Source of the DNA: Streptomyces sp. SID8374
GTDB taxonomy: Bacteria; Actinomycetota; Actinomycetes; Streptomycetales; Streptomycetaceae
Reading direction: 5' to 3'
Assembly: GCF_009865135.1 (NCBI RefSeq)
Contig: NZ_WWGH01000001.1
Coordinates: 1,488,001 to 1,552,000, forward strand
Length of the DNA: 64,000 bases
Below, one piece after another: positions 1 to 64,000 of this stretch. Positions within the stretch are counted from its first letter, which is position 1. Each line of letters starts with the position of its first letter. Made by a program: the position numbers and the translations under genes. The notes below the pieces were generated by a model. The model worked only from the letters and a program-made list of their open reading frames with translations, did not search any database and was not told the DNA's origin.

Positions 1-1598
1 GAGGTGACGAGCTCCTCGCGGATGGCGTCCAGCGGCGGGTTGGTGACCTGGGCGAAGAGCTGGGTGAAGTAGTCGAAGAGCAGCCGGGGGCGCTCGGAGA
101 GCGCGGCGATCGGCGAGTCGGTGCCCATGGAGCCGAGCGGCTCTCCGGCGGTGCGGGCCATCGGCGCGAGGATGACGCGCAGCTCTTCCTCGGTGTAGCC
201 GAAGGTCTGCTGGCGGCGGGTGACCGAGGCGTGGGTGTGCACGATGTGCTCGCGCTCGGGCAGGTCGCTCAGCTCGATCTCGCCGGTCTGGAGCCACTCC
301 TGGTACGGCTGCTCGGCGGCGAGGGACGCCTTGATCTCGTCGTCCTCGATGATGCGGTGCTCGGCGGTGTCGACGAGGAACATCTTGCCGGGCTGGAGGC
401 GGCCCTTGCGGACGACCTTGGCCGGGTCGATGTCCAGGACGCCGACCTCGGAGGAGAGCACGACGAGGCCGTCGTCGGTGACCCAGTAGCGGCCGGGGCG
501 CAGACCGTTGCGGTCGAGGACCGCGCCGACCTGGACGCCGTCGGTGAAGGTGACGCAGGCCGGGCCGTCCCAGGGCTCCATCATCGTGGCGTGGTACTGG
601 TAGAAGGCGCGGCGGGCCGGGTCCATCGAGTCGTGGTTCTCCCACGCCTCGGGGACCATCATCAGCACCGAGTGCGGCAGCGAGCGCCCGCCGAGGTGGA
701 GCAGCTCCAGGACCTCGTCGAAGGAGGCCGAGTCGGAGGCGTCCGGGGTGCAGACGGGGAAGATCCGGTCCAGCTGCTCGGAGCCGAAGAGGCTGGAGGC
801 GAGCTGGGACTCGCGGGCCTTCATCCAGTTGCGGTTGCCCTTGACCGTGTTGATCTCGCCGTTGTGCGCGACGAAGCGGTACGGGTGGGCCAGCGGCCAG
901 CTCGGGAAGGTGTTGGTGGAGAAGCGGGAGTGGACCAGCGCGACCGTGGAGGCGAAGCGGCGGTCGGAGAGGTCCGGGAAGAACGGCTCCAGCTGCCCGG
1001 TGGTGAGCATGCCCTTGTAGACGATGGTGCGGGCGGAGAGCGAGGGGAAGTACACCCCGGCCTCACGCTCGGCACGCTTGCGCAGGACGAACGCCTTGCG
1101 GTCCAGGACGATGCCGGTGGACTCGCCGTCGGCGACGAAGACCTGGCGGAAGGTGGGCATGGTGGCGCGGGCGCCGTTGCCGAGAAGTGCGGGGGTGACC
1201 GGGACGTCGCGCCAGCCGAGGACGGTGAGGCCCTCCTGGGTGGCGATCTCCTCGATCGTGCGGACGGCCTCGGTGGAGCCGTCGGCGGGGAGGAAAGCGA
1301 TACCGACGGCGTACGAACCCGCCTCGGGAAGCTCGAAAGGGGTCTCCGCGCGCAGGAAGGCGTCCGGGACCTGGCAGAGGATGCCGGCGCCGTCGCCGGA
1401 GTCGGGCTCGGAGCCGGTGGCGCCGCGGTGTTCGAGGTTGCGCAGTACGGTCAGCGCCTGCTCGACCAGCTCATGGCTGGCCACACCGGTCAGAGTGGCC
1501 ACGAACCCGACGCCACAGGCGTCGTGCTCGTTACGGGGGTCGTACATCCCCTGCTGGGCGGGGCGACCGTCCATGGGCGACCAGGCGTCGATACGCAT
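1..1598 (-). CDS. gltB: Glutamate synthase (NADPH) large subunit, N-terminal part (runs off window)
   Basis: This is the first ~532 residues of a ~1500-residue protein; the rest lies beyond base 1. GltB transfers the amide of glutamine to 2-oxoglutarate, giving two glutamates, with the small subunit GltD. The start at 1598 is chosen because the ORF begins MRIDAWSPM and has GGGAGA 4 bases upstream. The mature N-terminal nucleophile is the Cys in HDACGVGF (about residue 28), after a short propeptide, as in class II glutamine amidotransferases. Further family landmarks seen are [34 protein letters not shown] and [11 protein letters not shown]. The central and FMN/Fe-S synthase domains are outside the window. 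The long upstream region (1599-2055) carries unusual repeats that could be regulatory. Identity is very secure. Confidence 0.97.
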
Positions 1599-1732
1599 CG
1601 GCTCTCCCGTCGTCGTCGTGGCATTTGCGGTGCCGAGGGACGACGTTGGCCCTCTGCGAAATTTCGTGCAGGTTACATGATGGGGCGCTTCTCAAGAAGC
1701 GGAAGGCTTGTTCCAACATACGGACACCGTGG

Positions 1733-1773
1733 TGACCGGAAGTGACTGGGTGACCAGAGGTGACCGGTTGACC
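1733..1773 (-). promoter_or_regulatory. Five TGACC/GGTCA repeats upstream of gltB (candidate operator)
   Basis: On the plus strand TGAC(C/T) occurs at 1733, 1743, 1751, 1761 and 1769, so the spacing alternates 10, 8, 10, 8 bases. Read toward gltB the core is GGTCAC. The array lies 135-175 bases upstream of the gltB start. Regular spacing on roughly one DNA face suggests cooperative binding of a regulator. The spacing does not fit the GlnR pattern GTnAC-n6-GnAAC nor the 11-base PhoP repeat. The repeat is seen directly; the function is inferred. Confidence 0.4.
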
Positions 1774-1893
1774 AGGAGGTGGGTCGCTGTCGGAACGATC
1801 GGCGCCCGGGGAGACCCGCAGAGAGCAGGCGTCGTTGCCTGCGGTGCCTACGGCTCATGCCCGGCGGCAAAGGAAACGAAACCACCGAGTAAC

Positions 1894-1911
1894 GGCTACT
1901 TATGTGTAGCC
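1894..1911. promoter_or_regulatory. Inverted repeat GGCTAC-n6-GTAGCC
   Basis: A perfect 6-bp inverted repeat with a 6-base AT-rich spacer lies in the AT-rich patch about 300 bases upstream of gltB. It could be an operator or a small hairpin in a long leader. No family assignment is possible. Confidence 0.25.
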
Positions 1912-2055
1912 CTGCATAGAGTCTCATTTTACGGCCGCCGGGCGGCTCCCGCCCAGAGGGCGGTGCCAAGACGTACGTCACACGGGTTGCCCCGGGGTTA
2001 AGCCGTTAGGGCGGGTTCGTTACGCCGTAAGCCCTACCCCGGACACATCTCTCCG

Positions 2056-2787
2056 TCAGCCGACCGCCACACCGAAGAGGGTGCCGAGTCCGTACGTCAG
2101 GGCCGCCGCCGCGCCACCGAGGGCGAGCTGACGCAGTCCGCTGAACCACCAGCTGCGGGCCGTCACCCGGGCCACCACCGCACCGCAGCCGAAGAGGCCG
2201 GCCAGCGCGAGGAGCACCGAGGGCCACAGGGCGTTCGCGCCGAGGAGGTAGGGCAGGACGGGCAGCAGAGCACCGAGGGCGAAGGCGCCGAAGGAGGAGA
2301 CTGCGGCCACCAGAGGGGACGGCAGGTCGTTCGGGTCGACACCCAGCTCCTCGCGGGCGTGGATCTCCAGCGCCTGCTCCGGGTCGCGCGAGAGCTGCCG
2401 GGCCACCTCGCCGGCCAGCGGGGCGTCGACGCCCCGGGCCTCGTAGAGCGCGGCAAGCTCGGCCATCTCGTCCTTGGGGTGCTTACGCAGCTCCCGCCGC
2501 TCCACGGCCAGCTCCGCCTCGACCAGCTCGCGCTGCGAGGCGACGGAGGTGTACTCGCCGGCCGCCATGGAGAACGCACCGGCGGCCAGGCCCGCGAGCC
2601 CGGTGATGATGATGGTCTGCTGGGAGACCGCACCGCCCGCGACACCGGTCATCAGGGCGAGGTTGGAGACCAGACCGTCCATGGCACCGAAGACGGCGGG
2701 GCGCAGCCAGCCGCCGTTCACATCCCGGTGGGTGTGGTTGTCCCGGTGCGCCTCGTGCAGGACGGCGTCGGTCTCGATGATGGCCAC
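2056..2787 (-). CDS. VIT-family (vacuolar iron transporter-like) membrane protein
   Basis: A 243-residue integral membrane protein of the VIT1/CCC1 family, which moves Fe2+/Mn2+ across membranes. Family landmarks are the N-terminal FGAMDGLVSNLALMTGV segment, the AGAFSMAAGEYTSVASQ segment, a charged cytoplasmic helical stretch (about residues 100-160, many E/R/K, the metal-binding region in VIT proteins) and three C-terminal hydrophobic segments. The GTG at 2787 is preferred over an upstream ATG because AAGGGGAG lies at normal distance before it. The gene stands alone between gltB and the divergent glycohydrolase operon. An inverted repeat and an iron-box-like sequence lie upstream. The exact metal is not shown by sequence. 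Confidence 0.85.
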   Translation of the reverse strand: MAIIETDAVLHEAHRDNHTHRDVNGGWLRPAVFGAMDGLVSNLALMTGVAGGAVSQQTIIITGLAGLAAGAFSMAAGEYTSVASQRELVEAELAVERRELRKHPKDEMAELAALYEARGVDAPLAGEVARQLSRDPEQALEIHAREELGVDPNDLPSPLVAAVSSFGAFALGALLPVLPYLLGANALWPSVLLALAGLFGCGAVVARVTARSWWFSGLRQLALGGAAAALTYGLGTLFGVAVG

Positions 2788-2849
2788 GGTGTGCGTCTCC
2801 CCTTGCTCCCCCGGCGGGCTGTCACCCCCACCAAGTGGTTGCCTGTACA

Positions 2850-2863
2850 ACTTTCGACAAAGT
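2850..2863. promoter_or_regulatory. Inverted repeat ACTTT-n4-AAAGT upstream of the VIT gene
   Basis: A perfect 5-bp inverted repeat (ACTTTCGACAAAGT) lies 63-76 bases upstream of the VIT-family start, inside the 297-base divergent gap to the glycohydrolase operon. It is unusually AT-rich for this genome and sits where a promoter operator would be expected. Which of the two divergent genes it serves is unknown. Confidence 0.3.
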
Positions 2864-2895
2864 CCAAGGTACGCCGGACGGGCGACCTCCGCCAG

Positions 2896-2914
2896 CAAGG
2901 CAGGCCTGACTTAC
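2896..2914. promoter_or_regulatory. Weak iron-box-like sequence (IdeR/DmdR type)
   Basis: Read on the minus strand, this 19-mer matches about 11 of 19 positions of the actinobacterial iron box TTAGGTTAGGCTAACCTAA as I recall it. The match is below what is usually convincing. It is listed only because the downstream minus-strand gene is an iron-transporter-family protein. Confidence 0.15.
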
Positions 2915-3084
2915 CACCCCTCTGACCTGCGAATAAAGGCCAGGCTCAGCTTTCCTGGCGGGTCATCCGAGTGGTCCCTTTCTGCGGCCGTACGACCTCC
3001 GGCCGCGCCCCGCGTGGCACATATGCGGACAGGGCCCGGAGATGGACCCGAATCGGACTCGCCGGACGAGCGGAGGGCGACGCC

Positions 3085-4209
3085 ATGGACACGGCCGTCG
3101 GCAAGGAACGGGCCAGGGGTGCGCTGCTGGGTCTCGCGGTCGGGGACGCGCTCGGAGCACCGGCGGAGAATCTGCGGCCCTCGGAGATCCGCCGCCGCTG
3201 GGGCCGGATCGAAGGGTTCGTGAGCGAGGACCCGGCGGGCACCGACGACACGGAGTACGCGATCTTCTCCGGGCTGCTGCTGGCCCGGCACGGCTCCGCG
3301 CTCACCGTCTCCCAAGTGGAGCGGGCCTGGCACCACTGGATCGCCGATCTGGACGAGGGGCCGTTCCGGGGCGCCGGGTTCAGCGAGCGCGGCACCCTGG
3401 AGAACCTGCGCCGGGGCCTCGCCGCACCGATCTCGGCCCAGCACCGGCACGCCTGGAGCGACGGCCTCGCGATGCGCGCGGCCCCCTTCGGGGTGTTCGC
3501 GGCGGGGCGCCCCGCCGAGGCGGCCCGGCTGGTGGCGGTGGACGGCCGGGTCAGCCACGAGGGCGAGGGGATCTACGGGGGCCAGGCGGTGGCGGCCGGG
3601 GTGGCGGCGGCCATGGTCGGCGCGGGCCTCGCCTCGGTGATCGCGGCGGCGCTGTCGGTGGTCCCGATGGACTCCTGGACGGCCCGCTCGCTGCGCCGCG
3701 CGGTGGCGGCGGCCCAGCGCCCGTACCCGGACCGGCTCACGATGGAGCGGGCGGTGCGCTCGGCGGTGGTGATCGGCGGCTACCCGTGGACAGACCTGGC
3801 ACCGGAGGCGGTGGGCCTGGCGTTCGGGGCGTTCACGGCGGCGCGGGGCGACTTCCGTACGGCGGTGCTGACGGCCGTGAACATGGGCCGCGACGCGGAT
3901 ACGACGGCGGCGGTGGCGGGGTCCCTGGCCGGGGCGCTGCACGGGGCGGGCGCGATCCCGCCGGAGTGGGCGGCGGCGATCGGCCCGGTGCGGGGCAGCT
4001 GCCTGCCCTCGATGCGGGGGTACCACGTGCTGGACATCGCGGACCTGCTGACACCGGAGGGCACGGAGGCGGTGGAAAGTGCGGAGGCGGTGGAGGGCGC
4101 GGAGGCGGTGGAGAGCGCGGGCCGGGGCGGTGGGCGGGAGCCTTCCGCCGTACGGGACATGGCGTCGGTGGCCGCTTCCTTCGAGCCCGTACGGGAGGAG
4201 CGGCGATGA
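3085..4209 (+). CDS. ADP-ribosylglycohydrolase family protein, paralogue 1
   Basis: A 374-residue member of the ADP-ribosylglycohydrolase/DraG fold, which hydrolyses N- or O-glycosidic bonds of (ADP-)ribose using two Mg2+ ions. The metal-binding signatures appear complete: GLAVGDALG near residue 20, GTDDTE near 54, and NMGRDADTT near 270 followed by AGSLAGALHGAGAIPPEW. ATG 3085 follows GGAGG at 3072-3076, so the longer upstream frame is not needed. The C-terminus has a short Glu/Val/Ala repeat (EAVESAEAVEGAEAVES) encoded by an ~18-bp tandem repeat. It is the first gene of a coupled operon and its stop overlaps the next ATG. The physiological substrate is unknown. Confidence 0.85.
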   Translation: MDTAVGKERARGALLGLAVGDALGAPAENLRPSEIRRRWGRIEGFVSEDPAGTDDTEYAIFSGLLLARHGSALTVSQVERAWHHWIADLDEGPFRGAGFSERGTLENLRRGLAAPISAQHRHAWSDGLAMRAAPFGVFAAGRPAEAARLVAVDGRVSHEGEGIYGGQAVAAGVAAAMVGAGLASVIAAALSVVPMDSWTARSLRRAVAAAQRPYPDRLTMERAVRSAVVIGGYPWTDLAPEAVGLAFGAFTAARGDFRTAVLTAVNMGRDADTTAAVAGSLAGALHGAGAIPPEWAAAIGPVRGSCLPSMRGYHVLDIADLLTPEGTEAVESAEAVEGAEAVESAGRGGGREPSAVRDMASVAASFEPVREERR

Positions 4210-5474
4210 CGACGACGGAGCTGCCCGCCACCACCGGGACCGCCGCCGCCAAAGACGCCGCCCCCTCCCGGCGCGCCCGGATCGAGGGCCTCCTCCTCGG
4301 CCTCGCCTCCGGGGACGCCGCCGGGTGGCCCGCCGCGCGGCACCGGGCGGCCCGGATGCCCGAGTGGACCCGGCGGCTCACCCGGGAGCTGGACACCTTC
4401 GCCGAGCAGAACGCCACGACCACGCTCCCCGTCCCCATCGCCCTCAACCAGCCGCCCGAGCCCCTGCGGCTCGGCCCGTCCGACGACGCCGAGTGGGCCG
4501 CGTTCGCCGGGCGTACGGTGCTGGCGGCGGCCGACGACGCGGACGGCCTCTCCCCGGGCCGCCGGATGCGGGACGCGGTGGACCGGGCCTGGAACGCGCT
4601 CGCCGCCACCGTCGCCGCCGCCAGTGCCCGGGCCCCCGAGGTGGAGGCGGCGGTGCTCCCGCTGCGGGCCCGGATCTCGGTACGGGCCGGGCTCGGCAAC
4701 CTGGCCGCCGGGCTGCGGCCGCCCGCCACCGGGCACGACAACCCGCACTACTTCGACGACGCCGCCTGCGTACGGGCCGCCGTCCTCGCCGTCGTCCACC
4801 CGGGCGACCCCGAGGAGGCGGCGGCGCTCGCGGAGTTCGACGCCCGCTACACCCAGGACGGCGACGGGGTGCACGGGGCGCGGGCCATGGCCGCCGCGAT
4901 CGCCGTGGCGCTGGCCGGGGCGGACGTCGACACCGTGGTGAACGCCGCCCTCGCCCAGCTCCCCGAGGGCACCGAGATCGCCCGCAACGCCGCGCACGCG
5001 GTCCGCCTCGCCCGGGAGTTCGCCGACGAGCCCGCCGGGGCGTTCGCCCTGGTCCCGGTCCTGGAACACCAGATCGTGGACCACGTCTACAGCTACGGGA
5101 TCGCCGCCGCCGAGACCGTACCCGTCGCCCTGGCCCTCACCACCGCCGCCCGGGGCGAGATCGCCCAGGCGCTCCCGGCCGCCGCCTGCCTCTCCCGGGT
5201 CGCGGACTCCGCGCCCGCCCTGGCCGGGGCGCTGACCGGGGCGATCGGCTCGGTCGCCGCCGTACCGGCGGGCTGGCGCGAGGCGTGCCGGACGCTCGCC
5301 GGATGTGCGCTGCCCCGGCTCGCGGGCCTGGACCTGATCGAACTCGCCGGGCTGCTGGCAGCCACGGAACCGGCCGCCCCGGGTGGACAATTCCGACATG
5401 ACGCCCACAACGGCCACGGCAGCCGAGCCCGTCCCCGCCCCCTCGACACCGCACTCCCCTCCCGGCCTCGATGA
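4206..5474 (+). CDS. ADP-ribosylglycohydrolase-like protein, paralogue 2 (probably impaired active site)
   Basis: A 422-residue homologue of its neighbours, joined to paralogue 1 by an ATGA overlap. It keeps GLASGDAAG (about 32-40) and SDDAEW (about 92-97), but the C-terminal metal motif RDAD-T is changed to RVADSAP (about 331-337), so one expected Asp ligand is Val. The following AGALTGAIGSVAAVPAGW still aligns with the family. The last ~26 residues lie in the region that also encodes the start of the next gene, in another frame, and look non-conserved. It may be a catalytically weak subunit or partner of the complete paralogues; that is inference. Confidence 0.7.
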   Translation: MTTTELPATTGTAAAKDAAPSRRARIEGLLLGLASGDAAGWPAARHRAARMPEWTRRLTRELDTFAEQNATTTLPVPIALNQPPEPLRLGPSDDAEWAAFAGRTVLAAADDADGLSPGRRMRDAVDRAWNALAATVAAASARAPEVEAAVLPLRARISVRAGLGNLAAGLRPPATGHDNPHYFDDAACVRAAVLAVVHPGDPEEAAALAEFDARYTQDGDGVHGARAMAAAIAVALAGADVDTVVNAALAQLPEGTEIARNAAHAVRLAREFADEPAGAFALVPVLEHQIVDHVYSYGIAAAETVPVALALTTAARGEIAQALPAAACLSRVADSAPALAGALTGAIGSVAAVPAGWREACRTLAGCALPRLAGLDLIELAGLLAATEPAAPGGQFRHDAHNGHGSRARPRPLDTALPSRPR

Positions 5475-6594
5475 CCGCATCACCCGGGCCCTCGTCGGCG
5501 CGGCCGTCGGGGACGCCCTCGGCGGCCCGGTCGAGGGCTGGACACCCGAGCAGATCGCCGAGCGCCACGGCGGCCGGGTGACCGGGATCGTCGGCCCCTG
5601 GCACGGCGAGAACTGGCGTACCGCCCGCCCCATCGCCCCGTACCACAAGGGCGACGGGCACGTCACCGACGACACCCTGATGACCCACGCCCTGGTCCGG
5701 GTCTACGACCGGGTCCGCGGCCACCTCGACGCGTACGCCGTCGCCGACCACCTCGTACCGGACCTCCTCTCCCCCCGCTGGATCCCCGAGCTGGAGGCCG
5801 AGGCGCTGCCGCTCCAGCGGATCTTCCTGGCGGAGAAGTGGCTCGTGGCCCGGCTGCACTACGGGCACGTCGACCCGCGCGAGGCCGGTGCGGGCAACAT
5901 CGTCAACTGCGGGGCCGCGATGTACATGGCCCCGGTCGGGCTGGTCAACGCGGGCCATCCGGAGGCCGCGTACGCCGAGGCGCTGGAGGTGGCCGCGCCC
6001 CACCAGTCCTCGTACGGGCGGGAGGCCGCCGGGGTCTTCGCAGCCGCTGTCGCCGCCGCCTGCCGCCCGGGCGCGACGCCGGACACGGTGGTCGACGCCG
6101 CACTCACCCTGGCCAAGGACGGCACCCGGTCCGCGATCGAGGCCGTCTGCGAAGTGGCCGCGCGCCACGACGACTTCGAGGCCGCGCTCGCCCCGCTGCG
6201 GGCGGCAGTTGAACCGTTCGACACCGTCGGCCCCGACTACCGCTCCCCCTCGCTCGGCGCCCGCCGCCCATCCCGGCTGCACGCCATCGAGGAACTGCCC
6301 GTCGCGCTGGGCATGTTGCTGGTCGGAGGCGGCGACTACCGGCGTACGGTGCTCGGTTCGGTCAACTACGGGCGGGACTGCGACTCCATCGCCACGATGA
6401 GCGGCGCGATCGCGGGCGCGCTGGGCGGTGAGGTGCCGGCCGACTGGGCGGAGACTGTGGCGGAGGCGAGCCGGCTGGACCTGGAGGCCCCGGCCCGGAC
6501 CCTGGCGCAGGTGGCCCGGGAGGTCTTCGCCCGGGACGTGGAGCGCCGCCGGTCCCACGAGGAGGCGTTCGCGGCGCTGGCCGGTACGCGGTGA
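5398..6594 (+). CDS. ADP-ribosylglycohydrolase family protein, paralogue 3
   Basis: A 398-residue protein with complete motifs: GAAVGDALGGPVEGW near the N-terminus, VTDDTLMTHAL about 60 residues on, and NYGRDCDSIATMSGAIAGALGG near residue 320, so both Asp pairs expected to bind Mg2+ are present. ATG 5398 has GGGTGGA just upstream; GTG 5383 is an alternative start. Either way it overlaps the 3' end of paralogue 2 out of frame by roughly 80-90 bases. It overlaps paralogue 4 by four bases. This is the least degenerate of the set and the likeliest active hydrolase together with paralogue 1. Confidence 0.85.
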   Translation: MTPTTATAAEPVPAPSTPHSPPGLDDRITRALVGAAVGDALGGPVEGWTPEQIAERHGGRVTGIVGPWHGENWRTARPIAPYHKGDGHVTDDTLMTHALVRVYDRVRGHLDAYAVADHLVPDLLSPRWIPELEAEALPLQRIFLAEKWLVARLHYGHVDPREAGAGNIVNCGAAMYMAPVGLVNAGHPEAAYAEALEVAAPHQSSYGREAAGVFAAAVAAACRPGATPDTVVDAALTLAKDGTRSAIEAVCEVAARHDDFEAALAPLRAAVEPFDTVGPDYRSPSLGARRPSRLHAIEELPVALGMLLVGGGDYRRTVLGSVNYGRDCDSIATMSGAIAGALGGEVPADWAETVAEASRLDLEAPARTLAQVAREVFARDVERRRSHEEAFAALAGTR

Positions 6595-8351
6595 GCGTCC
6601 ACCCGCCCGAGGCTCAGCCCGGACACCCCTACGCACAGCCCGACGCCCCGCACGTCCAACCGCCCCAGGACCCCCACCTCCGCCTCACCTGGGTGCAGCC
6701 CGAGGACCTGGTCGGGCACGAGCTTCGGCAGGCCGCGCAGGACGGGCGGGACGCCCGGGCGATCGAGGAGCGGTGGTACGCGGCCGGGGGCTCCCCCGCC
6801 CCGGACCGCGCGGGCGCCTCCGAGCCCCCCGCACCGCCGCGCCTGCGCGCACTGGCCGGGCAGCTCCTCGACGAACTCGCCCTGCTGGAGTCCCCGTTGG
6901 CCGCCGACGAGCCCACCGAGCTGGCGGACATCATGGCCGCCTGCCCCCACTGGCCCGGCCCGCCCGAGGCCCCGCCCGCCGACGGGAACCGTACGCACGT
7001 CACCGGCCAGACCGGGCTGCCGGTCACCGGCCAGGACCGTACGCCCCTCACCGACCAGAACGGGCTGCCGGTCACTGGCCCGGGCCGGGCGCCCGTCACC
7101 GGCCAGGACGCACCGCCCGTCGCCGACCGGGGCGGGCTGCCGGCCACCGGCCAGCACCGTACGCCCCTCACCGACCAGGCCCTCGGTCTGCCTGTCACCG
7201 GCCAGGGCCGTACACCAGTCACCGACCAGAACGGGCTGCCCGTCACCCGCCCAGGCCCGACACCCACCGCCCGCCGGGAATCGACACCCACCATCACCCC
7301 CGCCCGGCTGCACGCCGCCTGGCTCGGGCGGGCGGCGGGCTGTCTGCTCGGGAAGCCGGTGGAGAAGCTGCCCCTTCACGGCATCCGCGCCCTCGCCCGC
7401 GCCACCGGCAACTGGCCCCTCACCACCTGGTTCACCGGGCGCGGCGTCCCCCCGGAACTCCTCGCCGCACACCCCTGGAACCGCCGCTCGGCCCCCACCT
7501 CGCTCGCCGAGAACATCGACGGCATGCCCGAGGACGACGACCTCAACTACCCGCTTCTCACCCTGCTGTTGCTCCAGCGGCACGGGCGCTCCTTCACCAC
7601 CGCCGACCTGGCCCGGCTCTGGCTGGACGAACTCCCGGCGGGCCGCACCTTCACCGCCGAGCGGATCGCGTACGGCAATCTTCTCGCGGGCGTCGAACCC
7701 CCGTGGACCGCCCGCTACCGCAACCCGTACCGCGAGTGGATCGGTGCCCAGATCCGGGCCGACGTCCACGGCTGGACCCACCCCGGCGACCCGGCCGGAG
7801 CCGCCGCCCAGGCCCATCGCGACGCGGTCCTGACCCACACCGCCAACGGGGTCTACGGCGCGATGTTCACGGCGGCCGCGCTCGCGGTGGCGGCGGGCGG
7901 CGAGAGCGAAGTGCACGGCTGCCTGGCCGCCGGGCTGCGGGTCGTGCCGCCGCACTCGCGGTACGCGCGGGCGGTCCGGCTCGGCATCGAAACGGCGCGT
8001 ACGGAAGGGGATTTCGACACCGTGGTGGACCGGCTGCACGCCGCGTATGCCGACACCCACCACTGGGTACACGTGCTGCCCAACGCCGCGCTGCTCGCCG
8101 CCGCCCTCACCCACGCCGACGGCGACTTCACCCGGTCCATCGGCCTCGCGGTCTCCGGCGGCTGGGACACCGACTCCAACGGGGCCACCGCCGGTTCGCT
8201 CGCCGGGCTGCTGGCGGGTGCCCCGGACGCCCTGCCCGACCACTGGACGGCCCCCCTGAAGAACCGCCTCGCCACCTCCGTACCCGGCTACGACCGGACC
8301 GGTTTCGACACCCTCGCCGCACTGACCCACCAGGAGGCTCTGCGCCCATGA
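6591..8351 (+). CDS. ADP-ribosylglycohydrolase family protein, paralogue 4, with repeat-containing N-terminal extension
   Basis: A 586-residue protein starting at the GTG that overlaps the previous stop. Residues ~1-135 contain a charged region, with WVQPEDLVGHELRQA near residue 33. Residues ~136-225 are imperfect repeats of GLPVTGQDRTPLTDQN. The hydrolase domain starts near residue 240 with LGRAAGCLLGKPVEKL, followed by EDDDLNYPLL and GGWDTDSNGATAGSLAGLL, so the acidic metal motifs are kept in variant form (GCLLG for GDALG). The repeat segment is probably a flexible linker. The gene is coupled to the ribokinase gene by an ATGA overlap. The role of the N-terminal part is unknown. Confidence 0.8.
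   Translation: MSVHPPEAQPGHPYAQPDAPHVQPPQDPHLRLTWVQPEDLVGHELRQAAQDGRDARAIEERWYAAGGSPAPDRAGASEPPAPPRLRALAGQLLDELALLESPLAADEPTELADIMAACPHWPGPPEAPPADGNRTHVTGQTGLPVTGQDRTPLTDQNGLPVTGPGRAPVTGQDAPPVADRGGLPATGQHRTPLTDQALGLPVTGQGRTPVTDQNGLPVTRPGPTPTARRESTPTITPARLHAAWLGRAAGCLLGKPVEKLPLHGIRALARATGNWPLTTWFTGRGVPPELLAAHPWNRRSAPTSLAENIDGMPEDDDLNYPLLTLLLLQRHGRSFTTADLARLWLDELPAGRTFTAERIAYGNLLAGVEPPWTARYRNPYREWIGAQIRADVHGWTHPGDPAGAAAQAHRDAVLTHTANGVYGAMFTAAALAVAAGGESEVHGCLAAGLRVVPPHSRYARAVRLGIETARTEGDFDTVVDRLHAAYADTHHWVHVLPNAALLAAALTHADGDFTRSIGLAVSGGWDTDSNGATAGSLAGLLAGAPDALPDHWTAPLKNRLATSVPGYDRTGFDTLAALTHQEALRP
7014..7257 (+). repeat. In-frame ~48-bp tandem repeat in paralogue 4
   Basis: Copies of a G(G/T)CTGCC-initiated unit begin near 7014, 7062, 7134, 7185 and 7233. 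Intervals are 48 or close to multiples of 24. They encode GLPVTGQ, (D/G)RTP(L/V) and TDQN blocks of 16 residues. The copies are similar but not identical, so this is an ageing minisatellite kept in frame inside a linker. Confidence 0.75.
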
Positions 8352-9232
8352 CCCGAATCGCGGTGCTCGGCAGCACCAACATGGACCTCGTCGCCTACAC
8401 CGCCCGCGCCCCCGAGCGCGGGGAAACCGTCACCGGCCGGGAGTTCCGGACGGTCCCCGGCGGCAAGGGCGCCAACCAGGCGGTCGCCGCCGCCCGCGCG
8501 GGCGGGGAGGTGACGATGATCGGCGCGGTCGGCGACGACGCGTACGGCGCCCAGCTCCGCGACGGCCTCGAACACGCCGGGGTCGACACGGACTTGCTCC
8601 ACACCGCCGAGGGACCGAGCGGCACCGCGCACATCGTGGTGGACGACTCCGGGTCCAACGCGATCGTGGTGATCCCCGGCGCCAACGGCGTCGTCACCGC
8701 GCTCGGCCCCGGCGAGATCGCGGCGATCGCCGCCGCCGACCTGCTGCTGATGCAGCTCGAACTCCCGCTCTCCGCCGTCGTGGAGGGCGCCCGCGCGGCC
8801 AGGTCCCAGGGCGTACGGACCATCCTCACCCCCTCCCCCGTACAGCCGCTGCCCGATGAACTCCTGGACCACATCGACCTGTTGGTCCCCAACGAGCACG
8901 AGGCCGCCGAACTCTCCGGGCAGGCCGAACCGCACGCGGCCGCGCAGATCCTGTTGCGGCAGGTGCCCGAGGTGATCATCACGCTCGGTGCGCGGGGCAG
9001 TCTGTACGCGGCCCGGGGCGGCGAGCCGGTGCTGTTCGAGGCCCCCGAGGTGCGGGCCGTCGACACGACCGGGGCCGGGGACACCTTCGTCGGGGCGCTG
9101 GCGGTGGCGCTCGGTGAGGGGAGGCCGGTGGCCAAGGCGCTGGCCTTCGCCTCCTCGGCCGCCGCGCTCTGCGTCCAGAAACCGGGCGCGTCCACGTCCA
9201 TGCCGTACCGGAGCGAGATCGAGGCAGCATGA
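8348..9232 (+). CDS. Ribokinase / PfkB-family sugar kinase
   Basis: A 294-residue PfkB-fold kinase, most like ribokinase (ATP + D-ribose to ribose 5-phosphate). It begins MTRIAVLGSTNMDLV. It has the substrate-side signature GGKGANQAVAAARAGG near residue 37 and the catalytic and anion-hole signature DTTGAGDTFVGALAVAL near 240, with the Asp of GAGD as base. It overlaps the hydrolase before it and the CoA-transferase after it by four bases each. In this operon it could phosphorylate ribose released by the glycohydrolases. Another pentose or nucleoside cannot be excluded from sequence. Confidence 0.85.
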   Translation: MTRIAVLGSTNMDLVAYTARAPERGETVTGREFRTVPGGKGANQAVAAARAGGEVTMIGAVGDDAYGAQLRDGLEHAGVDTDLLHTAEGPSGTAHIVVDDSGSNAIVVIPGANGVVTALGPGEIAAIAAADLLLMQLELPLSAVVEGARAARSQGVRTILTPSPVQPLPDELLDHIDLLVPNEHEAAELSGQAEPHAAAQILLRQVPEVIITLGARGSLYAARGGEPVLFEAPEVRAVDTTGAGDTFVGALAVALGEGRPVAKALAFASSAAALCVQKPGASTSMPYRSEIEAA

Positions 9233-10428
9233 GTACGACATCCGCAGGGCCCCTGGCCGGGCTGAAGGTCATCGACCTCGCCACCCTCTTCGCCGGACCG
9301 CTCGCGGCCACCATGCTCGGGGACTTCGGCGCCGATGTGATCAAGGTGGAGCACCCCCGTAAGCCGGACCCCTCGCGCGGGCACGGGCCCGCCAAGGACG
9401 GGGTCGGCCTGTGGTGGAAGCTGCTCGGCCGCAACAAGCGCACCCTGACGCTGGACCTGTCCGCCCCGGGTGGCCGGGACGTGCTGCTCCAGCTGGCCGC
9501 CGAGACCGACGTGATCGTGGAGAACTTCCGGCCCGGGACCCTGGAGCGGTGGGGGCTCGGACCGGACGAGCTGCACGCCGTCAACCCGCGCCTGGTGCTG
9601 GCCCGGGTCACCGGCTTCGGGCAGTTCGGCCCGTACGCGCACCGGCCCGGGTTCGGCACGCTGGCCGAGGCGATGAGCGGGTTCGCGGCGATCACCGGGG
9701 AGCCGGACGGGCCGCCGACACTGCCGCCGTTCGGGCTGGCGGACTCCATCGCGGCGCTGGCGACGGCGTACGCGGTGATGGCCGCGCTCGCCGGGCGCGA
9801 GAAGACGGGCGAGGGGCAGGTGGTGGACCTGGCGATCATCGAACCGATCCTCACCGTGCTGGGACCGCAGCCGCTCTGGTACGACCAGCTCGGCTACGTC
9901 CAGCCGCGCACCGGCAACCGCTCCCGCAACAACGCCCCGCGCAACACCTACCGCACCGCCGACGGCCACTGGGTCGCGGTCTCCACCTCCGCCCAGTCGG
10001 TGGCCGAGCGGGTGATGCGGCTGGTGGGCCGCCCCGAGCTGATCGAGGAGCCGTGGTTCGGGTCGGGCACCACCCGGGCCGAGCACACCGAGGAGCTGGA
10101 CGGGGCGGTCGGCCACTGGATCTCCCGCCACAGCCGCGAGGAGGTGCTGAACGGCTTCGAGAAGGCGGAGGCGGCCGTGGCGCCGATCCATGACGTACGG
10201 GAGGTGATGGAGGACCCGCAGTACCGGGCGCTGGGCACGATCGCCGAGGTCGACGACCCGGAGCTGGGGCCGCTGCGGATGCAGAACGTCCTCTTCCGGC
10301 TCTCGCAGACCCCGGGCGCCATCCGCTGGGCGGGCCGCCCGCCCGGCGCGGACACCGAGGAGATCCTCGCCGGACTCGGCCTCTCGGAGAACCGCATCGC
10401 GGCGCTGCACGACCAGGGGGCGCTGTGA
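9229..10428 (+). CDS. Family III CoA-transferase (CaiB/BaiF/Frc family)
   Basis: A 399-residue member of the formyl-CoA-transferase/CaiB family, which swaps CoA between a CoA-thioester and a free carboxylic acid via an aspartyl-CoA anhydride. Seen are the N-terminal GLKVIDLATLFAGP and GADVIKVE segments, KRTLTLDLS, VENFRPGTLERWG, and FGLADS, whose Asp (about 172) aligns with the catalytic Asp of Frc, followed by REKTGEGQVVDLA. It sits between ribokinase and the CitE-like gene in the coupled operon. Pairing a CoA-transferase with a CitE-like lyase suggests activation then cleavage of a small hydroxy- or branched dicarboxylic acid. The acid is unknown. Confidence 0.85.
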   Translation: MSTTSAGPLAGLKVIDLATLFAGPLAATMLGDFGADVIKVEHPRKPDPSRGHGPAKDGVGLWWKLLGRNKRTLTLDLSAPGGRDVLLQLAAETDVIVENFRPGTLERWGLGPDELHAVNPRLVLARVTGFGQFGPYAHRPGFGTLAEAMSGFAAITGEPDGPPTLPPFGLADSIAALATAYAVMAALAGREKTGEGQVVDLAIIEPILTVLGPQPLWYDQLGYVQPRTGNRSRNNAPRNTYRTADGHWVAVSTSAQSVAERVMRLVGRPELIEEPWFGSGTTRAEHTEELDGAVGHWISRHSREEVLNGFEKAEAAVAPIHDVREVMEDPQYRALGTIAEVDDPELGPLRMQNVLFRLSQTPGAIRWAGRPPGADTEEILAGLGLSENRIAALHDQGAL

Positions 10429-11291
10429 CCGGCCGCCCGATCCCGGGCCCGCCGGCCCCGGAGGGCCCTCCTCCGCCGCTCGGCCGACCCCCGCTGACCT
10501 GGCTGTACGTCCCCGGGGACCGGCCGGAGGTGGTGGCCAAGGCGCTCGGCTGCGGGGCGGACGTGGTCATCGTCGACCTGGAGGACGCGGTCGCCCCCGA
10601 CCGCAAGGAGTACGCGCGCGCCGCCACCGCCGAACTCCTCGCCGACCCGGTGACGGCCGCTCCCGACGCCGTACCGGTCCATGTCCGGGTGCACGGCGAG
10701 GACGACATCCGGGCGCTGATGGCGCTGCCGGGCCTCGCCGGTCTCCGGCTGCCGAAGATCACGCACGCGGTCTCCGTGCACCATGTGGCGGCGGTCGCCC
10801 CCGGCGTACCGCTCTATCCGCTGCTGGAGTCGGCGCTCGCCATGGAGCACGCGTACTCGATCGCCTCGGCCGATCCCGCCGTCCGGGGCATCGCGCTGGG
10901 CGAGGCGGATCTGCGCGCGGATCTCGGCGTACGGGACGACAGCGGGCTGGACTGGTCGCGCAGCCGGCTCGTGGTGGCGGCCCGGGCGGCCGCGCTGCCG
11001 CCGCCCGCGCAGTCGGTCTTCCCGGACGTGCGGGACCTGGACGGGCTGTGGGCCTCGTGCGTACGGGGGCGGGGGCTCGGGCTGCTGGGCCGGGCGGCGA
11101 TCCATCCGCGTCAGCTGGAGGTGATCGAGAGGGCGTTCCGGCCGTCGGCCCGGGAGATCGAGGAGGCGGAGGAGATCGTCGCGGCGTCGGCGGTGGAGGC
11201 GGGGGCGCTGGCGCTGCCGGACGGGCGGTTCGTGGACGCGGCGGTGGTCGCGGCGGCGCGCCGCACACTGGCGATCGCCGGGCGGTCCTGA
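10425..11291 (+). CDS. CitE-like lyase (HpcH/HpaI aldolase / citrate lyase beta superfamily)
   Basis: A 288-residue protein of the CitE/malyl-CoA lyase type, which cleaves or forms 3-hydroxyacyl-CoA thioesters with Mg2+. Features are RPPLTWLYVPGDRPE (start of the barrel), DVVIVDLEDAVAPD, LRLPKITHA, the metal-ligand Glu in PLLESALAME, the Asp in LGEADLRADLG, and AIHPRQLEVIE near the C-terminus. Its GTG overlaps the CoA-transferase stop. It lacks the alpha and gamma citrate-lyase subunits nearby, so it is a stand-alone CitE-like enzyme using free CoA esters. It is the last gene of the operon, with an inverted repeat over its stop codon. Confidence 0.8.
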   Translation: MTGRPIPGPPAPEGPPPPLGRPPLTWLYVPGDRPEVVAKALGCGADVVIVDLEDAVAPDRKEYARAATAELLADPVTAAPDAVPVHVRVHGEDDIRALMALPGLAGLRLPKITHAVSVHHVAAVAPGVPLYPLLESALAMEHAYSIASADPAVRGIALGEADLRADLGVRDDSGLDWSRSRLVVAARAAALPPPAQSVFPDVRDLDGLWASCVRGRGLGLLGRAAIHPRQLEVIERAFRPSAREIEEAEEIVAASAVEAGALALPDGRFVDAAVVAAARRTLAIAGRS

Positions 11292-11317
11292 GGTTTCCCA
11301 GGTCCGCCCGGCGATCG
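11272..11317. terminator. Stem-loop between convergent citE-like gene and lgt
   Basis: CGATCGCCGGGCGG at 11272-11285 is perfectly complementary to 11304-11317, with an 18-base loop holding the stop codon of the CitE-like gene. lgt ends at 11339 on the other strand, so it is placed to end both transcripts. There is no U-run, as is common in Streptomyces. Confidence 0.6.
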
Positions 11318-11338
11318 GGGGCAGTGCGACGCGCGAGG

Positions 11339-12298
11339 TCAGCTCTTGTCGGCGGCCTCGGGGGCGGGGTCCCCGGCCGGGGCCTCGGTCTCCGCCGGGT
11401 CCGTGTCCTTCTTCAGCAGGTCGCCGGAGGCCTCGGGGGCGTCCGCGTCCTTGGCCTCGTCCTTCTTCGCGGCGGCCTCCGCCTCGCGGTCCGGCTCCAC
11501 GATCTCCTCGCGGCCCGGGCGGAGCTTCGCGGAGAGCACGATGTAGGTGACGGCGAGGACGAAGACGACGATCGCGGTCCACACGTTCAGGCGCAGGCCG
11601 AGGACGTGGTGGGCCTCGTCGACCCGCATGTACTCGATCCAGCCGCGTCCGGCGCAGTAGGCGGCGACGTACAGCGCGAACGCCCGTCCGTGGCCGAGCC
11701 GGAAGCGGCGGTCGGCCCAGATGACCAGCAGCGCGACGCCGATGCACCACAGCGACTCGTAGAGGAAGGTCGGGTGGTACGTCCCGGCGAGCCGGTTCGG
11801 GCCCTCGCTGATCTCCAGCGCCCAGGGGAGGTCGGTCGGCTTGCCGTACAGCTCCTGGTTGAACCAGTTGCCCCAGCGGCCGATGGCCTGGGCGATGGCG
11901 ATACCGGGGGCCAGCGCGTCCGCCCAGGCGGGCAGCGGGATGCCCCGGCGGCGGCAGCCGATCCACGCGCCGACCGCGCCGAGGGCGATGGCGCCCCAGA
12001 TGCCGAGGCCGCCCTCCCAGATCTTGAAGGCGTCGACCCAGTTCTGGCCGTCGCTGAAGTAGAGCTGGTAGTCGGTGATCACGTGGTAGAGCCGGCCGCC
12101 GACGAGGCCGAAGGGCACGGCCCAGACGGCGATGTCGGCGACGGTGCCGGCTTTGCCGCCACGGGCGACCCAGCGCTTGTTGCCGATCCAGACGGCGACG
12201 AAGACACCGATGATGATGCAGAACGCGTAGCCGCGGAGCGGGATCGGGCCGAGCTCGATCACGCCGGTCGACGGGCTGGGAATGGAGGCAAGATTCAT
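11339..12298 (-). CDS. lgt: Prolipoprotein diacylglyceryl transferase
   Basis: A 319-residue polytopic membrane enzyme that transfers diacylglycerol from phosphatidylglycerol to the lipobox Cys of prolipoproteins. About seven hydrophobic segments are visible. It carries the Lgt signature GRWGNWFNQELYG near residue 140 with the invariant Asn/Glu, plus WEGGLGIWGAI and YHPTFLYES. The C-terminal ~55 residues are a charged Glu/Ala/Asp/Lys tail typical of actinobacterial versions. The lipoprotein signal peptidase lspA is elsewhere in the window (56294-56884). The DsbA-like gene ends about 120 bases upstream. Confidence 0.95.
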   Translation of the reverse strand: MNLASIPSPSTGVIELGPIPLRGYAFCIIIGVFVAVWIGNKRWVARGGKAGTVADIAVWAVPFGLVGGRLYHVITDYQLYFSDGQNWVDAFKIWEGGLGIWGAIALGAVGAWIGCRRRGIPLPAWADALAPGIAIAQAIGRWGNWFNQELYGKPTDLPWALEISEGPNRLAGTYHPTFLYESLWCIGVALLVIWADRRFRLGHGRAFALYVAAYCAGRGWIEYMRVDEAHHVLGLRLNVWTAIVVFVLAVTYIVLSAKLRPGREEIVEPDREAEAAAKKDEAKDADAPEASGDLLKKDTDPAETEAPAGDPAPEAADKS

Positions 12299-12316
12299 GA
12301 CGGGGTCGACGCTACC

Positions 12317-12351
12317 TTGCCGGGCGGTGGGTACGGCAAGCCACCCGGCAA
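12317..12351. terminator. Stem-loop upstream of lgt, downstream of the DsbA-like gene
   Basis: TTGCCG..GGTGG pairs with CCACC/CGGCAA across a 10-base loop, with a small bulge. A second short GC hairpin lies nearer the DsbA-like stop at about 12391-12405. Either could end the DsbA-like transcript before lgt. Confidence 0.4.
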
Positions 12352-12419
12352 CGTCTGGATAACGAGGGCCCTGTCATGGACCCGTGTGCCCGCCCCCTTG
12401 CGGGGCCCCGCCCGGTCCC

Positions 12420-13247
12420 TCAGGAAGCGGGCGCGGACGGGGTGGCGGTGCCGGGCTTCTTGCCCTTGTTGGCCTCGGCGACCCACTTCTTCAGGTTCTC
12501 CACGGAGATCTGCTCGTCGCCCTTCTTCGGGAAGATCGACTCGCCGTTGAGGAGGGCGGTCGGGGTGCCCTGGAAGCCGCCCTCGCGGAACGCGGTGTCG
12601 GACTTCTGGACCCAGCTGTCGTGCTCGCCGCTCTCCACACACGTGCGGAAGCCCGGTGTGTCGAGGCCTTCGACCTCACCGGCCAACTCGATCAGCCGGC
12701 TGTTCTTGGCGAAGGCGTCGTCGGGCTCGGGGGGCTGGTTGCGGAAGAGCACGTCGTGGTACGGGGCGAACTTGCCGACGTCCTGGGCGCAGGCGGCGGC
12801 GTTGGCGGCGCGCAGCGAGCCCTTGCCGCCGAGGTTGCCGTCGATGATCGTGGCCAGGTGGTAGTCCACCTTGAGCCGGCCCGCCTCGACCAGCTCCGTG
12901 ATGGTGTCCCGGAAGGCGTTCTCGAACTGGGCGCAGACCGGGCAGCGGAAGTCCTCCCAGATCGTGAGCGTGGACGGGGCGTCGGATGCGCCGACCGGGA
13001 GGGTCAGGGAGTCCTCGCCGGTCGCCCCCGACGGGGTGATGGCGGGGCCGGAGGCGCTGTCGCTGCCGCCGTCCTTGCCCACGTTGGCCGCGATCAGGCC
13101 GACCACGGCGGCCAGCGCCAGGACGCCGACCACGGCGGAGGAGACGATCAGCGTACGGCGGCGCTTCTCGCGGCCCTTTTCCCGCTCGCGCTGCTGGGCC
13201 AGGCGCTCACGCGCACTTCGGTTTCCCTCAGGAATCTTGTCGCTCAC
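12420..13247 (-). CDS. Membrane-anchored DsbA-like thioredoxin-fold protein
   Basis: A 275-residue protein with a basic cytoplasmic N-terminus rich in Arg/Glu/Lys, one membrane segment (about residues 34-55, TLIVSSAVVGVLALAAVVGLI) and an extracellular thioredoxin-fold domain. The active site is CPVC in FRCPVCAQF, and a cis-Pro motif GTPTALLNG lies near the C-terminus. It probably forms or isomerises disulfides in exported proteins. GTG 13247 (MSDKIPEGN) is chosen over longer in-frame starts because the extra residues overlap the trp terminator. A second protein of the same design is at 48552-49367. Which partner reoxidises it is not evident here. Confidence 0.85.
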   Translation of the reverse strand: MSDKIPEGNRSARERLAQQREREKGREKRRRTLIVSSAVVGVLALAAVVGLIAANVGKDGGSDSASGPAITPSGATGEDSLTLPVGASDAPSTLTIWEDFRCPVCAQFENAFRDTITELVEAGRLKVDYHLATIIDGNLGGKGSLRAANAAACAQDVGKFAPYHDVLFRNQPPEPDDAFAKNSRLIELAGEVEGLDTPGFRTCVESGEHDSWVQKSDTAFREGGFQGTPTALLNGESIFPKKGDEQISVENLKKWVAEANKGKKPGTATPSAPAS

Positions 13248-13261
13248 ACCCGCAGCAACGA

Positions 13262-13291
13262 ACCGGGGAGGCACGTACGCGCCTCCCCGGT
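13262..13291. terminator. Terminator hairpin after trpA
   Basis: ACCGGGGAGGC at 13262-13272 is perfectly complementary to 13281-13291 with an 8-base loop. It lies 58 bases beyond the trpA stop and just before the DsbA-like start, so it should end the trpCMBA transcript. Confidence 0.65.
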
Positions 13292-13349
13292 CCATATTCC
13301 ACCCATTCAGGTGACTTCGAGGGTCACCGCTTTCGAACGCGCCGGACTG

Positions 13350-14162
13350 TCAGCGCTTTCGGACGCCCTGGGCCAGCTCCCCCGCCAGCGAGCGGACGGC
13401 GTCGAGACCGGCGGCCTCGTCGGGGGCGTCCAGGATCGCCTTGACGAAGGCCGAGCCGACGATGACGCCATCGGCGAACCCGGCGACCTCGGCGGCCTGC
13501 TCGGCGTTGGAGACCCCGAGGCCGACGCAGACCGGCAGGTCGGTGGTGGCGCGGGTGCGGCCCACCAGCTCCTGGGCCTGGGCGCCGACCGAGGCGCGGG
13601 TGCCGGTGACGCCCATCAGGGAGGCGGCGTAGACGAAGCCGCTGCCCGCCGCCGTGATGGTGGCGAGACGGGCGTCCTGACTGCTGGGGGCGACGACGAA
13701 CACGGTGGCGAGACCGTGCTTCTCGGCGTGCTCGCGCCACAGCGCCGACTCCTGGACCGGCAGGTCGGGCAGGATGCACCCGGCGCCGCCCGCCTCGGCC
13801 AGCTCGGCGGTGAAGCGCTCCACGCCGTAGCGGTCGATGGGGTTCCAGTACGTCATGACCAGGATCGGGACCCCGGTGGCCTCGTACGCTTCGCGGACCG
13901 TACGCATCACGTCGGCGATCTTGACCCCGCCGCGCAGGGCGATGTCGTCGGCGGTCTGGATGACCGGTCCGTCGAGGACCGGGTCGCTGTGCGGGAGCCC
14001 GACCTCCACGATGTCGGCGCCGCCCGCGACGACGGCCTTGACCGCCTCGATGCCGCCGTCGACGGTCGGGAAGCCGGCCGGGAGGTAGGCGATGAGCGCG
14101 GCCCGGTCCTCCGCCCTGGCGGCGGCGAGGGTGGTGCTCAACAGCTGGATGTTGCCGCTCAC
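13350..14162 (-). CDS. trpA: Tryptophan synthase alpha subunit
   Basis: A 270-residue TIM-barrel enzyme that splits indole-3-glycerol phosphate to indole and glyceraldehyde 3-phosphate and passes indole to TrpB. The catalytic Glu is in [17 protein letters not shown] near residue 50, with the catalytic Asp in the same segment; phosphate-binding Gly-rich loops GVTGTRASV and VGSAFVKAI are near the C-terminus. The GTG start overlaps the trpB stop by four bases, ensuring coupled production of the alpha2beta2 complex. It is the last gene of the trp unit. Confidence 0.97.
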
Positions 14163-15445
14163 TTGGCGTCCCCCTCGATCTCGGCACGGTCGCTGTCGGT
14201 GTCCGCCTCGACGGCGGCGTCGGTGTCGTACAGCCCGAAGTAGCGGGCGGCGGTGTCCATGTCCTTGTCGCCGCGGCCGGAGAGGTTGACGAGGATCAGC
14301 CCGTCCTTGCCCAGCTCCTTGCCGAGGTCCAGCGCACCGGCGAGCGCGTGGGCGCTCTCGATGGCCGGGATGATCCCCTCGGTGCGGGAGAGCAGGCGCA
14401 GGGCCTGCATGGCGGCGTCGTCGGTGACCGCGCGGTACTCGCCGCGCCCGATGTCCTTGAGGTAGGAGTGCTCGGGGCCGATGCCCGGGTAGTCCAGACC
14501 GGCGGAGATGGAGTACGGCTCGGTGATCTGGCCCTCGTCGTCCTGGAGGACGTAGGAGCGCGACCCGTGCAGGATGCCCGGCTCCCCGGCCGTCAGGGTC
14601 GCCGCGTGCTCGCCGGTCTCCACGCCGTGCCCGGCGGGTTCGCAGCCGACCAGGCGGACCTCGGCGTCCGGGATGAAGGCGTGGAAGAGGCCGATGGCGT
14701 TGGAGCCGCCGCCGACACAGGCGACCGCCGCGTCGGGGAGGCGGCCGGTGCGCTCCAGGAGCTGGCGGCGGGCCTCGACGCCGATGACGCGGTGGAAGTC
14801 GCGGACCATCGCGGGGAAGGGGTGCGGACCCGCGACCGTACCGAAGAGGTAGTGCGTACGGTCCACGTTGGCGACCCAGTCGCGGAACGCCTCGTTGATG
14901 GCGTCCTTCAGGGTCCGCGAGCCGGACTTCACGGCGACGACCTCGGCGCCGAGCATCCGCATCCGGGCCACGTTGAGCGCCTGGCGCTCGGTGTCGATCT
15001 CGCCCATGTAGATGGTGCAGTCGAGGCCGAAGAGGGCGCAGGCGGTCGCGGTGGCGACCCCGTGCTGACCGGCTCCGGTCTCGGCGATGACCCGTGTCTT
15101 GCCCATGCGCTTGGTGAGCAGCGCCTGGCCCAGCACGTTGTTGATCTTGTGCGAGCCGGTGTGGTTCAGGTCCTCGCGCTTGAGGAAGACCCGGGCGCCG
15201 CCCGCGTGTTCGGCGAAGCGCGGGACCTCGGTCAGCGCGCTGGGGCGGCCGGTGTAGTTGACCATCAGCTCGTTGAGCTCGGCGGCGAAGGCCGGGTCGG
15301 ACTTGGCCTTGTCGTACTCGACGGCGACCTCGTCCACGGCGGCGACGAGCGCCTCCGGGATGAACTTGCCGCCGTACGCGCCGAAGTAGCCCTCGGCGCT
15401 GGGGATCAGACCCTCGGGGTCCGGGATGAAGAATTCGGACGTCAT
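14159..15445 (-). CDS. trpB: Tryptophan synthase beta subunit
   Basis: A 428-residue PLP enzyme that joins indole and serine to make tryptophan. The PLP lysine is Lys100 in HTGSHKINN. Also seen are GAGQHG, the phosphate-cup GGGSNA and the C-terminal NLSGRGDKD. It is the TrpB1 type, with the N-terminal segment that contacts TrpA ([14 protein letters not shown]). The ORF begins [12 protein letters not shown] and has a weak GGAG-like sequence upstream. The C-terminal tail is acidic. It lies ~140 bases downstream of trpM. Confidence 0.97.
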
Positions 15446-15586
15446 GCGACGTGCTCCTCGGCATGCATGGCAACGGGTGGGTTCACCGTATGCGCGGAGC
15501 AGCGAGCGCCACCGGGACCGGCGTGCGGTCGGGTGGTGCGGTCGTACGTACGGGGGTGGGTACTGCGGTACGTCGGCCGGGGCTCG

Positions 15587-15799
15587 CTACTGCGCGGACC
15601 CCGGGCGCCATCGCATCCCGTTCACCTGGCCGGGCTCGTCACCGATCACGTACCGCACCCGCCGTCCGTGCACGCGCCGGGCGGGGGCGCGGCAGCCTCG
15701 CGGCCTGCACCCGCGCGCCAGCGGGGCGTGCGGATCCCGGGCCGGGGCCCCGGCGGGGCGCAGGCCTGGCCGGGTGCGGGGCGCGGGACGGTCGGTCAT
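15587..15799 (-). CDS. trpM: TrpM, small tryptophan-region protein
   Basis: A 70-residue, highly basic (Arg/Pro-rich) protein between trpC and trpB. Position and the C-terminal sequence YVIGDEPGQVNGMRWRPG agree with the small TrpM protein described in Streptomyces as a positive influence on tryptophan metabolism and development (from memory). ATG 15799 has GGGAG about 10 bases upstream and lies 18 bases after the trpC stop. The N-terminal half is low-complexity and probably variable. A competing explanation, a chance frame in GC-rich DNA, is less likely given the conserved C-terminus and location. Confidence 0.7.
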   Translation of the reverse strand: MTDRPAPRTRPGLRPAGAPARDPHAPLARGCRPRGCRAPARRVHGRRVRYVIGDEPGQVNGMRWRPGSAQ

Positions 15800-15817
15800 G
15801 GTCGTGGGGCTCCCGGG

Positions 15818-16627
15818 TCAGCCGCGGCCGTGGCGGAGGGCCGGGTGGGCGCCGGCGGCCACCAGGTCGGCGACGGCGGCGCGCGGGTCGCGGCCGGTGA
15901 CCAGGGACTCGCCGACCAGGACGGCGTCGGCGCCGGCGTTGGCGTACGCGATCAGGTCGTGCGGGCCCCGGACGCCGGACTCGGCGACCTTGACGATGTG
16001 GTCGGGGATCTCGGGGGCGACGCGCTCGAAGGTGGAGCGGTCGACCTTGAGGTCCTTCAGGTTGCGCGCGTTGACACCGATGATCTTCGCTCCGGCGTCC
16101 ACGGCGCGCTCCGCCTCCTCCTCGTCGTGCGCCTCGACGATCGGGGTGAGCCCGATCGACTCGGCCCTCTCGATCAGGGAGACCAGGGCCTCCTGGTCGA
16201 GGGCGGCGACGATCAGCAGGGCGAGGTCGGCGCCGTACGCCCGGGCCTCCCACAGCTGGTACGAGGTGACGATGAAGTCCTTGCGCAGGATCGGGGTGTC
16301 GACCTTGGCGCGGACGGCCTCCAGGTCGGCGAGCGAACCGCCGAAGCGGCGCTCCTCGGTGAGGACCGAGATGACGGACGCGCCACCGGCCTCGTAGTCC
16401 GCGGCGAGCGCGGCGGGGTCCGCGATGGCGGCAAGGGCCCCCTTGGACGGGGACGAGCGCTTGACCTCGCAGATGACGGTGACGCCCTCGCCGCGCAGGG
16501 CGGCGACTCCGTCCTTCGCCTGGGGAGCACGCGCCGCGCGCTCCTTCAGCTCGTCGAGGCTGACGCGCGCCTGCCGCTCCGCGAGGTCGGCGCGAACGCC
16601 GTCGATGATCTCGTCGAGCACACTCAC
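15818..16627 (-). CDS. trpC: Indole-3-glycerol phosphate synthase
   Basis: A 269-residue TIM-barrel enzyme converting carboxyphenylamino-deoxyribulose phosphate to indole-3-glycerol phosphate. Landmarks are [11 protein letters not shown] (catalytic Lys), [24 protein letters not shown] and AESGV. GTG 16627 ([10 protein letters not shown]) is chosen because GGAAGGGG precedes it; longer frames add non-conserved residues. First gene of trpC-M-B-A. The preceding step, phosphoribosylanthranilate isomerase, has no trpF here; PriA at 28773-29498 is expected to do it. Confidence 0.96.
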
Positions 16628-16673
16628 GCGAGCGGCCCCCTTCCGGAACGGTTGACGGTGAACAGGATCAGCC

Positions 16674-16686
16674 ATACCGATGGTAT
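16674..16686. promoter_or_regulatory. Inverted repeat ATACC-n3-GGTAT upstream of trpC
   Basis: A perfect 5-bp inverted repeat lies about 50 bases upstream of the trpC start, inside the 115-base gap after the DUF2752 gene. It could overlap a promoter and act as operator. No known regulator is assigned. Confidence 0.25.
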
Positions 16687-16742
16687 CCGCAGGAGGCCCC
16701 GGGGCCCGCATCCGGCCACGCCGCGTCCCACTACCTGGGCAT

Positions 16743-17561
16743 TCAGGGCGCCAGCGCCGAGCCGAACGGCAGATTCCGGACCACGGTGAAGATCAGGAGC
16801 AGGGCGCCGATGCCCCACCACCAGGCGGGGGCAAGCGCGATCCGCAGCGGCTGTCCGCGCCAGGCCCGGACCAGCCACAGGACCCAGACGGCGGCGAAGA
16901 GGAAGTAGCCGGTGGTGGCGAGCGCGTTGGAGGAGAACGCGGCGCCGAGGTCGCCGTGGATGAAGGCGTGGGCGCTGCGGAGGCCGCCGCAGCCGGGGCA
17001 GAAGGCGCCGGTGATCTTGAGCAGGGGGCAGACGGGGTAGTGGCCGGGCTCGTTGGGGTCGACGGTGCCGACGTAGGCGAAGGCGGCGGTGACGGTGGCG
17101 AGGATGCCGAGGGGGGTGGCGAGGCGCCTCAGCCGACCCGGCGAGGGCTTGCGGACGGGGTCGTGCGCCCCTACCCAGCCCGTCCGGCGTTCGAGGACGG
17201 AACCGGGGCCTTGGGGGGCCGCTACCTGCGAGGGTTCCTCGCCCGAGGGGCCTGTGAACTCCGGGCCCACCCCCGCAAGGGTTCCGTCCTCGAACGCCGG
17301 ACGGGCTGGAGTGGCGAGGGTCTCGTCCCCGGAGCCCGGACGGGCTGGAGTGGCCAGGAGCTCGTCCCCCGAGGCCGGGCGGGCTGGAGTGGCGAGGGTC
17401 TCGTCCACGGACACAGGGTGGGCTGAAGTGGTGGGCCGGGCCATGTCCGGGGTCGGGCAGACCGTCAGGGGCATGTTCCAGGGGCCGACGCCCTCGGGCT
17501 CGGCTTCACGGTTCGGGTTCGGGGTCGGGGTGGCGTCCACCCGGTGATTGTCCCCGGTCAT
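16743..17561 (-). CDS. DUF2752 membrane protein with repeat-rich N-terminal extension
   Basis: The 272-residue frame ends in a classic DUF2752 domain: [19 protein letters not shown] near residue 180 and three hydrophobic segments from about residue 150 onward. The preceding ~130 residues are not typical of DUF2752 proteins. They contain four 13-residue repeats ([13 protein letters not shown] type) and a segment made from a dispersed intergenic-type repeat. ATG 17561 has a poor ribosome site and lies beside a terminator hairpin. Internal starts at about residues 30 and 40 are possible. Function unknown; often found near trp genes in Streptomyces. Confidence 0.75.
17175..17309. repeat. 30-bp perfect inverted repeat related to a dispersed Streptomyces repeat
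   Basis: 17175-17204 is perfectly complementary to 17280-17309. Both arms contain the core GTCCGGCGTTCGAGGAC, which resembles the stem of the dispersed elements at 37736-37863 and 61564-61700. Here it lies inside the reading frame of the DUF2752 protein. Confidence 0.85.
17301..17432. repeat. 39-bp tandem repeat inside the DUF2752 ORF
   Basis: Units beginning CGGGCTGGAGTGG recur exactly every 39 bases (17301, 17340, 17379 and a degraded copy at 17418). They encode the 13-residue repeats of the protein and keep the frame. The first unit overlaps one arm of the 30-bp inverted repeat, suggesting the array grew from that element. Confidence 0.85.
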
Positions 17562-17567
17562 ACGGAA

Positions 17568-17594
17568 AGGCGCAGCCCACCCGGGGCTGCGCCT
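17568..17594. terminator. Terminator hairpin after the HGxxPAAW gene
   Basis: AGGCGCAGCCC at 17568-17578 pairs perfectly with 17584-17594 across a 5-base loop. It is 23 bases beyond the stop of the 83-residue membrane protein and just before the DUF2752 start. Confidence 0.65.
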
Positions 17595-17616
17595 CGCTGC
17601 GTGTCGGCCGCGCGGG

Positions 17617-17868
17617 TCAGTGGGAGACCTGCGCCTCTCCGGCGCGCGCCCGGGCCTCCGCCAGCTCGGAGGACTCCTTCGGCATGCCGAGACCGGCCAG
17701 CTTCATGGCGTAACCGACGATGCCACCGGCGAAGATGACGGCGATACCGGCCCAGAAGCCGAGCGGGTTGGCCGCGACCATGAAGACGCCTGCGACGCAG
17801 AAGCCGATGAAGGAGATGATGACACCGGTCCAGGCGGCCGGGGTGTGTCCGTGGCTCGTGCCCGCCAT
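17617..17868 (-). CDS. Small HGxxPAAW-motif membrane protein
   Basis: An 83-residue protein with HGHTPAAW at residues ~6-13 and two hydrophobic helices (about 14-33 and 36-56), ending in a Glu/Ala-rich tail. The motif defines a small actinobacterial family of unknown function usually found near trp genes. ATG 17868 has GAGGAG directly upstream at good spacing; the longer frame to 17949 is not needed. It is followed by a terminator, and 123 bases separate it from the upstream membrane gene. Confidence 0.85.
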   Translation of the reverse strand: MAGTSHGHTPAAWTGVIISFIGFCVAGVFMVAANPLGFWAGIAVIFAGGIVGYAMKLAGLGMPKESSELAEARARAGEAQVSH

Positions 17869-17991
17869 GAGTTGCTCCTCGTTGATGTTGCGCAGTGGGT
17901 GTCGCTGTAGCTGTCGCTCGGGGGACGGCTCGCCTCCATTGTCCCGCACGGGGCCACCGGAGGTGAGCGGGGGGTCACCCCTCGGGAGTGT

Positions 17992-18672
17992 CTAGCCCGT
18001 CGGGTCCTCGCCCCGGTCCAGCGCCTTCCACAGCTCCTCGGGCCGGTCCGGGTCCGGGGCGGTGCGGGGCGCCTTGCGGGGGCGCGGGGTGCCGTCGCGC
18101 TCGTACCGGCCCGACATCGTGGGCCAGCGGTTGCCGAAACGGAGGGCGAGCAGCCCGGCGAGCAGGATCAGCACGCCCCCGGCGGCGGTGACATAGGGCC
18201 AGGCGGTGTGGGTGAGGGCGTCGATGGTGGCCGCCGCGTCACCGGTGGTGCGGGCGGCCTCCTCGTCGAGGGCCGTGCTGTCGGAGGCGCCCGCCCAGGC
18301 GCTGAGCGCGGCACCGAGGCCGCTGAGGGCGAGGAGGGCGGCGACGATACGGCGGCCCGCGCCGCGGACGGCGAAGACGGCGACGAGGGCGGCCAGGCCG
18401 ACGATCGCCAGGGCGGCCGGGGCCCCGGTGATGTCCTGGCCGTCGGCGGTCAGCGGCAGGGCGCCGCCGCCGGTGGCCGCCCGGCCCTCGGCCCAGATCT
18501 GGCCGGAGGCCAGGAGGACGACGGTCGCACCGGCCGCACCCAGGAGCAGCGCGAGGGCGAGCGACCGGCGGCTGCCCGAGGAGTCGGGCGCGGCTCCGGA
18601 AGACGCGTCGGGTGCGTCGTCGGCGGTTCGGGCACGGGGCTGGGGTACGGGGACAGCACTCACGTCGTCCAC
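17992..18672 (-). CDS. TIGR02234-type tryptophan-associated membrane protein
   Basis: A 226-residue membrane protein with about four hydrophobic segments: LALALLLGAAGATVVLLASGQ, APAALAIVGLAALVAVFAV, IVAALLALSGLGAALSAWAG and PYVTAAGGVLILLAGLLAL. The first is preceded by a Pro/Ala/Asp-rich N-terminus, and GRYERDGTPRPRKAP lies in the tail. This matches the conserved trp-region membrane family. It starts 14 bases after the trpE stop (GTG 18672, or GTG 18663), so it is co-transcribed with trpE. A role in tryptophan or precursor transport is a guess; function is unknown. Confidence 0.85.
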   Translation of the reverse strand: MDDVSAVPVPQPRARTADDAPDASSGAAPDSSGSRRSLALALLLGAAGATVVLLASGQIWAEGRAATGGGALPLTADGQDITGAPAALAIVGLAALVAVFAVRGAGRRIVAALLALSGLGAALSAWAGASDSTALDEEAARTTGDAAATIDALTHTAWPYVTAAGGVLILLAGLLALRFGNRWPTMSGRYERDGTPRPRKAPRTAPDPDRPEELWKALDRGEDPTG

Positions 18673-18686
18673 TATCCCTTACGGCG

Positions 18687-20180
18687 TCAGCGGTCGTGGA
18701 GCCGGTTGGCCGTATGGACGGCGCGCAGGACGGCGGCGGCCTTGTTGCGGCACTCGGTGTCCTCCGCCACCGGGTCCGAGTCCGCGACGACCCCGGCGCC
18801 CGCCTGCACGTACGCCGTACCGTCGCGCAGCAGCGCGGTGCGGATGGCGATGGCGGTGTCGGAGTCCCCGGCGAAGTCGAGGTAGCCGACGCAGCCCCCG
18901 TACAGTCCGCGTCGGCTCGGCTCCAGCTCCTCGATGATCTGCATGGCGCGCGGCTTGGGGGCGCCGGAGAGGGTGCCGGCGGGGAAGCAGGCGGTGAGGA
19001 CGTCGAAGGCGGTGCGGTCCTCGGTGACGCGGCCGGTGACGGTGGAGACGATGTGCATGACGTGGGAGTACCGCTCGATCGACATGAAGTCGACGACCTC
19101 CACGCTGCCCGGTTCGCAGACGCGGCCCAGGTCGTTGCGGCCGAGGTCGACGAGCATCAGGTGCTCGGCGCGCTCCTTGGGGTCGGCGAGCAGCTCCTCG
19201 GCGAGCGCCTGGTCCTCCTGCGGGGTGGCGCCGCGGTGCCGGGTCCCGGCGATCGGGTGGACCATGGCCCGTCCGTCCTCGACCTTGACCAGGGCCTCGG
19301 GGCTGGAGCCGACGACGTCGAACCCGTCGAAGCGGAAGAGGTACATGTACGGGGACGGGTTGGTGGCCCGCAGCACCCGGTAGACGTCCAGGGCGCTCGC
19401 GGTGCACGGGGTCTCGAAGCGCTGGGAGGGGACGACCTGGAAGGCCTCGCCCGCCCGGATGCGCTCCTTGATGTCCTCGACGGCCTCCTGGTAGGCCTCG
19501 CCGCCCCAGAGCGCGGTGTACGGGGGCAGCTCGGACGGGGGCAGGACGGCCGGGGCGTTCTCGACCGGGCGGCGCAGGTCCTGCTCCATGGCGTCGAGGC
19601 GGGCGACGGCGTCCGCGTACGCCTCGTCGACGCCGGTGGAGAGGTCGTTGTGGTTGATCGCGTTGGCGATCAGCAGGACCGTGCCGTTCTGGTGGTCGAG
19701 GACGGCGAGGTCCGAGGTGAGGAGCATGGTCAGCTCGGGGAGCTTCAGGTCGTCGCCGCCGTGCTCGCCGATCTTCTCCAGGCGGCGGACGACGTCGTAG
19801 CCGAGGTAGCCGACCATGCCGCCGGTGAAGGGCGGCAGCCCCGCGTCGCTCACCAGGTCGCGGGGGGTGTGGAGGGTCTCGACGGTGGCGCGCAGGGCGT
19901 CCAGCGGGTCGCCGCCGACGGGGACGCCGACGGGCGGGGTGCCGAGCCAGTGGGCCGCGCCGTCGCGGGCGGTGAGGGTGGCGTCGCTGCGTACGCCGAT
20001 GAAGGAGTAGCGCGACCAGGTGCGGCCGTTCTCCGCGGACTCCAGCAGGAAGGTGCCGGGGCGCTCGGCGGCGAGCTTGCGGTAGAGGCCGACCGGGGTG
20101 TCGCCGTCCGCGAGGAGGCGGCGGCTGACGGGGACGACGCGCCGGTCGACGGCCAGCTTGCGGAAGGTGTCGAGATCCAT
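18687..20180 (-). CDS. trpE: Anthranilate synthase component I
   Basis: A 497-residue chorismate-utilising enzyme making anthranilate from chorismate with ammonia from TrpG. The N-terminal feedback motif LLES (FLLESAEN near residue 46) is where tryptophan binds. The catalytic half has [44 protein letters not shown] and [15 protein letters not shown]. trpG and trpD are not in this window. It follows hisI by 9 bases, so no attenuator leader fits directly in front of it. It is coupled with the downstream TIGR02234 membrane gene. Confidence 0.97.
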
Positions 20181-20189
20181 GGCCGGACC

Positions 20190-20573
20190 TTAGCTGTCGA
20201 TGAGGGTGAGGACGTCGGCGTCGAAGCAGGTGCGGTCGCCGGTGTGGCAGGCGGCGCCCGTCTGGTCGACCTTGACCAGCACGGTGTCGGCGTCGCAGTC
20301 CAGGGCGACGGACTTCACCCGCTGGATGTGGCCGGAGGTGTCGCCCTTGACCCAGTACTCCTGGCGGCTGCGCGACCAGTAGGTGCAGCGGCCGGTGGTG
20401 AGGGTGCGGTGCAGCGCCTCGTCGTCCATCCAGCCGAGCATCAGCACCTCGCCGGTGTCGTACTGCTGGGCGATGGCCGGGACCAGGCCGTCGGCGCCGC
20501 GCTTGAGGCGCGCGGCGATGGCGGGGTCGAGGCTGCTGGCGGGGGGTGTGGGGCCGGGCGTGCTGCTGGTCAT
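20190..20573 (-). CDS. hisI: Phosphoribosyl-AMP cyclohydrolase
   Basis: A 127-residue enzyme that opens the adenine ring of PR-AMP (third histidine step) using Zn2+ and Mg2+. Landmarks are [26 protein letters not shown], the Asp ladder [14 protein letters not shown], and the metal Cys residues in [15 protein letters not shown] 20573 (MTSSTPGP) is the likely start. It is the monofunctional form, with the HisE step encoded elsewhere. It is separated from the main his operon by ~7 kb of regulators and other genes and instead leads the trpE unit. Confidence 0.95.
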
Positions 20574-20657
20574 GGGCCCATTGTGCCGTGGTGGCGGGGG
20601 CTTCCCGGGCGGACGTCCACTGGGCGGACCCCGGGTGACGGTCGTACGCTGGCGGGC

Positions 20658-21290
20658 ATGTCGACCCATGCGAAGCGTGAACGTCTTCTGCTCGCCGATC
20701 TGTTGGAAGCGGCCGGTCCCGAGGCACCGACCCTGTGCGAAGGCTGGAAGACCCGTGATCTGGCCGCCCATGTGGTGGTCCGTGAGCGCCGCGCCGACGC
20801 GGCGGGCGGGCTGGTGATCTCCGCCCTGAAGAACCGGCTGGAGCGGGTGCAGGGCGAGTTCGCGGCGAAGCCGTACGAGGAGCTGATCCAGCTGATCCGT
20901 ACGGGACCGCCCCGGTTCTCGCCGATGTCCCTCAAGCAGATCGACGAGGCGGCGAACACGGTGGAGTTCTTCGTCCACACGGAGGACGTACGCCGGGCCC
21001 AGCCGGACTGGTCGCGGCGCGAGCTGGACCCGGTCTTCGCCGATGTGCTCTGGTCCAACGTCGAGAAGACCTCCCGGGTGCTGGGGCGCAAGTCCCCGGT
21101 GGGGCTGGTGCTGCGCCGCCCGGACGGCCGGACGGCGGTGGCCCACAAGGGCGCCCCGGTGGTGACGGTGACCGGGGAGCCCTCGGAGCTGCTGCTGTTC
21201 GCGTTCGGCCGGCAGGACGCGGCGGATGTGCAGGTGGAGGGCGAGAAGGACGCGGTGGACCGGCTGCACCGGGCCGCGCTGGGGATGTAG
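20658..21290 (+). CDS. TIGR03085-family (DinB/mycothiol-isomerase-like) protein
   Basis: A 210-residue protein of the actinobacterial TIGR03085 family. The N-terminus ([16 protein letters not shown], then [18 protein letters not shown] near residue 27) has the helical metal-site pattern of the DinB/maleylpyruvate-isomerase superfamily, and [15 protein letters not shown] holds a further conserved His. Many relatives depend on mycothiol, but this family has no settled reaction. It is the only plus-strand gene in this stretch, divergent from hisI with an 84-base gap, and its stop is only 3 bases from the pucR-like stop on the other strand. Confidence 0.8.
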
Positions 21291-21293
21291 GCC

Positions 21294-22850
21294 CTACGAC
21301 CCGAGGAGCCGCCGGGCCGCCAGGGCGAGGGAGACCTCGACGGCGTCCCGGGGGCGGGTCAGACAGCGGCCGGTGAGCTGTTCGAAGCGGCGCAGCCGGT
21401 TGAGGACGGTGTTGCGGTGGCAGTAGAGCCGCGCGCCCGCCCGCTGCGCCGAGCCGTCCGCGTCCAGCCAGGCCGTCAGGGTCTCCACGATGACGTCCCG
21501 GTCCGAGGGGTCCAGCCGGTCCAGCGGGCCCAGCACCCGGTCGGCGAGGGCGGAGCCGAGGGCCGGGGAGGAGACGACGAGGGCGTCCGGGAGGTGCTCG
21601 TCCAGCAGGACCGTGCCCCCGGAGGCCGGGCAGGCGCGCAGCGCGGTCTCCGCCAGCCGCCGGGCGTCCCCGAGCGCGGCCAGCCCGTCCACGGGCGAGC
21701 CGATCCCGGCCCGGGTGCCGGCGGGGGCGCCCAGGGCCGCGGCGATGGCGCGCAGCTCGTCGGGGTCGCCCGTTTCGCCGGTGAGCCGGAGGATCGCGAA
21801 CTCGGCGTCGGGGCCGGTGTGCCAGAGGGGGGCGGGGGTGGGGGCCGGGTGCGGGCGCCCGTCCGGTGCCGGGGTCGGGACCTCTTGCGGGCGCCCGGTG
21901 GCTGCCGGACTCGGGGTCGCGTGCGGGCGGCCGGTCGCTGCCGGACTCGGAATCGCGTGCGGGCGGCCGTCCCGTCCCGGGCCCCGGGCGGTGCGCAAGT
22001 GCCCGTCCGGTCCGTTCCGACCGTCCGATCCCGCCCGCCCGTCCGGGGCCTGGCCCGGAGCGGTGTCCGGAGCGGTGTCCGGCGCCTCGCCCGGGGACAG
22101 CGCGGCCGTCGGCAGGTTCAGGGATAGCCGGGCGGGGCCCGGCTGCTGGGGTCCGCGCGGGGCGGAGGCCACCGCGAGTACGGCGTACCGTCCCTGCTCC
22201 GGCAGTCCCAGCATGGCCGCCGCCTCGCAGAGGTCCGCGATGCGCGCGGTCCCGTCCAGCAGCGCCGCGATCATCAGCCGCTGCTGGTTCTCGCGCCGCC
22301 AGGAGAGCCGCCGCTCGGCCTGCCGGTAGGCGTCGCCGACGATGCGGCAGTGCTCGTCGACGAAGTTCCACACATCGGCGGCGACATGGACGAGCAGCCG
22401 TACGTCGTCGGGGTCGCGGCGGGCCGTCTCGTCCACCAGGTCCTGCCAGACCATCGCGCCGCCCATCCGGAAGGCGTGCAGGACGGCGTCGAGGGGGACG
22501 CCCTGTTCGGCGCGGATCTCGCCGATCCGGCGGGAGGTGCGATGGGCGGCCTCGCGGTACTCCCGGGGCTGGATCAGCGAGCCGACGTTGTGCCGCAGCG
22601 AGTGGTGGACCTCCTGCCAGACCTCGGCCCGGTCGGAGTCGATCGCCGCCCGGTAGCCGGGTTCCTGTTCGTACAGGGCGTCGACGAGCCGGTCGGTGAG
22701 GACCGGGAGCGAGGCCACGAGGACCCGGGCGGCCCGGTGCAGCACCTCGACGGCTTCGCGGTCGGCCAGGGAACGCAGGCGCTGGGGCAACGGCGACACG
22801 GGGTGGGTGCCCTGAAGCACCGCGATCCGCGAACGTACGACCTGTGGCAT
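21294..22850 (-). CDS. PucR-type transcriptional regulator with C-terminal helix-turn-helix
   Basis: A 518-residue protein. It contains an N-terminal helical sensor-like region (about 1-185), a GGDEF-like/PucR middle region interrupted by four 12-residue repeats (GRPHA-x-PSPAAT type, about 290-340), and the C-terminal PucR HTH (TLTAWLDADGSAQRAGARLYCHRNTVLNRLRRFEQLTG). ATG 22850 has GGAGG 6 bases upstream. The family includes activators of purine, proline and catabolic genes; the ligand here is unknown. A perfect TACCG-n6-CGGTA palindrome lies ~110 bases upstream and could be its autoregulatory site. Confidence 0.85.
   Translation of the reverse strand: MPQVVRSRIAVLQGTHPVSPLPQRLRSLADREAVEVLHRAARVLVASLPVLTDRLVDALYEQEPGYRAAIDSDRAEVWQEVHHSLRHNVGSLIQPREYREAAHRTSRRIGEIRAEQGVPLDAVLHAFRMGGAMVWQDLVDETARRDPDDVRLLVHVAADVWNFVDEHCRIVGDAYRQAERRLSWRRENQQRLMIAALLDGTARIADLCEAAAMLGLPEQGRYAVLAVASAPRGPQQPGPARLSLNLPTAALSPGEAPDTAPDTAPGQAPDGRAGSDGRNGPDGHLRTARGPGRDGRPHAIPSPAATGRPHATPSPAATGRPQEVPTPAPDGRPHPAPTPAPLWHTGPDAEFAILRLTGETGDPDELRAIAAALGAPAGTRAGIGSPVDGLAALGDARRLAETALRACPASGGTVLLDEHLPDALVVSSPALGSALADRVLGPLDRLDPSDRDVIVETLTAWLDADGSAQRAGARLYCHRNTVLNRLRRFEQLTGRCLTRPRDAVEVSLALAARRLLGS
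21851..21970. repeat. 36-bp tandem repeat in the pucR-like gene
   Basis: Units starting GCGGGCG recur at 21851, 21887, 21923 and 21959, exactly 36 bases apart. They encode 12-residue Gly-Arg-Pro-His/Pro-Ala repeats in the middle of the regulator. The two central copies are nearly identical. Confidence 0.85.
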
Positions 22851-22957
22851 GGCGGCCTCCACCGGGAATCGGCCGGCTGCGCGATCGGCCGGCTCGGAGC
22901 ACCCGGCCCGGCAGGGCACGAGCACAGCCGAATGATCCTGACGCCCGCAGAATGGCA

Positions 22958-22973
22958 TACCGCCCGGTCGGTA
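22958..22973. promoter_or_regulatory. Palindrome TACCG-n6-CGGTA (candidate operator)
   Basis: A perfect 5-bp inverted repeat with a 6-base spacer lies between the LuxR-type gene (stop 23039) and the pucR-like gene (start 22850). This form is typical of dimeric TetR/GntR-like binding sites. It is placed to control the pucR-like promoter. Confidence 0.4.
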
Positions 22974-23038
22974 CCTAGGGGTCTGCGCGGAACTTTGTCA
23001 TCACGGTCTCGCAACCCCGCGGCCATCGGGGACGGGGC

Positions 23039-26000
23039 TCAGGGGCCCAGCAGGCGGGCCAGCTCGGTGCGGGAGCGGATGCCGAGGGCGGCGAAGACGT
23101 TGCGGAGGTGGTGGTCGACCGTGCGCGGGCTGAGCGAGAGGCGGAGCGCGACCTCGCGGTTGGTGGCCCCTTCGGCGACGCAGCGGGCGATGCGCTGCTG
23201 CTGCGGGGTGAGCGCGGCGAGCGCCCCGTCCGTCGCGGGCCGCACCGACGGGCCGTGCTCCCCCGCCGCCCGTAACTCGCCGGCCGCCCGCTCCGCCCAG
23301 GCGCGGGCCGAGCAGCGCTGGAAGGCGACGAGGGCGTCGCGCAGCGGGGTGCGGGCCTCGCGGGTACGCCGTCGGCGGCGGAGCCACTGCCCGTACAGGA
23401 GCTGGGTGCGGGCCCGTTCGAAGTCGCCGCCCGCCCGTTCGTGGTGGGCCAGGGCCTGCGCGTACCGGGCGTCGGCCTCGTCGGCGGTGGCCAGCAGGGC
23501 CTGGCAGCGGGCGAGTTGGGCGGGGGCCTGCGGGTCGGCGGTGCGGGCGGTCCACCCGGCGAACTCGGCGACGGCGGCGCGGAGTTCGCCGGCCTCCGCG
23601 GCTGCCCGTCCCGCGAGGACGGCGGCCTCGATGTAGCAGGGCACGGCGAGCATCCGGGCGGCGAAGTGGCCCTGCCGGGGGCCGGGGCGCACCAGCGGGC
23701 CGAGCCGGGCGGCCGCCTCATCGGAGCGTCCGGCGGCGAGGTCGGCCCGCGCCCTGGCCCAGGTGGCGAGGGTCGCGGGCTGGGCCAGCCCGTGCGGCCC
23801 GGCCCCGGCGAGCGCGGCGTCGCAGTGGGCGGCGCAGGCCTCGGCGGGCCCCTCCACGGAGGCGGCGAGGGCCAGGGCGGCGTGGAGGTGGACGGCGCTG
23901 TTGGGCTGCCCGGTACGGCGTGCGGCGTGCAGCCCCTCCAGGGCATGGGCGCGGGCCCCCGCGTGGAGCCCGGCCCGCAGCTCGGCGTAGGCCAGGTGCT
24001 CCAGGGCCTGCGGCAGCAGCGCGTCGGGCCCACTGGTCCGTACGGCGGCGAGCGCCCGCGCCCCGGTCCGGCAGGCGGTGGCGACCTCCCCGAGGACGAG
24101 GGCGGCAACCCCGGCACGGAGGAGGGCGGCGGGGGCGGTTGCGGGGGCGGCTCGGCTCACCGGTTCCGCTGGGTCCGCCGGGTCTGCGGGGTCCGCCGGG
24201 TGCAGGCACTGGCGGAGCAGCGCATGCCCCGCCTCGGCGCTTCCGGCGAGCACCGCGCACATCCCGGCCCGGTAGGCGGCGAACGCACGGTCGTACGGGG
24301 CCGGGTCGATGCGGCCCATGGCCTCCAGGTAACAGGCCGCGTCCCCCATCACCCAGGCCGCCTCGGCCGCACCGAGGAGGGCGTCGAGGGCCCGCCCGGG
24401 GTCGTACGGCCCGAGGAGCGCGGCCGCGGCGAGGAGGGCCGCGTGGGCATCGGCTGCGGGCCCGGAACGCAGGGCGAGCAGGCCGTGGACGTAGGGGGCG
24501 AGCCCGTGGCGGGGCGCGGCGGCCTGCTCCCCCGCCGCCCCGGTGCGGGCCAGCAGGGCGCGGGCCCGTCCCGGGTCCCCGGCGAGGGCCGCCTGCTCGG
24601 CCGCCGCGGCGAACCGGGCCGAGCGCAGGGGCTGATCGGTGGTGAGCGCGGCGGCGCGGGCCAGGGCCGAGGAACGCTCGGCATGCGGGTACGGGGCGGT
24701 CGCGGCGGCCTCCAGCCGGGCGGCGAGCCCCATGTCCGGGCCGGGGGCGGCACAGGCCAGCTGGACGAGGGAGGCGAGCGGGGCGGGGCGGTCGCCGGGA
24801 GGCGGCGACGACAGCGCCGACGCGGCGGCCCGGCCACCGGCAGCGGCCGCCGGGGTGGGCGACGGGGCCGGGCGGTCGCCGGGGTGCGCCGTCGCGTCCG
24901 GCGAGCCGGTGCGGGCGCCGGAGTGCGCCGACCGGGTTGACGAGGCGGTGCGGGCGCCGGAGTGCATCATCGGGTCGGGCCCGTCGCCGGAGCGCACCGG
25001 CGCCCCCGGCGAGGCAGGGCGGCCACCGGAAGACGCCGACGCGGCAGGGGCGGTGGTCCGGTCGCCGGTCTCCGCCAGCAGGGCCGCCAGCAGCTCGTGG
25101 GTGGCGCGGCGGTGGGCGGGTGGGGCGTGGTGCAGGACCGCGCGGGCGAACAGCGGGTGGCTGAAGTGGACCCGGCTGCCCGCCCGTTGGAGGAACCCCT
25201 GGGTGGCGGCCGAACCGAACAGGACGCCGTCCAGGAAGTCCCGGGGCAGCCCGGTCCGGGTGCCGGCGCGCAGCAGGAGCAAGGCGTCCGCCCCCGCGCC
25301 GGCGGGCTCGTGCTCCTGGGCTGCGGCCGCCAGCAGGAGCAGCGCCCGGGTGTGCGCCGGGAGCCCGTCGAGGCGGTCCGCGTGCGCGGCCAGCACGCCC
25401 TCTGCGCCGGGCAACGGGCAGGGCAGCGGGGTCCGCCCGGCGAGCTGGTCCGGGGTGAGGCGGGCGGTGAGCCCGGTGAGGAGGCGGGGGTTGCCGGCCG
25501 CCTCCCGGAGGAGCTCGGCGCGGACGACCGGGTCGAGTCCCCCCGTAACGCCGGAAAGTCGTTGCGGGGGACGACCGGGGACCTCCACGCCGTCGGGCAT
25601 CCCCGCACCCCGGGCAAGGCCCTCCGTACCACCGGCGAACCCCCCACCACGACCGGGGCCTTCCACACCACCGGAAACCCCCGCACCCCGGACAAGGCCC
25701 GCCCTACCACCGGCGAACCCCCCACCACGACCGGGGCCTTCCACACCACCGGAAACCCCCGCACCCCGGACGCCCCCCTCCCCACCCCCCGTAAGCCGGT
25801 CCAGCAGCGCTGACGACGCGTTCTCGTCCAACGGGCCGAGGCGGAGTGTGGGCAGGCCGGTGAAGGCGGGGCCGTCGTCTGCCGTGATCAGGACGGCGAC
25901 ACGGCTGTCCGCGCCGAGTCTGCGGGCCGCGAAGCCGAGGGCGGTGCGGGAGGCCGGGTCCCAGGCGTGGGCGTCGTCGGCGCAGACCAGCAGCGGGCGG

Positions 26001-26335
26001 GCGGCGCCCAGTTCGCGCAGGCGGGCGAGCAGCGACTCCGGGGTGGGCCGGGTGAGAGGGGCCGAGCAGAGCAGGGCGTGCAGTCCGCTGTGGGGCAGGG
26101 CGCGTTCGGCGGGGGCGGCGGTGGCGTACAGCACCGGGCCCCGGGGGCGGTGCGCGGCGGCCGCCTCGCGCAGCAGCGCCGTGCGGCCGAGTCCGGGCGG
26201 TGCCGCCAGGACGAGGGCGCCGCCGTCGCCCTGCCGGAGCCGGGCCAGCAGGCCCTCCAGGATGGCGAGTTCACCGCTGCGGCCGTACAGCCGGAGCGGA
26301 CTGTGGACGGTCGTCGATGAGGTCACGTTCGGCAC
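23039..26335 (-). CDS. Large LuxR-family transcriptional regulator with AAA-type ATPase domain, TTA-containing
   Basis: A 1098-residue LAL-like regulator. An N-terminal NTP-binding domain (VLAAPPGLGRTALL at ~42-55) has Arg where Walker A usually has Lys; ARPLLVCADDAHAWD (Walker B-like) is near 115. A repeat-rich segment follows at ~185-260. A long Ala/Leu-rich TPR-like central region ends in a LuxR HTH (LTPQQQRIARCVAEGATNREVALRLSLSPRTVDHHLRNVFAALG). Codon ~1021 (23275-23273) is TTA, the rare bldA codon. The start is GTG 26335 (GTG 26326 possible); no strong ribosome site is seen. Targets are unknown; the neighbouring cutinase-like gene is a candidate. Confidence 0.85.
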   Translation of the reverse strand: MPNVTSSTTVHSPLRLYGRSGELAILEGLLARLRQGDGGALVLAAPPGLGRTALLREAAAAHRPRGPVLYATAAPAERALPHSGLHALLCSAPLTRPTPESLLARLRELGAARPLLVCADDAHAWDPASRTALGFAARRLGADSRVAVLITADDGPAFTGLPTLRLGPLDENASSALLDRLTGGGEGGVRGAGVSGGVEGPGRGGGFAGGRAGLVRGAGVSGGVEGPGRGGGFAGGTEGLARGAGMPDGVEVPGRPPQRLSGVTGGLDPVVRAELLREAAGNPRLLTGLTARLTPDQLAGRTPLPCPLPGAEGVLAAHADRLDGLPAHTRALLLLAAAAQEHEPAGAGADALLLLRAGTRTGLPRDFLDGVLFGSAATQGFLQRAGSRVHFSHPLFARAVLHHAPPAHRRATHELLAALLAETGDRTTAPAASASSGGRPASPGAPVRSGDGPDPMMHSGARTASSTRSAHSGARTGSPDATAHPGDRPAPSPTPAAAAGGRAAASALSSPPPGDRPAPLASLVQLACAAPGPDMGLAARLEAAATAPYPHAERSSALARAAALTTDQPLRSARFAAAAEQAALAGDPGRARALLARTGAAGEQAAAPRHGLAPYVHGLLALRSGPAADAHAALLAAAALLGPYDPGRALDALLGAAEAAWVMGDAACYLEAMGRIDPAPYDRAFAAYRAGMCAVLAGSAEAGHALLRQCLHPADPADPADPAEPVSRAAPATAPAALLRAGVAALVLGEVATACRTGARALAAVRTSGPDALLPQALEHLAYAELRAGLHAGARAHALEGLHAARRTGQPNSAVHLHAALALAASVEGPAEACAAHCDAALAGAGPHGLAQPATLATWARARADLAAGRSDEAAARLGPLVRPGPRQGHFAARMLAVPCYIEAAVLAGRAAAEAGELRAAVAEFAGWTARTADPQAPAQLARCQALLATADEADARYAQALAHHERAGGDFERARTQLLYGQWLRRRRRTREARTPLRDALVAFQRCSARAWAERAAGELRAAGEHGPSVRPATDGALAALTPQQQRIARCVAEGATNREVALRLSLSPRTVDHHLRNVFAALGIRSRTELARLLGP
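25627..25771. repeat. 78-bp tandem repeat in the LuxR-type gene
   Basis: 25627-25693 and 25705-25771 are identical over 67 bases at a period of 78. A third, degraded copy overlaps about 25600-25620. The unit encodes 26 residues (VRGAGVSGGVEGPGRGGGF type), so the frame is kept. High identity suggests recent duplication. Confidence 0.9.
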
Positions 26336-26410
26336 GGTAGGACCGTGCGGGCGGAGGCGGAAGGTGCGCGTCCGGCGGCCCGGCCGGGGCGGTGCGGGCT
26401 CCTAGCCGGA

Positions 26411-26448
26411 CGGCTCCGGCGCTGTGCGCGGGCACAGTGCCGGAGCCG
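26411..26448. terminator. Terminator hairpin after the cutinase-like gene
   Basis: A ~16-bp stem with a single mismatch (CGGCTCCGGC.CTGTG against CACAG.GCCGGAGCCG) and a 6-base loop lies 35 bases beyond the stop of the secreted hydrolase. Confidence 0.65.
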
Positions 26449-26482
26449 CCGGAGGGCCGGTTCCGCGCCGGCTACGCCGGTT

Positions 26483-27409
26483 CTACAAGGTGTGCGGGCA
26501 GTTGCCCCGGTACTCCGCGATGGTCAGGCTCGGCCGTGGGATCGGGCAGAGGAACTGCTCGTAGCGGGTGTCGTTGTCGATGAAGCGCTTCAGCCACGAA
26601 AGGCTGTACTTCGCGATCGTGGTGTCGGACGAGTTCGGCGTGAAGTGCGAGGCGCCGCGCAGCTCCAGATACGCCTTGTCCAGCGAGCCGGGCAGCGACT
26701 CGTAGAACGGCTTCGAGTGCGTGGCGACCGGGGCGACCGTGTCGCCGTCCGCCCCCACCACCAGGGTGGGCGTACGCAGTTCGGGCCACGTCTTGTCGGT
26801 GTTCCAGCCGGTCAGCGGGATCGCCGCCTTCAGCGACGTACGGCTCTTGGCGGCTTCGAGGGAGCCACCGCCGCCCATCGAGTGGCCCATCACACCGAGC
26901 CGGGTCGCGTCGACCCGGGTCCGTACCGAGCTGCGCTGGGTCAGGTAGTCCAGCGCGGAGAGGAGTTGGCGGCCTCTGCTGTCGGGCTGGTCGAGGGTGG
27001 TGTTGGTGTCGATGGTGAAGACCACGAAGCCCTGCGAGGCCAGGCGCGGCCCGAGCCAGGCGATGGAGGACTGGTAGGCGGTGAAGCCGGGCGAGATGAC
27101 GACCGCGCCGAAGGTGCCGTCGGCGGTGGAGGTCGGGTAGTAGATCGTGCCGCCGCCGAATCCGCTCGCGACGAGCGAGGAGACGGAGGTCTGGGAGGTG
27201 GCGTACGAGCCGCGGCTCGCCTCGATGGAGGCGTTGGTGGGGGCCGGGCCGCGCTCGTAGGGGTTGGCGGCGACGGCCTGGGCGCCGGGTGCCAGGGCGG
27301 TCAGCAGGAGACCGGCGGTGGCCGCGGCGGAGGCCAGCAGGCCCGTCAGCGTACGGGAGCGGCTCGGGCGCGGGGGGTGCTGGCGTGAGGGGAGGAGGTG
27401 CTGCTGCAC
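26483..27409 (-). CDS. Secreted cutinase / polyester (PET-type) hydrolase-like alpha/beta hydrolase
   Basis: A 308-residue precursor with a signal peptide (basic RSRTLTG, then a hydrophobic core; likely cut after AQA at 45). The sequence closely follows bacterial type I cutinases/polyester hydrolases: [16 protein letters not shown] (Phe109 at the oxyanion position where many have Tyr), [21 protein letters not shown] with nucleophile Ser177, PLTGWNTDK with Trp202, [10 protein letters not shown] with Asp223, GASHFTPN with His255, and two C-terminal Cys (288, 304) placed for the family disulfide. GTG 27409 has GAGAGGAA upstream. It is expected to hydrolyse cutin-like and synthetic polyesters; activity is inferred. 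Confidence 0.85.
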
Positions 27410-27555
27410 GGGGGGATTCCTCTCGGTGGTGGCGGGAACCACACCACGCGAGGCCCACGAGCCCGTCGTCCGGGGGCTGTCGGGTGCACCGCGTGGCTGC
27501 CGTCGTCGTTCGTCGGCGGTCGCCACTCTCACGGTGCGGCCCGTACACACGCATC

Positions 27556-27593
27556 GGCGGTATCACCGGTCTTGGCGCACCGGTGATACCGCC
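27556..27593. terminator. 15-bp perfect stem-loop after hisF
   Basis: GGCGGTATCACCGGT at 27556-27570 pairs perfectly with 27579-27593 over an 8-base loop. It lies 18 bases past the hisF stop and ~150 bases upstream of the cutinase-like start, so termination of the his operon is likeliest. It also contains GTATCAC/GTGATAC, similar to the palindrome upstream of hisD, so an operator role is possible. Confidence 0.6.
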
Positions 27594-27610
27594 GGAAGAG
27601 GTCACCTGCC

Positions 27611-28366
27611 TCAGCGGACCGGGTGACCCGCTTCCCGCAGCGCGTCCTTGACCTGGGAGATCCGCAGGTCGCCGAAGTGGAACACCGACGCGGCGAGCAC
27701 CGCGTCCGCGCCCGCCTCGATCGCCGGGGCGAAGTCCGCGAGGCGGCCCGCGCCGCCGGAGGCGATGACGGGGACGGTGACGTGCTTGCGGACCGCCTCG
27801 ATCATCTCCGTGTCGTAGCCGTCCTTGGTGCCGTCCGCGTCCATCGAGTTGAGCAGGATCTCGCCCGCGCCCAGCTCGGCGGCCCGGTGGGCCCACTCGA
27901 CGGCGTCGATGCCGGTGCCCTTGCGGCCGCCGTGGGTGGTGACCTCGAAGGTGCCCTCCGGGGTGCGGCGGGCGTCGACGGAGAGCACCAGGACCTGGCG
28001 GCCGAAGCGCTCGGCGATCTCGCGGATGAGGTCGGGGCGGGCGATGGCGGCGGTGTTGACGCCGACCTTGTCCGCCCCGGCGCGCAGCAGCTTGTCCACG
28101 TCGTCGGGGGTGCGGACGCCGCCGCCGACGGTGAGCGGGATGAAGACCTGCTCGGCGGTGCGGCGGACCACGTCGTACGTGGTCTCGCGGTCGCCGCTGG
28201 AGGCGGTGATGTCGAGGAAGGTCAGTTCGTCGGCGCCCTCGGCGTCGTACAGCTTGGCCATCTCGACGGGGTCGCCCGCGTCCCGCAGGTTCTGGAAGTT
28301 GACGCCCTTGACGACCCGGCCGTTGTCGACGTCCAGGCAGGGGATGACGCGTACGGCGAGAGTCAC
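27611..28366 (-). CDS. hisF: Imidazole glycerol phosphate synthase cyclase subunit
   Basis: A 251-residue TIM-barrel that, with HisH, turns PRFAR and glutamine-derived ammonia into imidazole-glycerol phosphate and AICAR. The general acid/base Asp residues are in [15 protein letters not shown] (about residue 11) and [15 protein letters not shown] (about 130); GGGVRTPDD and [12 protein letters not shown] form phosphate loops. Its start overlaps the RidA-family stop by four bases. Last gene of the his operon, followed by a strong hairpin. Confidence 0.97.
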
Positions 28367-28776
28367 TTCGCGCCTCCTCGGTAGGCCTCGACCTCGACTT
28401 CGACGACCAGGCTCGGGTCGACGAACCCGGACACGATGATCATGGAGGCGGCGGGGCGTACGGCGTCGAACAGCTCCTTGTGGGCGCGGCCGATGTCGTC
28501 CACGTCCCGGGCGTGGGTGATGTACATCCGGGTGCGGACGACGTCCTCACGGGTGAGGCCGACCTGCTCCAGCGCCGCGAAGGCGACGTCGAAGGAGGTG
28601 ATGGCCTGCTCGTAGGGGGAGCCCGCGGAGATCTGGCCGTTCACCACGGAGGTGCAGCCGGCCACCAGGACGAGGCCGTTGGGGAGTTCGACCGCACGGG
28701 AGTAGCCGAACTTGTCCTCCCAGGGGGCGCCGGTGGAGATCCGGCGTACGGAGGCCGAAGCCGTGGGCTCCGTCAT
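28363..28776 (-). CDS. RidA-family (YjgF) protein
   Basis: A 137-residue RidA/YjgF/Rid-family protein. RidA deaminates reactive 2-aminoacrylate-type enamines that leak from PLP enzymes. Landmarks are [20 protein letters not shown] near the N-terminus, [32 protein letters not shown] (the Arg is the catalytic-site Arg in this family) and [11 protein letters not shown] at the end. It overlaps hisF and priA, so it is made with histidine enzymes. Sequence suggests a Rid subgroup rather than classical RidA, so the substrate is uncertain. Confidence 0.85.
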
Positions 28777-29498
28777 GCGGCGACCGCCTTGAGCGCCTCT
28801 TCCAGCGTGAACTCCTTCGCGTACAGCGCCTTGCCGACGATGGCGCCCTCGACGCCTTCGGGGACGAGGAGGGAGATCGCGCGGAGGTCGGCGAGCGAGG
28901 AGACGCCGCCGGAGGCGACGATCGGGCGGTCGGTGACGGCGCAGACGTCCCGGAGCAGGCCCAGGTTCGGGCCCTGGAGGGTGCCGTCCTTGGCGATGTC
29001 GGTGACGACGTACCGCGCGCAGCCCTCGGCGTCGAGGCGGGCGAGCGTCTCGTAGAGGTCGCCGCCGTCACGGGTCCAGCCGCGGCCGCGCAGGGTGGTG
29101 CCCCGCACGTCGAGGCCGACGGCGATCTTGTCGCCGTGCTCGGCGATGACCTTGGCGACCCACTCCGGGGTCTCCAGGGCGGCGGTGCCGAGGTTGACGC
29201 GGCGGCAGCCGGTGGCGAGGGCGGCCTCCAGCGAGGCGTCGTCCCGGATGCCGCCGGAGAGCTCCACCTTGATGTCCATGGCCCCGGCGACCTCGGCGAT
29301 CAGGTCCCGGTTGTCACCGGTGCCGAAGGCGGCGTCCAGGTCGACGAGGTGCAGCCACTCGGCACCGGCGCTCTGCCAGGCGAGGGCGGCCTCCAGCGGG
29401 GAGCCGTAGGAGGTCTCGGAGCCGGACTCGCCGTGCACGAGGCGGACGGCCTGGCCGTCGCGGACGTCGACGGCGGGGAGCAGTTCAAGCTTCGGCAT
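28773..29498 (-). CDS. priA: Bifunctional phosphoribosyl isomerase (HisA/TrpF activities)
   Basis: A 241-residue TIM-barrel. In actinobacteria this single enzyme isomerises both ProFAR (histidine) and phosphoribosylanthranilate (tryptophan). The catalytic Asp pair is in [15 protein letters not shown] (Asp11) and [16 protein letters not shown] (near 170), with phosphate loops GGIRDD and [13 protein letters not shown] 29498 shares a base with the hisH TAA stop. The lack of trpF in the trp block here fits the PriA role, although absence from one window is not proof. Confidence 0.95.
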
Positions 29499-30142
29499 TA
29501 CAGCGTCTCGATCCAGTTGGTCAGCAGCTGGGCGCCGGCATCGCCGGACTTCTCGGGGTGGAACTGGGTGGCCCACAGCGCGCCGTTCTCGACGGCGGCC
29601 ACGAACCGTTCGCCGTGCGTGGCCCAGGTGACCTTGGGGGCACGGATCTTGGCGTTGGTGACTTCGAGGGACCAGTCGTGCGCCGCGTAGGAGTGCACGA
29701 AGTAGAAGCGGGCCTCGGGGTCCAGGCCCGCGAAGAGCCGGGAGTCCTCGGGGGCGTCCACGGTGTTCCACCCCATGTGCGGGACGACGTCGGCCTTCAG
29801 GGGCCCGACCGTACCGGGCCACTCGTCCAGGCCCTCGGTCTCCACGCCGTGCTCGATGCCGCGCTCGAACAGGATCTGCATCCCGACGCAGATGCCCATC
29901 ACGGGGCGGCCGCCGGAGAGCCTGCGGCCGATGATCCAGTCGCCGCGGGCCCGCTTCAGCCCGTCCATGCAGGCGGAGAAGGCGCCGACGCCGGGGACGA
30001 GGAGCCCGTCGGCGTTCATCGCGCGGTCGTAGTCGCGGGTGATCTCGACGTCCGCGCCGACGTGGGCGAGGGCGCGCTCGGCGGAGCGGACGTTGCCGAA
30101 GCCGTAGTCGAAGACGACGACCTTCTTGTTGTTCTCACTCAT
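29498..30142 (-). CDS. hisH: Imidazole glycerol phosphate synthase glutaminase subunit
   Basis: A 214-residue class I glutamine amidotransferase that supplies ammonia to HisF. The nucleophile is Cys85 in GICVGMQ, and the His/Glu pair is in QFHPEKSG (His195, Glu197). The oxyanion strand and PGVGAF are near residue 50. ATG 30142 begins [17 protein letters not shown]. It is 13 bases downstream of the 55-residue membrane ORF. HisF is four genes' span away but in the same operon, so the two subunits are still co-expressed. Confidence 0.97.
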
Positions 30143-30155
30143 GGCGTACCTGTCC

Positions 30156-30323
30156 TCAGTCCCACAGGCCCTGGATCCGCAGGATGCCCGCCACCAGGCA
30201 CATCACGGAGCCGATCGACAGCAGCACGATGACGCCCTTGGGCATCCCCTGCTTGGCGAAGGAGTAGACGCCGCCGGCCAGGAAGAGGCCGACGACGATC
30301 AGGATGGTGTTGAGGCCGGTCAC
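30156..30323 (-). CDS. Small 55-residue membrane protein in the his operon
   Basis: A short gene between hisB and hisH. It begins [18 protein letters not shown] and ends ILRIQGLWD. There are two hydrophobic stretches (about 6-20 and 31-48) separated by [11 protein letters not shown], so it should be a hairpin-like membrane protein. Its GTG (30323) overlaps the hisB stop by four bases and its stop is 13 bases from hisH, so it fits the coupled operon exactly. No family is recognised; small ORFs are often annotated at this place in Streptomyces. Coding status is inferred from position, length and membrane composition. Confidence 0.75.
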
Positions 30324-30916
30324 AGCGCGCCCTTCGTGGAGGGCAGGATGCCGGCGGCGCGCGGGTCGTGCTCACAGGCGTACCGCAGGGCGCGGGCGAG
30401 CGCCTTGAACTGGCACTCCACGATGTGGTGGGCGTTGCGCCCGTACGGCACGTGGACGTGCAGGGCGATCTGCGCCTGGGCGACGAAGGACTCCAGGATG
30501 TGCCGGGTCATCGTCGTGTCGTACTCGCCGATCATCGGCGCCATCTTCTCGGGCTCGGTGTGCACGAGGTAGGGGCGGCCGGAGAGGTCGACGGTGACCT
30601 GGGCGAGCGACTCGTCCAGCGGGACGGTGCAGTTGCCGAAGCGGTAGATGCCGACCTTGTCGCCGAGGGCCTGCTTGAAGGCGGCACCGAGCGCGAGCGC
30701 GGTGTCCTCGATGGTGTGGTGGCTGTCGATGTGCAGGTCGCCCTCGGTCTTGACCGTGAGGTCGAAGAGGCCGTGCCGGCCGAGCTGGTCCAGCATGTGG
30801 TCGTAGAAGCCGACCCCGGTGGCGACATCGACCTTTCCGGTGCCGTCGAGGTTGATCTCGACCAGCACGGACGTTTCCTTCGTGGTGCGTTCCACGCGGC
30901 CTACGCGGGGGCTCAT
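30320..30916 (-). CDS. hisB: Imidazoleglycerol-phosphate dehydratase
   Basis: A 198-residue Mn2+-dependent dehydratase converting imidazole-glycerol phosphate to imidazole-acetol phosphate. The duplicated metal-binding motifs are [16 protein letters not shown] and [19 protein letters not shown], each with the HHxxE pattern. It also has [14 protein letters not shown]. It is the monofunctional form with no HisB-N phosphatase domain. ATG 30916 overlaps the hisC stop; its stop overlaps the 55-residue gene. Confidence 0.97.
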
Positions 30917-32073
30917 GCGTCGTGCTCCTTCTTGAGTTCGCGTACCGCATCGAGGAACGCGTCGTTCTCTGCCGGGGTTCCCGCGGTGACCCGCAGCCAT
31001 CCCGGTACGCCGTTGTCCCGGACCAGGACGCCCCGGTCGAGGATCTGCTGCCAGACGGCGTGGCTGTCGTCGAAGCGGCCGAACTGGACGAAGTTGGCGT
31101 CCGACTCGGTGACCTCGTAGCCGGTGGCGCGCAGCTCGGCCACCAGCCGGTCGCGCTCGCTCTTGAGCTGCGCGACGTACCCGAGCAGCGTATCGGTGTG
31201 CTCCAGGGCGGCGAGCGCGGTGGCCTGGGTGATCGAGGAGAGGTGGTACGGCAGCCGCACCAGCTGGACGGCGTCGACCACGGCGGGGTCGGCGGCGAGG
31301 TAGCCCAGGCGCAGTCCGGCCGCGCCGAACGCCTTGGACATGGTCCGGGAGACGATCAGCTCGCGGCGGCCCTCGATCAGCGGGAGCAGCGAGGGGTGGT
31401 GGCTGAACTCGCCGTACGCCTCGTCGACGACGACGATCGAGGGCCCGGCGGCCTGGGCGGCGTCGTACAGCGCGAGGACGGTGTCGGCGTCCACGGCGGT
31501 GCCGGTGGGGTTGTTGGGCGAGGTGATGAAGACGACCTCGGGGCGGTGCTCGGCGATGGCGGCGCGGGCGGCCTCGACGTCGATGGTGAAGTCGTCGTTG
31601 CGCGGGCCGGAGATCCAGCCGGTGCCGGTGCCCCGGGAGATCAGGGCGTGCATCGAGTACGAGGGTTCGAAGCCGATCGCGGTGCGCCCGGGGCCGCCGA
31701 AGGTCTGGAGCAGCTGCTGGAGAACCTCGTTGGAGCCGTTGGCCGCCCACACGTGTGCTGCTGTCACCTCGTGCCCGGCGGTGCGGGTGAGGTAGCGGGC
31801 CAGCTCGGTGCGGAGCTCCACGGCGTCCCGGTCGGGGTAGCGGTTGAGACCGCGGGCGGCCTCGCGGACCCGCTCGGCGATGCGGTCGACCAGGGCTTCG
31901 GGGAGCGGGTAGGGGTTCTCGTTGGTGTTGAGGCGTACGGGGACGTCGAGTTGGGGTGCGCCGTACGGGGACTGGCCGCGCAGCTCGTCGCGGATGGGGA
32001 GCTCGTCCCAGGGGTTGAGCGCCTTGCTCCCGGCGGTCCCTGCGTCACGGGGGGTGGTGCTGCCGTTCGTCAC
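30913..32073 (-). CDS. hisC: Histidinol-phosphate aminotransferase
   Basis: A 386-residue fold-type I PLP aminotransferase. Landmarks are [10 protein letters not shown] near residue 47, [12 protein letters not shown] (PLP phosphate contact), [16 protein letters not shown], and the PLP lysine in [17 protein letters not shown]. The GTG start at 32073 overlaps the hisD stop by four bases. The N-terminal ~20 residues are a variable extension. Confidence 0.96.
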
Positions 32074-33392
32074 TGCTGGGGGACCTTCCATCCGAACCGT
32101 GCCTTGAGCGCTGCGCCGTGGGCGGGGAGGTCCTCCGCCTCGGCGAGGGTCACGACATGGTGGGTGACCTCGGCGAGCGCGTCGCGGGTGTAGTCGACGA
32201 TGTGGATGCCGCGCAGGAAGGACTGCACGGAGAGGCCCGAGGAGTGGCAGGCGCAGCCGCCGGTGGGCAGGACGTGGTTGGAGCCGGCGCAGTAGTCGCC
32301 GAGCGAGACGGGGGCCCAGGGGCCGACGAAGATCGCTCCGGCGTTGCGGACCCGGTCGGCGACGGCGGCGGCCTCGGCGGTCTGGATCTCCAGGTGCTCG
32401 GCGCCGTACGCGTCGACGACCTTGAGGCCGTCCTCGATGGACGAGACCAGGACGATCGCGGACTGGCGCCCGGCAAGGGCGGGTTCGATGCGGTCCTTGA
32501 TGTGCTTGGTCGCGGCGACCTGCGGGGCGAGCTCCGCCTCGGTGGCGGCGGCCAGCTCCTCGGAGTCGGTGACCAGGACGGCGGCGGCCATCGGGTCGTG
32601 CTCGGCCTGGCTGATCAGGTCGGCGGCGACGTGCACCGGGTCGGCGGTGGCGTCGGCGAGGATCGCGATCTCGGTGGGCCCGGCCTCGGCGTCGATGCCG
32701 ATGCGGCCCTTGAGGAGGCGCTTGGCGGCGGCGACATAGATGTTGCCGGGGCCGGTGACCAGGTTGACCGGGAGGCAGTCCTCGGTGCCGTACGCGAACA
32801 TCGCGACGGCCTGGGCACCGCCCGCCGCGTACACCTCGTCCACGCCGAGCAGGGCGCAGGCGGCGAGGATCGTGGGGTGCGGCAGCCCGTCGAAGTCCTT
32901 CTGCGGCGGGGAGGCCACGGCGATGCCCTCGACGCCCGCCTCCTGGGCCGGGACGACGTTCATCACGACGGAGGAGGGGTAGACCGAGCGGCCGCCGGGG
33001 ACGTAGAGCCCCACGCGTTCGACCGGGACCCACTTCTCGGTGACGGTGCCGCCGGGGACGACCTGGGTGGTGTGCGTGGTGCGGCGCTGCTCGCGGTGGA
33101 CGAGGCGGGCGCGGCGGATCGACTCCTCCAGGGCCGCGCGGACGGCCGGGTCCAGCTCGTCCAGGGCCTTCGTCAGCGCCTCGGCGGGCACCCGGACCGA
33201 TGCGATCCGGACACCGTCGAACTTCTCCCCCCACTCGATCACTGCCGCCGAGCCACGATGGCGTACGTCCTCGCAGATGGGCCGCACCGTCTCCAGGGCG
33301 GCTTCCACGTCGAACTCGGCACGGGGCAGCAGGTCACGCAGGGCGGCACCCTCGGGGAGGGTGTCACCGCGCAAGTCGATTCGAGAGATCAC
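32070..33392 (-). CDS. hisD: Histidinol dehydrogenase
   Basis: A 440-residue Zn2+ enzyme making the last two oxidations to histidine with NAD+. Landmarks are [56 protein letters not shown] and the His-rich NHVLPTGG / [20 protein letters not shown] region with catalytic Glu and His residues. The start is GTG 33392. First gene of the his operon, divergent from the TTA-containing gene with a 169-base gap that contains a GTATCA-n5-TGATAC palindrome. Confidence 0.97.
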
Positions 33393-33432
33393 ACCGCAAT
33401 TCTCGCAGACCGCTCAGGAGCGCCGGTCGCCC

Positions 33433-33449
33433 GTATCACTGGCTGATAC
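33433..33449. promoter_or_regulatory. Palindrome GTATCA-n5-TGATAC upstream of hisD
   Basis: A perfect 6-bp inverted repeat with a 5-base spacer lies 41-57 bases upstream of the hisD start, where a repressor would overlap the promoter. It is AT-rich relative to its surroundings. The same half-site occurs in the hairpin after hisF. The regulator is not known. Confidence 0.45.
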
Positions 33450-33561
33450 ATGTCTCAGCCATCTCGGGCCATGCCCCCTTGTCACTGCTGACCGATAGCT
33501 TTCACGGCGTCACGCAGAGGGAAGAACAGCACTACAGCATGTGTGCACGGAGGGAGCGGCC

Positions 33562-35163
33562 GTGACCGAGCCGCACGAAGGCGATATCCCGGACGGACTC
33601 AGCGCAGCGGAGCTGGGCATGTGGCAGTCCTTCCGCAACGGGACGACGTACGACTTACGCACCTACGACTCCAGCCGCAACGATCCGTTCGCCCCGCACA
33701 ACTGGGGACCCGAGCGGAGTGTCGGGGCGCGGACGGTGGCGCGGCTGCTGCTGAGCGGGCCGCCCGCGCGGCCGGGCCGGGTGCCGGCGCTCAAGCTCCG
33801 GGGGGTGCGGATCACCGGGAAGCTGGACCTGGCGGGCGGCCGGGTCTCGCCGTACGTGGAGCTGACGGGGTGCCGTTTCGAGCAGGAGGTGGTGCTGCCG
33901 GAGTGCCACTTCACGACGTTGCGGATGGTGGGCTGTCTGCTGCCCCGGCTGGAGGCGGCCCGGCTGCACACGGAGGGCGATCTGCATCTGCCGCGCTGCC
34001 GGATCGACCGGGGCATCCGGCTCACCGACGCCCAGATCGGCACGGACCTGCTGATCAACCAGCTCAGCGTGGGGCCCGACCGGCACGGCAGGGCGTTCGT
34101 CGGGGACGGTATGTCGGTCGCCCAGGACCTTCAGGCCGAGATGATCGAGACGCACGGGGAGCTGAGCCTGCGCGGGGCGAAGGTGGGCGGTTCGCTGAGT
34201 CTGCGCGGCAGCCATCTGCGGGCGGCGGAGGACCGGCGCGCGCTGAACGCGCCGCAGCTGACGGTGGAGCGCACGCTCTACATGACCGAGGCGTGGGTGA
34301 GCGTCGACACCGGGAACCAGGGCACGACTCCCCCGTACGGCGTGGTCTACGCCCCGACTCCGGCGCGCGGGACCCGGTCGCAGATCTTCGAGTGCAAGGG
34401 CGGGGTGCGGCTGGACGACGGGCGGTTCGGGGACGCGGTGGACCTGCACAAGGCCCGGTTCTCGATGACCCGGCAGGAGGAGCTGTCGCTGCGCAGGATC
34501 GTCACGCCGGAGCTGCGGTTCAACGCGGAGCGGCCGGAGGAGGGCCGGGTCGTACTGAACGGGGCGAAGGTGGTGACCCTGATCGACCTCTCCACCAGCT
34601 GGCCGGGGCCCGGCGGCCTGGCGATGGGCGGTTTCGTCTACGAGAACCTCGTCCCCTACGGCCACTTCCCGCTCTCGCGGCGGCTGGAGTGGGTGCTGGC
34701 GGCGACCCCGGAGTATGTGCCCGAGCCGTACGAGCGCCTGGCGACGGTGCTGCGCGGCAGCGGTGAGGACGCGGACGCGCGGGAGGTGCTGCTGGCCAAG
34801 CAGCGCCGCCGCCGGGAGACGCTGCCGCCCGCCGCGAAGGCCTGGGGGTTCCTCCAGGACTGGACGGTGGCGTACGGGTACCGGCCAGGGCGGGCGGCGG
34901 TGTGGATGGCGGTGCTGTGGGCGGCGGGCACGGCGGCCTTCTCGCAGTACGACCCGGCGTCGATCAAGGACGGCGAGTCGCCGCTGTGGAATCCGGCGCT
35001 CTACGCGCTGGACCTCCTGATCCCGGTGATCAACCTCGGCCAGGACGGTTACTGGCGGATGGAGGGCGGCTGGCAGTGGGCGGCGGCCGCTCTGGTGCTC
35101 GTGGGGTGGATATTGGCCACGACGGTGGCCGCCGGCGCCTCCCGGCTGCTGCGCAGGGGCTGA
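33562..35163 (+). CDS. Unknown protein with beta-solenoid-like repeats and C-terminal membrane anchor; contains a TTA codon
   Basis: A 533-residue protein of unrecognised function. GTG 33562 follows GGAGGGAG. Residues ~85-350 show repeated short hydrophobic strands (LKLRGVRITGKLDLAGG, LSLRGAKVGGSLSLRGS) resembling pentapeptide- or bactofilin-like right-handed beta structures. Two hydrophobic segments lie near the C-terminus (AAVWMAVLWAAGTAAF and AAAALVLVGWILATTVAAG). Codon 32 (33655-33657) is TTA, the rare leucine codon read by bldA tRNA in Streptomyces, so translation may be developmentally timed. It stands alone, divergent from hisD. Confidence 0.75.
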   Translation: MTEPHEGDIPDGLSAAELGMWQSFRNGTTYDLRTYDSSRNDPFAPHNWGPERSVGARTVARLLLSGPPARPGRVPALKLRGVRITGKLDLAGGRVSPYVELTGCRFEQEVVLPECHFTTLRMVGCLLPRLEAARLHTEGDLHLPRCRIDRGIRLTDAQIGTDLLINQLSVGPDRHGRAFVGDGMSVAQDLQAEMIETHGELSLRGAKVGGSLSLRGSHLRAAEDRRALNAPQLTVERTLYMTEAWVSVDTGNQGTTPPYGVVYAPTPARGTRSQIFECKGGVRLDDGRFGDAVDLHKARFSMTRQEELSLRRIVTPELRFNAERPEEGRVVLNGAKVVTLIDLSTSWPGPGGLAMGGFVYENLVPYGHFPLSRRLEWVLAATPEYVPEPYERLATVLRGSGEDADAREVLLAKQRRRRETLPPAAKAWGFLQDWTVAYGYRPGRAAVWMAVLWAAGTAAFSQYDPASIKDGESPLWNPALYALDLLIPVINLGQDGYWRMEGGWQWAAAALVLVGWILATTVAAGASRLLRRG

Positions 35164-35396
35164 CCGAAAGGGCAGCTCGAAGAGGGTGGAAGCGGCCGGG
35201 ACCGGCGGGTCCGAGGGATGTGCGGGACGGCTGGGGTGACGGTGACGAGGTGCCCGGAGGGTCATGTTCAAGCCACCGCCGGACATTTCCTTTGCCCTTT
35301 CTTGACCCGGCCTGATACAACCCATCCACTCGGCACAGAAGCTTCACAGCGCACCCCTGGCGCGGCCCTCACCAGCGCTTTTCAATGGTCTGCACC

Positions 35397-36425
35397 ATGG
35401 CCTTCCTTCGCGCTCTGCTCAGTACCGCGCGCATGATCCGGCACAGCCCTCCGCTGTCCGCCGGACTGCCCGCGGATGACGCCGTGCTGCTCGACGCCCC
35501 CGACGAGCGGCTCTCCCCGGCGCTGGTGGCCGCTGCCCTCGGCGACCCCGAACCGGCCGCCAAGCTCCTGTCCACCACCCGTGACGCCGCCGACTGGGAG
35601 AACCGGGACCGCTACCTCGGCCGGCTCGTCACCTTCGCCCGCCACCGGGACGGCTGGCTCACCGACTGGCTGGCCGCCGCCCCGCGCGACCCCGACGCCC
35701 TGCTGGTCAAGGCGGAGCTCGCGGTCCGCCTGGCCTGGGAGTCGCCCGCCCGCGCGGAGCGGCTCCACGAGGTCGGCCCGCTGATCACCGCCGCCGCCGA
35801 GGCGGACCCGCGCGACCCGGTGCCCTGGCGGCTCGCCCTGGACCACGCGCGCGGCACCCACGCCACGCACACCGCCTTCGAGTCGCTGTGGGAACAGGCG
35901 ATACGGCGCTCCGCGCACCACTACGGCTGCCATGTGGCGGCGCTGCGCTACCTCTCGGCCGCCTGGTACGGCTCGCACCGCGAGTGCTTCGACTTCGCCG
36001 AGCGGGCCGCCGAGGACGCCGTACCGGACTCCCTGGTGCAGGCCCTGCCGGTCCGGGCGGCCTTCGCGCTCCTCCTGGACACCCAGGCGGCGGGCCGGAC
36101 CACCTCCGTACTGGAGGAGCGGATCGACGCGGCCGCCGACGCGGCCATCCGGCTCTCGGCCGCCTACCGGCCCGGCGACCCGTGGCCCGCCGAGGTCCGC
36201 AACCTCCTCGCGTACGTACTCCTCGCCCGTGGGCGCTGGGCCGAGGCGCTGGAGCAGTTCACGCTGATCGGGCAGCACGCGACGTCGTTCCCGTGGTCCT
36301 CGGTCTCCGACGACGCGCTGGGCCGGTTCCTCGACGCACGGGACGGCGCACGGCTCCAGGTGGCCTCCGTGACCCCCCTGCGGAACCGGGCCGACCGCGG
36401 ACGTCCGCGCGGCCATTACGCTTGA
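35397..36425 (+). CDS. Conserved hypothetical protein of all-helical (TPR-like) character
   Basis: The frame ends at 36425. ATG 35397 (MAFLRALLSTARMIRHSPPL) gives 342 residues; ATG 35385 adds four. Neither has a clear ribosome site. The sequence is an Ala/Leu/Glu/Arg-rich string of short helices, with pairs such as YLGRLVTFARHRDGWLTDWL and NLLAYVLLARGRWAEALEQF that look like TPR-type repeats. No catalytic motif is seen. It is followed after 5 bases by the Lon-substrate-binding-domain gene, so they probably share a transcript. A scaffold or protein-binding role is inferred only from repeats. Confidence 0.65.
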   Translation: MAFLRALLSTARMIRHSPPLSAGLPADDAVLLDAPDERLSPALVAAALGDPEPAAKLLSTTRDAADWENRDRYLGRLVTFARHRDGWLTDWLAAAPRDPDALLVKAELAVRLAWESPARAERLHEVGPLITAAAEADPRDPVPWRLALDHARGTHATHTAFESLWEQAIRRSAHHYGCHVAALRYLSAAWYGSHRECFDFAERAAEDAVPDSLVQALPVRAAFALLLDTQAAGRTTSVLEERIDAAADAAIRLSAAYRPGDPWPAEVRNLLAYVLLARGRWAEALEQFTLIGQHATSFPWSSVSDDALGRFLDARDGARLQVASVTPLRNRADRGRPRGHYA

Positions 36426-36430
36426 GCGTT

Positions 36431-37195
36431 GTGACCACCGCCCGTCTTCCCCTTTTCCCGCTCAACGCGGTGCTGTTCCCCGGCCTCGTGCTGCCGCTCA
36501 ACGTCTTCGAGGAGCGTTATCGCGCCATGATGCGGGAGCTGCTGAAGAGCGACGAGGACGAACCTCGCCGCTTCGTCGTGGTCGCCATCCGCGACGGCCG
36601 CGAGACCGCGGTGACGGGCACCGGCATGCCGGACCCCGTCGCCTCCGCACCCCCCGCCGAGCGCGCCCCCGCCGAGGGCTTCGGCCCCGACCCCATCCAG
36701 ACCTTCCACCGGGTCGGCTGCATCGCCGACGCGGCGACCATCCGCGAACGCCCCGACGGCAGCTTCGAGGTCCTGGCCACCGGCACCACCCGGGTCAGGC
36801 TGCTCTCAATCGACGCGAGCGGCCCGTACCTGAGCGCCGAGGTCGAGGAGGTGACCGAGGAGCCGCCCGCCGAGGACGAGGCCGACGAGGCCGGAGCCCT
36901 CGCCGAGGGCGTCCTGCGGGCGTTCCGCTCCTACCAGAAGCGTCTGGCGGGAGCGACCGAACGCTCCCTCGCCACCGGCTCCGAGCTGCCCGACGACCCC
37001 TCCGTCGTCTCCTACCTGGTCGCGGCGGCCACCGTCCTGGACATCCCCACCAAGCAGCGCCTCCTCCAGGCCCCGGACACCGCGACCCGCCTGCGCGAGG
37101 AGCTGACGCTGCTGCGCCGGGAAACGGCGGTCATCCGCCACCTGCCCTCGCTCCCCGCGCCGGACCTGACCCGCGCCCCGACGCACCCCAACTGA
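36431..37195 (+). CDS. LON peptidase substrate-binding domain protein
   Basis: A 254-residue protein with the N-terminal Lon substrate-binding (PUA-like) fold alone: RLPLFPLNAVLFPGLVLPLNVFEERYRAM at the start, VGCIADAATIRERPDGSFEVLATGTTRVRLLSI in the middle. The C-terminal helical part contains LTLLRRE. There is no AAA+ or Ser-Lys protease domain, so it is a stand-alone LON-N protein. The exact role is unknown; such proteins may deliver or recognise substrates. The start is GTG 36431. It is followed closely by the YbaK gene (16 bases). Confidence 0.85.
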   Translation: MTTARLPLFPLNAVLFPGLVLPLNVFEERYRAMMRELLKSDEDEPRRFVVVAIRDGRETAVTGTGMPDPVASAPPAERAPAEGFGPDPIQTFHRVGCIADAATIRERPDGSFEVLATGTTRVRLLSIDASGPYLSAEVEEVTEEPPAEDEADEAGALAEGVLRAFRSYQKRLAGATERSLATGSELPDDPSVVSYLVAAATVLDIPTKQRLLQAPDTATRLREELTLLRRETAVIRHLPSLPAPDLTRAPTHPN

Positions 37196-37211
37196 ACAAG
37201 GACCCCTTCCC

Positions 37212-37709
37212 GTGGCGAAGAAGCCGAAGAAACAGTCGGGCGGCACCCCCGCCACGGTCGCCCTGACCCAGGCGGGCACCGCCTTCACGGTCCACGCCTA
37301 CGACCACGACCCGGCGGCTCCCTCCTACGGCGAGGAGGCCGCCGAGGCCCTGGGCGTCTCCGCCGACCGGGTCTTCAAGACCCTGGTCGCGGAGGTCGAC
37401 GGCGAACTGACGGTCGCGGTCGTCCCGGTGGCCGGCTCCCTGGACCTCAAGGCCCTGGCCGCGGCGGTGGGCGGCAAACGCGCCACGATGGCGGACCCGG
37501 CGGCGGCGGAACGCACCACGGGCTACGTACGCGGCGGCATCTCCCCCCTGGGCCAGCGCAAACGCCTGCGTACGGTGCTGGACGCGTCGGCCCGGTCGCA
37601 CCCGACGATCTGCGTGTCGGCGGGGCGCCGGGGCCTGGAGGTGGAGCTGTCGGCGGAGGACCTGGCGAGGCTGACGGGGGCGGTGTTCGCGGAGATCGGG
37701 CGCCTCTAG
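37212..37709 (+). CDS. ybaK: Cys-tRNA(Pro)/Cys-tRNA(Cys) deacylase, YbaK family
   Basis: A 165-residue YbaK/EbsC protein that removes Cys mischarged on tRNA-Pro. Landmarks are DHDPAAPSYGEEAAEALGV, DRVFKTLV with the conserved Lys near residue 57, VVPVAGSLDLKALA, YVRGGISPLGQRKRL and ICVSAGRRGLEVEL. GTG 37212 starts MAKKPKKQ with a purine-rich upstream sequence. Likely co-transcribed with the LON-domain gene. Its 3' end runs into a dispersed repeat. Confidence 0.9.
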   Translation: MAKKPKKQSGGTPATVALTQAGTAFTVHAYDHDPAAPSYGEEAAEALGVSADRVFKTLVAEVDGELTVAVVPVAGSLDLKALAAAVGGKRATMADPAAAERTTGYVRGGISPLGQRKRLRTVLDASARSHPTICVSAGRRGLEVELSAEDLARLTGAVFAEIGRL

Positions 37710-37735
37710 GCCCACCCGGGGGCGCTGCCCCCGCG

Positions 37736-37863
37736 CCTCAAACGCCGGCGGGGCTGTCTGTAGCCCGTCCGGCGCTTGAGGACGAAGCGGGGCCCGGGGC
37801 GCAGCCCCGGTTTCGGGAAGGGGCGGGTAGGGGAACAGCCCGCCGCGGGCGCCCCACCCGCAC
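37736..37863. repeat. Dispersed hairpin repeat element, copy A
   Basis: This intergenic element has an imperfect inverted core (CCTCAAACGCCGG...CCGGCGCTTGAGG) followed by a GC hairpin and the shared block CCCCGGTTTCGGGAAGGGGC extending to 37836. A near-copy lies at 61564-61700. Just before it, CGGGGGC at 37717-37723 pairs with 37727-37733 and may terminate ybaK. It sits between convergent genes. I recall such hairpin repeats as common between Streptomyces genes. Confidence 0.8.
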
Positions 37864-37865
37864 GT

Positions 37866-38588
37866 TCACGACGCCCCCGAACCCCCGCCCGGCGGCGGGG
37901 GCACAGGCGGCCCAGCGGGCCCAGCCGTCGGCCCCTCCGCCCCCGGCCCCCCGTAGTACGACGACCACCCCGCCCCCGACCACTCCGGCTCAGGGTCCCG
38001 AGGCCCGAACGCCGCCGTCAGCAGCAGATGCAGGGCCAGCGCCACGAACGGCCACACCAGCACCGCCACCGCCACCGCGTGCAGCTCCAGCGGCGCGTCG
38101 AAGACGACCCCCTTGCCGGCCTCCCGCGCCCGGGCCACCACGTCGGAGGAGGGGCCCAGCCAGACCCCGACCCGCCAGGCCAGCAGCGAGCCGAGCACTC
38201 CGCCCAGCGCCAGGCCCACCACGACGAAGACACCGCCCCGCCGCAGCCGCCAGAAGACGGCCGCCGCCGACAGCACGCCGAACCCGGCCGCCAGCAGGAC
38301 AAACGTTCCGTCCGCCCCGATCGCCTCCTCGCCCTCGCTGTTCTCCAGGAAGACGGCGCTGCCGTCGGAGACCAGGGGGACCCGGGGGGCCAGCCACAGC
38401 CACAGCAGCCCGAGCGCGATCCCGGCGAGCGCCACGAGGACGACGACCACCCCGGTCTGACGGAGCTCCGTCGCCGTGTCCGGGTCGTCGGGCGAGCCGA
38501 AGGCGGGCGCGAGGTGGGATCCCGAGGGCGGGGACTGCCACGGATCGTGGGGGTCCGGCTGGTGAGGCGGCGTCAGAGGTGCGGTCAC
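37866..38588 (-). CDS. DUF2567-like membrane protein
   Basis: A 240-residue protein with a Pro-rich N-terminal tail and four hydrophobic segments (VVVVLVALAGIALGLLWLWLA; GTFVLLAAGFGVLSAAAVFW; VFVVVGLALGGVLGSLLAWRVG; AVAVAVLVWPFVALALHLLL), then a Gly/Pro-rich tail. The pattern fits the actinobacterial DUF2567 family of unknown function. GTG 38588 is used because upstream residues look untranslated. It stands alone between the ABC permease and the repeat element. Confidence 0.7.
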   Translation of the reverse strand: MTAPLTPPHQPDPHDPWQSPPSGSHLAPAFGSPDDPDTATELRQTGVVVVLVALAGIALGLLWLWLAPRVPLVSDGSAVFLENSEGEEAIGADGTFVLLAAGFGVLSAAAVFWRLRRGGVFVVVGLALGGVLGSLLAWRVGVWLGPSSDVVARAREAGKGVVFDAPLELHAVAVAVLVWPFVALALHLLLTAAFGPRDPEPEWSGAGWSSYYGGPGAEGPTAGPAGPPVPPPPGGGSGAS

Positions 38589-38669
38589 CGTGCCATCGTG
38601 CCAGGCCACCCTGTGCGGCGCCTCACCGGATGCCGCACCCGTGCGTACGGGGCACACCAGCGGCGCCAC

Positions 38670-39515
38670 CTACCGTACGGCCGCCCGCCGGTACGCCCAC
38701 GTGGCCACCGCCAGCGACAGCACCCCCACCACCGCGCAGACGGCGAGGAAGAAGCCGATCATGCCCCAGTCCGGCGAGGCGTCGAAGGAGCGGGCCAGCG
38801 CCTCGACCCCGTACGTCGAGGGCAGCAGATCACGCGCCCACCCCACCGGCTCCGGCAGCCGGTCGGCCGGCAGCACCCCGAGCAGCAGGGCGGCGGACAT
38901 GCCGAGCTGCCCCAGCAGGGTGGCCAGCTCCTGGCGCGGGGCGAGCAGCCCGAGGGCCGCGCCCAGACCGGCCAGTGCGGCGCCGGAGAGCGGGATGACG
39001 GCGACCAGGACCCACAGATGGGTCATCGGGAGCTGGAAGAGCACGCTCCCGGTGATCGCCGTGAAGACCGTGCCGGGCACGGTGAACGAGGCGTACGCGG
39101 CCGCCGCCCCCAGCACCACGGCGGCGGGCGGCACCGGCAGCGTGGCGTAGTGGTCGAGTCCGCCGCCCGCCCGCAGCTGGCCGAAGTACTGGGCGAGCAG
39201 ATTGAGCGCGACGAACGCCACGACCAGCACGCTGGAGCCGGCGACCACCGCACGCGCCTCGGACCCGCCGTCGACGACACCGCGCATCAGGACCATGATC
39301 CCGACGGACTGGAAGGTCGCCACGAAGAGCAGCGGGATCCGGGCGACCCGCGCCCGGGAGAGCTGGGCGCGGTAGACGGCGGCCAGCGAGGGCAGCAGCC
39401 GGGCGCGCGGCGCGAGCGGGGCGGGCACGGTCCGCGCGGCGGAGCCGGGGCCGGAGGGGCGGGGCAGGGGCCGGGGCCGCGACGGTGCGGTCCGGGCCGG
39501 AATGATGCTCGTCAC
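38670..39515 (-). CDS. ABC-2 type transporter permease
   Basis: A 281-residue permease with a Pro/Arg-rich N-terminus (about 1-45) and six hydrophobic segments, e.g. IPLLFVATFQSVGIMVLM, AVVAGSSVLVVAFVALNLLAQ and MIGFFLAVCAVVGVLSLAVAT. Shape and the partner ATPase at 39631-40656 point to a DrrB/ABC-2 exporter. The substrate is unknown; such pairs often export drugs, lipids or polyketides. GTG start at 39515. A 115-base gap separates it from the ATPase gene, so it is probably in one transcription unit. Confidence 0.85.
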   Translation of the reverse strand: MTSIIPARTAPSRPRPLPRPSGPGSAARTVPAPLAPRARLLPSLAAVYRAQLSRARVARIPLLFVATFQSVGIMVLMRGVVDGGSEARAVVAGSSVLVVAFVALNLLAQYFGQLRAGGGLDHYATLPVPPAAVVLGAAAAYASFTVPGTVFTAITGSVLFQLPMTHLWVLVAVIPLSGAALAGLGAALGLLAPRQELATLLGQLGMSAALLLGVLPADRLPEPVGWARDLLPSTYGVEALARSFDASPDWGMIGFFLAVCAVVGVLSLAVATWAYRRAAVR

Positions 39516-39630
39516 CTGAGGCCGCTCCCCTTACACCCGTCCAGTACATCCACCGCGCCCGCCACCACGTACCGCAATACGTACGGCGCCTGTACGCCGT
39601 TCAGCGTCCGCGCCCCGCGTCCCCGGATCC

Positions 39631-40656
39631 TCACGCCTTCACCAGCCCCTTGCTCGCATTGGCCGCGTCTCCCCCGAGCGCCAGGTACACATCTTCCAGG
39701 CTGGGTGTGGCCAGGGTGAAATCGTCGAGGGCGGCGAAGGCCGCGCCGCCCGTCACCGCGGCGACCGCGGCCCGGGCCTCGTCGGGGCTGAGCCGCAGCA
39801 CCCAGCGCCGCCCGGACTCCTGGGCGGACGGGCGCAGCGCCGCGACCTCCGGGACGTCCAGCGGGGCCCGCTCACGCCACATCAACTCGACGCGGACCTC
39901 GCCCGCGACCTTCTCCTTGAGCCCGGAGGGGGTGTCGCAGGCGATGACCCGGCCGCGCTCCAGGACGGCGACCCGGTCGAGGACGGTCTCGGCCTCGATG
40001 ACGTTGTGGGTGACGAGCAGGACGGTGGCGCCGCGCTCGGCCCGGCGGCGGTCGACGGCGGCCCAGACGGCCCGCCGGGCCACCGGATCCATGCCGGTCG
40101 TGGGCTCGTCCAGGACCAGCACGGGCCGGTCCCCGACGAGCGTGGCGGCGAAGCAGGCGAGCCTGCGCTGACCGCCGGAGAGCTTCTTCAGGGGCCGCCC
40201 GGCCAGCTCGGTGAGGCCGAGCTCCTCCAGTACGGCGTCGCGTTCGGCGCGCGCCTCGCGGAGGTGGAGGCCGCGCAGCCGTCCGGTGGTCTCGGCGGCC
40301 AGGGAGACGGTCAGCTCGTCGAGGGCGGTGGACTCCTGCCCGAGGTAGCCGATCAGCCGGGAGGCCCGCTCGGGGTGGCGTACGAGGTCGTGGCCGAGGA
40401 CCTCGACGGAGCCGGAGTCGGGGCGCATCAGCCCGGTGAGCTGGCGGACCAGGGTGGACTTGCCGGCGCCGTTGGGGCCGAGCAGTCCGAAGATCTCGCC
40501 GCGTTCGACGTCGAGGCTGATCCCGTCGGTGGCCCGCACCTCGGGGGTGGCGGGCGCGCCGCGGCGGCCCCGGACGGCGGGATAGGTCTTGACGAGGTCA
40601 CGCACCGCGCACACGGTGCCGGTGTCGCTCTGCGCCTGTGCTGTGCCCGTACTCAC
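39631..40656 (-). CDS. ABC transporter ATP-binding protein
   Basis: A 341-residue ATPase of the DrrA/ABC-2 type. Walker A is GPNGAGKST near residue 60, the Q-loop is in YLGQES, the signature is KLSGGQRRL near 158, Walker B is VLVLDEPTTGMDP, and the H-loop is in LLVTHNV. The C-terminal ~100 residues form the extra domain common in exporter ATPases. GTG 40656 begins MSTGTAQAQ. It works with the permease just downstream. Confidence 0.93.
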   Translation of the reverse strand: MSTGTAQAQSDTGTVCAVRDLVKTYPAVRGRRGAPATPEVRATDGISLDVERGEIFGLLGPNGAGKSTLVRQLTGLMRPDSGSVEVLGHDLVRHPERASRLIGYLGQESTALDELTVSLAAETTGRLRGLHLREARAERDAVLEELGLTELAGRPLKKLSGGQRRLACFAATLVGDRPVLVLDEPTTGMDPVARRAVWAAVDRRRAERGATVLLVTHNVIEAETVLDRVAVLERGRVIACDTPSGLKEKVAGEVRVELMWRERAPLDVPEVAALRPSAQESGRRWVLRLSPDEARAAVAAVTGGAAFAALDDFTLATPSLEDVYLALGGDAANASKGLVKA

Positions 40657-40682
40657 GAGGTACGAGGGTACGGGGTCACACG

Positions 40683-40701
40683 CCCCGGTTTGCGCCCGGG
40701 G
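40683..40701. terminator. Short GC hairpin between the NYN-domain gene and the ABC ATPase gene
   Basis: CCCCGG at 40683-40688 pairs with 40696-40701 around a 7-base loop. It is ~50 bases past the NYN-gene stop and could end that transcript. Confidence 0.35.
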
Positions 40702-40754
40702 CCACCCCGCGTCGCGGAGCCTCCGTACACCCCTGTTCGCGCCCTCGTACGCCC

Positions 40755-42029
40755 CTACTCCCCCGCGGGCACGTGCTCCGCCGCCGCGCGCACGTCGATC
40801 TCGCGCCAGAACCCGGCCCGGATCGCGTAGCGGTCGTGCTCGTCGATCTGGTCGTCCTTGTGGGCGAGGAGGCCGAAGCGGGCCGCGTACCGCAGGAGTT
40901 CGCCGTCGATGCGGTGCGGGATGCGGGGGTACATGGTGGAGAGCTTCTGGAGGTGGACGGTCTCCGGGAGGCGTTCCATCCAGCGGCGGGCGAAGACCTG
41001 GCCGACCTCGAAGGGGTCGCCGCCGACGGTGGTGATGTCCTCCTCCCGGTCGGCCCAGCGCTGTTCGGCGCTGGTGAGCTGGGCGAGGGTCGGCAGGGAG
41101 GCGGTCTCGGCCGGTTCGCCGAGGGGGCCTGAGCGCTCCACCCAGCCCTTGTCGGAGGACCAGCGCAGGGTGGCGTTGGCCGGGGCCGCGTTCTGGGCGG
41201 CCGTCCGGTCGGGGTGGGTGGCGTGGGCGCGGAGGGCGGCGAGGTCCTTGGGGGTGGGGACGGTCTTGTGGCCGGGGGCGGGCTCGGGCTCGGAGGGGCC
41301 GGGCTCGGCGGGTGCGGCGGGGCCGTTGCGGGCGGCGGCGGCCTGGGCTGCCTGCGCCGCCTCGGAGGCCCGCTCGGCGGAGGCGGCGAGGGCGGCCTCG
41401 GGCAGCGGGGCGGAGAGGATGGCGGCGATCTCGGGGCGCGGGGCGGGCGGCGGGGCGCAGTTGCCGCCGGTGTCCTTGGCGCGGACGGCCTTGGTGATCC
41501 AGGCCCGGTCCAGGACGCGGCGTTCGTCCGCCTCGGCGACGAGGTCCTCGGACTGGTTGTAGTCGCCGTCGGCGGCCTGGACGGCCCACAGGTGGACGGC
41601 GACCCCGTGCTCCTTGGCGGACATCAGGCCGGGCAGCAGATCGCCGTCGCCGGTCACCAGGACCACATCCGAACAGGCCCGGTTCCGGGCCAGCTCGGTC
41701 AGTTCGGCGTGCATGGCGGCGTCCACGCCCTTCTGCGCCCAGCGTCCGTCGCTGCGGGTCAGGGCTCCCAGCCGCACGGTCACCCGGGGCATCACCCGGA
41801 GCCTGCGGTGCTCGGGCTGGGGCACCCGGTCGGGGGCGCCGTCGAACCAGTAGATCCGCAGCAGCGGCTGCTGCGTATCGGCCTCGGCGCGCTCGCGCAG
41901 CCCCTGGATGAGGGCCGCGTGGTCGACGGTGATGCGGGAACGGGCGGGCTCTCCGGCCAGCAGACTCGCGGCTGCGCCCAGCAAGTAGCCGGCGTCCACC
42001 AGGACGACGCAACGGTCCACGCGTTCCAC
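40755..42029 (-). CDS. NYN-domain (PIN-like) putative ribonuclease
   Basis: A 424-residue protein. The N-terminal ~170 residues form a NYN/PIN-like nuclease fold, with acidic metal-site residues in CVVLVDAGYLLGAAA (Asp near 12), KGVDAAMHAEL (Asp near 102) and VVLVTGDGDLLPGL (Asp near 128-130). A Pro/Ala/Glu-rich linker (about 195-255) follows. The C-terminal domain (VFARRWMERLPETVHLQKLSTMYPRIPHRIDGELLRYA) looks like an OST-HTH/LOTUS-type RNA-binding winged helix. Role in RNA turnover is inferred. Start GTG 42029 or GTG 42020. Confidence 0.8.
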   Translation of the reverse strand: MERVDRCVVLVDAGYLLGAAASLLAGEPARSRITVDHAALIQGLRERAEADTQQPLLRIYWFDGAPDRVPQPEHRRLRVMPRVTVRLGALTRSDGRWAQKGVDAAMHAELTELARNRACSDVVLVTGDGDLLPGLMSAKEHGVAVHLWAVQAADGDYNQSEDLVAEADERRVLDRAWITKAVRAKDTGGNCAPPPAPRPEIAAILSAPLPEAALAASAERASEAAQAAQAAAARNGPAAPAEPGPSEPEPAPGHKTVPTPKDLAALRAHATHPDRTAAQNAAPANATLRWSSDKGWVERSGPLGEPAETASLPTLAQLTSAEQRWADREEDITTVGGDPFEVGQVFARRWMERLPETVHLQKLSTMYPRIPHRIDGELLRYAARFGLLAHKDDQIDEHDRYAIRAGFWREIDVRAAAEHVPAGE

Positions 42030-42320
42030 CCTCTTCCAGGAATTCGGGAACGGTTCAGCGGCCCGCCCCTCGATGACCGGGTCCGCTTACCCAGGGTTTC
42101 TTTCGAGTCTGCCCGACCGTGCAGGGGTTAACGGCCGGAACTCGATCATCGGCGTGGCGAATCGGGAAAGGGCTGGAAAAGGTCTGGGGATCAGAGCCGG
42201 AACGACCCTCGCTGCGGATACCGCTACGCACGGTAATGATCCAACATGCACGGTTTGCGGCGCTATGTGAGTCTGACGATGGTCCTGGCCCCCCAGGATT
42301 CCCCACAGGAGGCATTCACC
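42030..42320. other. Intergenic region between the NYN gene and the small Gln-rich gene
   Basis: This 291-base gap lies between divergent genes. It holds no convincing ORF. It is less GC-rich than its surroundings, with stretches such as GGAAAAGG, and probably carries two divergent promoters. AGGAGG at 42307-42312 is the ribosome site of the 59-residue gene. No clear -35/-10 pair is assigned. Confidence 0.4.
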
Positions 42321-42500
42321 ATGGCCAAGAACAAGAACCGCAAGCAGGGCAGCCAGCACGATCGCGCGTCCGCGTCGGAGCGTAGCGCCGAGCAGGCCAA
42401 GTCGACGGCGTTCGAGTCGCAGGCCCAGCCGCAGTCGCAGTCCCAGGGCAGCCCGTCCGACGTGGCGCGCAAGCACCAGCGGCGCTTCGGTCACAACTGA
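42321..42500 (+). CDS. Small Gln/Ser/Lys-rich hydrophilic protein
   Basis: A 59-residue protein, MAKNKNRKQGSQHDRAS at the start and RKHQRRFGHN at the end, with QAQPQSQSQGS in the middle. It has no hydrophobic core and is likely disordered and basic at both ends. The perfect AGGAGG 8 bases before ATG 42321 and a strong terminator right after the stop argue it is real and highly translated. It resembles small actinobacterial proteins sometimes labelled small acid-soluble-like, but the function is unknown. Confidence 0.75.
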   Translation: MAKNKNRKQGSQHDRASASERSAEQAKSTAFESQAQPQSQSQGSPSDVARKHQRRFGHN

Positions 42501-42524
42501 CGCGTCGGCCGCTCGCGGTCATGC

Positions 42525-42565
42525 ACGAGAGGGGCGTCCCGCACGGTGCGGGACGCCCCTCTCGT
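42525..42565. terminator. Bidirectional terminator (20-bp perfect stem)
   Basis: The arms 42525-42544 and 42546-42565 are perfectly complementary (ACGAGAGGGGCGTCCC... pattern), around a minimal loop. It lies between the stop of the 59-residue gene (42500, plus) and the dnaE stop (42594, minus), so it can serve both convergent transcripts. Confidence 0.85.
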
Positions 42566-42593
42566 CTTCGTACGCCGTTCGAAGCCCCCGGGC

Positions 42594-45500
42594 TCAGCCG
42601 GCCAGGCAGGACGGGCCGAGCAGCACCTTCAGATCGCCGAAGAGGGCCGAGTCGGCCTTGACCCGGTGGCGGTCCAGGCGCAGGACGGTGGTCTTGCGGG
42701 GGCCTTGGAGCTTGATGCGCACCTCGGTGTCGCCCCGGTGGTGGCTGAGCACCTCGCCGAGCCGGGTGACCATCGGCGGGGTGATCTTCACGGTGGGGAT
42801 GGTGAGGACGACGGGCGCGTTGGTCCCGGCGTTGGAGATGTCGGGGACCTGCATCTCCATGGCGACCAGCCGGGGCACGTCCTCGCGCTTGTCGAGGCGG
42901 CCCTTGACGAAGACGACGGTGTCCTCGACGAGCTGGGTGGAGACCAGCTGGTAGGTGGCGGGGAAGAACATGCACTCGATGGAGCCCGCCAGGTCCTCCA
43001 CGGTGGCGATGGCCCAGGCGTTGCCCTGCTTGGTCATCTTGCGCTGGAGGCCGGAGATGATGCCGCCGACGGTGACGATCGATCCGTCGCTGTAGTCGCC
43101 GCCCATGAGCTGGGAGATCGAGGCGTCGGCCTTGTCGGAGAGCACGTGCTCCAGGCCGAAGAGCGGGTGGTCGGAGACGTACAGGCCGAGCATCTCCCGC
43201 TCCTGGGCGAGCAGGTAGGACTTCTCCCACTCGACGTCGGAGAACTCCACGTCCAGCCCGAAGCCCGGCTCGTCGCTCTCCTCCTCGCCCATCCCGCCGA
43301 AGAGGTCGAACTGCCCCTCGGCCTCCTTGCGCTTGACCTGCACCACGTTGTCGATCATCGGCTCGTGGTGGGCGACGAGGCCCTTGCGGGTGTGGCCCAT
43401 CTCGTCGAAGGCGCCGGCCTTGATCAGCGATTCGACGGTGCGCTTGTTGCAGACGACCGCCTCGACCTTGTCGAGGAAGTCGGGGAAGGAGCTGTACTTC
43501 CCCTTGGCCTTGCGGGAGCGGATGATCGAGTCCACGACGTTCTGGCCGACGTTGCGGATGGCGGTCAGGCCGAAGAGGATCACGTCGTCGCCCTGGGCGG
43601 CGAAGTTGGACAGCGACTCGTTGACGTTGGGCGGCAGCACCTTGATGCCCATGCGGCGGCACTCGTTGAGGTAGACCGCGGACTTGTCCTTGTCGTCCTT
43701 GACCGAGGTCAGCAGGGCGGCCATGTACTCGGCGGGGTAGTTCGCCTTGAGGTAGGCGGTCCAGTAGGTGACCAGGCCGTACGCCGAGGAGTGCGCCTTG
43801 TTGAACGCGTACCCGGCGAACGGGACCAGGACGTCCCACAGGGCCTTGATCGCCGCGTCGGAGAAGCCCTTCTCCTTGGCGCCCTTCTCGAAGAGGACGA
43901 AGTTCTTCGCCAGCTCCTCGGGCTTCTTCTTGCCCATCACGCGGCGCAGGATGTCGGCCTCGCCGAGCGAGTACCCGGCGACGATCTGGGCGGCCTTCTG
44001 GACCTGCTCCTGGTAGACGATCAGGCCGTAGGTGAGGCCGAGGACCTCCTTGAGGGGCTCCTCCAGCTCCGGGTGGATCGGGGTGATCTCCTGGCGGCCG
44101 TTCTTGCGCTCCGCGTAGTTCGTGTGCGAGTTCATGCCCATCGGGCCCGGCCGGTAGAGGGCCGAGACGGCGGAGATGTCCTCGAAGTTGTCGGGCTGCA
44201 TCTGGCGGAGCAGGGAACGCATGGGCCCGCCGTCGAACTGGAAGACGCCGAGCGTGTCACCGCGGCAGAGCAGTTCGTACGTCTTGGGGTCGTCCAGCGG
44301 CAGGGCGAGCATCTCCAGGTCGATGCCCTTGTTGGACTTCACCATCTTGATGGCGTCGTCCATGATCGTCAGGTTGCGCAGGCCGAGGAAGTCCATCTTC
44401 AGCAGGCCGAGCGACTCGCACTGCGGGTAGTCCCACTGCGTGATGGTGACGCCGTCGGTGTGCCGGACCCAGACCGGTGCGTGGTCGACGATCGGCTCGC
44501 TGGACATGATGACGCCGGCGGCGTGCACGCCCATCTGCCTCACCAGGCCCTCGACACCCTTCGCGGTGTCGATGACCTTCTTGACGTCCGGCTCGCTCTC
44601 GTACATCCCCCGGATCTCGCCCGCCTCGCTGTAGCGCGGGTGCTTGGGGTCGGTGATGCCGTTGAGGTCGATGCCCTTGCCGAGGACGTCGGCGGGCATC
44701 GCCTTGGTGAGGCGGTCGCCCATGGCGTACGGGTAGCCCAGCACCCGGGCCGAGTCCTTGATGGCGTTCTTCGCCTTGATCTTGCCGTACGTGCCGATCA
44801 TGGCGACCTTGTCGGCGCCGTACTTCTCGGTCACGTACCGGATCACCTCGACGCGCCTACGCTCGTCGAAGTCGATGTCGACATCGGGCATGGAGACGCG
44901 CTCGGGGTTGAGGAACCGCTCGAAGATCAGCCCGTGCTCGATCGGGTCGAGGTCGGTGATGCCCATCGCGTACGACACGATCGAACCGGCCGCCGAACCG
45001 CGGCCGGGGCCCACCGCGATGCCGTTGTTCTTGGCCCACATGATGAAGTCGGCGACGACCAGGAAGTACCCCGGGAACCCCATCTGGATGATGATGTCCA
45101 TCTCGTACTCGACCTGCTTCTGCCGGTCGTCGGGGACCCCGTTCGGGAAGCGGCGCTGCATGCCCCGGCGCACTTCCTCCTGGAACCAGGTGATCTCCGT
45201 GAAGCCGTCCGGGATCTCGAACTTCGGCATGAGGTTCTTCGCCTCGAACATGCCGGTGGTGTCGATCTGCTGGGCGACCAGCAGGGTGTTGGCGCACCCC
45301 TGCTGCCAGGCGTCGGAGGAGTCGACGGCGTACATCTCGTCCGTCGTCTTCAGGTAGTAGCCGGTGCCGTCGAAGCGGAAGCGGTCCGGGTCGGAGAGGT
45401 TCTTGCCGGTCTGGATGCAGAGCAGGGCGTCGTGGGCGGTGGCCTCGTGCGCGTACGTGTAGTGGGAGTCGTTGGTGACCAGCGGCGGGATGTCCAGCTT

Positions 45501-46133
45501 CTTGCCGATCTCCAGCAGCCCGTCGCGGACCCGGCGTTCGATCTCGATGCCGTGGTCCATCAGCTCCAGGAAGTACCGGCCCTCGCCGAAGATGTCCTTG
45601 TAGTCGGAGGCCGCCTGCACCGCCTCGTCGAACTGGCCGAGCCGCAGCCGGGTCTGCACCTCGCCGGAGGGGCAGCCGGTGGAGGCGATGAGCCCCTCGG
45701 ACCACTGGGAGATGGTCTCCTTGTCCATCCGGGGCCACTTCTGGAGCCAGCCCTCGGCGTACGCGTCGGAGGAGAGCCGGAAGAGGTTGTGCAGCCCGGT
45801 CTTGTTCGCCGCCCAGATCGTCTTGTGGGTGTACCCACCGGATCCGGACACATCGTCACGCTTCTGGTGCGGCTGTCCCCACTGCACCTTGCGCTTGTGT
45901 TTACGCGACTCGGGGGCGACGTACGCCTCGATGCCGATGATCGGTGTGACGCCCGCCTTGGTCGCCGAGTGGAAGAAGTCGTAGGCCCCGTGCAGGTTGC
46001 CGTGGTCGGTCATCGCGATGTGCGACATGCCCATCTCGTTGCACGCCTCGAACATGTCCTTGAGCCGCGCCGCACCGTCCAGCAGCGAGTACTGGGTGTG
46101 AACGTGCAGGTGCGTGAAGGGCGGCTTGGTCAC
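42594..46133 (-). CDS. dnaE: DNA polymerase III alpha subunit
   Basis: A 1179-residue replicative polymerase (DnaE1 type). The PHP domain begins with FTHLHVHTQYSLLDG at ~6-20 with further His/Asp residues (MTDHGN at 41, DSHYTYAHE at ~222), so the metal-dependent proofreading-type PHP site looks intact. The polymerase core has GPGRGSAAGS at ~375 and the catalytic acids in MPDVDIDFDERR (Asp417, Asp419). An internal QFDLF clamp-binding motif lies near residue 945, and an OB-fold region (GSIVTVGGIISGL) follows. ATG 46133 begins MTKPPFTH. It is monocistronic and divergent from the DUF2252 gene. Confidence 0.98.
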   Translation of the reverse strand: MTKPPFTHLHVHTQYSLLDGAARLKDMFEACNEMGMSHIAMTDHGNLHGAYDFFHSATKAGVTPIIGIEAYVAPESRKHKRKVQWGQPHQKRDDVSGSGGYTHKTIWAANKTGLHNLFRLSSDAYAEGWLQKWPRMDKETISQWSEGLIASTGCPSGEVQTRLRLGQFDEAVQAASDYKDIFGEGRYFLELMDHGIEIERRVRDGLLEIGKKLDIPPLVTNDSHYTYAHEATAHDALLCIQTGKNLSDPDRFRFDGTGYYLKTTDEMYAVDSSDAWQQGCANTLLVAQQIDTTGMFEAKNLMPKFEIPDGFTEITWFQEEVRRGMQRRFPNGVPDDRQKQVEYEMDIIIQMGFPGYFLVVADFIMWAKNNGIAVGPGRGSAAGSIVSYAMGITDLDPIEHGLIFERFLNPERVSMPDVDIDFDERRRVEVIRYVTEKYGADKVAMIGTYGKIKAKNAIKDSARVLGYPYAMGDRLTKAMPADVLGKGIDLNGITDPKHPRYSEAGEIRGMYESEPDVKKVIDTAKGVEGLVRQMGVHAAGVIMSSEPIVDHAPVWVRHTDGVTITQWDYPQCESLGLLKMDFLGLRNLTIMDDAIKMVKSNKGIDLEMLALPLDDPKTYELLCRGDTLGVFQFDGGPMRSLLRQMQPDNFEDISAVSALYRPGPMGMNSHTNYAERKNGRQEITPIHPELEEPLKEVLGLTYGLIVYQEQVQKAAQIVAGYSLGEADILRRVMGKKKPEELAKNFVLFEKGAKEKGFSDAAIKALWDVLVPFAGYAFNKAHSSAYGLVTYWTAYLKANYPAEYMAALLTSVKDDKDKSAVYLNECRRMGIKVLPPNVNESLSNFAAQGDDVILFGLTAIRNVGQNVVDSIIRSRKAKGKYSSFPDFLDKVEAVVCNKRTVESLIKAGAFDEMGHTRKGLVAHHEPMIDNVVQVKRKEAEGQFDLFGGMGEEESDEPGFGLDVEFSDVEWEKSYLLAQEREMLGLYVSDHPLFGLEHVLSDKADASISQLMGGDYSDGSIVTVGGIISGLQRKMTKQGNAWAIATVEDLAGSIECMFFPATYQLVSTQLVEDTVVFVKGRLDKREDVPRLVAMEMQVPDISNAGTNAPVVLTIPTVKITPPMVTRLGEVLSHHRGDTEVRIKLQGPRKTTVLRLDRHRVKADSALFGDLKVLLGPSCLAG

Positions 46134-46347
46134 GGCGTCGGGCCTCCGGGAAGTCGGGCGATGACGGACGGGGGGACAGCGTGGAAGTCTACGACGTGAC
46201 GGACCCGGACGGCGGGCACTACCCGCGATCGCCGAGCGTTGGAGAGGGCGGGACGGGCGTCCGTTTTGTCATGCACTCAGTCACGCTCGCAGTGGGGCGG
46301 ACCCGGTCCCGGCCAGCCACGCCAACGACAGCAGGAGGCAGCAAGAA

Positions 46348-47673
46348 ATGTCGGAAACGCAGACCGGCGCAGCGCAGCGCGGGGAGCAGATTCTCGCCGT
46401 TTTCGACACCGCCTTCGGGGAGCTGCTGGCCGCCGATCCGGCCGCCTTCCGGGTCAAGTTCCGCAAGATGGCGGGCTCGGCCTTCGCCTTCTACCGGGGC
46501 ACGGCCTGCCTGTTCTACAGCGACCTGGAGCGGGAGCAGCGCGGCGGCCCGTATCTGGACGAGCGCACGGGCCGGGTCTGGATCCACGGTGATCTGCACG
46601 CGGAGAATTTCGGCACCTACATGGACGCCAACGGCCGCCTCGTCTTCAACGTCAACGACTTCGACGAGGCGTACGTGGGCCCCTTCACCTGGGACCTGAA
46701 GCGGTTCGCCGCCTCCGTGGCGCTCATCGGGTACGCCAAGGCGCTGGCCGACGAGCAGATCACCGACCTGGTCCGGGTCTTCGCCGCCGCCTACCGGGAG
46801 CGGATCCACGCGCTGGCGACGGGCGCGAAGAACGACGAGGTGCCGCCCTTCACGCTGGACACCGCCGAGGGGCCGCTGCTGGACGCGCTGCGCGCCGCCC
46901 GCTCGCTGACCCGCTTCTCGCTGCTGGACTCGATGACGGTGATCCGGGACTTCGAGCGCCGCTTCGCGGACGGCGGCGGCGCGATCGACCTGGACGCCGC
47001 TACGCGGTACAAGGTGCTGGCCGCGTTCGACGGCTATCTGGAGACGCTGCCGGAGTCGAGTCTGACCCGCCCCGACTCCTACCGGGTCAAGGACGTGGTG
47101 GGCCGCCGGGGCATCGGCATCGGATCGGCCGGGCTGCCCTCGTACAACATCCTCCTGGAGGGCAACAGCGACGCCCTGGAGAACGATGTGGTGATCTACC
47201 TCAAGCAGGCGCAGACCCCGGCGGTCTCGCACCACATCACGGACGCCGCCGTGCGGGACTACTTCCAGCACGAGGGTCACCGCACGGTGATCTCGCAGCG
47301 GGCGCTCCAGGCGCACGCTGACCCGTGGCTGGGCTGGACCGAGCTGGACGGGGCGGGCCAGCTGGTCGCCGAGGTGTCGCCGTACGCGGTCGATCTGGAC
47401 TGGTCCGAGATCGACGAGGTGGAGGAGATCGCGGCGGTCGTCGCCGATCTGGGCCGGGCGACGGCCACCATGCACGCGGCGGCGGACGACGAGAGCGGCC
47501 ACTCGCTGGTGCCCTTCTCCACGGAGCGGGCGATCGACGCGGCCATCGCGGCCGACGAGGAGGGGTTCGGCGAGCTGCTGGTCGACTTCGCCCACAGTTA
47601 CGGGGCCCGGGCCCGCGCGGACCACCAGATCTTCGTGGACCTCTTCCGCAACGGGAAGATCCCGGGCCTGTAG
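46348..47673 (+). CDS. DUF2252 family protein (kinase-like fold)
   Basis: A 441-residue protein of the DUF2252 family. It contains FYRGTACLFYSDL, the kinase-like catalytic segment WIHGDLHAENFGT (about 79-91) and NVNDFDEAYVGPF (about 102-114, DFDE acting like a DFG Asp), and SYNILLEG. This pattern is shared with aminoglycoside phosphotransferase-like kinases, so it may phosphorylate a small molecule; no substrate is known. ATG 46348 follows GGAGGCAGC. It is divergent from dnaE with a 214-base gap in which no other gene is seen. Confidence 0.8.
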   Translation: MSETQTGAAQRGEQILAVFDTAFGELLAADPAAFRVKFRKMAGSAFAFYRGTACLFYSDLEREQRGGPYLDERTGRVWIHGDLHAENFGTYMDANGRLVFNVNDFDEAYVGPFTWDLKRFAASVALIGYAKALADEQITDLVRVFAAAYRERIHALATGAKNDEVPPFTLDTAEGPLLDALRAARSLTRFSLLDSMTVIRDFERRFADGGGAIDLDAATRYKVLAAFDGYLETLPESSLTRPDSYRVKDVVGRRGIGIGSAGLPSYNILLEGNSDALENDVVIYLKQAQTPAVSHHITDAAVRDYFQHEGHRTVISQRALQAHADPWLGWTELDGAGQLVAEVSPYAVDLDWSEIDEVEEIAAVVADLGRATATMHAAADDESGHSLVPFSTERAIDAAIAADEEGFGELLVDFAHSYGARARADHQIFVDLFRNGKIPGL

Positions 47674-47736
47674 GCCCGCCCGGATCCGGCCGTGCTGTGA
47701 CTCTCAGCTTCTTTTAAGGTCCGCTTACCTCCGCAC

Positions 47737-48486
47737 ATGACACACTTTCCGGCGATGGACATCTCAGGTACGCAGCTCAGGGTGGTGCGCGCGGCGCTTT
47801 TCGCCGCGCTCGTCGTCACCCTGTCCACGGCGTCCCATGTGCTGCTCTCCGGGGTCCCGCTGCCGCTGACCGCCGTCGCGCTCCTCGCGGCGGCCGTCTT
47901 CGCCGTGGCGTACGCCCTGGCCGGCCGGGAGCGCGGCTTCGGCGCCATCGCGGGGCTCCTGGTCCCGCTGGAGCTGGCGGCCGACACGCTCTTCACCACC
48001 GGCCAGCACCTCTGTTACGGGGCGGCCGGCGGGCCCATCGCGGGTCCCCTGCGCTCGGTCGGCTTCGACGTGCTCTGCGGGGGCGGCGAGGTCGGGGCGA
48101 GGGGGGCGCACCTCGCGGGCGTCGGCACGGTGGGCACCCCGCTGGCCGGGGTGACCGGTGCGGGCGACCGCGCGGCGGCCCTGCTGGCGCAGCCCGGTCC
48201 GGCCGTGCCGTGGCTGCTGCTCGCCGCCCATGTGGCCCTCGGGCTGCTCGCGGCCGCCTGGCTGCGGCGCGGAGAGGCGGCGCTGGCGGGGCTGCTGCGC
48301 ACGGCGGCCCTGGTGGCGTTCCGGCCGCTGCTCACCGCGGTCGCCGTGGTGCGCGGGACGATCCGGTCCGCCGCCCGTCTCCCCCGCGCCGCCGGGCGCG
48401 TGCTCCCGCTCTCCCCGGCCCGCTTCCTCGTGCACTCCGTGGGACGGAGGGGGCCGCCGCTCACCGCGTACGCCGCCGCTGCCTGA
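47737..48486 (+). CDS. Polytopic membrane protein of unknown function
   Basis: A 249-residue protein (ATG 47737; ATG 47755 equally possible) with four to five hydrophobic segments: LRVVRAALFAALVVTLSTASHVLL, PLPLTAVALLAAAVFAVAYALAG, GFGAIAGLLVPLELAA and VPWLLLAAHVALGLLAAAW. A His (HVLLS) and a Cys (HLCYG) stand out. The basic C-terminal tail is rich in Arg/Pro. It lies 65 bases before the DsbA-like gene and in the same direction. Partnership in metal or redox transport is only a guess. Confidence 0.65.
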   Translation: MTHFPAMDISGTQLRVVRAALFAALVVTLSTASHVLLSGVPLPLTAVALLAAAVFAVAYALAGRERGFGAIAGLLVPLELAADTLFTTGQHLCYGAAGGPIAGPLRSVGFDVLCGGGEVGARGAHLAGVGTVGTPLAGVTGAGDRAAALLAQPGPAVPWLLLAAHVALGLLAAAWLRRGEAALAGLLRTAALVAFRPLLTAVAVVRGTIRSAARLPRAAGRVLPLSPARFLVHSVGRRGPPLTAYAAAA

Positions 48487-48551
48487 GGGCAGGACGGCCG
48501 GACGCCGAGCAGCACCCTTCCACTCCCCACACATGCACGGAGAACACCACC

Positions 48552-49367
48552 ATGAGCAAGCGCAACACCCAGCAGAACAAGGCAGCGGCCCGTGAGCGGC
48601 TGCGCGCCGAGCGCGAGCGTCAGGCCAAGAAGGACCGCACCCGCAAGCAGCTGATCGTGGCCGTCTCGGTCGTCGCGGCCCTCGCCGTCGTCGGCGGCAT
48701 CAGCTACGGCGTGATGCAGCTGAACAAGCCGGACGCCTGGGAGGCGGCCGCCGACGCGAAGAACGTCACCGCGCCGAAGAACACCTCGGGCGAGGACGGC
48801 ACCACGGTGGTGATCGGCAAGTCCGACGCCAAGAAGACCCTGGAGCTGTACGAGGACTCCCGCTGCCCGGTCTGCGCCACGTTCGAGCAGGGCGTCGGCG
48901 AGACCCTCGCGAAGGATGTCGAGGCCGGCAAGTACAAGGTCAAGTACGTCGGTGCGACCTTCATCGACAACACCGACAACGGTGAGGGCTCCAAGAACGC
49001 CCTGAGCGCGCTGGGCGCCGCGCTGAACGTGAGCCCCGAGGCGTTCCTGGACTACAAGGCCGCGCTGTACTCCGCGAAGTACCACCCGCAGGAGAGCGAG
49101 GACAAGTTCGCCAAGGACAGCTACCTCATCGAGGTCGCCGACTCGGTGGACGCCCTGAAGGGGAACAAGGCCTTCCAGAAGGACGTCGAGGACGGTACGT
49201 ACGACGCCTGGGCGATGAAGATGTCCGCCGCGTTCAACAAGAGCGACGTCAAGGGCACGCCGACGCTGAAGATGGACGGCAAGAAGGTCACGGCCGAGGG
49301 CAGCGACAACGCCCCGATGACGGCGGCCGACTTCACTGCGGCGGTGGACAAGGCGCTGAAGGCGTAA
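48552..49367 (+). CDS. Membrane-anchored DsbA-like thioredoxin-fold protein (second copy)
   Basis: A 271-residue protein built like the one at 12420-13247: a basic N-terminus (MSKRNTQQNKAAARERLRAER), one membrane helix (about 33-54, LIVAVSVVAALAVVGGISYGV), then a DsbA-type domain with CPVC in SRCPVCATF near residue 107 and the cis-Pro motif GTPTLKMDG near the end. Expected to catalyse disulfide chemistry outside the membrane. GGAGAACACC precedes ATG 48552. It follows a membrane protein gene, possibly its redox or transport partner. Confidence 0.87.
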   Translation: MSKRNTQQNKAAARERLRAERERQAKKDRTRKQLIVAVSVVAALAVVGGISYGVMQLNKPDAWEAAADAKNVTAPKNTSGEDGTTVVIGKSDAKKTLELYEDSRCPVCATFEQGVGETLAKDVEAGKYKVKYVGATFIDNTDNGEGSKNALSALGAALNVSPEAFLDYKAALYSAKYHPQESEDKFAKDSYLIEVADSVDALKGNKAFQKDVEDGTYDAWAMKMSAAFNKSDVKGTPTLKMDGKKVTAEGSDNAPMTAADFTAAVDKALKA

Positions 49368-49483
49368 GGCCTCGGAGGCTGCCGGGCGGCGCGACCGGGT
49401 CCGGGCGGTTCCCGGCCGTCCGTCCGGCCCTCTCCGGGTGCTCCCCCGGCCGGCGGGCCACCTCCCGGCGACCGTTTCCCGAC

Positions 49484-49514
49484 GGGCGGGCGAACTTCCT
49501 CTGTTCGCCCGCCC
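49484..49514. promoter_or_regulatory. 12-bp perfect inverted repeat upstream of phoD
   Basis: GGGCGGGCGAAC at 49484-49495 pairs perfectly with 49503-49514 around a 7-base loop. It lies ~33-63 bases upstream of the PhoD GTG. GTTCGCCCGCCCGTTCGC within it has two GTTCGC half-sites 12 bases apart, faintly like PhoP repeats. It could be an operator, or the terminator of the DsbA-like gene, ~120 bases after its stop. Confidence 0.4.
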
Positions 49515-49532
49515 GTTCGCTGTACGCGCCAG

Positions 49533-49538
49533 TAGGGT
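49533..49538 (+). promoter_or_regulatory. Possible -10 element TAGGGT for phoD
   Basis: TAGGGT resembles the Streptomyces -10 consensus and lies just 8 bases before GTG 49547, implying a leaderless or near-leaderless transcript. No good -35 is seen at normal distance; activation from the upstream repeat would be needed. Confidence 0.3.
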
Positions 49539-49546
49539 GATCGGCC

Positions 49547-51214
49547 GTGACCAGTCGACACGTACCCTCGCCGAGCCGCCGCACGGTCGTCCGGGCCGCC
49601 GCCGCGACCGCCGCCGCCGTCCCCGTACTCTCCGCCGCGACCACCACCTCCGCCACCGCCGACTCCCAGGCGGCGGCCCCCGCCTTCCTCCACGGCGTCG
49701 CCTCCGGTGACCCGCTGCCCGACGGGGTCCTGCTGTGGACCCGCGTCACCCCTGAGCCCGGCGCGGAGCCCGGTTCGGGGCGCGGGGCGGATACGCCGGT
49801 GCGCTGGGAGATCGCGGAGGACCGGGAGTTCACCGCGATAGCCGCGAGCGGGACGACGCTCGCCTCGGCCGCCTCCGACCACACGGTGAAGGCCGACGTC
49901 CGCGGACTGCGGCCGGCCACCTCGTACCACTTCCGGTTCACGGCGGGCGGCGAGGGCGCCGAGGTCCGCTCCCCCGTCGGCCGTACCCGCACCGCGCCCG
50001 CCACCGGGGCGAGCGTGGCCGGCCTCCGCTTCGGTGTGGTGTCCTGCGCCAACTGGGAGGCGGGCTGGTTCTCCGCGTACCGCCATCTCGCCGCCCATAA
50101 CGACCTGGACGCGGTGCTGCACCTGGGCGACTACCTGTACGAGTACGCGACCGGCGGCTACCCGACCCAGGGCGCGGCCCTGCGCGAGCACCGGCCCGCC
50201 CACGAGATCCTGAACCTGGCCGACTACCGCCTCAGGCACGGCACCTACAAGACCGACACCGACCTCCAGGCGCTGCACGCCGCGCATCCGGTCATCGCGA
50301 TCTGGGACGACCACGAGTTCGCCAACGACGCCTGGTCGGGCGGGGCGCAGAACCACACCCCGGGGACGGAGGGGGTGTGGGAGCAGCGGGTGGCGGCGGC
50401 CAAGCAGGCGTACTTCGAGTGGATGCCGGTCCGCGCCTCCACCGAGGGGACGGTCTACCGGCGGCTGCGGTTCGGGCGGCTGGCCGACCTGCACCTGCTG
50501 GACCTGCGGAGCTTCCGTTCCCAGCAGGCGTCCATCGGCAACGGGGCGGTGGACGACCCGGAGCGGACGATCACCGGCCGGGCGCAGCTGGACTGGCTGA
50601 AGGCGGGTCTGGCCGGGTCGGACGCGGTGTGGAAGCTGGTGGGGACGTCGGTGATGATCTCGCCGGTCGCCTTCGGGGCCCTCCCCGCCCATCTGCTGGG
50701 GCCGCTCACCGGGCTGCTGGGGCTGCCGAAGGAGGGGCTGGCGGTGAGCGTCGACCAGTGGGACGGGTATACCGACGACCGCAAGGAGCTGATCGGGCAT
50801 CTGCGGGACCGGGGGATCACCGACACGGTGTTCCTGACCGGCGACGTGCACATGGCCTGGGCCAGTGAGGTGCCGGTGAAGGCGGCGACGTACCCGCTGT
50901 CGCCCTCGGCGGCGACAGAGTTCGTCGTCACGTCGGTGACCTCGGACAACCTGGACGACATCCTGCGGGTCGCGCCGCAGACCGTGTCGCTGGCCGCGGC
51001 GGCGGCCGTCCGCACCGCCAACCGCCATGTGAAGTGGGTGGACATGGACTCGCACGGCTACGGCGTCCTGGACGTCACCGCCGAGCGCTCGCAGATGGAC
51101 TACTACGTGCTCTCCGACAAGACGGCCAAGGACGCCGCGTCGGCCTGGTCCCGCTCCTACCGGACGCGCCGGGGCACGCAGCGGGTGGAGCGGGTGGACC
51201 GGCCGGTGCGCTGA
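49547..51214 (+). CDS. phoD: Alkaline phosphatase D (PhoD family), Tat-exported
   Basis: A 555-residue secreted phosphatase/phosphodiesterase. The twin-arginine signal is [11 protein letters not shown] at ~9-19 with a hydrophobic Ala-rich stretch and cleavage after about residue 40. An N-terminal Ig-like domain is followed by the metallophosphoesterase domain: [50 protein letters not shown]. These supply Fe/Ca ligands as in PhoD. The start is GTG 49547 and no Shine-Dalgarno is obvious. Likely induced by phosphate starvation. It is convergent with the hydrolase gene, whose stop is 6 bases away. Confidence 0.93.
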
Positions 51215-51220
51215 GCCGCC

Positions 51221-51799
51221 CTACAGCGTGGCCAGGAAGCCGAGCGCTACTTTCCAGGTCTGCTCGGCGGCCGCCTGGTCGAAGTCGTGGAGATCGGGGT
51301 CGGTGAACAGGTGGCCGGCCCCGGGGTAGCGGTAGATCTCCACGTCCGCGCCGGTGCGCTGCATCTGGAGGTACCAGCTGTTCAGCCAGTCGTGGGACTC
51401 GAAGGGGTCCGGGTCCGCGACGTGCAGCTGGACGGGGAGCTCGTCCACCGTCGCGTTCTCGGCGATGTCCGAGGTGCCGTGGAAGAGCAGCAGCCCGCGC
51501 GCCTTCGCGTCGCCGAGCGCCAGGGTCTGCGCGGTCGCCGCCCCCAGGGAGAAACCGGCGTAGACGAGCCCCTGGTCGGAGTAGGGCGCGGCGGCCAGCA
51601 CGGCGCGCTTCAGCAGCTCCTCCTTGCCGACCTCCTCCTTGAAGGCCATGCCTTCCTCCACCGTGTCAAAGGTGTGCCCCTCGAACAGATCGGGCACGCG
51701 CACCTCGTGGCCGGCGTCCCTCAGACGTGCGGCCGCGGCGTGCACTGCGGGCGTGAGCCCGTAGGTCGAGTGGAAAAGCATGATGTTCATGAGGCCCAT
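51221..51799 (-). CDS. Dienelactone hydrolase-family protein
   Basis: A 192-residue alpha/beta hydrolase of the dienelactone hydrolase type. It has VPDLFEGHTFDTVEEGMAF near residue 36, the nucleophile elbow GFSLGA (Ser, where true dienelactone hydrolases often have Cys), Asp in HVADPDPFESHDW, and the catalytic His in GAGHLFTDPDL. The Ser suggests esterase-like rather than classical dienelactone chemistry. ATG 51799, or ATG 51790. It is divergent from the MscS gene with only 37 bases between starts, so promoters must overlap. Confidence 0.85.
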   Translation of the reverse strand: MGLMNIMLFHSTYGLTPAVHAAAARLRDAGHEVRVPDLFEGHTFDTVEEGMAFKEEVGKEELLKRAVLAAAPYSDQGLVYAGFSLGAATAQTLALGDAKARGLLLFHGTSDIAENATVDELPVQLHVADPDPFESHDWLNSWYLQMQRTGADVEIYRYPGAGHLFTDPDLHDFDQAAAEQTWKVALGFLATL

Positions 51800-51836
51800 G
51801 GTGCCAGTTGCGCCTCAATGCTTGGAGGACCGGACG

Positions 51837-52988
51837 ATGGAGAACGTGCTGCGCCCGCTGATCGTCTTCGGCGGATCCGTGGTGATCACCCTGCTGATCG
51901 GCTGGCTGGTCGACCGGCTGCTGCGCAGGGCCGACAGCCGCCACCACGAGACCCCGCTGTGGGGTCTGCTGCGGCGCTGCCGGCCACCGCTGCAAGTGGT
52001 GATCATCACCGCGCTGCTGCGCGGCAGTTACCGCCAGTCGGGCATCGCCTGGGTGTGGGAGCACCGGGCCGGGATCGGCCAGGTCCTCTCGCTCGTGCTG
52101 ATCGGCGCCACGGCGTGGCTGGTGGTGCGGGTCGCCGCGACGGTCGTCGAGTCCAGTTACGCGCGGTACGCCACGTCCACCCGCGATCCGGCCCGGGTGC
52201 GCCGGGTCCGTACGCAGGTGACGCTGATCCAGCGGGTGGTGATAGCGGTGGTGACGGTCGTCGCCCTCGCCGCGATGATGCTGACGCTCCCGGCGATGCG
52301 CGCGGTCGGCACCTCGATGCTGGCCTCGGCCGGGGTGGTCGGCATCGTCGCCGGTGTGGCCGCCCAGTCGACCCTCGGCAACCTCTTCGCGGGGCTCCAG
52401 ATCGCGTTCGGGGACATGGTCCGGATCGGCGACACGGTGGTGGTGGACGGCGAGTGGGGCACGGTCGAGGAGATCACGCTGACCTTCCTGGCGGTACGGA
52501 CGTGGGACGAGCGGCGGATCACGATGCCGGTCTCGTACTTCACCGGCAAGCCGTTCGAGAACTGGTCGCGCGGCGGGGTCCAGATGACCGGCACGGTCTT
52601 CTTCCACCTGGACCACGCGGCTCCGGTGGCCGCGATGCGCAAGAAGCTGCGGGACATCCTCGGTGACATCGCCGCCTGGGACGGCCGGGACTGGTCCCTC
52701 GCCGTCACCGACACGACCCCGACCACGATCCAGGTGCGGGCGGTGGTCACGGCGAAGGACGCGGACGACATCTGGACGGTGCGGTGCGCGGTGCGCGAGC
52801 AGCTGATCGGCTGGCTCCGCGACCACCACCCGTACGCGCTGCCGCGTATCGCCAGCTCCCCCGCCGCGCTGCCGCCGGGCGAGCAGTGGGCGGAGCTGAC
52901 GGGGGCGCGGCCCCGGCCCGGCCGCAACGGTTCCGGCCCCTCCCGCGACCTGGACGAATCCAAGGCGCCCCGGACGGGGCGGGGCTGA
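51837..52988 (+). CDS. Small-conductance mechanosensitive channel (MscS family)
   Basis: A 383-residue protein. ATG 51837 (MENVLRPLIVFGG) is favoured by GGAGG at 51824-51828. Membrane segments lie at about 6-24, 85-105 and 125-145; the pore helix has GTSMLASAGVVGIVAGVAAQSTLGNLFAGLQIAF. The beta domain with GDMVRIGDTVVVDGEWGTVEEITLTF follows, then the C-terminal cytoplasmic domain. It opens under osmotic down-shock to release solutes. The tail is Arg/Pro-rich. It is divergent from the hydrolase and convergent with the antiporter. Confidence 0.93.
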   Translation: MENVLRPLIVFGGSVVITLLIGWLVDRLLRRADSRHHETPLWGLLRRCRPPLQVVIITALLRGSYRQSGIAWVWEHRAGIGQVLSLVLIGATAWLVVRVAATVVESSYARYATSTRDPARVRRVRTQVTLIQRVVIAVVTVVALAAMMLTLPAMRAVGTSMLASAGVVGIVAGVAAQSTLGNLFAGLQIAFGDMVRIGDTVVVDGEWGTVEEITLTFLAVRTWDERRITMPVSYFTGKPFENWSRGGVQMTGTVFFHLDHAAPVAAMRKKLRDILGDIAAWDGRDWSLAVTDTTPTTIQVRAVVTAKDADDIWTVRCAVREQLIGWLRDHHPYALPRIASSPAALPPGEQWAELTGARPRPGRNGSGPSRDLDESKAPRTGRG

Positions 52989-52995
52989 GGGGCGG

Positions 52996-53032
52996 CCGTA
53001 CGCAGGGGGCGGCCGCGGCCGCCCCCGTACGG
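52996..53032. terminator. Bidirectional terminator between mscS and the antiporter gene
   Basis: CCGTACG(CA)GGGGGCGGCC pairs with GGCCGCCCCCGTACGG around a 2-base centre, with a 2-base bulge. It lies between convergent stops at 52988 and 53044. Confidence 0.75.
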
Positions 53033-53043
53033 GACCCGGAGCC

Positions 53044-54630
53044 TCAGCGCAGGGAGCGCACGTCCAGGTAGCGCAGCACCCGGTCCACGACCTCCGGGTC
53101 GGAGCCGGCCTCGTTGCGGGCCGAGAGGACCTCGTGGCGGGCGGCCGACATCATCTCGCGCTGGACCCGGCTGACCGCCTGGAACCGCTCGGCCCGCTTC
53201 GCGTACGCCTCGCGCCGCTCCTCGTCGACGATCTCCGGGTTGATCCGGGCCCCGATGTCGTACGCGGCCCGCTGGAGCCGCTCCATGACCTCGTCCGGGA
53301 ACTCCTCGACCTCCTGGATCTCCTTGAGCCGGTGCTTGGCGGCCTTGGCGGCGCGCAGGGCGAGGTCCCGCTCCAGGGCCTCCTCCGCGTCGGAGTCGGC
53401 GCGGACCCTGAGCTTGCGGACCAGCCAGGGCAGGGTGAGCCCCTGGAAGACGAGGGTGACCATGATCACGCAGAAGGCGACGAAGATGATCTCGTCGCGG
53501 CCGGGGAAGGGCTGCCCGTCGTCCGTCTCCAGCGGGATCGCCAGCGCCAGCGCGACGGAGGCCACCCCGCGCATCCCGGCCCACCACATGACGACGGTCT
53601 CCCGCCAGCTGGTCGGGATCTCCTCGCTGACGTCCCGCCGGGTGTGCAGCCGTTTGGCGAGCCAGGTGGCGGGCAGCAGCCACGCCAGCCGTACGCCGAC
53701 GACGACCCCGACGATCGCGAGCCCCCAGCCGAGCATCTGGAATTCGCGGCCGTCGGAGGTGCCGAACACACTGTGCAGCTCCAGGCCGATCAGCCCGAAG
53801 GCCACACCGGTGACCAGGGTGTCGACGATCTCCCAGAAGGTACGTCCGGTGAGCCGCCCGAGCACGTCGTCGGCGTCGGCGGTGTGCTCGGCGAGGTAGA
53901 GCGCGATGGTCAGGACGGCGAGCACGCCGGAGCCCATCAGCTCCTCGGCGAGGACGTAGGCGACGAAGGGCACCAGGAGGCTCAGGCCGACCTGGAGGGT
54001 GGCGTCGCCGAGGAGCCCCATCAGCTTGATGGTGAGCCAGCCGAGCGCGAGGCCGACGGCGATCGCGACCACGGCGGAGAGGATCAGCAGCCCGAAGGCC
54101 TCGGGCACCGAGAAGCTGCCGCTCACCGCCGCGGCGATGGCCACGTGGTAGAGCACGATCGCGGTGACGTCGTTGAAGAGCCCCTCGCCCTCCAGGATCG
54201 ACACCAGTCGGCGCGGCAGTCCGACCGAGCCGGCCACGGCGGTCGCGGCGACCGGGTCGGGCGGGGCGACGAGCGCGCCCAGCGCGACGGCGGCGGCGAT
54301 CGGCAGCCCCGGCACGATCGAGTTGGCGACCGCGGCGACGGCAGCCGTGGTGACGAAGACCAGGGCGACGGCCAGCAGGAAGATCGGCCGTTTGTTGGCG
54401 GCGAACTGGCGCCAGGAGGTGCGCTGCACGGAGGCGTAGAGCAGCGGCGGCAGCAGGGCCGGGAGGATGATCTCGGGCGGGATGCTGACGTTCGGCACGA
54501 AGGGCGCGAACGCCATCGCGACCCCGGCCAGCGTCATCAGGACCGGTGCCGGCAGCCCCAGGCGGGCGCCGAGCGGCACCGTGACCACGGCTCCGAGCAG
54601 CAGCAGGAGCAGCAGGGCCATTTGATCCAC
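53044..54630 (-). CDS. Na+/H+ antiporter, CPA1 family
   Basis: A 528-residue monovalent cation/proton antiporter. About 12 hydrophobic segments fill residues 1-400. Family landmarks are ALGALVAPPDPVAATAV (the PPDPV motif), EGEGLFNDVTAIVLY with the ion-site ND pair, and MWWAGMRGVASVALALAIP. The C-terminal ~120 residues are a charged cytoplasmic helical tail (regulation). GTG 54630 has GGAAGG upstream. A perfect GTACGG-n2-CCGTAC palindrome lies 20-33 bases upstream of the start. Confidence 0.92.
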   Translation of the reverse strand: MDQMALLLLLLLGAVVTVPLGARLGLPAPVLMTLAGVAMAFAPFVPNVSIPPEIILPALLPPLLYASVQRTSWRQFAANKRPIFLLAVALVFVTTAAVAAVANSIVPGLPIAAAVALGALVAPPDPVAATAVAGSVGLPRRLVSILEGEGLFNDVTAIVLYHVAIAAAVSGSFSVPEAFGLLILSAVVAIAVGLALGWLTIKLMGLLGDATLQVGLSLLVPFVAYVLAEELMGSGVLAVLTIALYLAEHTADADDVLGRLTGRTFWEIVDTLVTGVAFGLIGLELHSVFGTSDGREFQMLGWGLAIVGVVVGVRLAWLLPATWLAKRLHTRRDVSEEIPTSWRETVVMWWAGMRGVASVALALAIPLETDDGQPFPGRDEIIFVAFCVIMVTLVFQGLTLPWLVRKLRVRADSDAEEALERDLALRAAKAAKHRLKEIQEVEEFPDEVMERLQRAAYDIGARINPEIVDEERREAYAKRAERFQAVSRVQREMMSAARHEVLSARNEAGSDPEVVDRVLRYLDVRSLR

Positions 54631-54649
54631 GGGAGATGCCTTCCGGAGC

Positions 54650-54663
54650 GTACGGTTCCGTAC
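54650..54663. promoter_or_regulatory. Palindrome GTACGG-n2-CCGTAC upstream of the antiporter
   Basis: A perfect 6-bp inverted repeat lies directly upstream of the antiporter start. It could be an operator, but GTACGG-type words are frequent in this genome, so confidence is low. Confidence 0.2.
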
Positions 54664-54820
54664 CTCTCACGCCGGGCCGAGGCACAGGTCACGGCCGGCC
54701 GTGCCTGCGGGTCCGGCCGGATGAGCGGCCGTCAGGAGCCCGGCCGGGTCGACGGCCGGGCGGGGCCTCCACCCTGCCACGCACGGTTCACGGGGAGGAC
54801 GAGACCCCCCGCGGACGAAG

Positions 54821-55312
54821 TCAGCCCCGGGCCTGGGGCAGTGCGCGTCGCATCGCCCGGTGGGCAATGCCCGCGTCCGGGAACTCGGGGCCGTACGCGA
54901 CGTATCCGAGCCGTTCGTAGAAGCCGAGGGCGTGGGTCTGGGCGTGCAGGTCGACGGCGGCCAGGCCGAGCAGGGCCGCCTCCTCCTCGATGGCGCGCAC
55001 CAGGGCGGCGCCGACGCCGAGGCCGCGCGCCCGCTGGGTCACCGCGAGCCGGCCGAGCGAACCGACGGTGAGGTCGCCGCCGGTCTTCCCGGCCGCGATC
55101 TCGCCGTACAGCAGCCGTCCCGTGCCGAGGGCGGTGCCGTCGGCCGCGACGGCCAGGACGTGCACGGCGGTCGGGTCGTAGGCGTCGTACTCGATCTCCT
55201 CGGGCACGTTCTGCTCGCCGACGAAGACTTCCTTGCGCACCTGGAAGCAGGCCGCCAGGTCGCTCTCCTCGACGGCCCTGCGGGTGGTGTACGCGGGTGG
55301 TACGGCGGTCAC
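54821..55312 (-). CDS. GNAT-family N-acetyltransferase
   Basis: A 163-residue GNAT-fold protein, with [19 protein letters not shown] near residue 25, the acetyl-CoA pyrophosphate-binding segment [25 protein letters not shown] (about 87-111), and the terminal [10 protein letters not shown] motif. This resembles the ElaA-like/YjcF group of acetyltransferases. The substrate is unknown. The GTG start at 55312 overlaps the RluD stop by four bases, so it is translated after it. It ends the rluD-lspA-side operon. Confidence 0.85.
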
Positions 55313-56250
55313 TGGCTCTCCGCGGCGATGGTGTCGAGGGCGTGCTGGAGATCGGCGGGGTAGGTGCTGGAGAACTCCACCCAGCTGCCGTCGCTCGGGT
55401 GCTCGAAGCCCAGGCGCACGGCGTGCAGCCACTGCCGGGTCAGCCCGAGCCGCTTGGCCAGGGTCGGGTCGGCGCCGTACGTCAGGTCGCCGACGCAGGG
55501 GTGGCGGTGGGCGGACATGTGGACCCGGATCTGGTGGGTGCGGCCGGTCTCCAGCTTGATGTCCAGGAGGCTGGCGGCGCGGTACGCCTCGATGAGGTCG
55601 TAGTGGGTCACCGACGGCTTGCCCTCGGCGGTGACGGCCCACTTGTAGTCGTGGTTGGGGTGGCGCCCGATGGGGGCGTCGATGGTGCCGCTCATCGGGT
55701 CCGGGTGGCCCTGCACGAGCGCGTGGTACTTCTTGTCGACGACCCGGTCGCGGAACTGGGCCTTCAGCAGCGTGTAGGCGCGCTCGGACTTGGCGACGAC
55801 CATCAGGCCGGAGGTGCCGACGTCGAGGCGGTGCACGATGCCCTGGCGCTCGGCGGCGCCGGACGTGGAGATGCGGTACCCGGCGGCGGCGAGGCCGCCG
55901 ATGACGGTGGTGCCGGTCCAGCCGGGGCTGGGGTGGGCCGCGACGCCGACCGGCTTCATGATGACCACGATGTCGTCGTCGTCGTGGACGATCTCCATGC
56001 CCTCGACGGGCTCGGCGACGATCTGGACCGGGGCGGGCGCTCCCGGCATCTCGACCTCCAGCCAGGCGCCGCCGTGCACACGCTCGGACTTGCCGGCCAC
56101 CGAACCGTCCACCTGGACCTTCCCGGCAGCGGCCAGCTCGGCGGCCTTGGTGCGGGAGAAACCGAACATCCTGGAGATGGCGGCGTCGACACGCTCGCCT
56201 TCCAGGCCGTCCGGTACGGGCAGGGTGCGGATCTCGGGGTGCGTACTCAC
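55309..56250 (-). CDS. rluD: Ribosomal large-subunit pseudouridine synthase, RluD family
   Basis: A 313-residue RluA/RluD-type pseudouridine synthase that isomerises uridines in 23S rRNA. An N-terminal S4 RNA-binding domain ([30 protein letters not shown], about 18-50) is followed by the catalytic domain, with the Asp in [40 protein letters not shown] closes the site. GTG 56250 ([11 protein letters not shown]) is the likely start. Which of the RluA/RluC/RluD uridines it modifies cannot be told. Downstream of lspA with a 43-base gap. Confidence 0.92.
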
Positions 56251-56293
56251 CTGTCGAGTATGCCTTGCGCCCGCCGGTGCCCGCGCCGCCCGG

Positions 56294-56884
56294 TCAGTCC
56301 TTGTGGACAGTGCCGTCGGGGTCCAGGCCCTTGAAGGAGAGGATGACGATGAGGATGCCGCCGCAGACGATGGCGGAGTCGGCGAGGTTGAAGACGGCGA
56401 AGTGCTTGGGGGCGATGAAGTCGACCACCGCCCCTTCGAACACGCCGGGCGCCCGGAAGATCCGGTCGGTGAGGTTGCCGAGCGCACCGCCCAGGAGCAG
56501 CCCCAGGGCGATGGCCCACGGCAGGCTGTAGAGCTTGCGGGCCAGCCGGATCACGACCACGATCACACCGGCCGCGATGACCGTGAAGATCACCGTGAAC
56601 GCCTCGCCGAACCCGAAGGCGGCCCCCGGGTTGCGCAGCGCCCGGAATTGCAGCCAGTCGCCGATGATGTCGATCGGCGGCTGGTGCTCCAGCTTGGCGA
56701 CCACGATCAGCTTGCTGACCAGGTCCAGCAGGTAGGCGACGACGGAGACGCCGATGAGCACCAGGATCTTGCGCTTGCCCCGGCCCGCGTTCACCGCGGC
56801 GTCGGCGGCCGTGGAGCCGCCTTCGTCCGGGTGCTCGGTCTCGGGATTGTCCGGCGTACCGATGATGCGCTCCGCCTCTGCCAC
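56294..56884 (-). CDS. lspA: Lipoprotein signal peptidase (signal peptidase II)
   Basis: A 196-residue membrane aspartyl protease that cuts prolipoproteins after Lgt has modified them. Four hydrophobic segments follow a charged N-terminal extension (about 1-38). The catalytic Asp residues are in GNLTDRIFR (about 143) and FNLADSAI (about 170). Lgt, its pathway partner, is at 11339-12298. Located between the RluD and DksA-like genes. Confidence 0.96.
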
Positions 56885-56942
56885 GTGAGTCCCTCAACCT
56901 AGGTGCCTGACTGAGGACGAGGGTACGACACACCTGTACGGG

Positions 56943-57770
56943 TCAGCCGCGCCGCTCCTGCTTCTGCTTGTCCTCGACGCAGAGGGTGGCGCGGGGGAAC
57001 GCCTGCATCCGCGCCTTGCCGATCGGCTTGCCGCAGATCTCGCAGAGCCCGTAGGTCCCCGCCTCCAGCCGCGCGAGGGCCCGCTCGGTCTGCTCCAGCA
57101 TCTCCTGGGCGTTGGCGGCCAGCGACAGCTCGTGTTCCCGCGTGATGTTCTTGGTGCCCGTGTCGGCCTCGTCGTCACCCGCGCCGTCGCCGGAGTCCCG
57201 CATCAGCCCGGCCAGCGCCGCGCCGGAGGCCTCCAGCTCGCTCCGCAGCCGTACGATCTCGCTGGTCAGCAGGGTGCGCGCCTCGGTGACCTCCTCGGGC
57301 GTCCAGGGGTCCTCCCCGGGCCGTACCGCCAGCTCGCCGGGAGCGGTCGCGGCGGCGGCCCGGGCGGGCGGCACGGCCGCCTCGTCCGTACCGGCTGCGG
57401 GGCGACTCGCGCTCTTCTTGGCTACCACCGTGTGGGCTCCCGTCTCCTCGGCGGCCGCAGCCGCCCCCGTGGCCGTCTCTGCGGCCGTCTTCGAAGCCTT
57501 CTTGGCCGCGCTCTTCTTCGCGGCGCTCTTCTTGGTGCTCGTGGTGCTCTTCTTGGCGGCTGTTTTCTTCGCCGCGGTCTTCTTGGCAGGCGCTTTCTTC
57601 GCAGCGGTCTTCTTGGCGGCCGTTTTCCTGCCGACCGCCTTCTTGCCGGCCGCCTTTCCCGCGGGCGCCTTCTCCTCTGCCGTCCCGTCCTCGGACGTCC
57701 CGTCGGCCGGTGGCTTCCCGTCGGCCTTCTGCCCGGCCGCGGTCTCTTCCGCCGTCTTCTTCGCCACCAT
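56943..57770 (-). CDS. DksA/TraR-type zinc-finger protein with Lys/Ala-rich N-terminal domain
   Basis: A 275-residue protein. Residues ~1-135 are Lys/Ala/Thr-rich repeats (KKTAAKK, KKSAAKKS) like the histone-H1-type tails found in some actinobacterial proteins. The C-terminal ~110 residues form a coiled-coil (EARTLLTSEIVRLRSELEASG) and a zinc-finger-like segment CEICGKPIGKARMQAFPRATLC, in which the fourth ligand expected at C-x2-C is Asp (CVED). ATG 57770 has GAAGGGG upstream. DksA-fold proteins bind RNA polymerase; the tail suggests DNA or RNA binding too. Role inferred. Confidence 0.85.
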   Translation of the reverse strand: MVAKKTAEETAAGQKADGKPPADGTSEDGTAEEKAPAGKAAGKKAVGRKTAAKKTAAKKAPAKKTAAKKTAAKKSTTSTKKSAAKKSAAKKASKTAAETATGAAAAAEETGAHTVVAKKSASRPAAGTDEAAVPPARAAAATAPGELAVRPGEDPWTPEEVTEARTLLTSEIVRLRSELEASGAALAGLMRDSGDGAGDDEADTGTKNITREHELSLAANAQEMLEQTERALARLEAGTYGLCEICGKPIGKARMQAFPRATLCVEDKQKQERRG

Positions 57771-58059
57771 GGCCGCGGCCCCTTCACATATTGTGATCTT
57801 GCACGCGAATCGTGCTGGGACGATAAATCGACCCCAGCCCCGCGGCAACGGGGCACGCCGCCCTTTCGCCCCTCCCCGTACCCGGTCGTGGCGCGCCTGC
57901 ATCCGTTGTTCCCAGCTCCCCGCCCGGTAATCCAGCCCCCGCAGGCCCCCGCACCGCGCAGCCGACTCCGTACGCCCCCGACTGGCCATTCGGGTCACGC
58001 CCGGGCCCCGGGTTAAACCGGTCGGCCGTCAGCCGTACGGGCCCGTACACTGGGCCCAG
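57771..58059. other. Intergenic region between the DksA-like gene and the ileS leader
   Basis: This stretch carries the divergent promoters. On the ileS side TACACT at 58046-58051 can be a -10. On the other side the ribosome site of the DksA-like gene lies just above 57770, with an AT-rich patch near 57785-57800. No gene is supported. Confidence 0.45.
58046..58051 (+). promoter_or_regulatory. Candidate -10 element of the ileS leader transcript (TACACT)
   Basis: TACACT matches TAnnnT and lies 10-15 bases before the first T-box leader sequences, which fits a start near 58058. The -35 region is poor, as is frequent in GC-rich promoters. Confidence 0.4.
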
Positions 58060-58340
58060 CGAAAGGCATGGATGGGACGAGTAGCGCCGTACGCAGCCAG
58101 CAGCGACCCGGGGACGGTGGGAGCCCGGGGGCGAGCGCGTCGTGAAGATCACCCCGGAGCCGCCGGAAGAACGCCTCGGACCGTGGGTTCCGCCCCACGG
58201 ACACCGAGGCCACTAGACCCGGCATCGCGACCCCAATGAGGGGGCCACGGGCACGCCCGGGGCCAAGGAGGGTGGTACCGCGGGAGCCGAGACGCTCTCG
58301 TCCCTCCGACGGAAGTGGAATACGTCCGCCGGAGGAAGCC
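58060..58340 (+). ncRNA. T-box leader (riboswitch) of ileS, translational type
   Basis: The leader contains the invariant T-box AGGGTGGTACCGCGG (within 58265-58283) and the stem I start GACGAGTAGC near 58077. A plausible Ile specifier ATC lies at 58148-58150, in the expected 3' side of a long stem I. Uncharged tRNA-Ile should stabilise the antisequestor. No terminator with U-run follows, but the leader's CCTCC segment can pair with the ileS Shine-Dalgarno, so control is likely at translation, as known for actinobacterial ileS T-boxes. Confidence 0.88.
58303..58335 (+). promoter_or_regulatory. Anti-Shine-Dalgarno (sequestor) helix before ileS
   Basis: CCTCCG (58303-58308) plus CGGA (58310-58313) pair with TCCG (58325-58328) plus CGGAGG (58330-58335), a 10-bp helix with one mismatch that buries the ribosome site. 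The alternative is GGAGGG (58267-58272) of the T-box region pairing with CCCTCC (58302-58307), which would free it. The two structures are mutually exclusive. Confidence 0.75.
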
Positions 58341-58344
58341 GCAC

Positions 58345-61300
58345 ATGACATCGCCGCAGTACCGCCAGGTACCCGCCCAGGTCGACCTGCCCGCGCTGGA
58401 ACACGCCGTTCTCGACTTCTGGCAAGAGAACAAGGTGTTCGAGAAGAGCCTCGACCAGTCCGAGGGCCGCCCCGAGTGGGTCTTCTACGAGGGCCCGCCC
58501 ACCGCCAACGGCATGCCCGGCGCCCACCACATCGAGGCCCGCGTCTTCAAGGACGTCTTCCCCCGCTTCCGCACCATGCAGGGCTACCACGTGGGCCGCA
58601 AGGCCGGCTGGGACTGCCACGGCCTGCCGGTCGAACTCGCGGTGGAGAAGGAACTGGGCTTCAACGGCAAGAAGGACATCGAGGCGTTCGGCATCGCCGA
58701 GTTCAACGCCAAGTGCCGGGAGTCGGTGACCCGCCACACCGACGCGTTCGCCGAGCTCACGACGCGTATGGGCTACTGGGTCGACCTGGACGACGCGTAC
58801 CGCACGATGGACCCGGAGTACGTCGACTCCGTGTGGTGGTCGCTGAAGGAGATCTTCAACAAGGACCTGCTGGTCCAGGACCACCGCGTCGCCCCCTGGT
58901 GCCCGCGCTGCGGCACGGGCCTCTCCGACCACGAGCTGGCCCAGGGGTACGAGACGGTCGTCGACCCCTCGGTCTTCGTCCGCTTCCCCCTCACCTCCGG
59001 CCCGCTGGCCGGCGAGGCGGCGCTCCTGGTCTGGACGACCACGCCGTGGACGCTGGTCTCCAACACGGCGGTCGCCGCGCACCCCGAGGTCCGCTACGTC
59101 GTCGCGACGAACGGCGAGGAGAAGCTCGTCGTCGCCGAACCCCTCCTGGAGAAGGCCCTCGGCGAGGGCTGGGAGGTGACCGGCCAGTCGTTCACCGGCG
59201 CGGAGATGGAGCGCTGGACCTACGAGCGCCCCTTCACGCTGGTCGACTTCCCGGCCGAGGCGCACTACGTGGTCAACGCGGAGTACGTCACGACCGAGGA
59301 CGGTACGGGTCTGGTCCACCAGTCCCCCGCCTTCGGCGCCGACGACCTCCTGGTCTGCCGTGCGTACGGCCTCCCGGTGGTCAACCCGGTGCGCCCCGAC
59401 GGCACCTTCGAGGAAGACCTCCCGCTGGTCGGCGGCGTCTTCTTCAAGAAGGCCGACGAGGCGCTCACCGCGGACCTGGACGCGCGGGGCAAGCTCTTCC
59501 GCCACGTCCCGTACGAGCACAGCTACCCGCACTGCTGGCGCTGCCACACGGCGCTGCTCTACTACGCGCAGCCGTCCTGGTACATCAGGACGACGGCCAT
59601 CAAGGACCGCCTCCTCCAGGAGAACGAGAAGACCAACTGGTTCCCGGACTCGGTCAAGAACGGCCGCTTCGGCGACTGGCTGAACAACAACGTGGACTGG
59701 GCGCTCTCCCGTAACCGCTACTGGGGCACGCCGCTGCCGGTCTGGCGCTGCGAGGACAACCATCTGAGCTGCGTGGGCTCACGGGCGGAACTGACGGAAC
59801 TGACAGGCACCGACCAGTCGTCCCTGGACCCCCACCGCCCGTTCATCGACGAGGTCACCTTCACCTGCACGCACGAGAACTGCCAGCTGGAGGCGTACCG
59901 GGTCCCGGAGGTCATCGACGCCTGGTACGACTCGGGTTCGATGCCGTTCGCGCAGTGGGGCTACCCGTACAAGAACAAGGAGATCTTCGAGAGCCGCTAC
60001 CCGGCGCAGTTCATCTCGGAGGCCATCGACCAGACCCGCGGCTGGTTCTACACGCTGATGGCGGTCGGCACGCTGGTCTTCGACAAGTCCTCGTACGAGA
60101 ACGTGGTCTGCCTGGGCCACATCCTCGCCGAGGACGGCCGCAAGATGTCCAAGCACCTGGGCAACATCCTCCAGCCGATCCCGCTGATGGACCAGCACGG
60201 GGCGGACGCGGTGCGGTGGTTCATGGCGGCGGGCGGCTCCCCGTGGGCGGCACGGCGGGTGGGCCACGGCACGATCCAGGAGGTCGTCCGCAAGACGCTG
60301 CTGACGTACTGGAACACGGTCGCGTTCCAGGCCCTGTACGCGCGCACGTCGGGCTGGGCCCCGTCGGCGGCCGACCCGGCCCCGGCGGACCGCACGGTCC
60401 TGGACCGCTGGCTGCTGAGCGAACTCAACGCGCTGGTCGACCAGATGACGGTCGCGATGGAGGGGTACGACACCCAGCGCGCCGGCAAGCTGCTCTCGGC
60501 GTTCGTGGACGACCTCTCCAACTGGTACGTACGCCGCTCGCGCCGCCGCTTCTGGCAGGGCGACAAGGCGGCACTGCGCACGCTGCACGAGGTGGTCGAG
60601 ACGGTGACCCGGCTGATGGCGCCGCTGACCCCGTTCATCACCGAGCGCGTCTGGCAGGACCTGGTGGTACCGGTCACGCCGGACGCCCCGGAGTCGGTGC
60701 ACCTGTCCTCGTGGCCGAAGGCGGACCTGGCGGCGATCGACCCGACGCTCTCGACCCAGATGGCGCTGGTGCGCCGCCTGGTGGAGCTGGGCCGGGCCAC
60801 GCGCGCGGAGTCGGGCGTGAAGACGCGCCAGCCGCTGTCGCGGGCGCTGGTGGCGGCGGCGGGCTTCGAGTCGCTCGCTCCGGACCTGCGGGCGCAGATC
60901 ACGGAGGAGCTGAACGTCACATCGCTGGCCACGCTCTCGGAGGTCGGCGGCTCGCTGGTCGACACGACGGCGAAGGCCAACTTCCGGGCGCTGGGCAAGC
61001 GGTTCGGCAAGGGCGTGCAGGCGGTGGCCAAGGCGGTGGCGAACGCGGACGCGGCGGCGCTCTCCCTGGCCCTGCGCGAGGGCACGGCGTCGGTGGAGGT
61101 GGAGGGCGAGCAGATCACCCTCACCCCCGATGAGGTCATCATCACGGAGACCCCGCGCGAGGGCTGGTCGGTCGCATCGGACGCGGGTGCGACGGTGGCG
61201 CTGGACCTGGAGATCACCCCGGAGCTGCGCCGCGCGGGCCTGGCCCGTGACGCGATCCGCCTGATCCAGGAGGCCCGCAAGAACAGCGGCCTGGACGTGG

Positions 61301-61488
61301 CGGACCGCATCGCCGTCCGCTGGACCTCGACGTCCCCGGCCACGGTGGAGGCCCTCACGGAGCACAAGCCGCTGATCGCGGACGAGGTGCTGGCGGTGGA
61401 GTACGCGGAGGGCGAGGCGGACGACACGTACGGCGCGCCGTTCGAGGACGAGGGCCTGGAGCTGGTGTTCCGCCTGCGCAAGCAGTAG
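58345..61488 (+). CDS. ileS: Isoleucyl-tRNA synthetase (type 2-like, GxHH signature)
   Basis: A 1047-residue class I synthetase charging tRNA-Ile. ATG 58345 lies 7 bases after GGAGGAAG; the longer frame from 58315 runs through the ribosome site. The first signature reads PPTANGMPGAHH, so the usual HxGH is GAHH (residues 59-62). The second signature is KMSKHLGN. An editing domain lies between them, with WTTTPWTL as hallmark. No C-terminal zinc-binding Cys cluster is seen. This is the eukaryote-like IleRS form, which includes mupirocin-tolerant enzymes. Controlled by the T-box leader. Confidence 0.96.
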   Translation: MTSPQYRQVPAQVDLPALEHAVLDFWQENKVFEKSLDQSEGRPEWVFYEGPPTANGMPGAHHIEARVFKDVFPRFRTMQGYHVGRKAGWDCHGLPVELAVEKELGFNGKKDIEAFGIAEFNAKCRESVTRHTDAFAELTTRMGYWVDLDDAYRTMDPEYVDSVWWSLKEIFNKDLLVQDHRVAPWCPRCGTGLSDHELAQGYETVVDPSVFVRFPLTSGPLAGEAALLVWTTTPWTLVSNTAVAAHPEVRYVVATNGEEKLVVAEPLLEKALGEGWEVTGQSFTGAEMERWTYERPFTLVDFPAEAHYVVNAEYVTTEDGTGLVHQSPAFGADDLLVCRAYGLPVVNPVRPDGTFEEDLPLVGGVFFKKADEALTADLDARGKLFRHVPYEHSYPHCWRCHTALLYYAQPSWYIRTTAIKDRLLQENEKTNWFPDSVKNGRFGDWLNNNVDWALSRNRYWGTPLPVWRCEDNHLSCVGSRAELTELTGTDQSSLDPHRPFIDEVTFTCTHENCQLEAYRVPEVIDAWYDSGSMPFAQWGYPYKNKEIFESRYPAQFISEAIDQTRGWFYTLMAVGTLVFDKSSYENVVCLGHILAEDGRKMSKHLGNILQPIPLMDQHGADAVRWFMAAGGSPWAARRVGHGTIQEVVRKTLLTYWNTVAFQALYARTSGWAPSAADPAPADRTVLDRWLLSELNALVDQMTVAMEGYDTQRAGKLLSAFVDDLSNWYVRRSRRRFWQGDKAALRTLHEVVETVTRLMAPLTPFITERVWQDLVVPVTPDAPESVHLSSWPKADLAAIDPTLSTQMALVRRLVELGRATRAESGVKTRQPLSRALVAAAGFESLAPDLRAQITEELNVTSLATLSEVGGSLVDTTAKANFRALGKRFGKGVQAVAKAVANADAAALSLALREGTASVEVEGEQITLTPDEVIITETPREGWSVASDAGATVALDLEITPELRRAGLARDAIRLIQEARKNSGLDVADRIAVRWTSTSPATVEALTEHKPLIADEVLAVEYAEGEADDTYGAPFEDEGLELVFRLRKQ

Positions 61489-61498
61489 GTCCGTAGGA

Positions 61499-61537
61499 CG
61501 GAGGGCCCGGCCGGACACGCTCCGGCCGGGCCCTCCG
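61499..61537 (+). terminator. Terminator hairpin after ileS
   Basis: A perfect 17-bp stem (61499-61515 with 61521-61537) around the loop CACGC lies 11 bases past the ileS stop. No U-run. Confidence 0.8.
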
Positions 61538-61563
61538 CCGTACCCACCTCAGGGGCTCCGCCC

Positions 61564-61700
61564 CCGGACCCCGCTCCTCAAGCGCCGGCGAGGCTACAGA
61601 TAGCCCCTCCGGCGCTTGAGGAGCGGGGTCCGGGGCAGCGCCCCGGTTTCGGGAAGGGGCGGGTAGGGGAACGGCCCGCCGCAGGCGCCCCCACCCGCAC
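61564..61700. repeat. Dispersed hairpin repeat element, copy B
   Basis: 61564-61596 and 61601-61633 form a 33-bp inverted repeat with two mismatches and a 4-base loop, containing GCCGG...CCGGCGCTTGAGG. It is followed by the same CCCCGGTTTCGGGAAGGGGC block (61641-61672) and GCACCCGC-like tail as copy A at 37736-37863. Length, order and flanking orientation match copy A, also between convergent genes. Confidence 0.85.
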
Positions 61701-61725
61701 CCGGCAACAACGGCGCGGCGCCCAC

Positions 61726-61772
61726 GTCAAAGGGCCGGGCCCCGGGGTTTCCCCGGGGCCCGGCCCTTTGAC
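61726..61772 (-). terminator. Terminator hairpin after divIVA
   Basis: A perfect 22-bp stem (61726-61747 with 61751-61772) with a TTT loop lies 36 bases beyond the divIVA stop. It is the strongest hairpin in the window. Confidence 0.85.
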
Positions 61773-61807
61773 TGCCGACGGCTACGCGCTCAGCGAGCGC
61801 GATCCGC

Positions 61808-62956
61808 TCAGTTGTCGTCCTCGTCGATCAGAAACCCACGCATCGGCGACGGCGCCTGCTGCATCGGCTGCGGCGCCTGAGGCCGAACCGGCGCCATCGG
61901 CTGCGTCATCGCGGGCGACATCTGCTGCTGCCCACCGTAGGACGGCGCACCGCCCATGGACTGACCGCCACCCATCTGCTGGCCGCCGTGGCCACCGTGG
62001 TTGGAGCTGCCCATGGAGTGACCCATCGCACCCGCACCGGCCGGAGCCAGCGAGGGGGACGGCGGCAGCGAGGCGGTCGCCGGAGTCCGCGGCGGGGCGA
62101 GCGAGTCGTCCGACTGGGTCTCCAGCTGACGCAGCTGGCTCTCCAGGTAGGACTTCAGCCGCGTGCGGTACTCGCGCTCGAAGCCGCGCAGGTCCTCGAC
62201 CTTGCGCTCCAGCGTCGCGCGGGCCGACTCCAGCGAGCCCATCGCCACGCGGTGCTTCTCCTGCGCGTCCCGCTCCAGGGCGTCGGCCTTGGCACGGGCG
62301 TCGCGCTCCAGACCCTCGGCACGGCTGCGCGCCTCGCCGACGATCTTGTTGGCCTCGGAACGGGCCTCCGCGATCGCCTGGTCGGCGGTCTGCTGGGCGA
62401 GCGAGAGGACACGGGCGGCGCTGTCGCCACCGGGGCCCTGCCCCTGCTGCTGCATCTGCGGCTGCTGCATCTGCTGCATCTGCTGCTGCTGGGGGTGCTG
62501 ACCCATGGGGCCGCCCATCGGGCCACCCATGGGACCGCCCTGCATCGGGCCGGGGCCGTGCGGACCCTGCGGGCCGCCGTGGCCGCCCTGGGGGCCGTGA
62601 CCGCTGGGGCCGGCAGGCAGCTGCGGAGCTCCACCGGGCAGCTGGGGCGGACCCATCTGCGGGGGCTGCTGCTGCTGCGGCGGTCCAGATATGGCGGCGG
62701 GGACGGGTGCACCCGGGCGGTCCTGCTGCTCCGGGGGCTTGCGCATACCCTGCTGCTGCTGTTGCTGCTGGTTCTGCGCGGCGGCACGCGTCGCGGCGGC
62801 CAGCTTGGCGCGCAGGTCCTCGTTCTCACGGAGCAGACGGGTCAGCTCCGATTCGACCTCGTCGAGAAAGGCATCGACCTCGTCCTCGTCATAGCCTTCT
62901 CGGAGGCGGACGGTCGTGAACTGCTTGTTCCGCACGTCCTCGGGGGTCAACGGCAT
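61808..62956 (-). CDS. divIVA: DivIVA-family polar growth protein
   Basis: A 382-residue coiled-coil protein that marks curved membrane and directs tip growth in actinobacteria. The N-terminal DivIVA domain is MPLTPEDVRNKQFTTVRLREGYDEDEVDAFLDEV. A Gln-rich stretch (QNQQQQQQQG near 63) and a Pro/Gly/Met/Gln-rich region (about 90-180, with repeats of GPMGG) split it from the second coiled-coil (about 200-290). The tail is Met/Gln/Gly-rich and ends in RGFLIDEDDN. ATG 62956 has GAAGAAGAG directly upstream. yggT and sepF are upstream on the same strand. Confidence 0.95.
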   Translation of the reverse strand: MPLTPEDVRNKQFTTVRLREGYDEDEVDAFLDEVESELTRLLRENEDLRAKLAAATRAAAQNQQQQQQQGMRKPPEQQDRPGAPVPAAISGPPQQQQPPQMGPPQLPGGAPQLPAGPSGHGPQGGHGGPQGPHGPGPMQGGPMGGPMGGPMGQHPQQQQMQQMQQPQMQQQGQGPGGDSAARVLSLAQQTADQAIAEARSEANKIVGEARSRAEGLERDARAKADALERDAQEKHRVAMGSLESARATLERKVEDLRGFEREYRTRLKSYLESQLRQLETQSDDSLAPPRTPATASLPPSPSLAPAGAGAMGHSMGSSNHGGHGGQQMGGGQSMGGAPSYGGQQQMSPAMTQPMAPVRPQAPQPMQQAPSPMRGFLIDEDDN

Positions 62957-63005
62957 CTCTTCTTCACCTCTACGTAGTCGTCGGCAGTCGGCAAGACCGT
63001 ATCGC

Positions 63006-63290
63006 TCACAACCTGACCACAACGCTGATCAGGATGTAGACGATGATCATCAGAACGAAGAAGGACAGGTCGAGTGCCACGCCCCCGAGACGCAGCGGCG
63101 GAATGAACCGCCGCAGAAGCTTGAGCGGTGGATCGGTGACAGTGTAGGTGGCCTCAAGTACGACCACCATCGCCTTGCCGGGTTGCCATGAACGTGCGAA
63201 CTGGAAGACGTAGTCCATGACCAGCCGGAAGATCAGCACGATGAGGAAACACATCAGCGCGATATAGACCACATCCAGTGCGACGCCCAT
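63006..63290 (-). CDS. yggT: YggT-family membrane protein
   Basis: A 94-residue protein with two YggT hydrophobic segments (VVYIALMCFLIVLIFRLVMDYVF near the start and VALDLSFFVLMIIVYILISVVV at the end). It also has the conserved GKAMVVVLEATYTVTDPPLKLLRRFIPPLRLGG between them. YlmG/YggT proteins are part of the cell-division and osmotic-tolerance cluster with SepF. ATG 63290. It stands between sepF and divIVA. Confidence 0.92.
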   Translation of the reverse strand: MGVALDVVYIALMCFLIVLIFRLVMDYVFQFARSWQPGKAMVVVLEATYTVTDPPLKLLRRFIPPLRLGGVALDLSFFVLMIIVYILISVVVRL

Positions 63291-63380
63291 GTCTCGCGCT
63301 TCCCTCTCCCCTGGCTCTCGTAGCTCCGGCCTCTCGGCCGGTACCGGCCTCGCGGCCGGGTTGTTCCCGGTGTCGTGTTC

Positions 63381-64000
63381 TCAGCTCTGGTTGAAGAATC
63401 CGCCCTCTGCGATGCGGGCCTTGTCCTCCGCCGTGACATCGACGTTAGCAGGCGACAACAGGAACACCTTCTGCGTCACGCGTTCAATGCTGCCATGGAG
63501 CCCGAAGACGAGTCCTGCGGCAAAGTCGACAAGTCGCTTCGCGTCCGTATCGTCCATCTCCGTGAGATTCATGATCACCGGAGTGCCCTCACGGAAGTGT
63601 TCCCCGATGGTACGGGCCTCGTTGTAGGTCCTGGGGTGCAGCGTGGTGATGCGGTACGGCTCCCGCTCGGACACGACCTTGGGCATGATCACCGGTGCGT
63701 TCTTCTCCATGTTCGGACGTTCAGGTGTGATGGATGCCACGGGGGCGATTCGGGCGGGTCGCCCGCTTTCCGCGGGGAGCTGAACCGGCTCGCGCTGGGC
63801 GGGCGGTTGCACCACTCGTACCGGTTCGTCCCTTTCGCGCTCCCGCTCGCGCTCGCGTTCCACCTGGTGCGGGGGCTGATGCCGTCGCCGCTCGGGCTCC
63901 GGCTCAGGTTCGAATTCGTCGTCGGGGTCGAACCCCGGACCGTCGTACCCATCGTCCTCCACGAGGCCGAGGTAGACCGCCATCTTGCGCATCGCGCCGG
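63381..64000 (-). CDS. sepF: Cell division protein SepF (start just beyond window)
   Basis: At least 203 residues, beginning [18 protein letters not shown] within the window. The frame stays open to base 64000, reading an extra A-G-A, so the true start MAGAMRKM lies a few bases outside. SepF anchors FtsZ to the membrane. The SepF domain is at the end ([36 protein letters not shown]...[11 protein letters not shown]). A charged, Glu/Arg/Pro-rich linker (about 25-90, with RERERERER) separates it from the N-terminal amphipathic helix. yggT and divIVA follow. Confidence 0.92.

Follow-up and report, generated by a model that had tools for sequence, protein, structure and literature searches.

A conserved Streptomyces operon with four ADP-ribosylglycohydrolase-fold genes and a predicted role in riboside breakdown

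Background

The window analysed here, the whole 64,000-nucleotide stretch of DNA from Streptomyces sp. SID8374, carries at 3085-11291 seven co-directional genes on the plus strand, which encode four ADP-ribosylglycohydrolase-fold proteins (A1 to A4), a ribokinase (RbsK), a family III CoA-transferase and a CitE-like CoA-ester lyase. We propose, with a probability of about one half, that they form the enzymatic half of an operon for the breakdown of an imported riboside bearing a hydroxy-dicarboxylic acid; in other genomes the operon also includes genes for an ABC importer and a LacI regulator. A preliminary description of this DNA had suggested the breakdown of a ribosylated or ADP-ribosylated compound that carries an acid; the first of these, a ribosylated substrate with an acid moiety, now has the best support, while ADP-ribose as a part of the substrate is not supported so far. 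The protein families named in that description were borne out for all seven genes by their Pfam profile scores. No description of the operon was found in the open-licence literature searched.

Results

Gene organization and coupling

Successive genes overlap by four bases (ATGA or GTGA) at five of the six junctions in the window, in agreement with the earlier remark that most junctions are of this type. At the remaining junction, A2 and A3 overlap by 77 bases, or by 92 if A3 begins at its alternative GTG start at 5383. Among the 68 Streptomyces loci with a complete core, the four-base coupling is kept at the CoA-transferase/CitE junction in all 68, at A1/A2 in 57, at A3/A4 in 52 and at A2/A3 in only 7, and the A4/ribokinase junction has it in all 49 of those loci that hold the ribokinase. 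Given this persistence across loci, the overlaps are more than chance. Furthermore, in a comparison of at most 40 of the 80 Streptomyces loci that is not a formal dN/dS estimate, each of the seven genes shows more synonymous than non-synonymous codon differences. The operon nature of the seven-gene set is well supported. Its conserved neighbours, a VIT1 family gene (2056-2898, minus strand; PF01988) and lgt (11339-12298, minus strand; PF01790), lie outside the operon, and both of them flank 64 of the 68 complete-core Streptomyces loci.

Conservation across actinobacteria

A six-gene core in the same order was found in 68 of the 80 Streptomyces loci, the other 12 being on short contigs. The preliminary description had left it to be seen whether the linkage reaches beyond one species, and it does: A3 orthologs occur in 15 of the 137 sampled genera (Streptomyces and 14 others), and loci from each of the 14 others showed the genes linked. 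At the genome level, A3 orthologs were found in 62 of 394 genomes of the class, and a sample of 396 genomes from the whole phylum had them only in 10 Streptomyces. The open reading frames of some relatives' loci are rough, several being on the wrong strand, and only those borne out by a family search entered the analysis.

Importer, regulator and ribokinase

A solute-binding protein of the SBP_bac_1 family and two BPD_transp_1 permeases under the control of a LacI regulator are the usual make-up of a carbohydrate importer. All 18 testable non-Streptomyces loci have a LacI gene, two BPD_transp_1 permeases and an SBP_bac_1 solute-binding protein upstream of the enzymes, and because of this make-up and control the importer is predicted to carry a sugar-like compound. 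These loci thus resemble LacI-controlled carbohydrate ABC operons, in which regulator, permeases and binding protein are followed by enzymes and a sugar kinase; they differ in that the enzymes are ADP-ribosylglycohydrolase-fold hydrolases rather than classical glycosidases, and the window differs further in having neither importer nor regulator. Complete operons among the relatives include those of locus L158 and of Streptomyces genome G014, the latter having the order LacI, permease, permease, solute-binding protein, A1, A2, A3, A4, CoA-transferase and CitE in one block without a ribokinase. In another Streptomyces genome, G023, the importer stands alone at the VIT1/lgt site where the strain of the window has the operon.

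In the strain of the window itself (G000), no importer or regulator is linked to the enzymes, whose neighbours are VIT1 and lgt. Its importer homologs lie on contig C2 beside a macrolide-inactivating glycosyltransferase, and its best LacI matches are paralogs of only 40-42% identity. LacI-type palindromes are seen upstream of the relatives' regulators (e.g. L157, L161 and L202), and a loose scan that also yields chance hits detected none ahead of A1 in the window. Among 37 Streptomyces genomes, 20 have both the importer and A3, 7 have A3 only, 6 the importer only and 4 neither; this failure to co-vary within the genus counts against a simple story of an importer that has moved and, together with the missing linkage in the strain of the window, against our main reading as well.

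The ribokinase gene (8348-9232, plus strand; PfkB, 242 bits) is an optional member of the cluster. Its product passes the TIGR02152 ribokinase equivalog model (318.2 bits, cut-off 299.65), and in the PDB it matches ribokinases best. The gene is missing from 19 of the 68 complete-core Streptomyces loci, and 6 of the 20 fetched relatives showed no such gene, one of them (L151) ending early; this absence is also counted against the main reading. The imported compound could conceivably be a furanoside of another sugar (e.g. apiose or arabinose) or an oligosaccharide, so that the product would not be ribose. The dispensability of the cluster ribokinase and the general make-up of the importer would suit such a compound, and an alpha-amylase-like barrel fused to an FGE domain, added in 8 of the 20 fetched relatives (74.5 pLDDT model, used for fold only), points to an oligosaccharide. 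We nevertheless consider another sugar unlikely, given that the kinase scores above the ribokinase equivalog cut-off with ribokinases as its nearest structures, and that all nine tested genomes without the cluster ribokinase have another ribokinase-family match (283-304 bits) elsewhere. In the strain of the window, the amylase-like/FGE protein is without an ortholog; the sole match there covers 48 residues of the FGE domain (1.7e-4).

CoA-transferase and CitE-like lyase

The CoA-transferase (9229-10428, plus strand) scores 410.8 bits on PF02515 (CoA_transf_3), of which the cut-off is 23.3, and the CitE-like lyase (10425-11291, plus strand) 85 bits on PF03328 (HpcH_HpaI). Neither reaches the cut-off of any specific curated family, which is counted against the main reading: the CoA-transferase falls below succinate--glutarate CoA-transferase and the other curated equivalogs (best 245 vs 750 bits, with all seven listed models below cut-off), and the curated family nearest to the lyase, RipC_Ccl (NF038242), gives 141.2 bits against a cut-off of 375. 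The breakdown of itaconate and citramalate proceeds through a CoA-transferase, a hydratase and a RipC/Ccl lyase. The operon resembles this route in that its CoA-transferase adjoins a CitE-like lyase with RipC_Ccl as the best curated family, and differs from it in these sub-threshold scores and in having no hydratase among its genes. From the missing hydratase and the nearest lyase family, our first guess is that the acid part would be of the citramalate type.

A CoA-transferase ortholog was found in all 62 genomes with A3, in 58 of them within 15 kb, and also in 31 of the 332 genomes without A3 (33 if partial matches in G062 and G100 are counted); at least one of the 31, G382, has this operon truncated at the end of a contig. 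Away from the operon, in hand-picked loci, the CoA-transferase lies near MmgE/PrpD proteins and Peripla_BP_6 binding proteins, surroundings that fit acid breakdown. In 3 of the 20 fetched relatives, the CoA-transferase and the lyase are not near the hydrolase cluster, the former being on another contig, which again weighs against the main reading. These exceptions, and the CoA-transferase orthologs in genomes without A3, would suit an operon shared by two pathways, one for the riboside (A1 to A4 and RbsK) and another, unrelated to it, for an acid (CoA-transferase and lyase). Such a division seems improbable to us in view of the unbroken co-occurrence of the CoA-transferase with A3, mostly at short distance, and of the two fetched small-genome loci (L163 and L164), both of which retain the CoA-transferase/lyase pair.

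The four hydrolases

All four hydrolases have the PF03747 domain above its gathering cut-off of 26.2 bits: A1 (3085-4209, plus strand) with 209 bits, A2 (4206-5474, plus strand) with 113, A3 (5398-6594, plus strand) with 177 and A4 (6591-8351, plus strand) with 162. The earlier account of four paralogous hydrolases holds in this respect, and needs to be amended for A2, whose metal site is broken. A1 is DraG-like and matches the DraG structure 2woe (E 9e-18). Both metal motifs are present in A1 and A3, and the second one is intact in A1 in all 68 Streptomyces rows and all 16 far rows. In A2, on the other hand, the first Asp of the second metal-binding motif is missing in all 93 readable orthologs, and the fold is retained all the same in a predicted model (pLDDT 67, used for fold only). 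A2 and A1 were present or absent together; A2 is likely a non-catalytic or atypical partner of A1. A4 has a conserved N-terminal extension, a repetitive linker and the PF03747 domain at residues 242-550; Glu replaces Thr in its first metal motif, and no sequence relative of it was found in the PDB.

The operon hydrolases share their fold family with DraG, ARH1 and ARH3, and A1 and A3 keep its metal motifs, as does A4 apart from the Glu in its first motif; they differ in lacking a DraG equivalog score, in the lost metal Asp of A2, and in their place behind an ABC importer and a LacI regulator in relatives. Against curated equivalogs, A1 reaches 77 bits for DraG (cut-off 337) and 51.5 for Tri1 (cut-off 490), A3 reaches 41 and 32.5 bits respectively, and A2 and A4 match neither model. 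By our mapping, A1 and A3 correspond to SCO2028 and SCO2030 of S. coelicolor. SCO2028-SCO2031 are listed among the DraG/ARH homologues in the available text of PMC5087735 and PMC9411070, the latter of which counts eight such homologues in this species, so that by the same mapping four of the eight belong to this operon. According to the accessible part of PMC13036486, SCO2028 and SCO2030 were purified and tested as possible erasers of ADP-ribosylation, and neither showed detectable activity on U-alpha-ADPr. That the hydrolases reverse the ADP-ribosylation of proteins or nucleic acids, with the kinase and CoA genes recycling the products or being unrelated, would agree with the common PF03747 domain, with the DraG-like A1 and its two metal motifs and with the published homologue lists, but appears a poor prospect beside the upstream LacI and importer genes in 18 of 18 testable relatives, the distance of A1 from the DraG cut-off and the inactivity, on this one substrate, of SCO2028 and SCO2030. 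The importer linkage and this inactivity also leave the ADP-ribosylated substrate considered in the preliminary description unsupported so far. The 2'-O-methyluridine hydrolase RK9NH was considered as a possible connection and dismissed, as RK9NH is related to RihA, RihB and RihC in the part of PMC6278475 available.

Discussion

In the proposed riboside pathway, the importer would take up a small riboside, from which A1, A3 and A4 would cleave ribose, and RbsK would convert the ribose to ribose-5-phosphate. The hydroxy-dicarboxylic acid would be converted by the CoA-transferase to its CoA ester, from which the CitE-like lyase would form acetyl-CoA and a 2-oxoacid, and a single molecule may feed both branches. 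With such uptake, ribose use and conversion of the acid to acetyl-CoA, the "ADP-ribosyl hydrolases" would likely have their role in nutrition and not in protein signalling. Gene sets of the E. coli yegTUV type consist of an ADP-ribosylglycohydrolase-fold protein, a PfkB kinase and a transporter. The partnership of hydrolase, sugar kinase and importer is the same here, the importer being that of the relatives, whereas the lone hydrolase and single permease of those sets have four hydrolases and an ABC importer as their counterparts, and the CoA-transferase/CitE acid branch comes in addition.

A bolder form of the proposal, which we advance tentatively and regard as doubtful, is that of a dedicated actinobacterial pathway for an unrecognised class of branched hydroxy-dicarboxylic acid ribosides, in which a heteromeric hydrolase of catalytic A1 and metal-site-broken A2 would perform one cleavage, and SCO2028-SCO2031 and their kin would be nutrient ribosidases without a role in ADP-ribosylation. 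If the riboside-uptake pathway is true, a search for ADP-ribosylation erasers among SCO2028-SCO2031 looks in the wrong place, and there would be a common, unrecognised environmental riboside that is taken up even by actinobacteria whose genomes are as small as 1.3 and 1.8 Mb.

Gene content and conservation of the operon

All seven genes run in the same direction on the + strand (window 3085-11291). A Pfam search matched PF03747 in all four ADP-ribosylglycohydrolase-fold proteins (A1-A4), as well as PfkB in the ribokinase (RbsK), CoA_transf_3 in the family III CoA-transferase (CoAT) and HpcH_HpaI in the CitE-like lyase (CitE), each above its own cut-off, which confirms the gene set of the preliminary description. 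The kinase also scores above the ribokinase equivalog cut-off, and neither CoAT nor the lyase reaches a specific one. In a comparison with the PDB, A1 resembles DraG, and a sequence search of the PDB returned no relative of A4. Five of the six junctions are 4-base overlaps, and A2 and A3 share 77 bases, a figure that rises to 92 with the alternative A3 start at GTG 5383. About ten tandem 24-base units occupy the linker of A4 (6988-7251), and tandem 18-base units lie near the 3' end of A1 (4056-4120). A further PF03747 match with an internal stop codon is found on contig C2 of the same assembly (148230-148730; locus L008).

The case that the seven genes form an operon is strong. A scan of public genomes with A3 yielded at least 550 confirmed relatives, of which the best 80 were used for locus counts; all 80 are titled Streptomyces except one, [Kitasatospora] papulosa. 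The order A1-A2-A3-A4-CoAT-CitE is present in 68 of these loci, the remaining 12 lying on short contigs. According to a separate family assignment of neighbours, VIT1 and lgt flank 64 of the 68 complete loci. RbsK stands between A4 and CoAT in 49 and is absent from 19. The 4-base coupling is found at CoAT/CitE in all 68 loci, at A4/RbsK in 49/49 and RbsK/CoAT in 47/49 of those with RbsK, at A1/A2 in 57/68, A3/A4 in 52/68 and A2/A3 in 7/68; where RbsK is absent, A4 is directly coupled to CoAT in 15 of the 19. In one Streptomyces genome (G319; L166 9505-10303), A3 is reduced to its initial portion and A4 to its final portion, the two remnants lie side by side, and the rest of the operon is complete.

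Importer and regulator

In Streptomyces genome G014, a single block holds the LacI-type regulator, the ABC importer, A1-A4, CoAT and CitE, and the ribokinase is missing from it. In the strain studied here, an importer related to that of the relatives' operons is encoded on another contig (C2; L172 7494-11927), its permeases being 64% and 58% and its binding protein 49% identical to theirs, and the next-best binding protein in the assembly 26%. After the importer comes a gene for a macrolide-inactivating glycosyltransferase (NF033129, 762 bits vs 700), a pairing also seen in loci L205 and L206. The assembly has 22 LacI-family matches, and since the best are 40-42% identical to the cluster regulator, it holds no clear ortholog of the latter. 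In genome G023 (L207 7508-13676), the importer genes alone lie between a VIT1-like gene and lgt, the site that the operon occupies in the window. The simplest history would be a complete ancestral operon at the VIT1/lgt site, parts of which were later lost or moved. Across 37 Streptomyces genomes the importer and A3 do not co-vary (both in 20, A3 only in 7, importer only in 6, neither in 4), which counts against an obligate partnership.

Homologues in S. coelicolor

Searches of open-licence papers turned up no account of this gene set. SCO2028-SCO2030 (PMC5087735) and SCO2028-SCO2031 (PMC9411070) are listed as uncharacterised DraG/ARH homologues, and SCO2038 is given as trpX within trpCXBA (PMC5036795). 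By gene order, SCO2028-SCO2031 probably correspond to A1-A4: counting backward from trpX through trpB, trpA, a DsbA-like gene, lgt, CitE and CoAT, as in the window with its neighbour family assignments, one would arrive at A4 for SCO2031, provided that the cluster ribokinase is missing from S. coelicolor. Purified SCO2028 and SCO2030 showed no activity on U-alpha-ADPr (PMC13036486).

Proposed ribose and acid branches

The broader proposal, that the operon breaks down a ribosylated compound with an acid part, is supported and extended by these results, and the predicted riboside-plus-acid chemistry is plausible but unproven. For the ribose branch, the comparison set nine genomes without the cluster ribokinase (eight from the class sample, in which the A3-CoAT distance is too short for a kinase, and G014) against nine with it. 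All nine of the former have a further ribokinase-family match outside the cluster, scoring 283-304 bits and above the cut-off in one case, so an ordinary ribokinase can seemingly stand in for the cluster kinase, as expected if ribose is the product; among the latter a second match occurs in five and the cluster copy is alone in four, and 9/9 vs 5/9 is a small difference.

As to the acid branch, a CoAT ortholog (at least 56% identity) occurs in all 62 genomes with A3, within 15 kb of A3 in 58, and in 31 of 332 genomes without A3 (33 if two partial matches are counted); the p-value for this association overstates the case, because the genomes counted are related. Of 20 sampled CoAT loci belonging to genomes that gave no A3 match, one (L227) is the same operon truncated where its contig stops; a CitE-like gene accompanies CoAT in the same stretch in 13 of the remaining 19. 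Ten hand-picked neighbours at six of these loci (three MmgE/PrpD, two Peripla_BP_6, two PF04199 cyclases, one MFS, one acyl-CoA dehydrogenase and one family-less protein) fit acid breakdown. In L210, L214 and L225, from genomes without an A3 match, CoAT orthologs near MmgE/PrpD proteins possibly serve a separate acid pathway. Since the operon contains neither a hydratase nor a dehydratase, the acid would be expected to arrive as a compound of citramalate, malate or HMG type.

Additional genes in relatives' operons

Locus L157 (4736-6724) encodes, within the operon, a fusion of an alpha-amylase-like barrel and a formylglycine-generating-enzyme-like domain, an undescribed protein architecture that is also present in L152, L155, L156, L159, L160, L161 and L163. 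In L154 (4771-5763), a YhgA-like transposase family gene (PF04754) lies on the opposite strand between CitE and CoAT.
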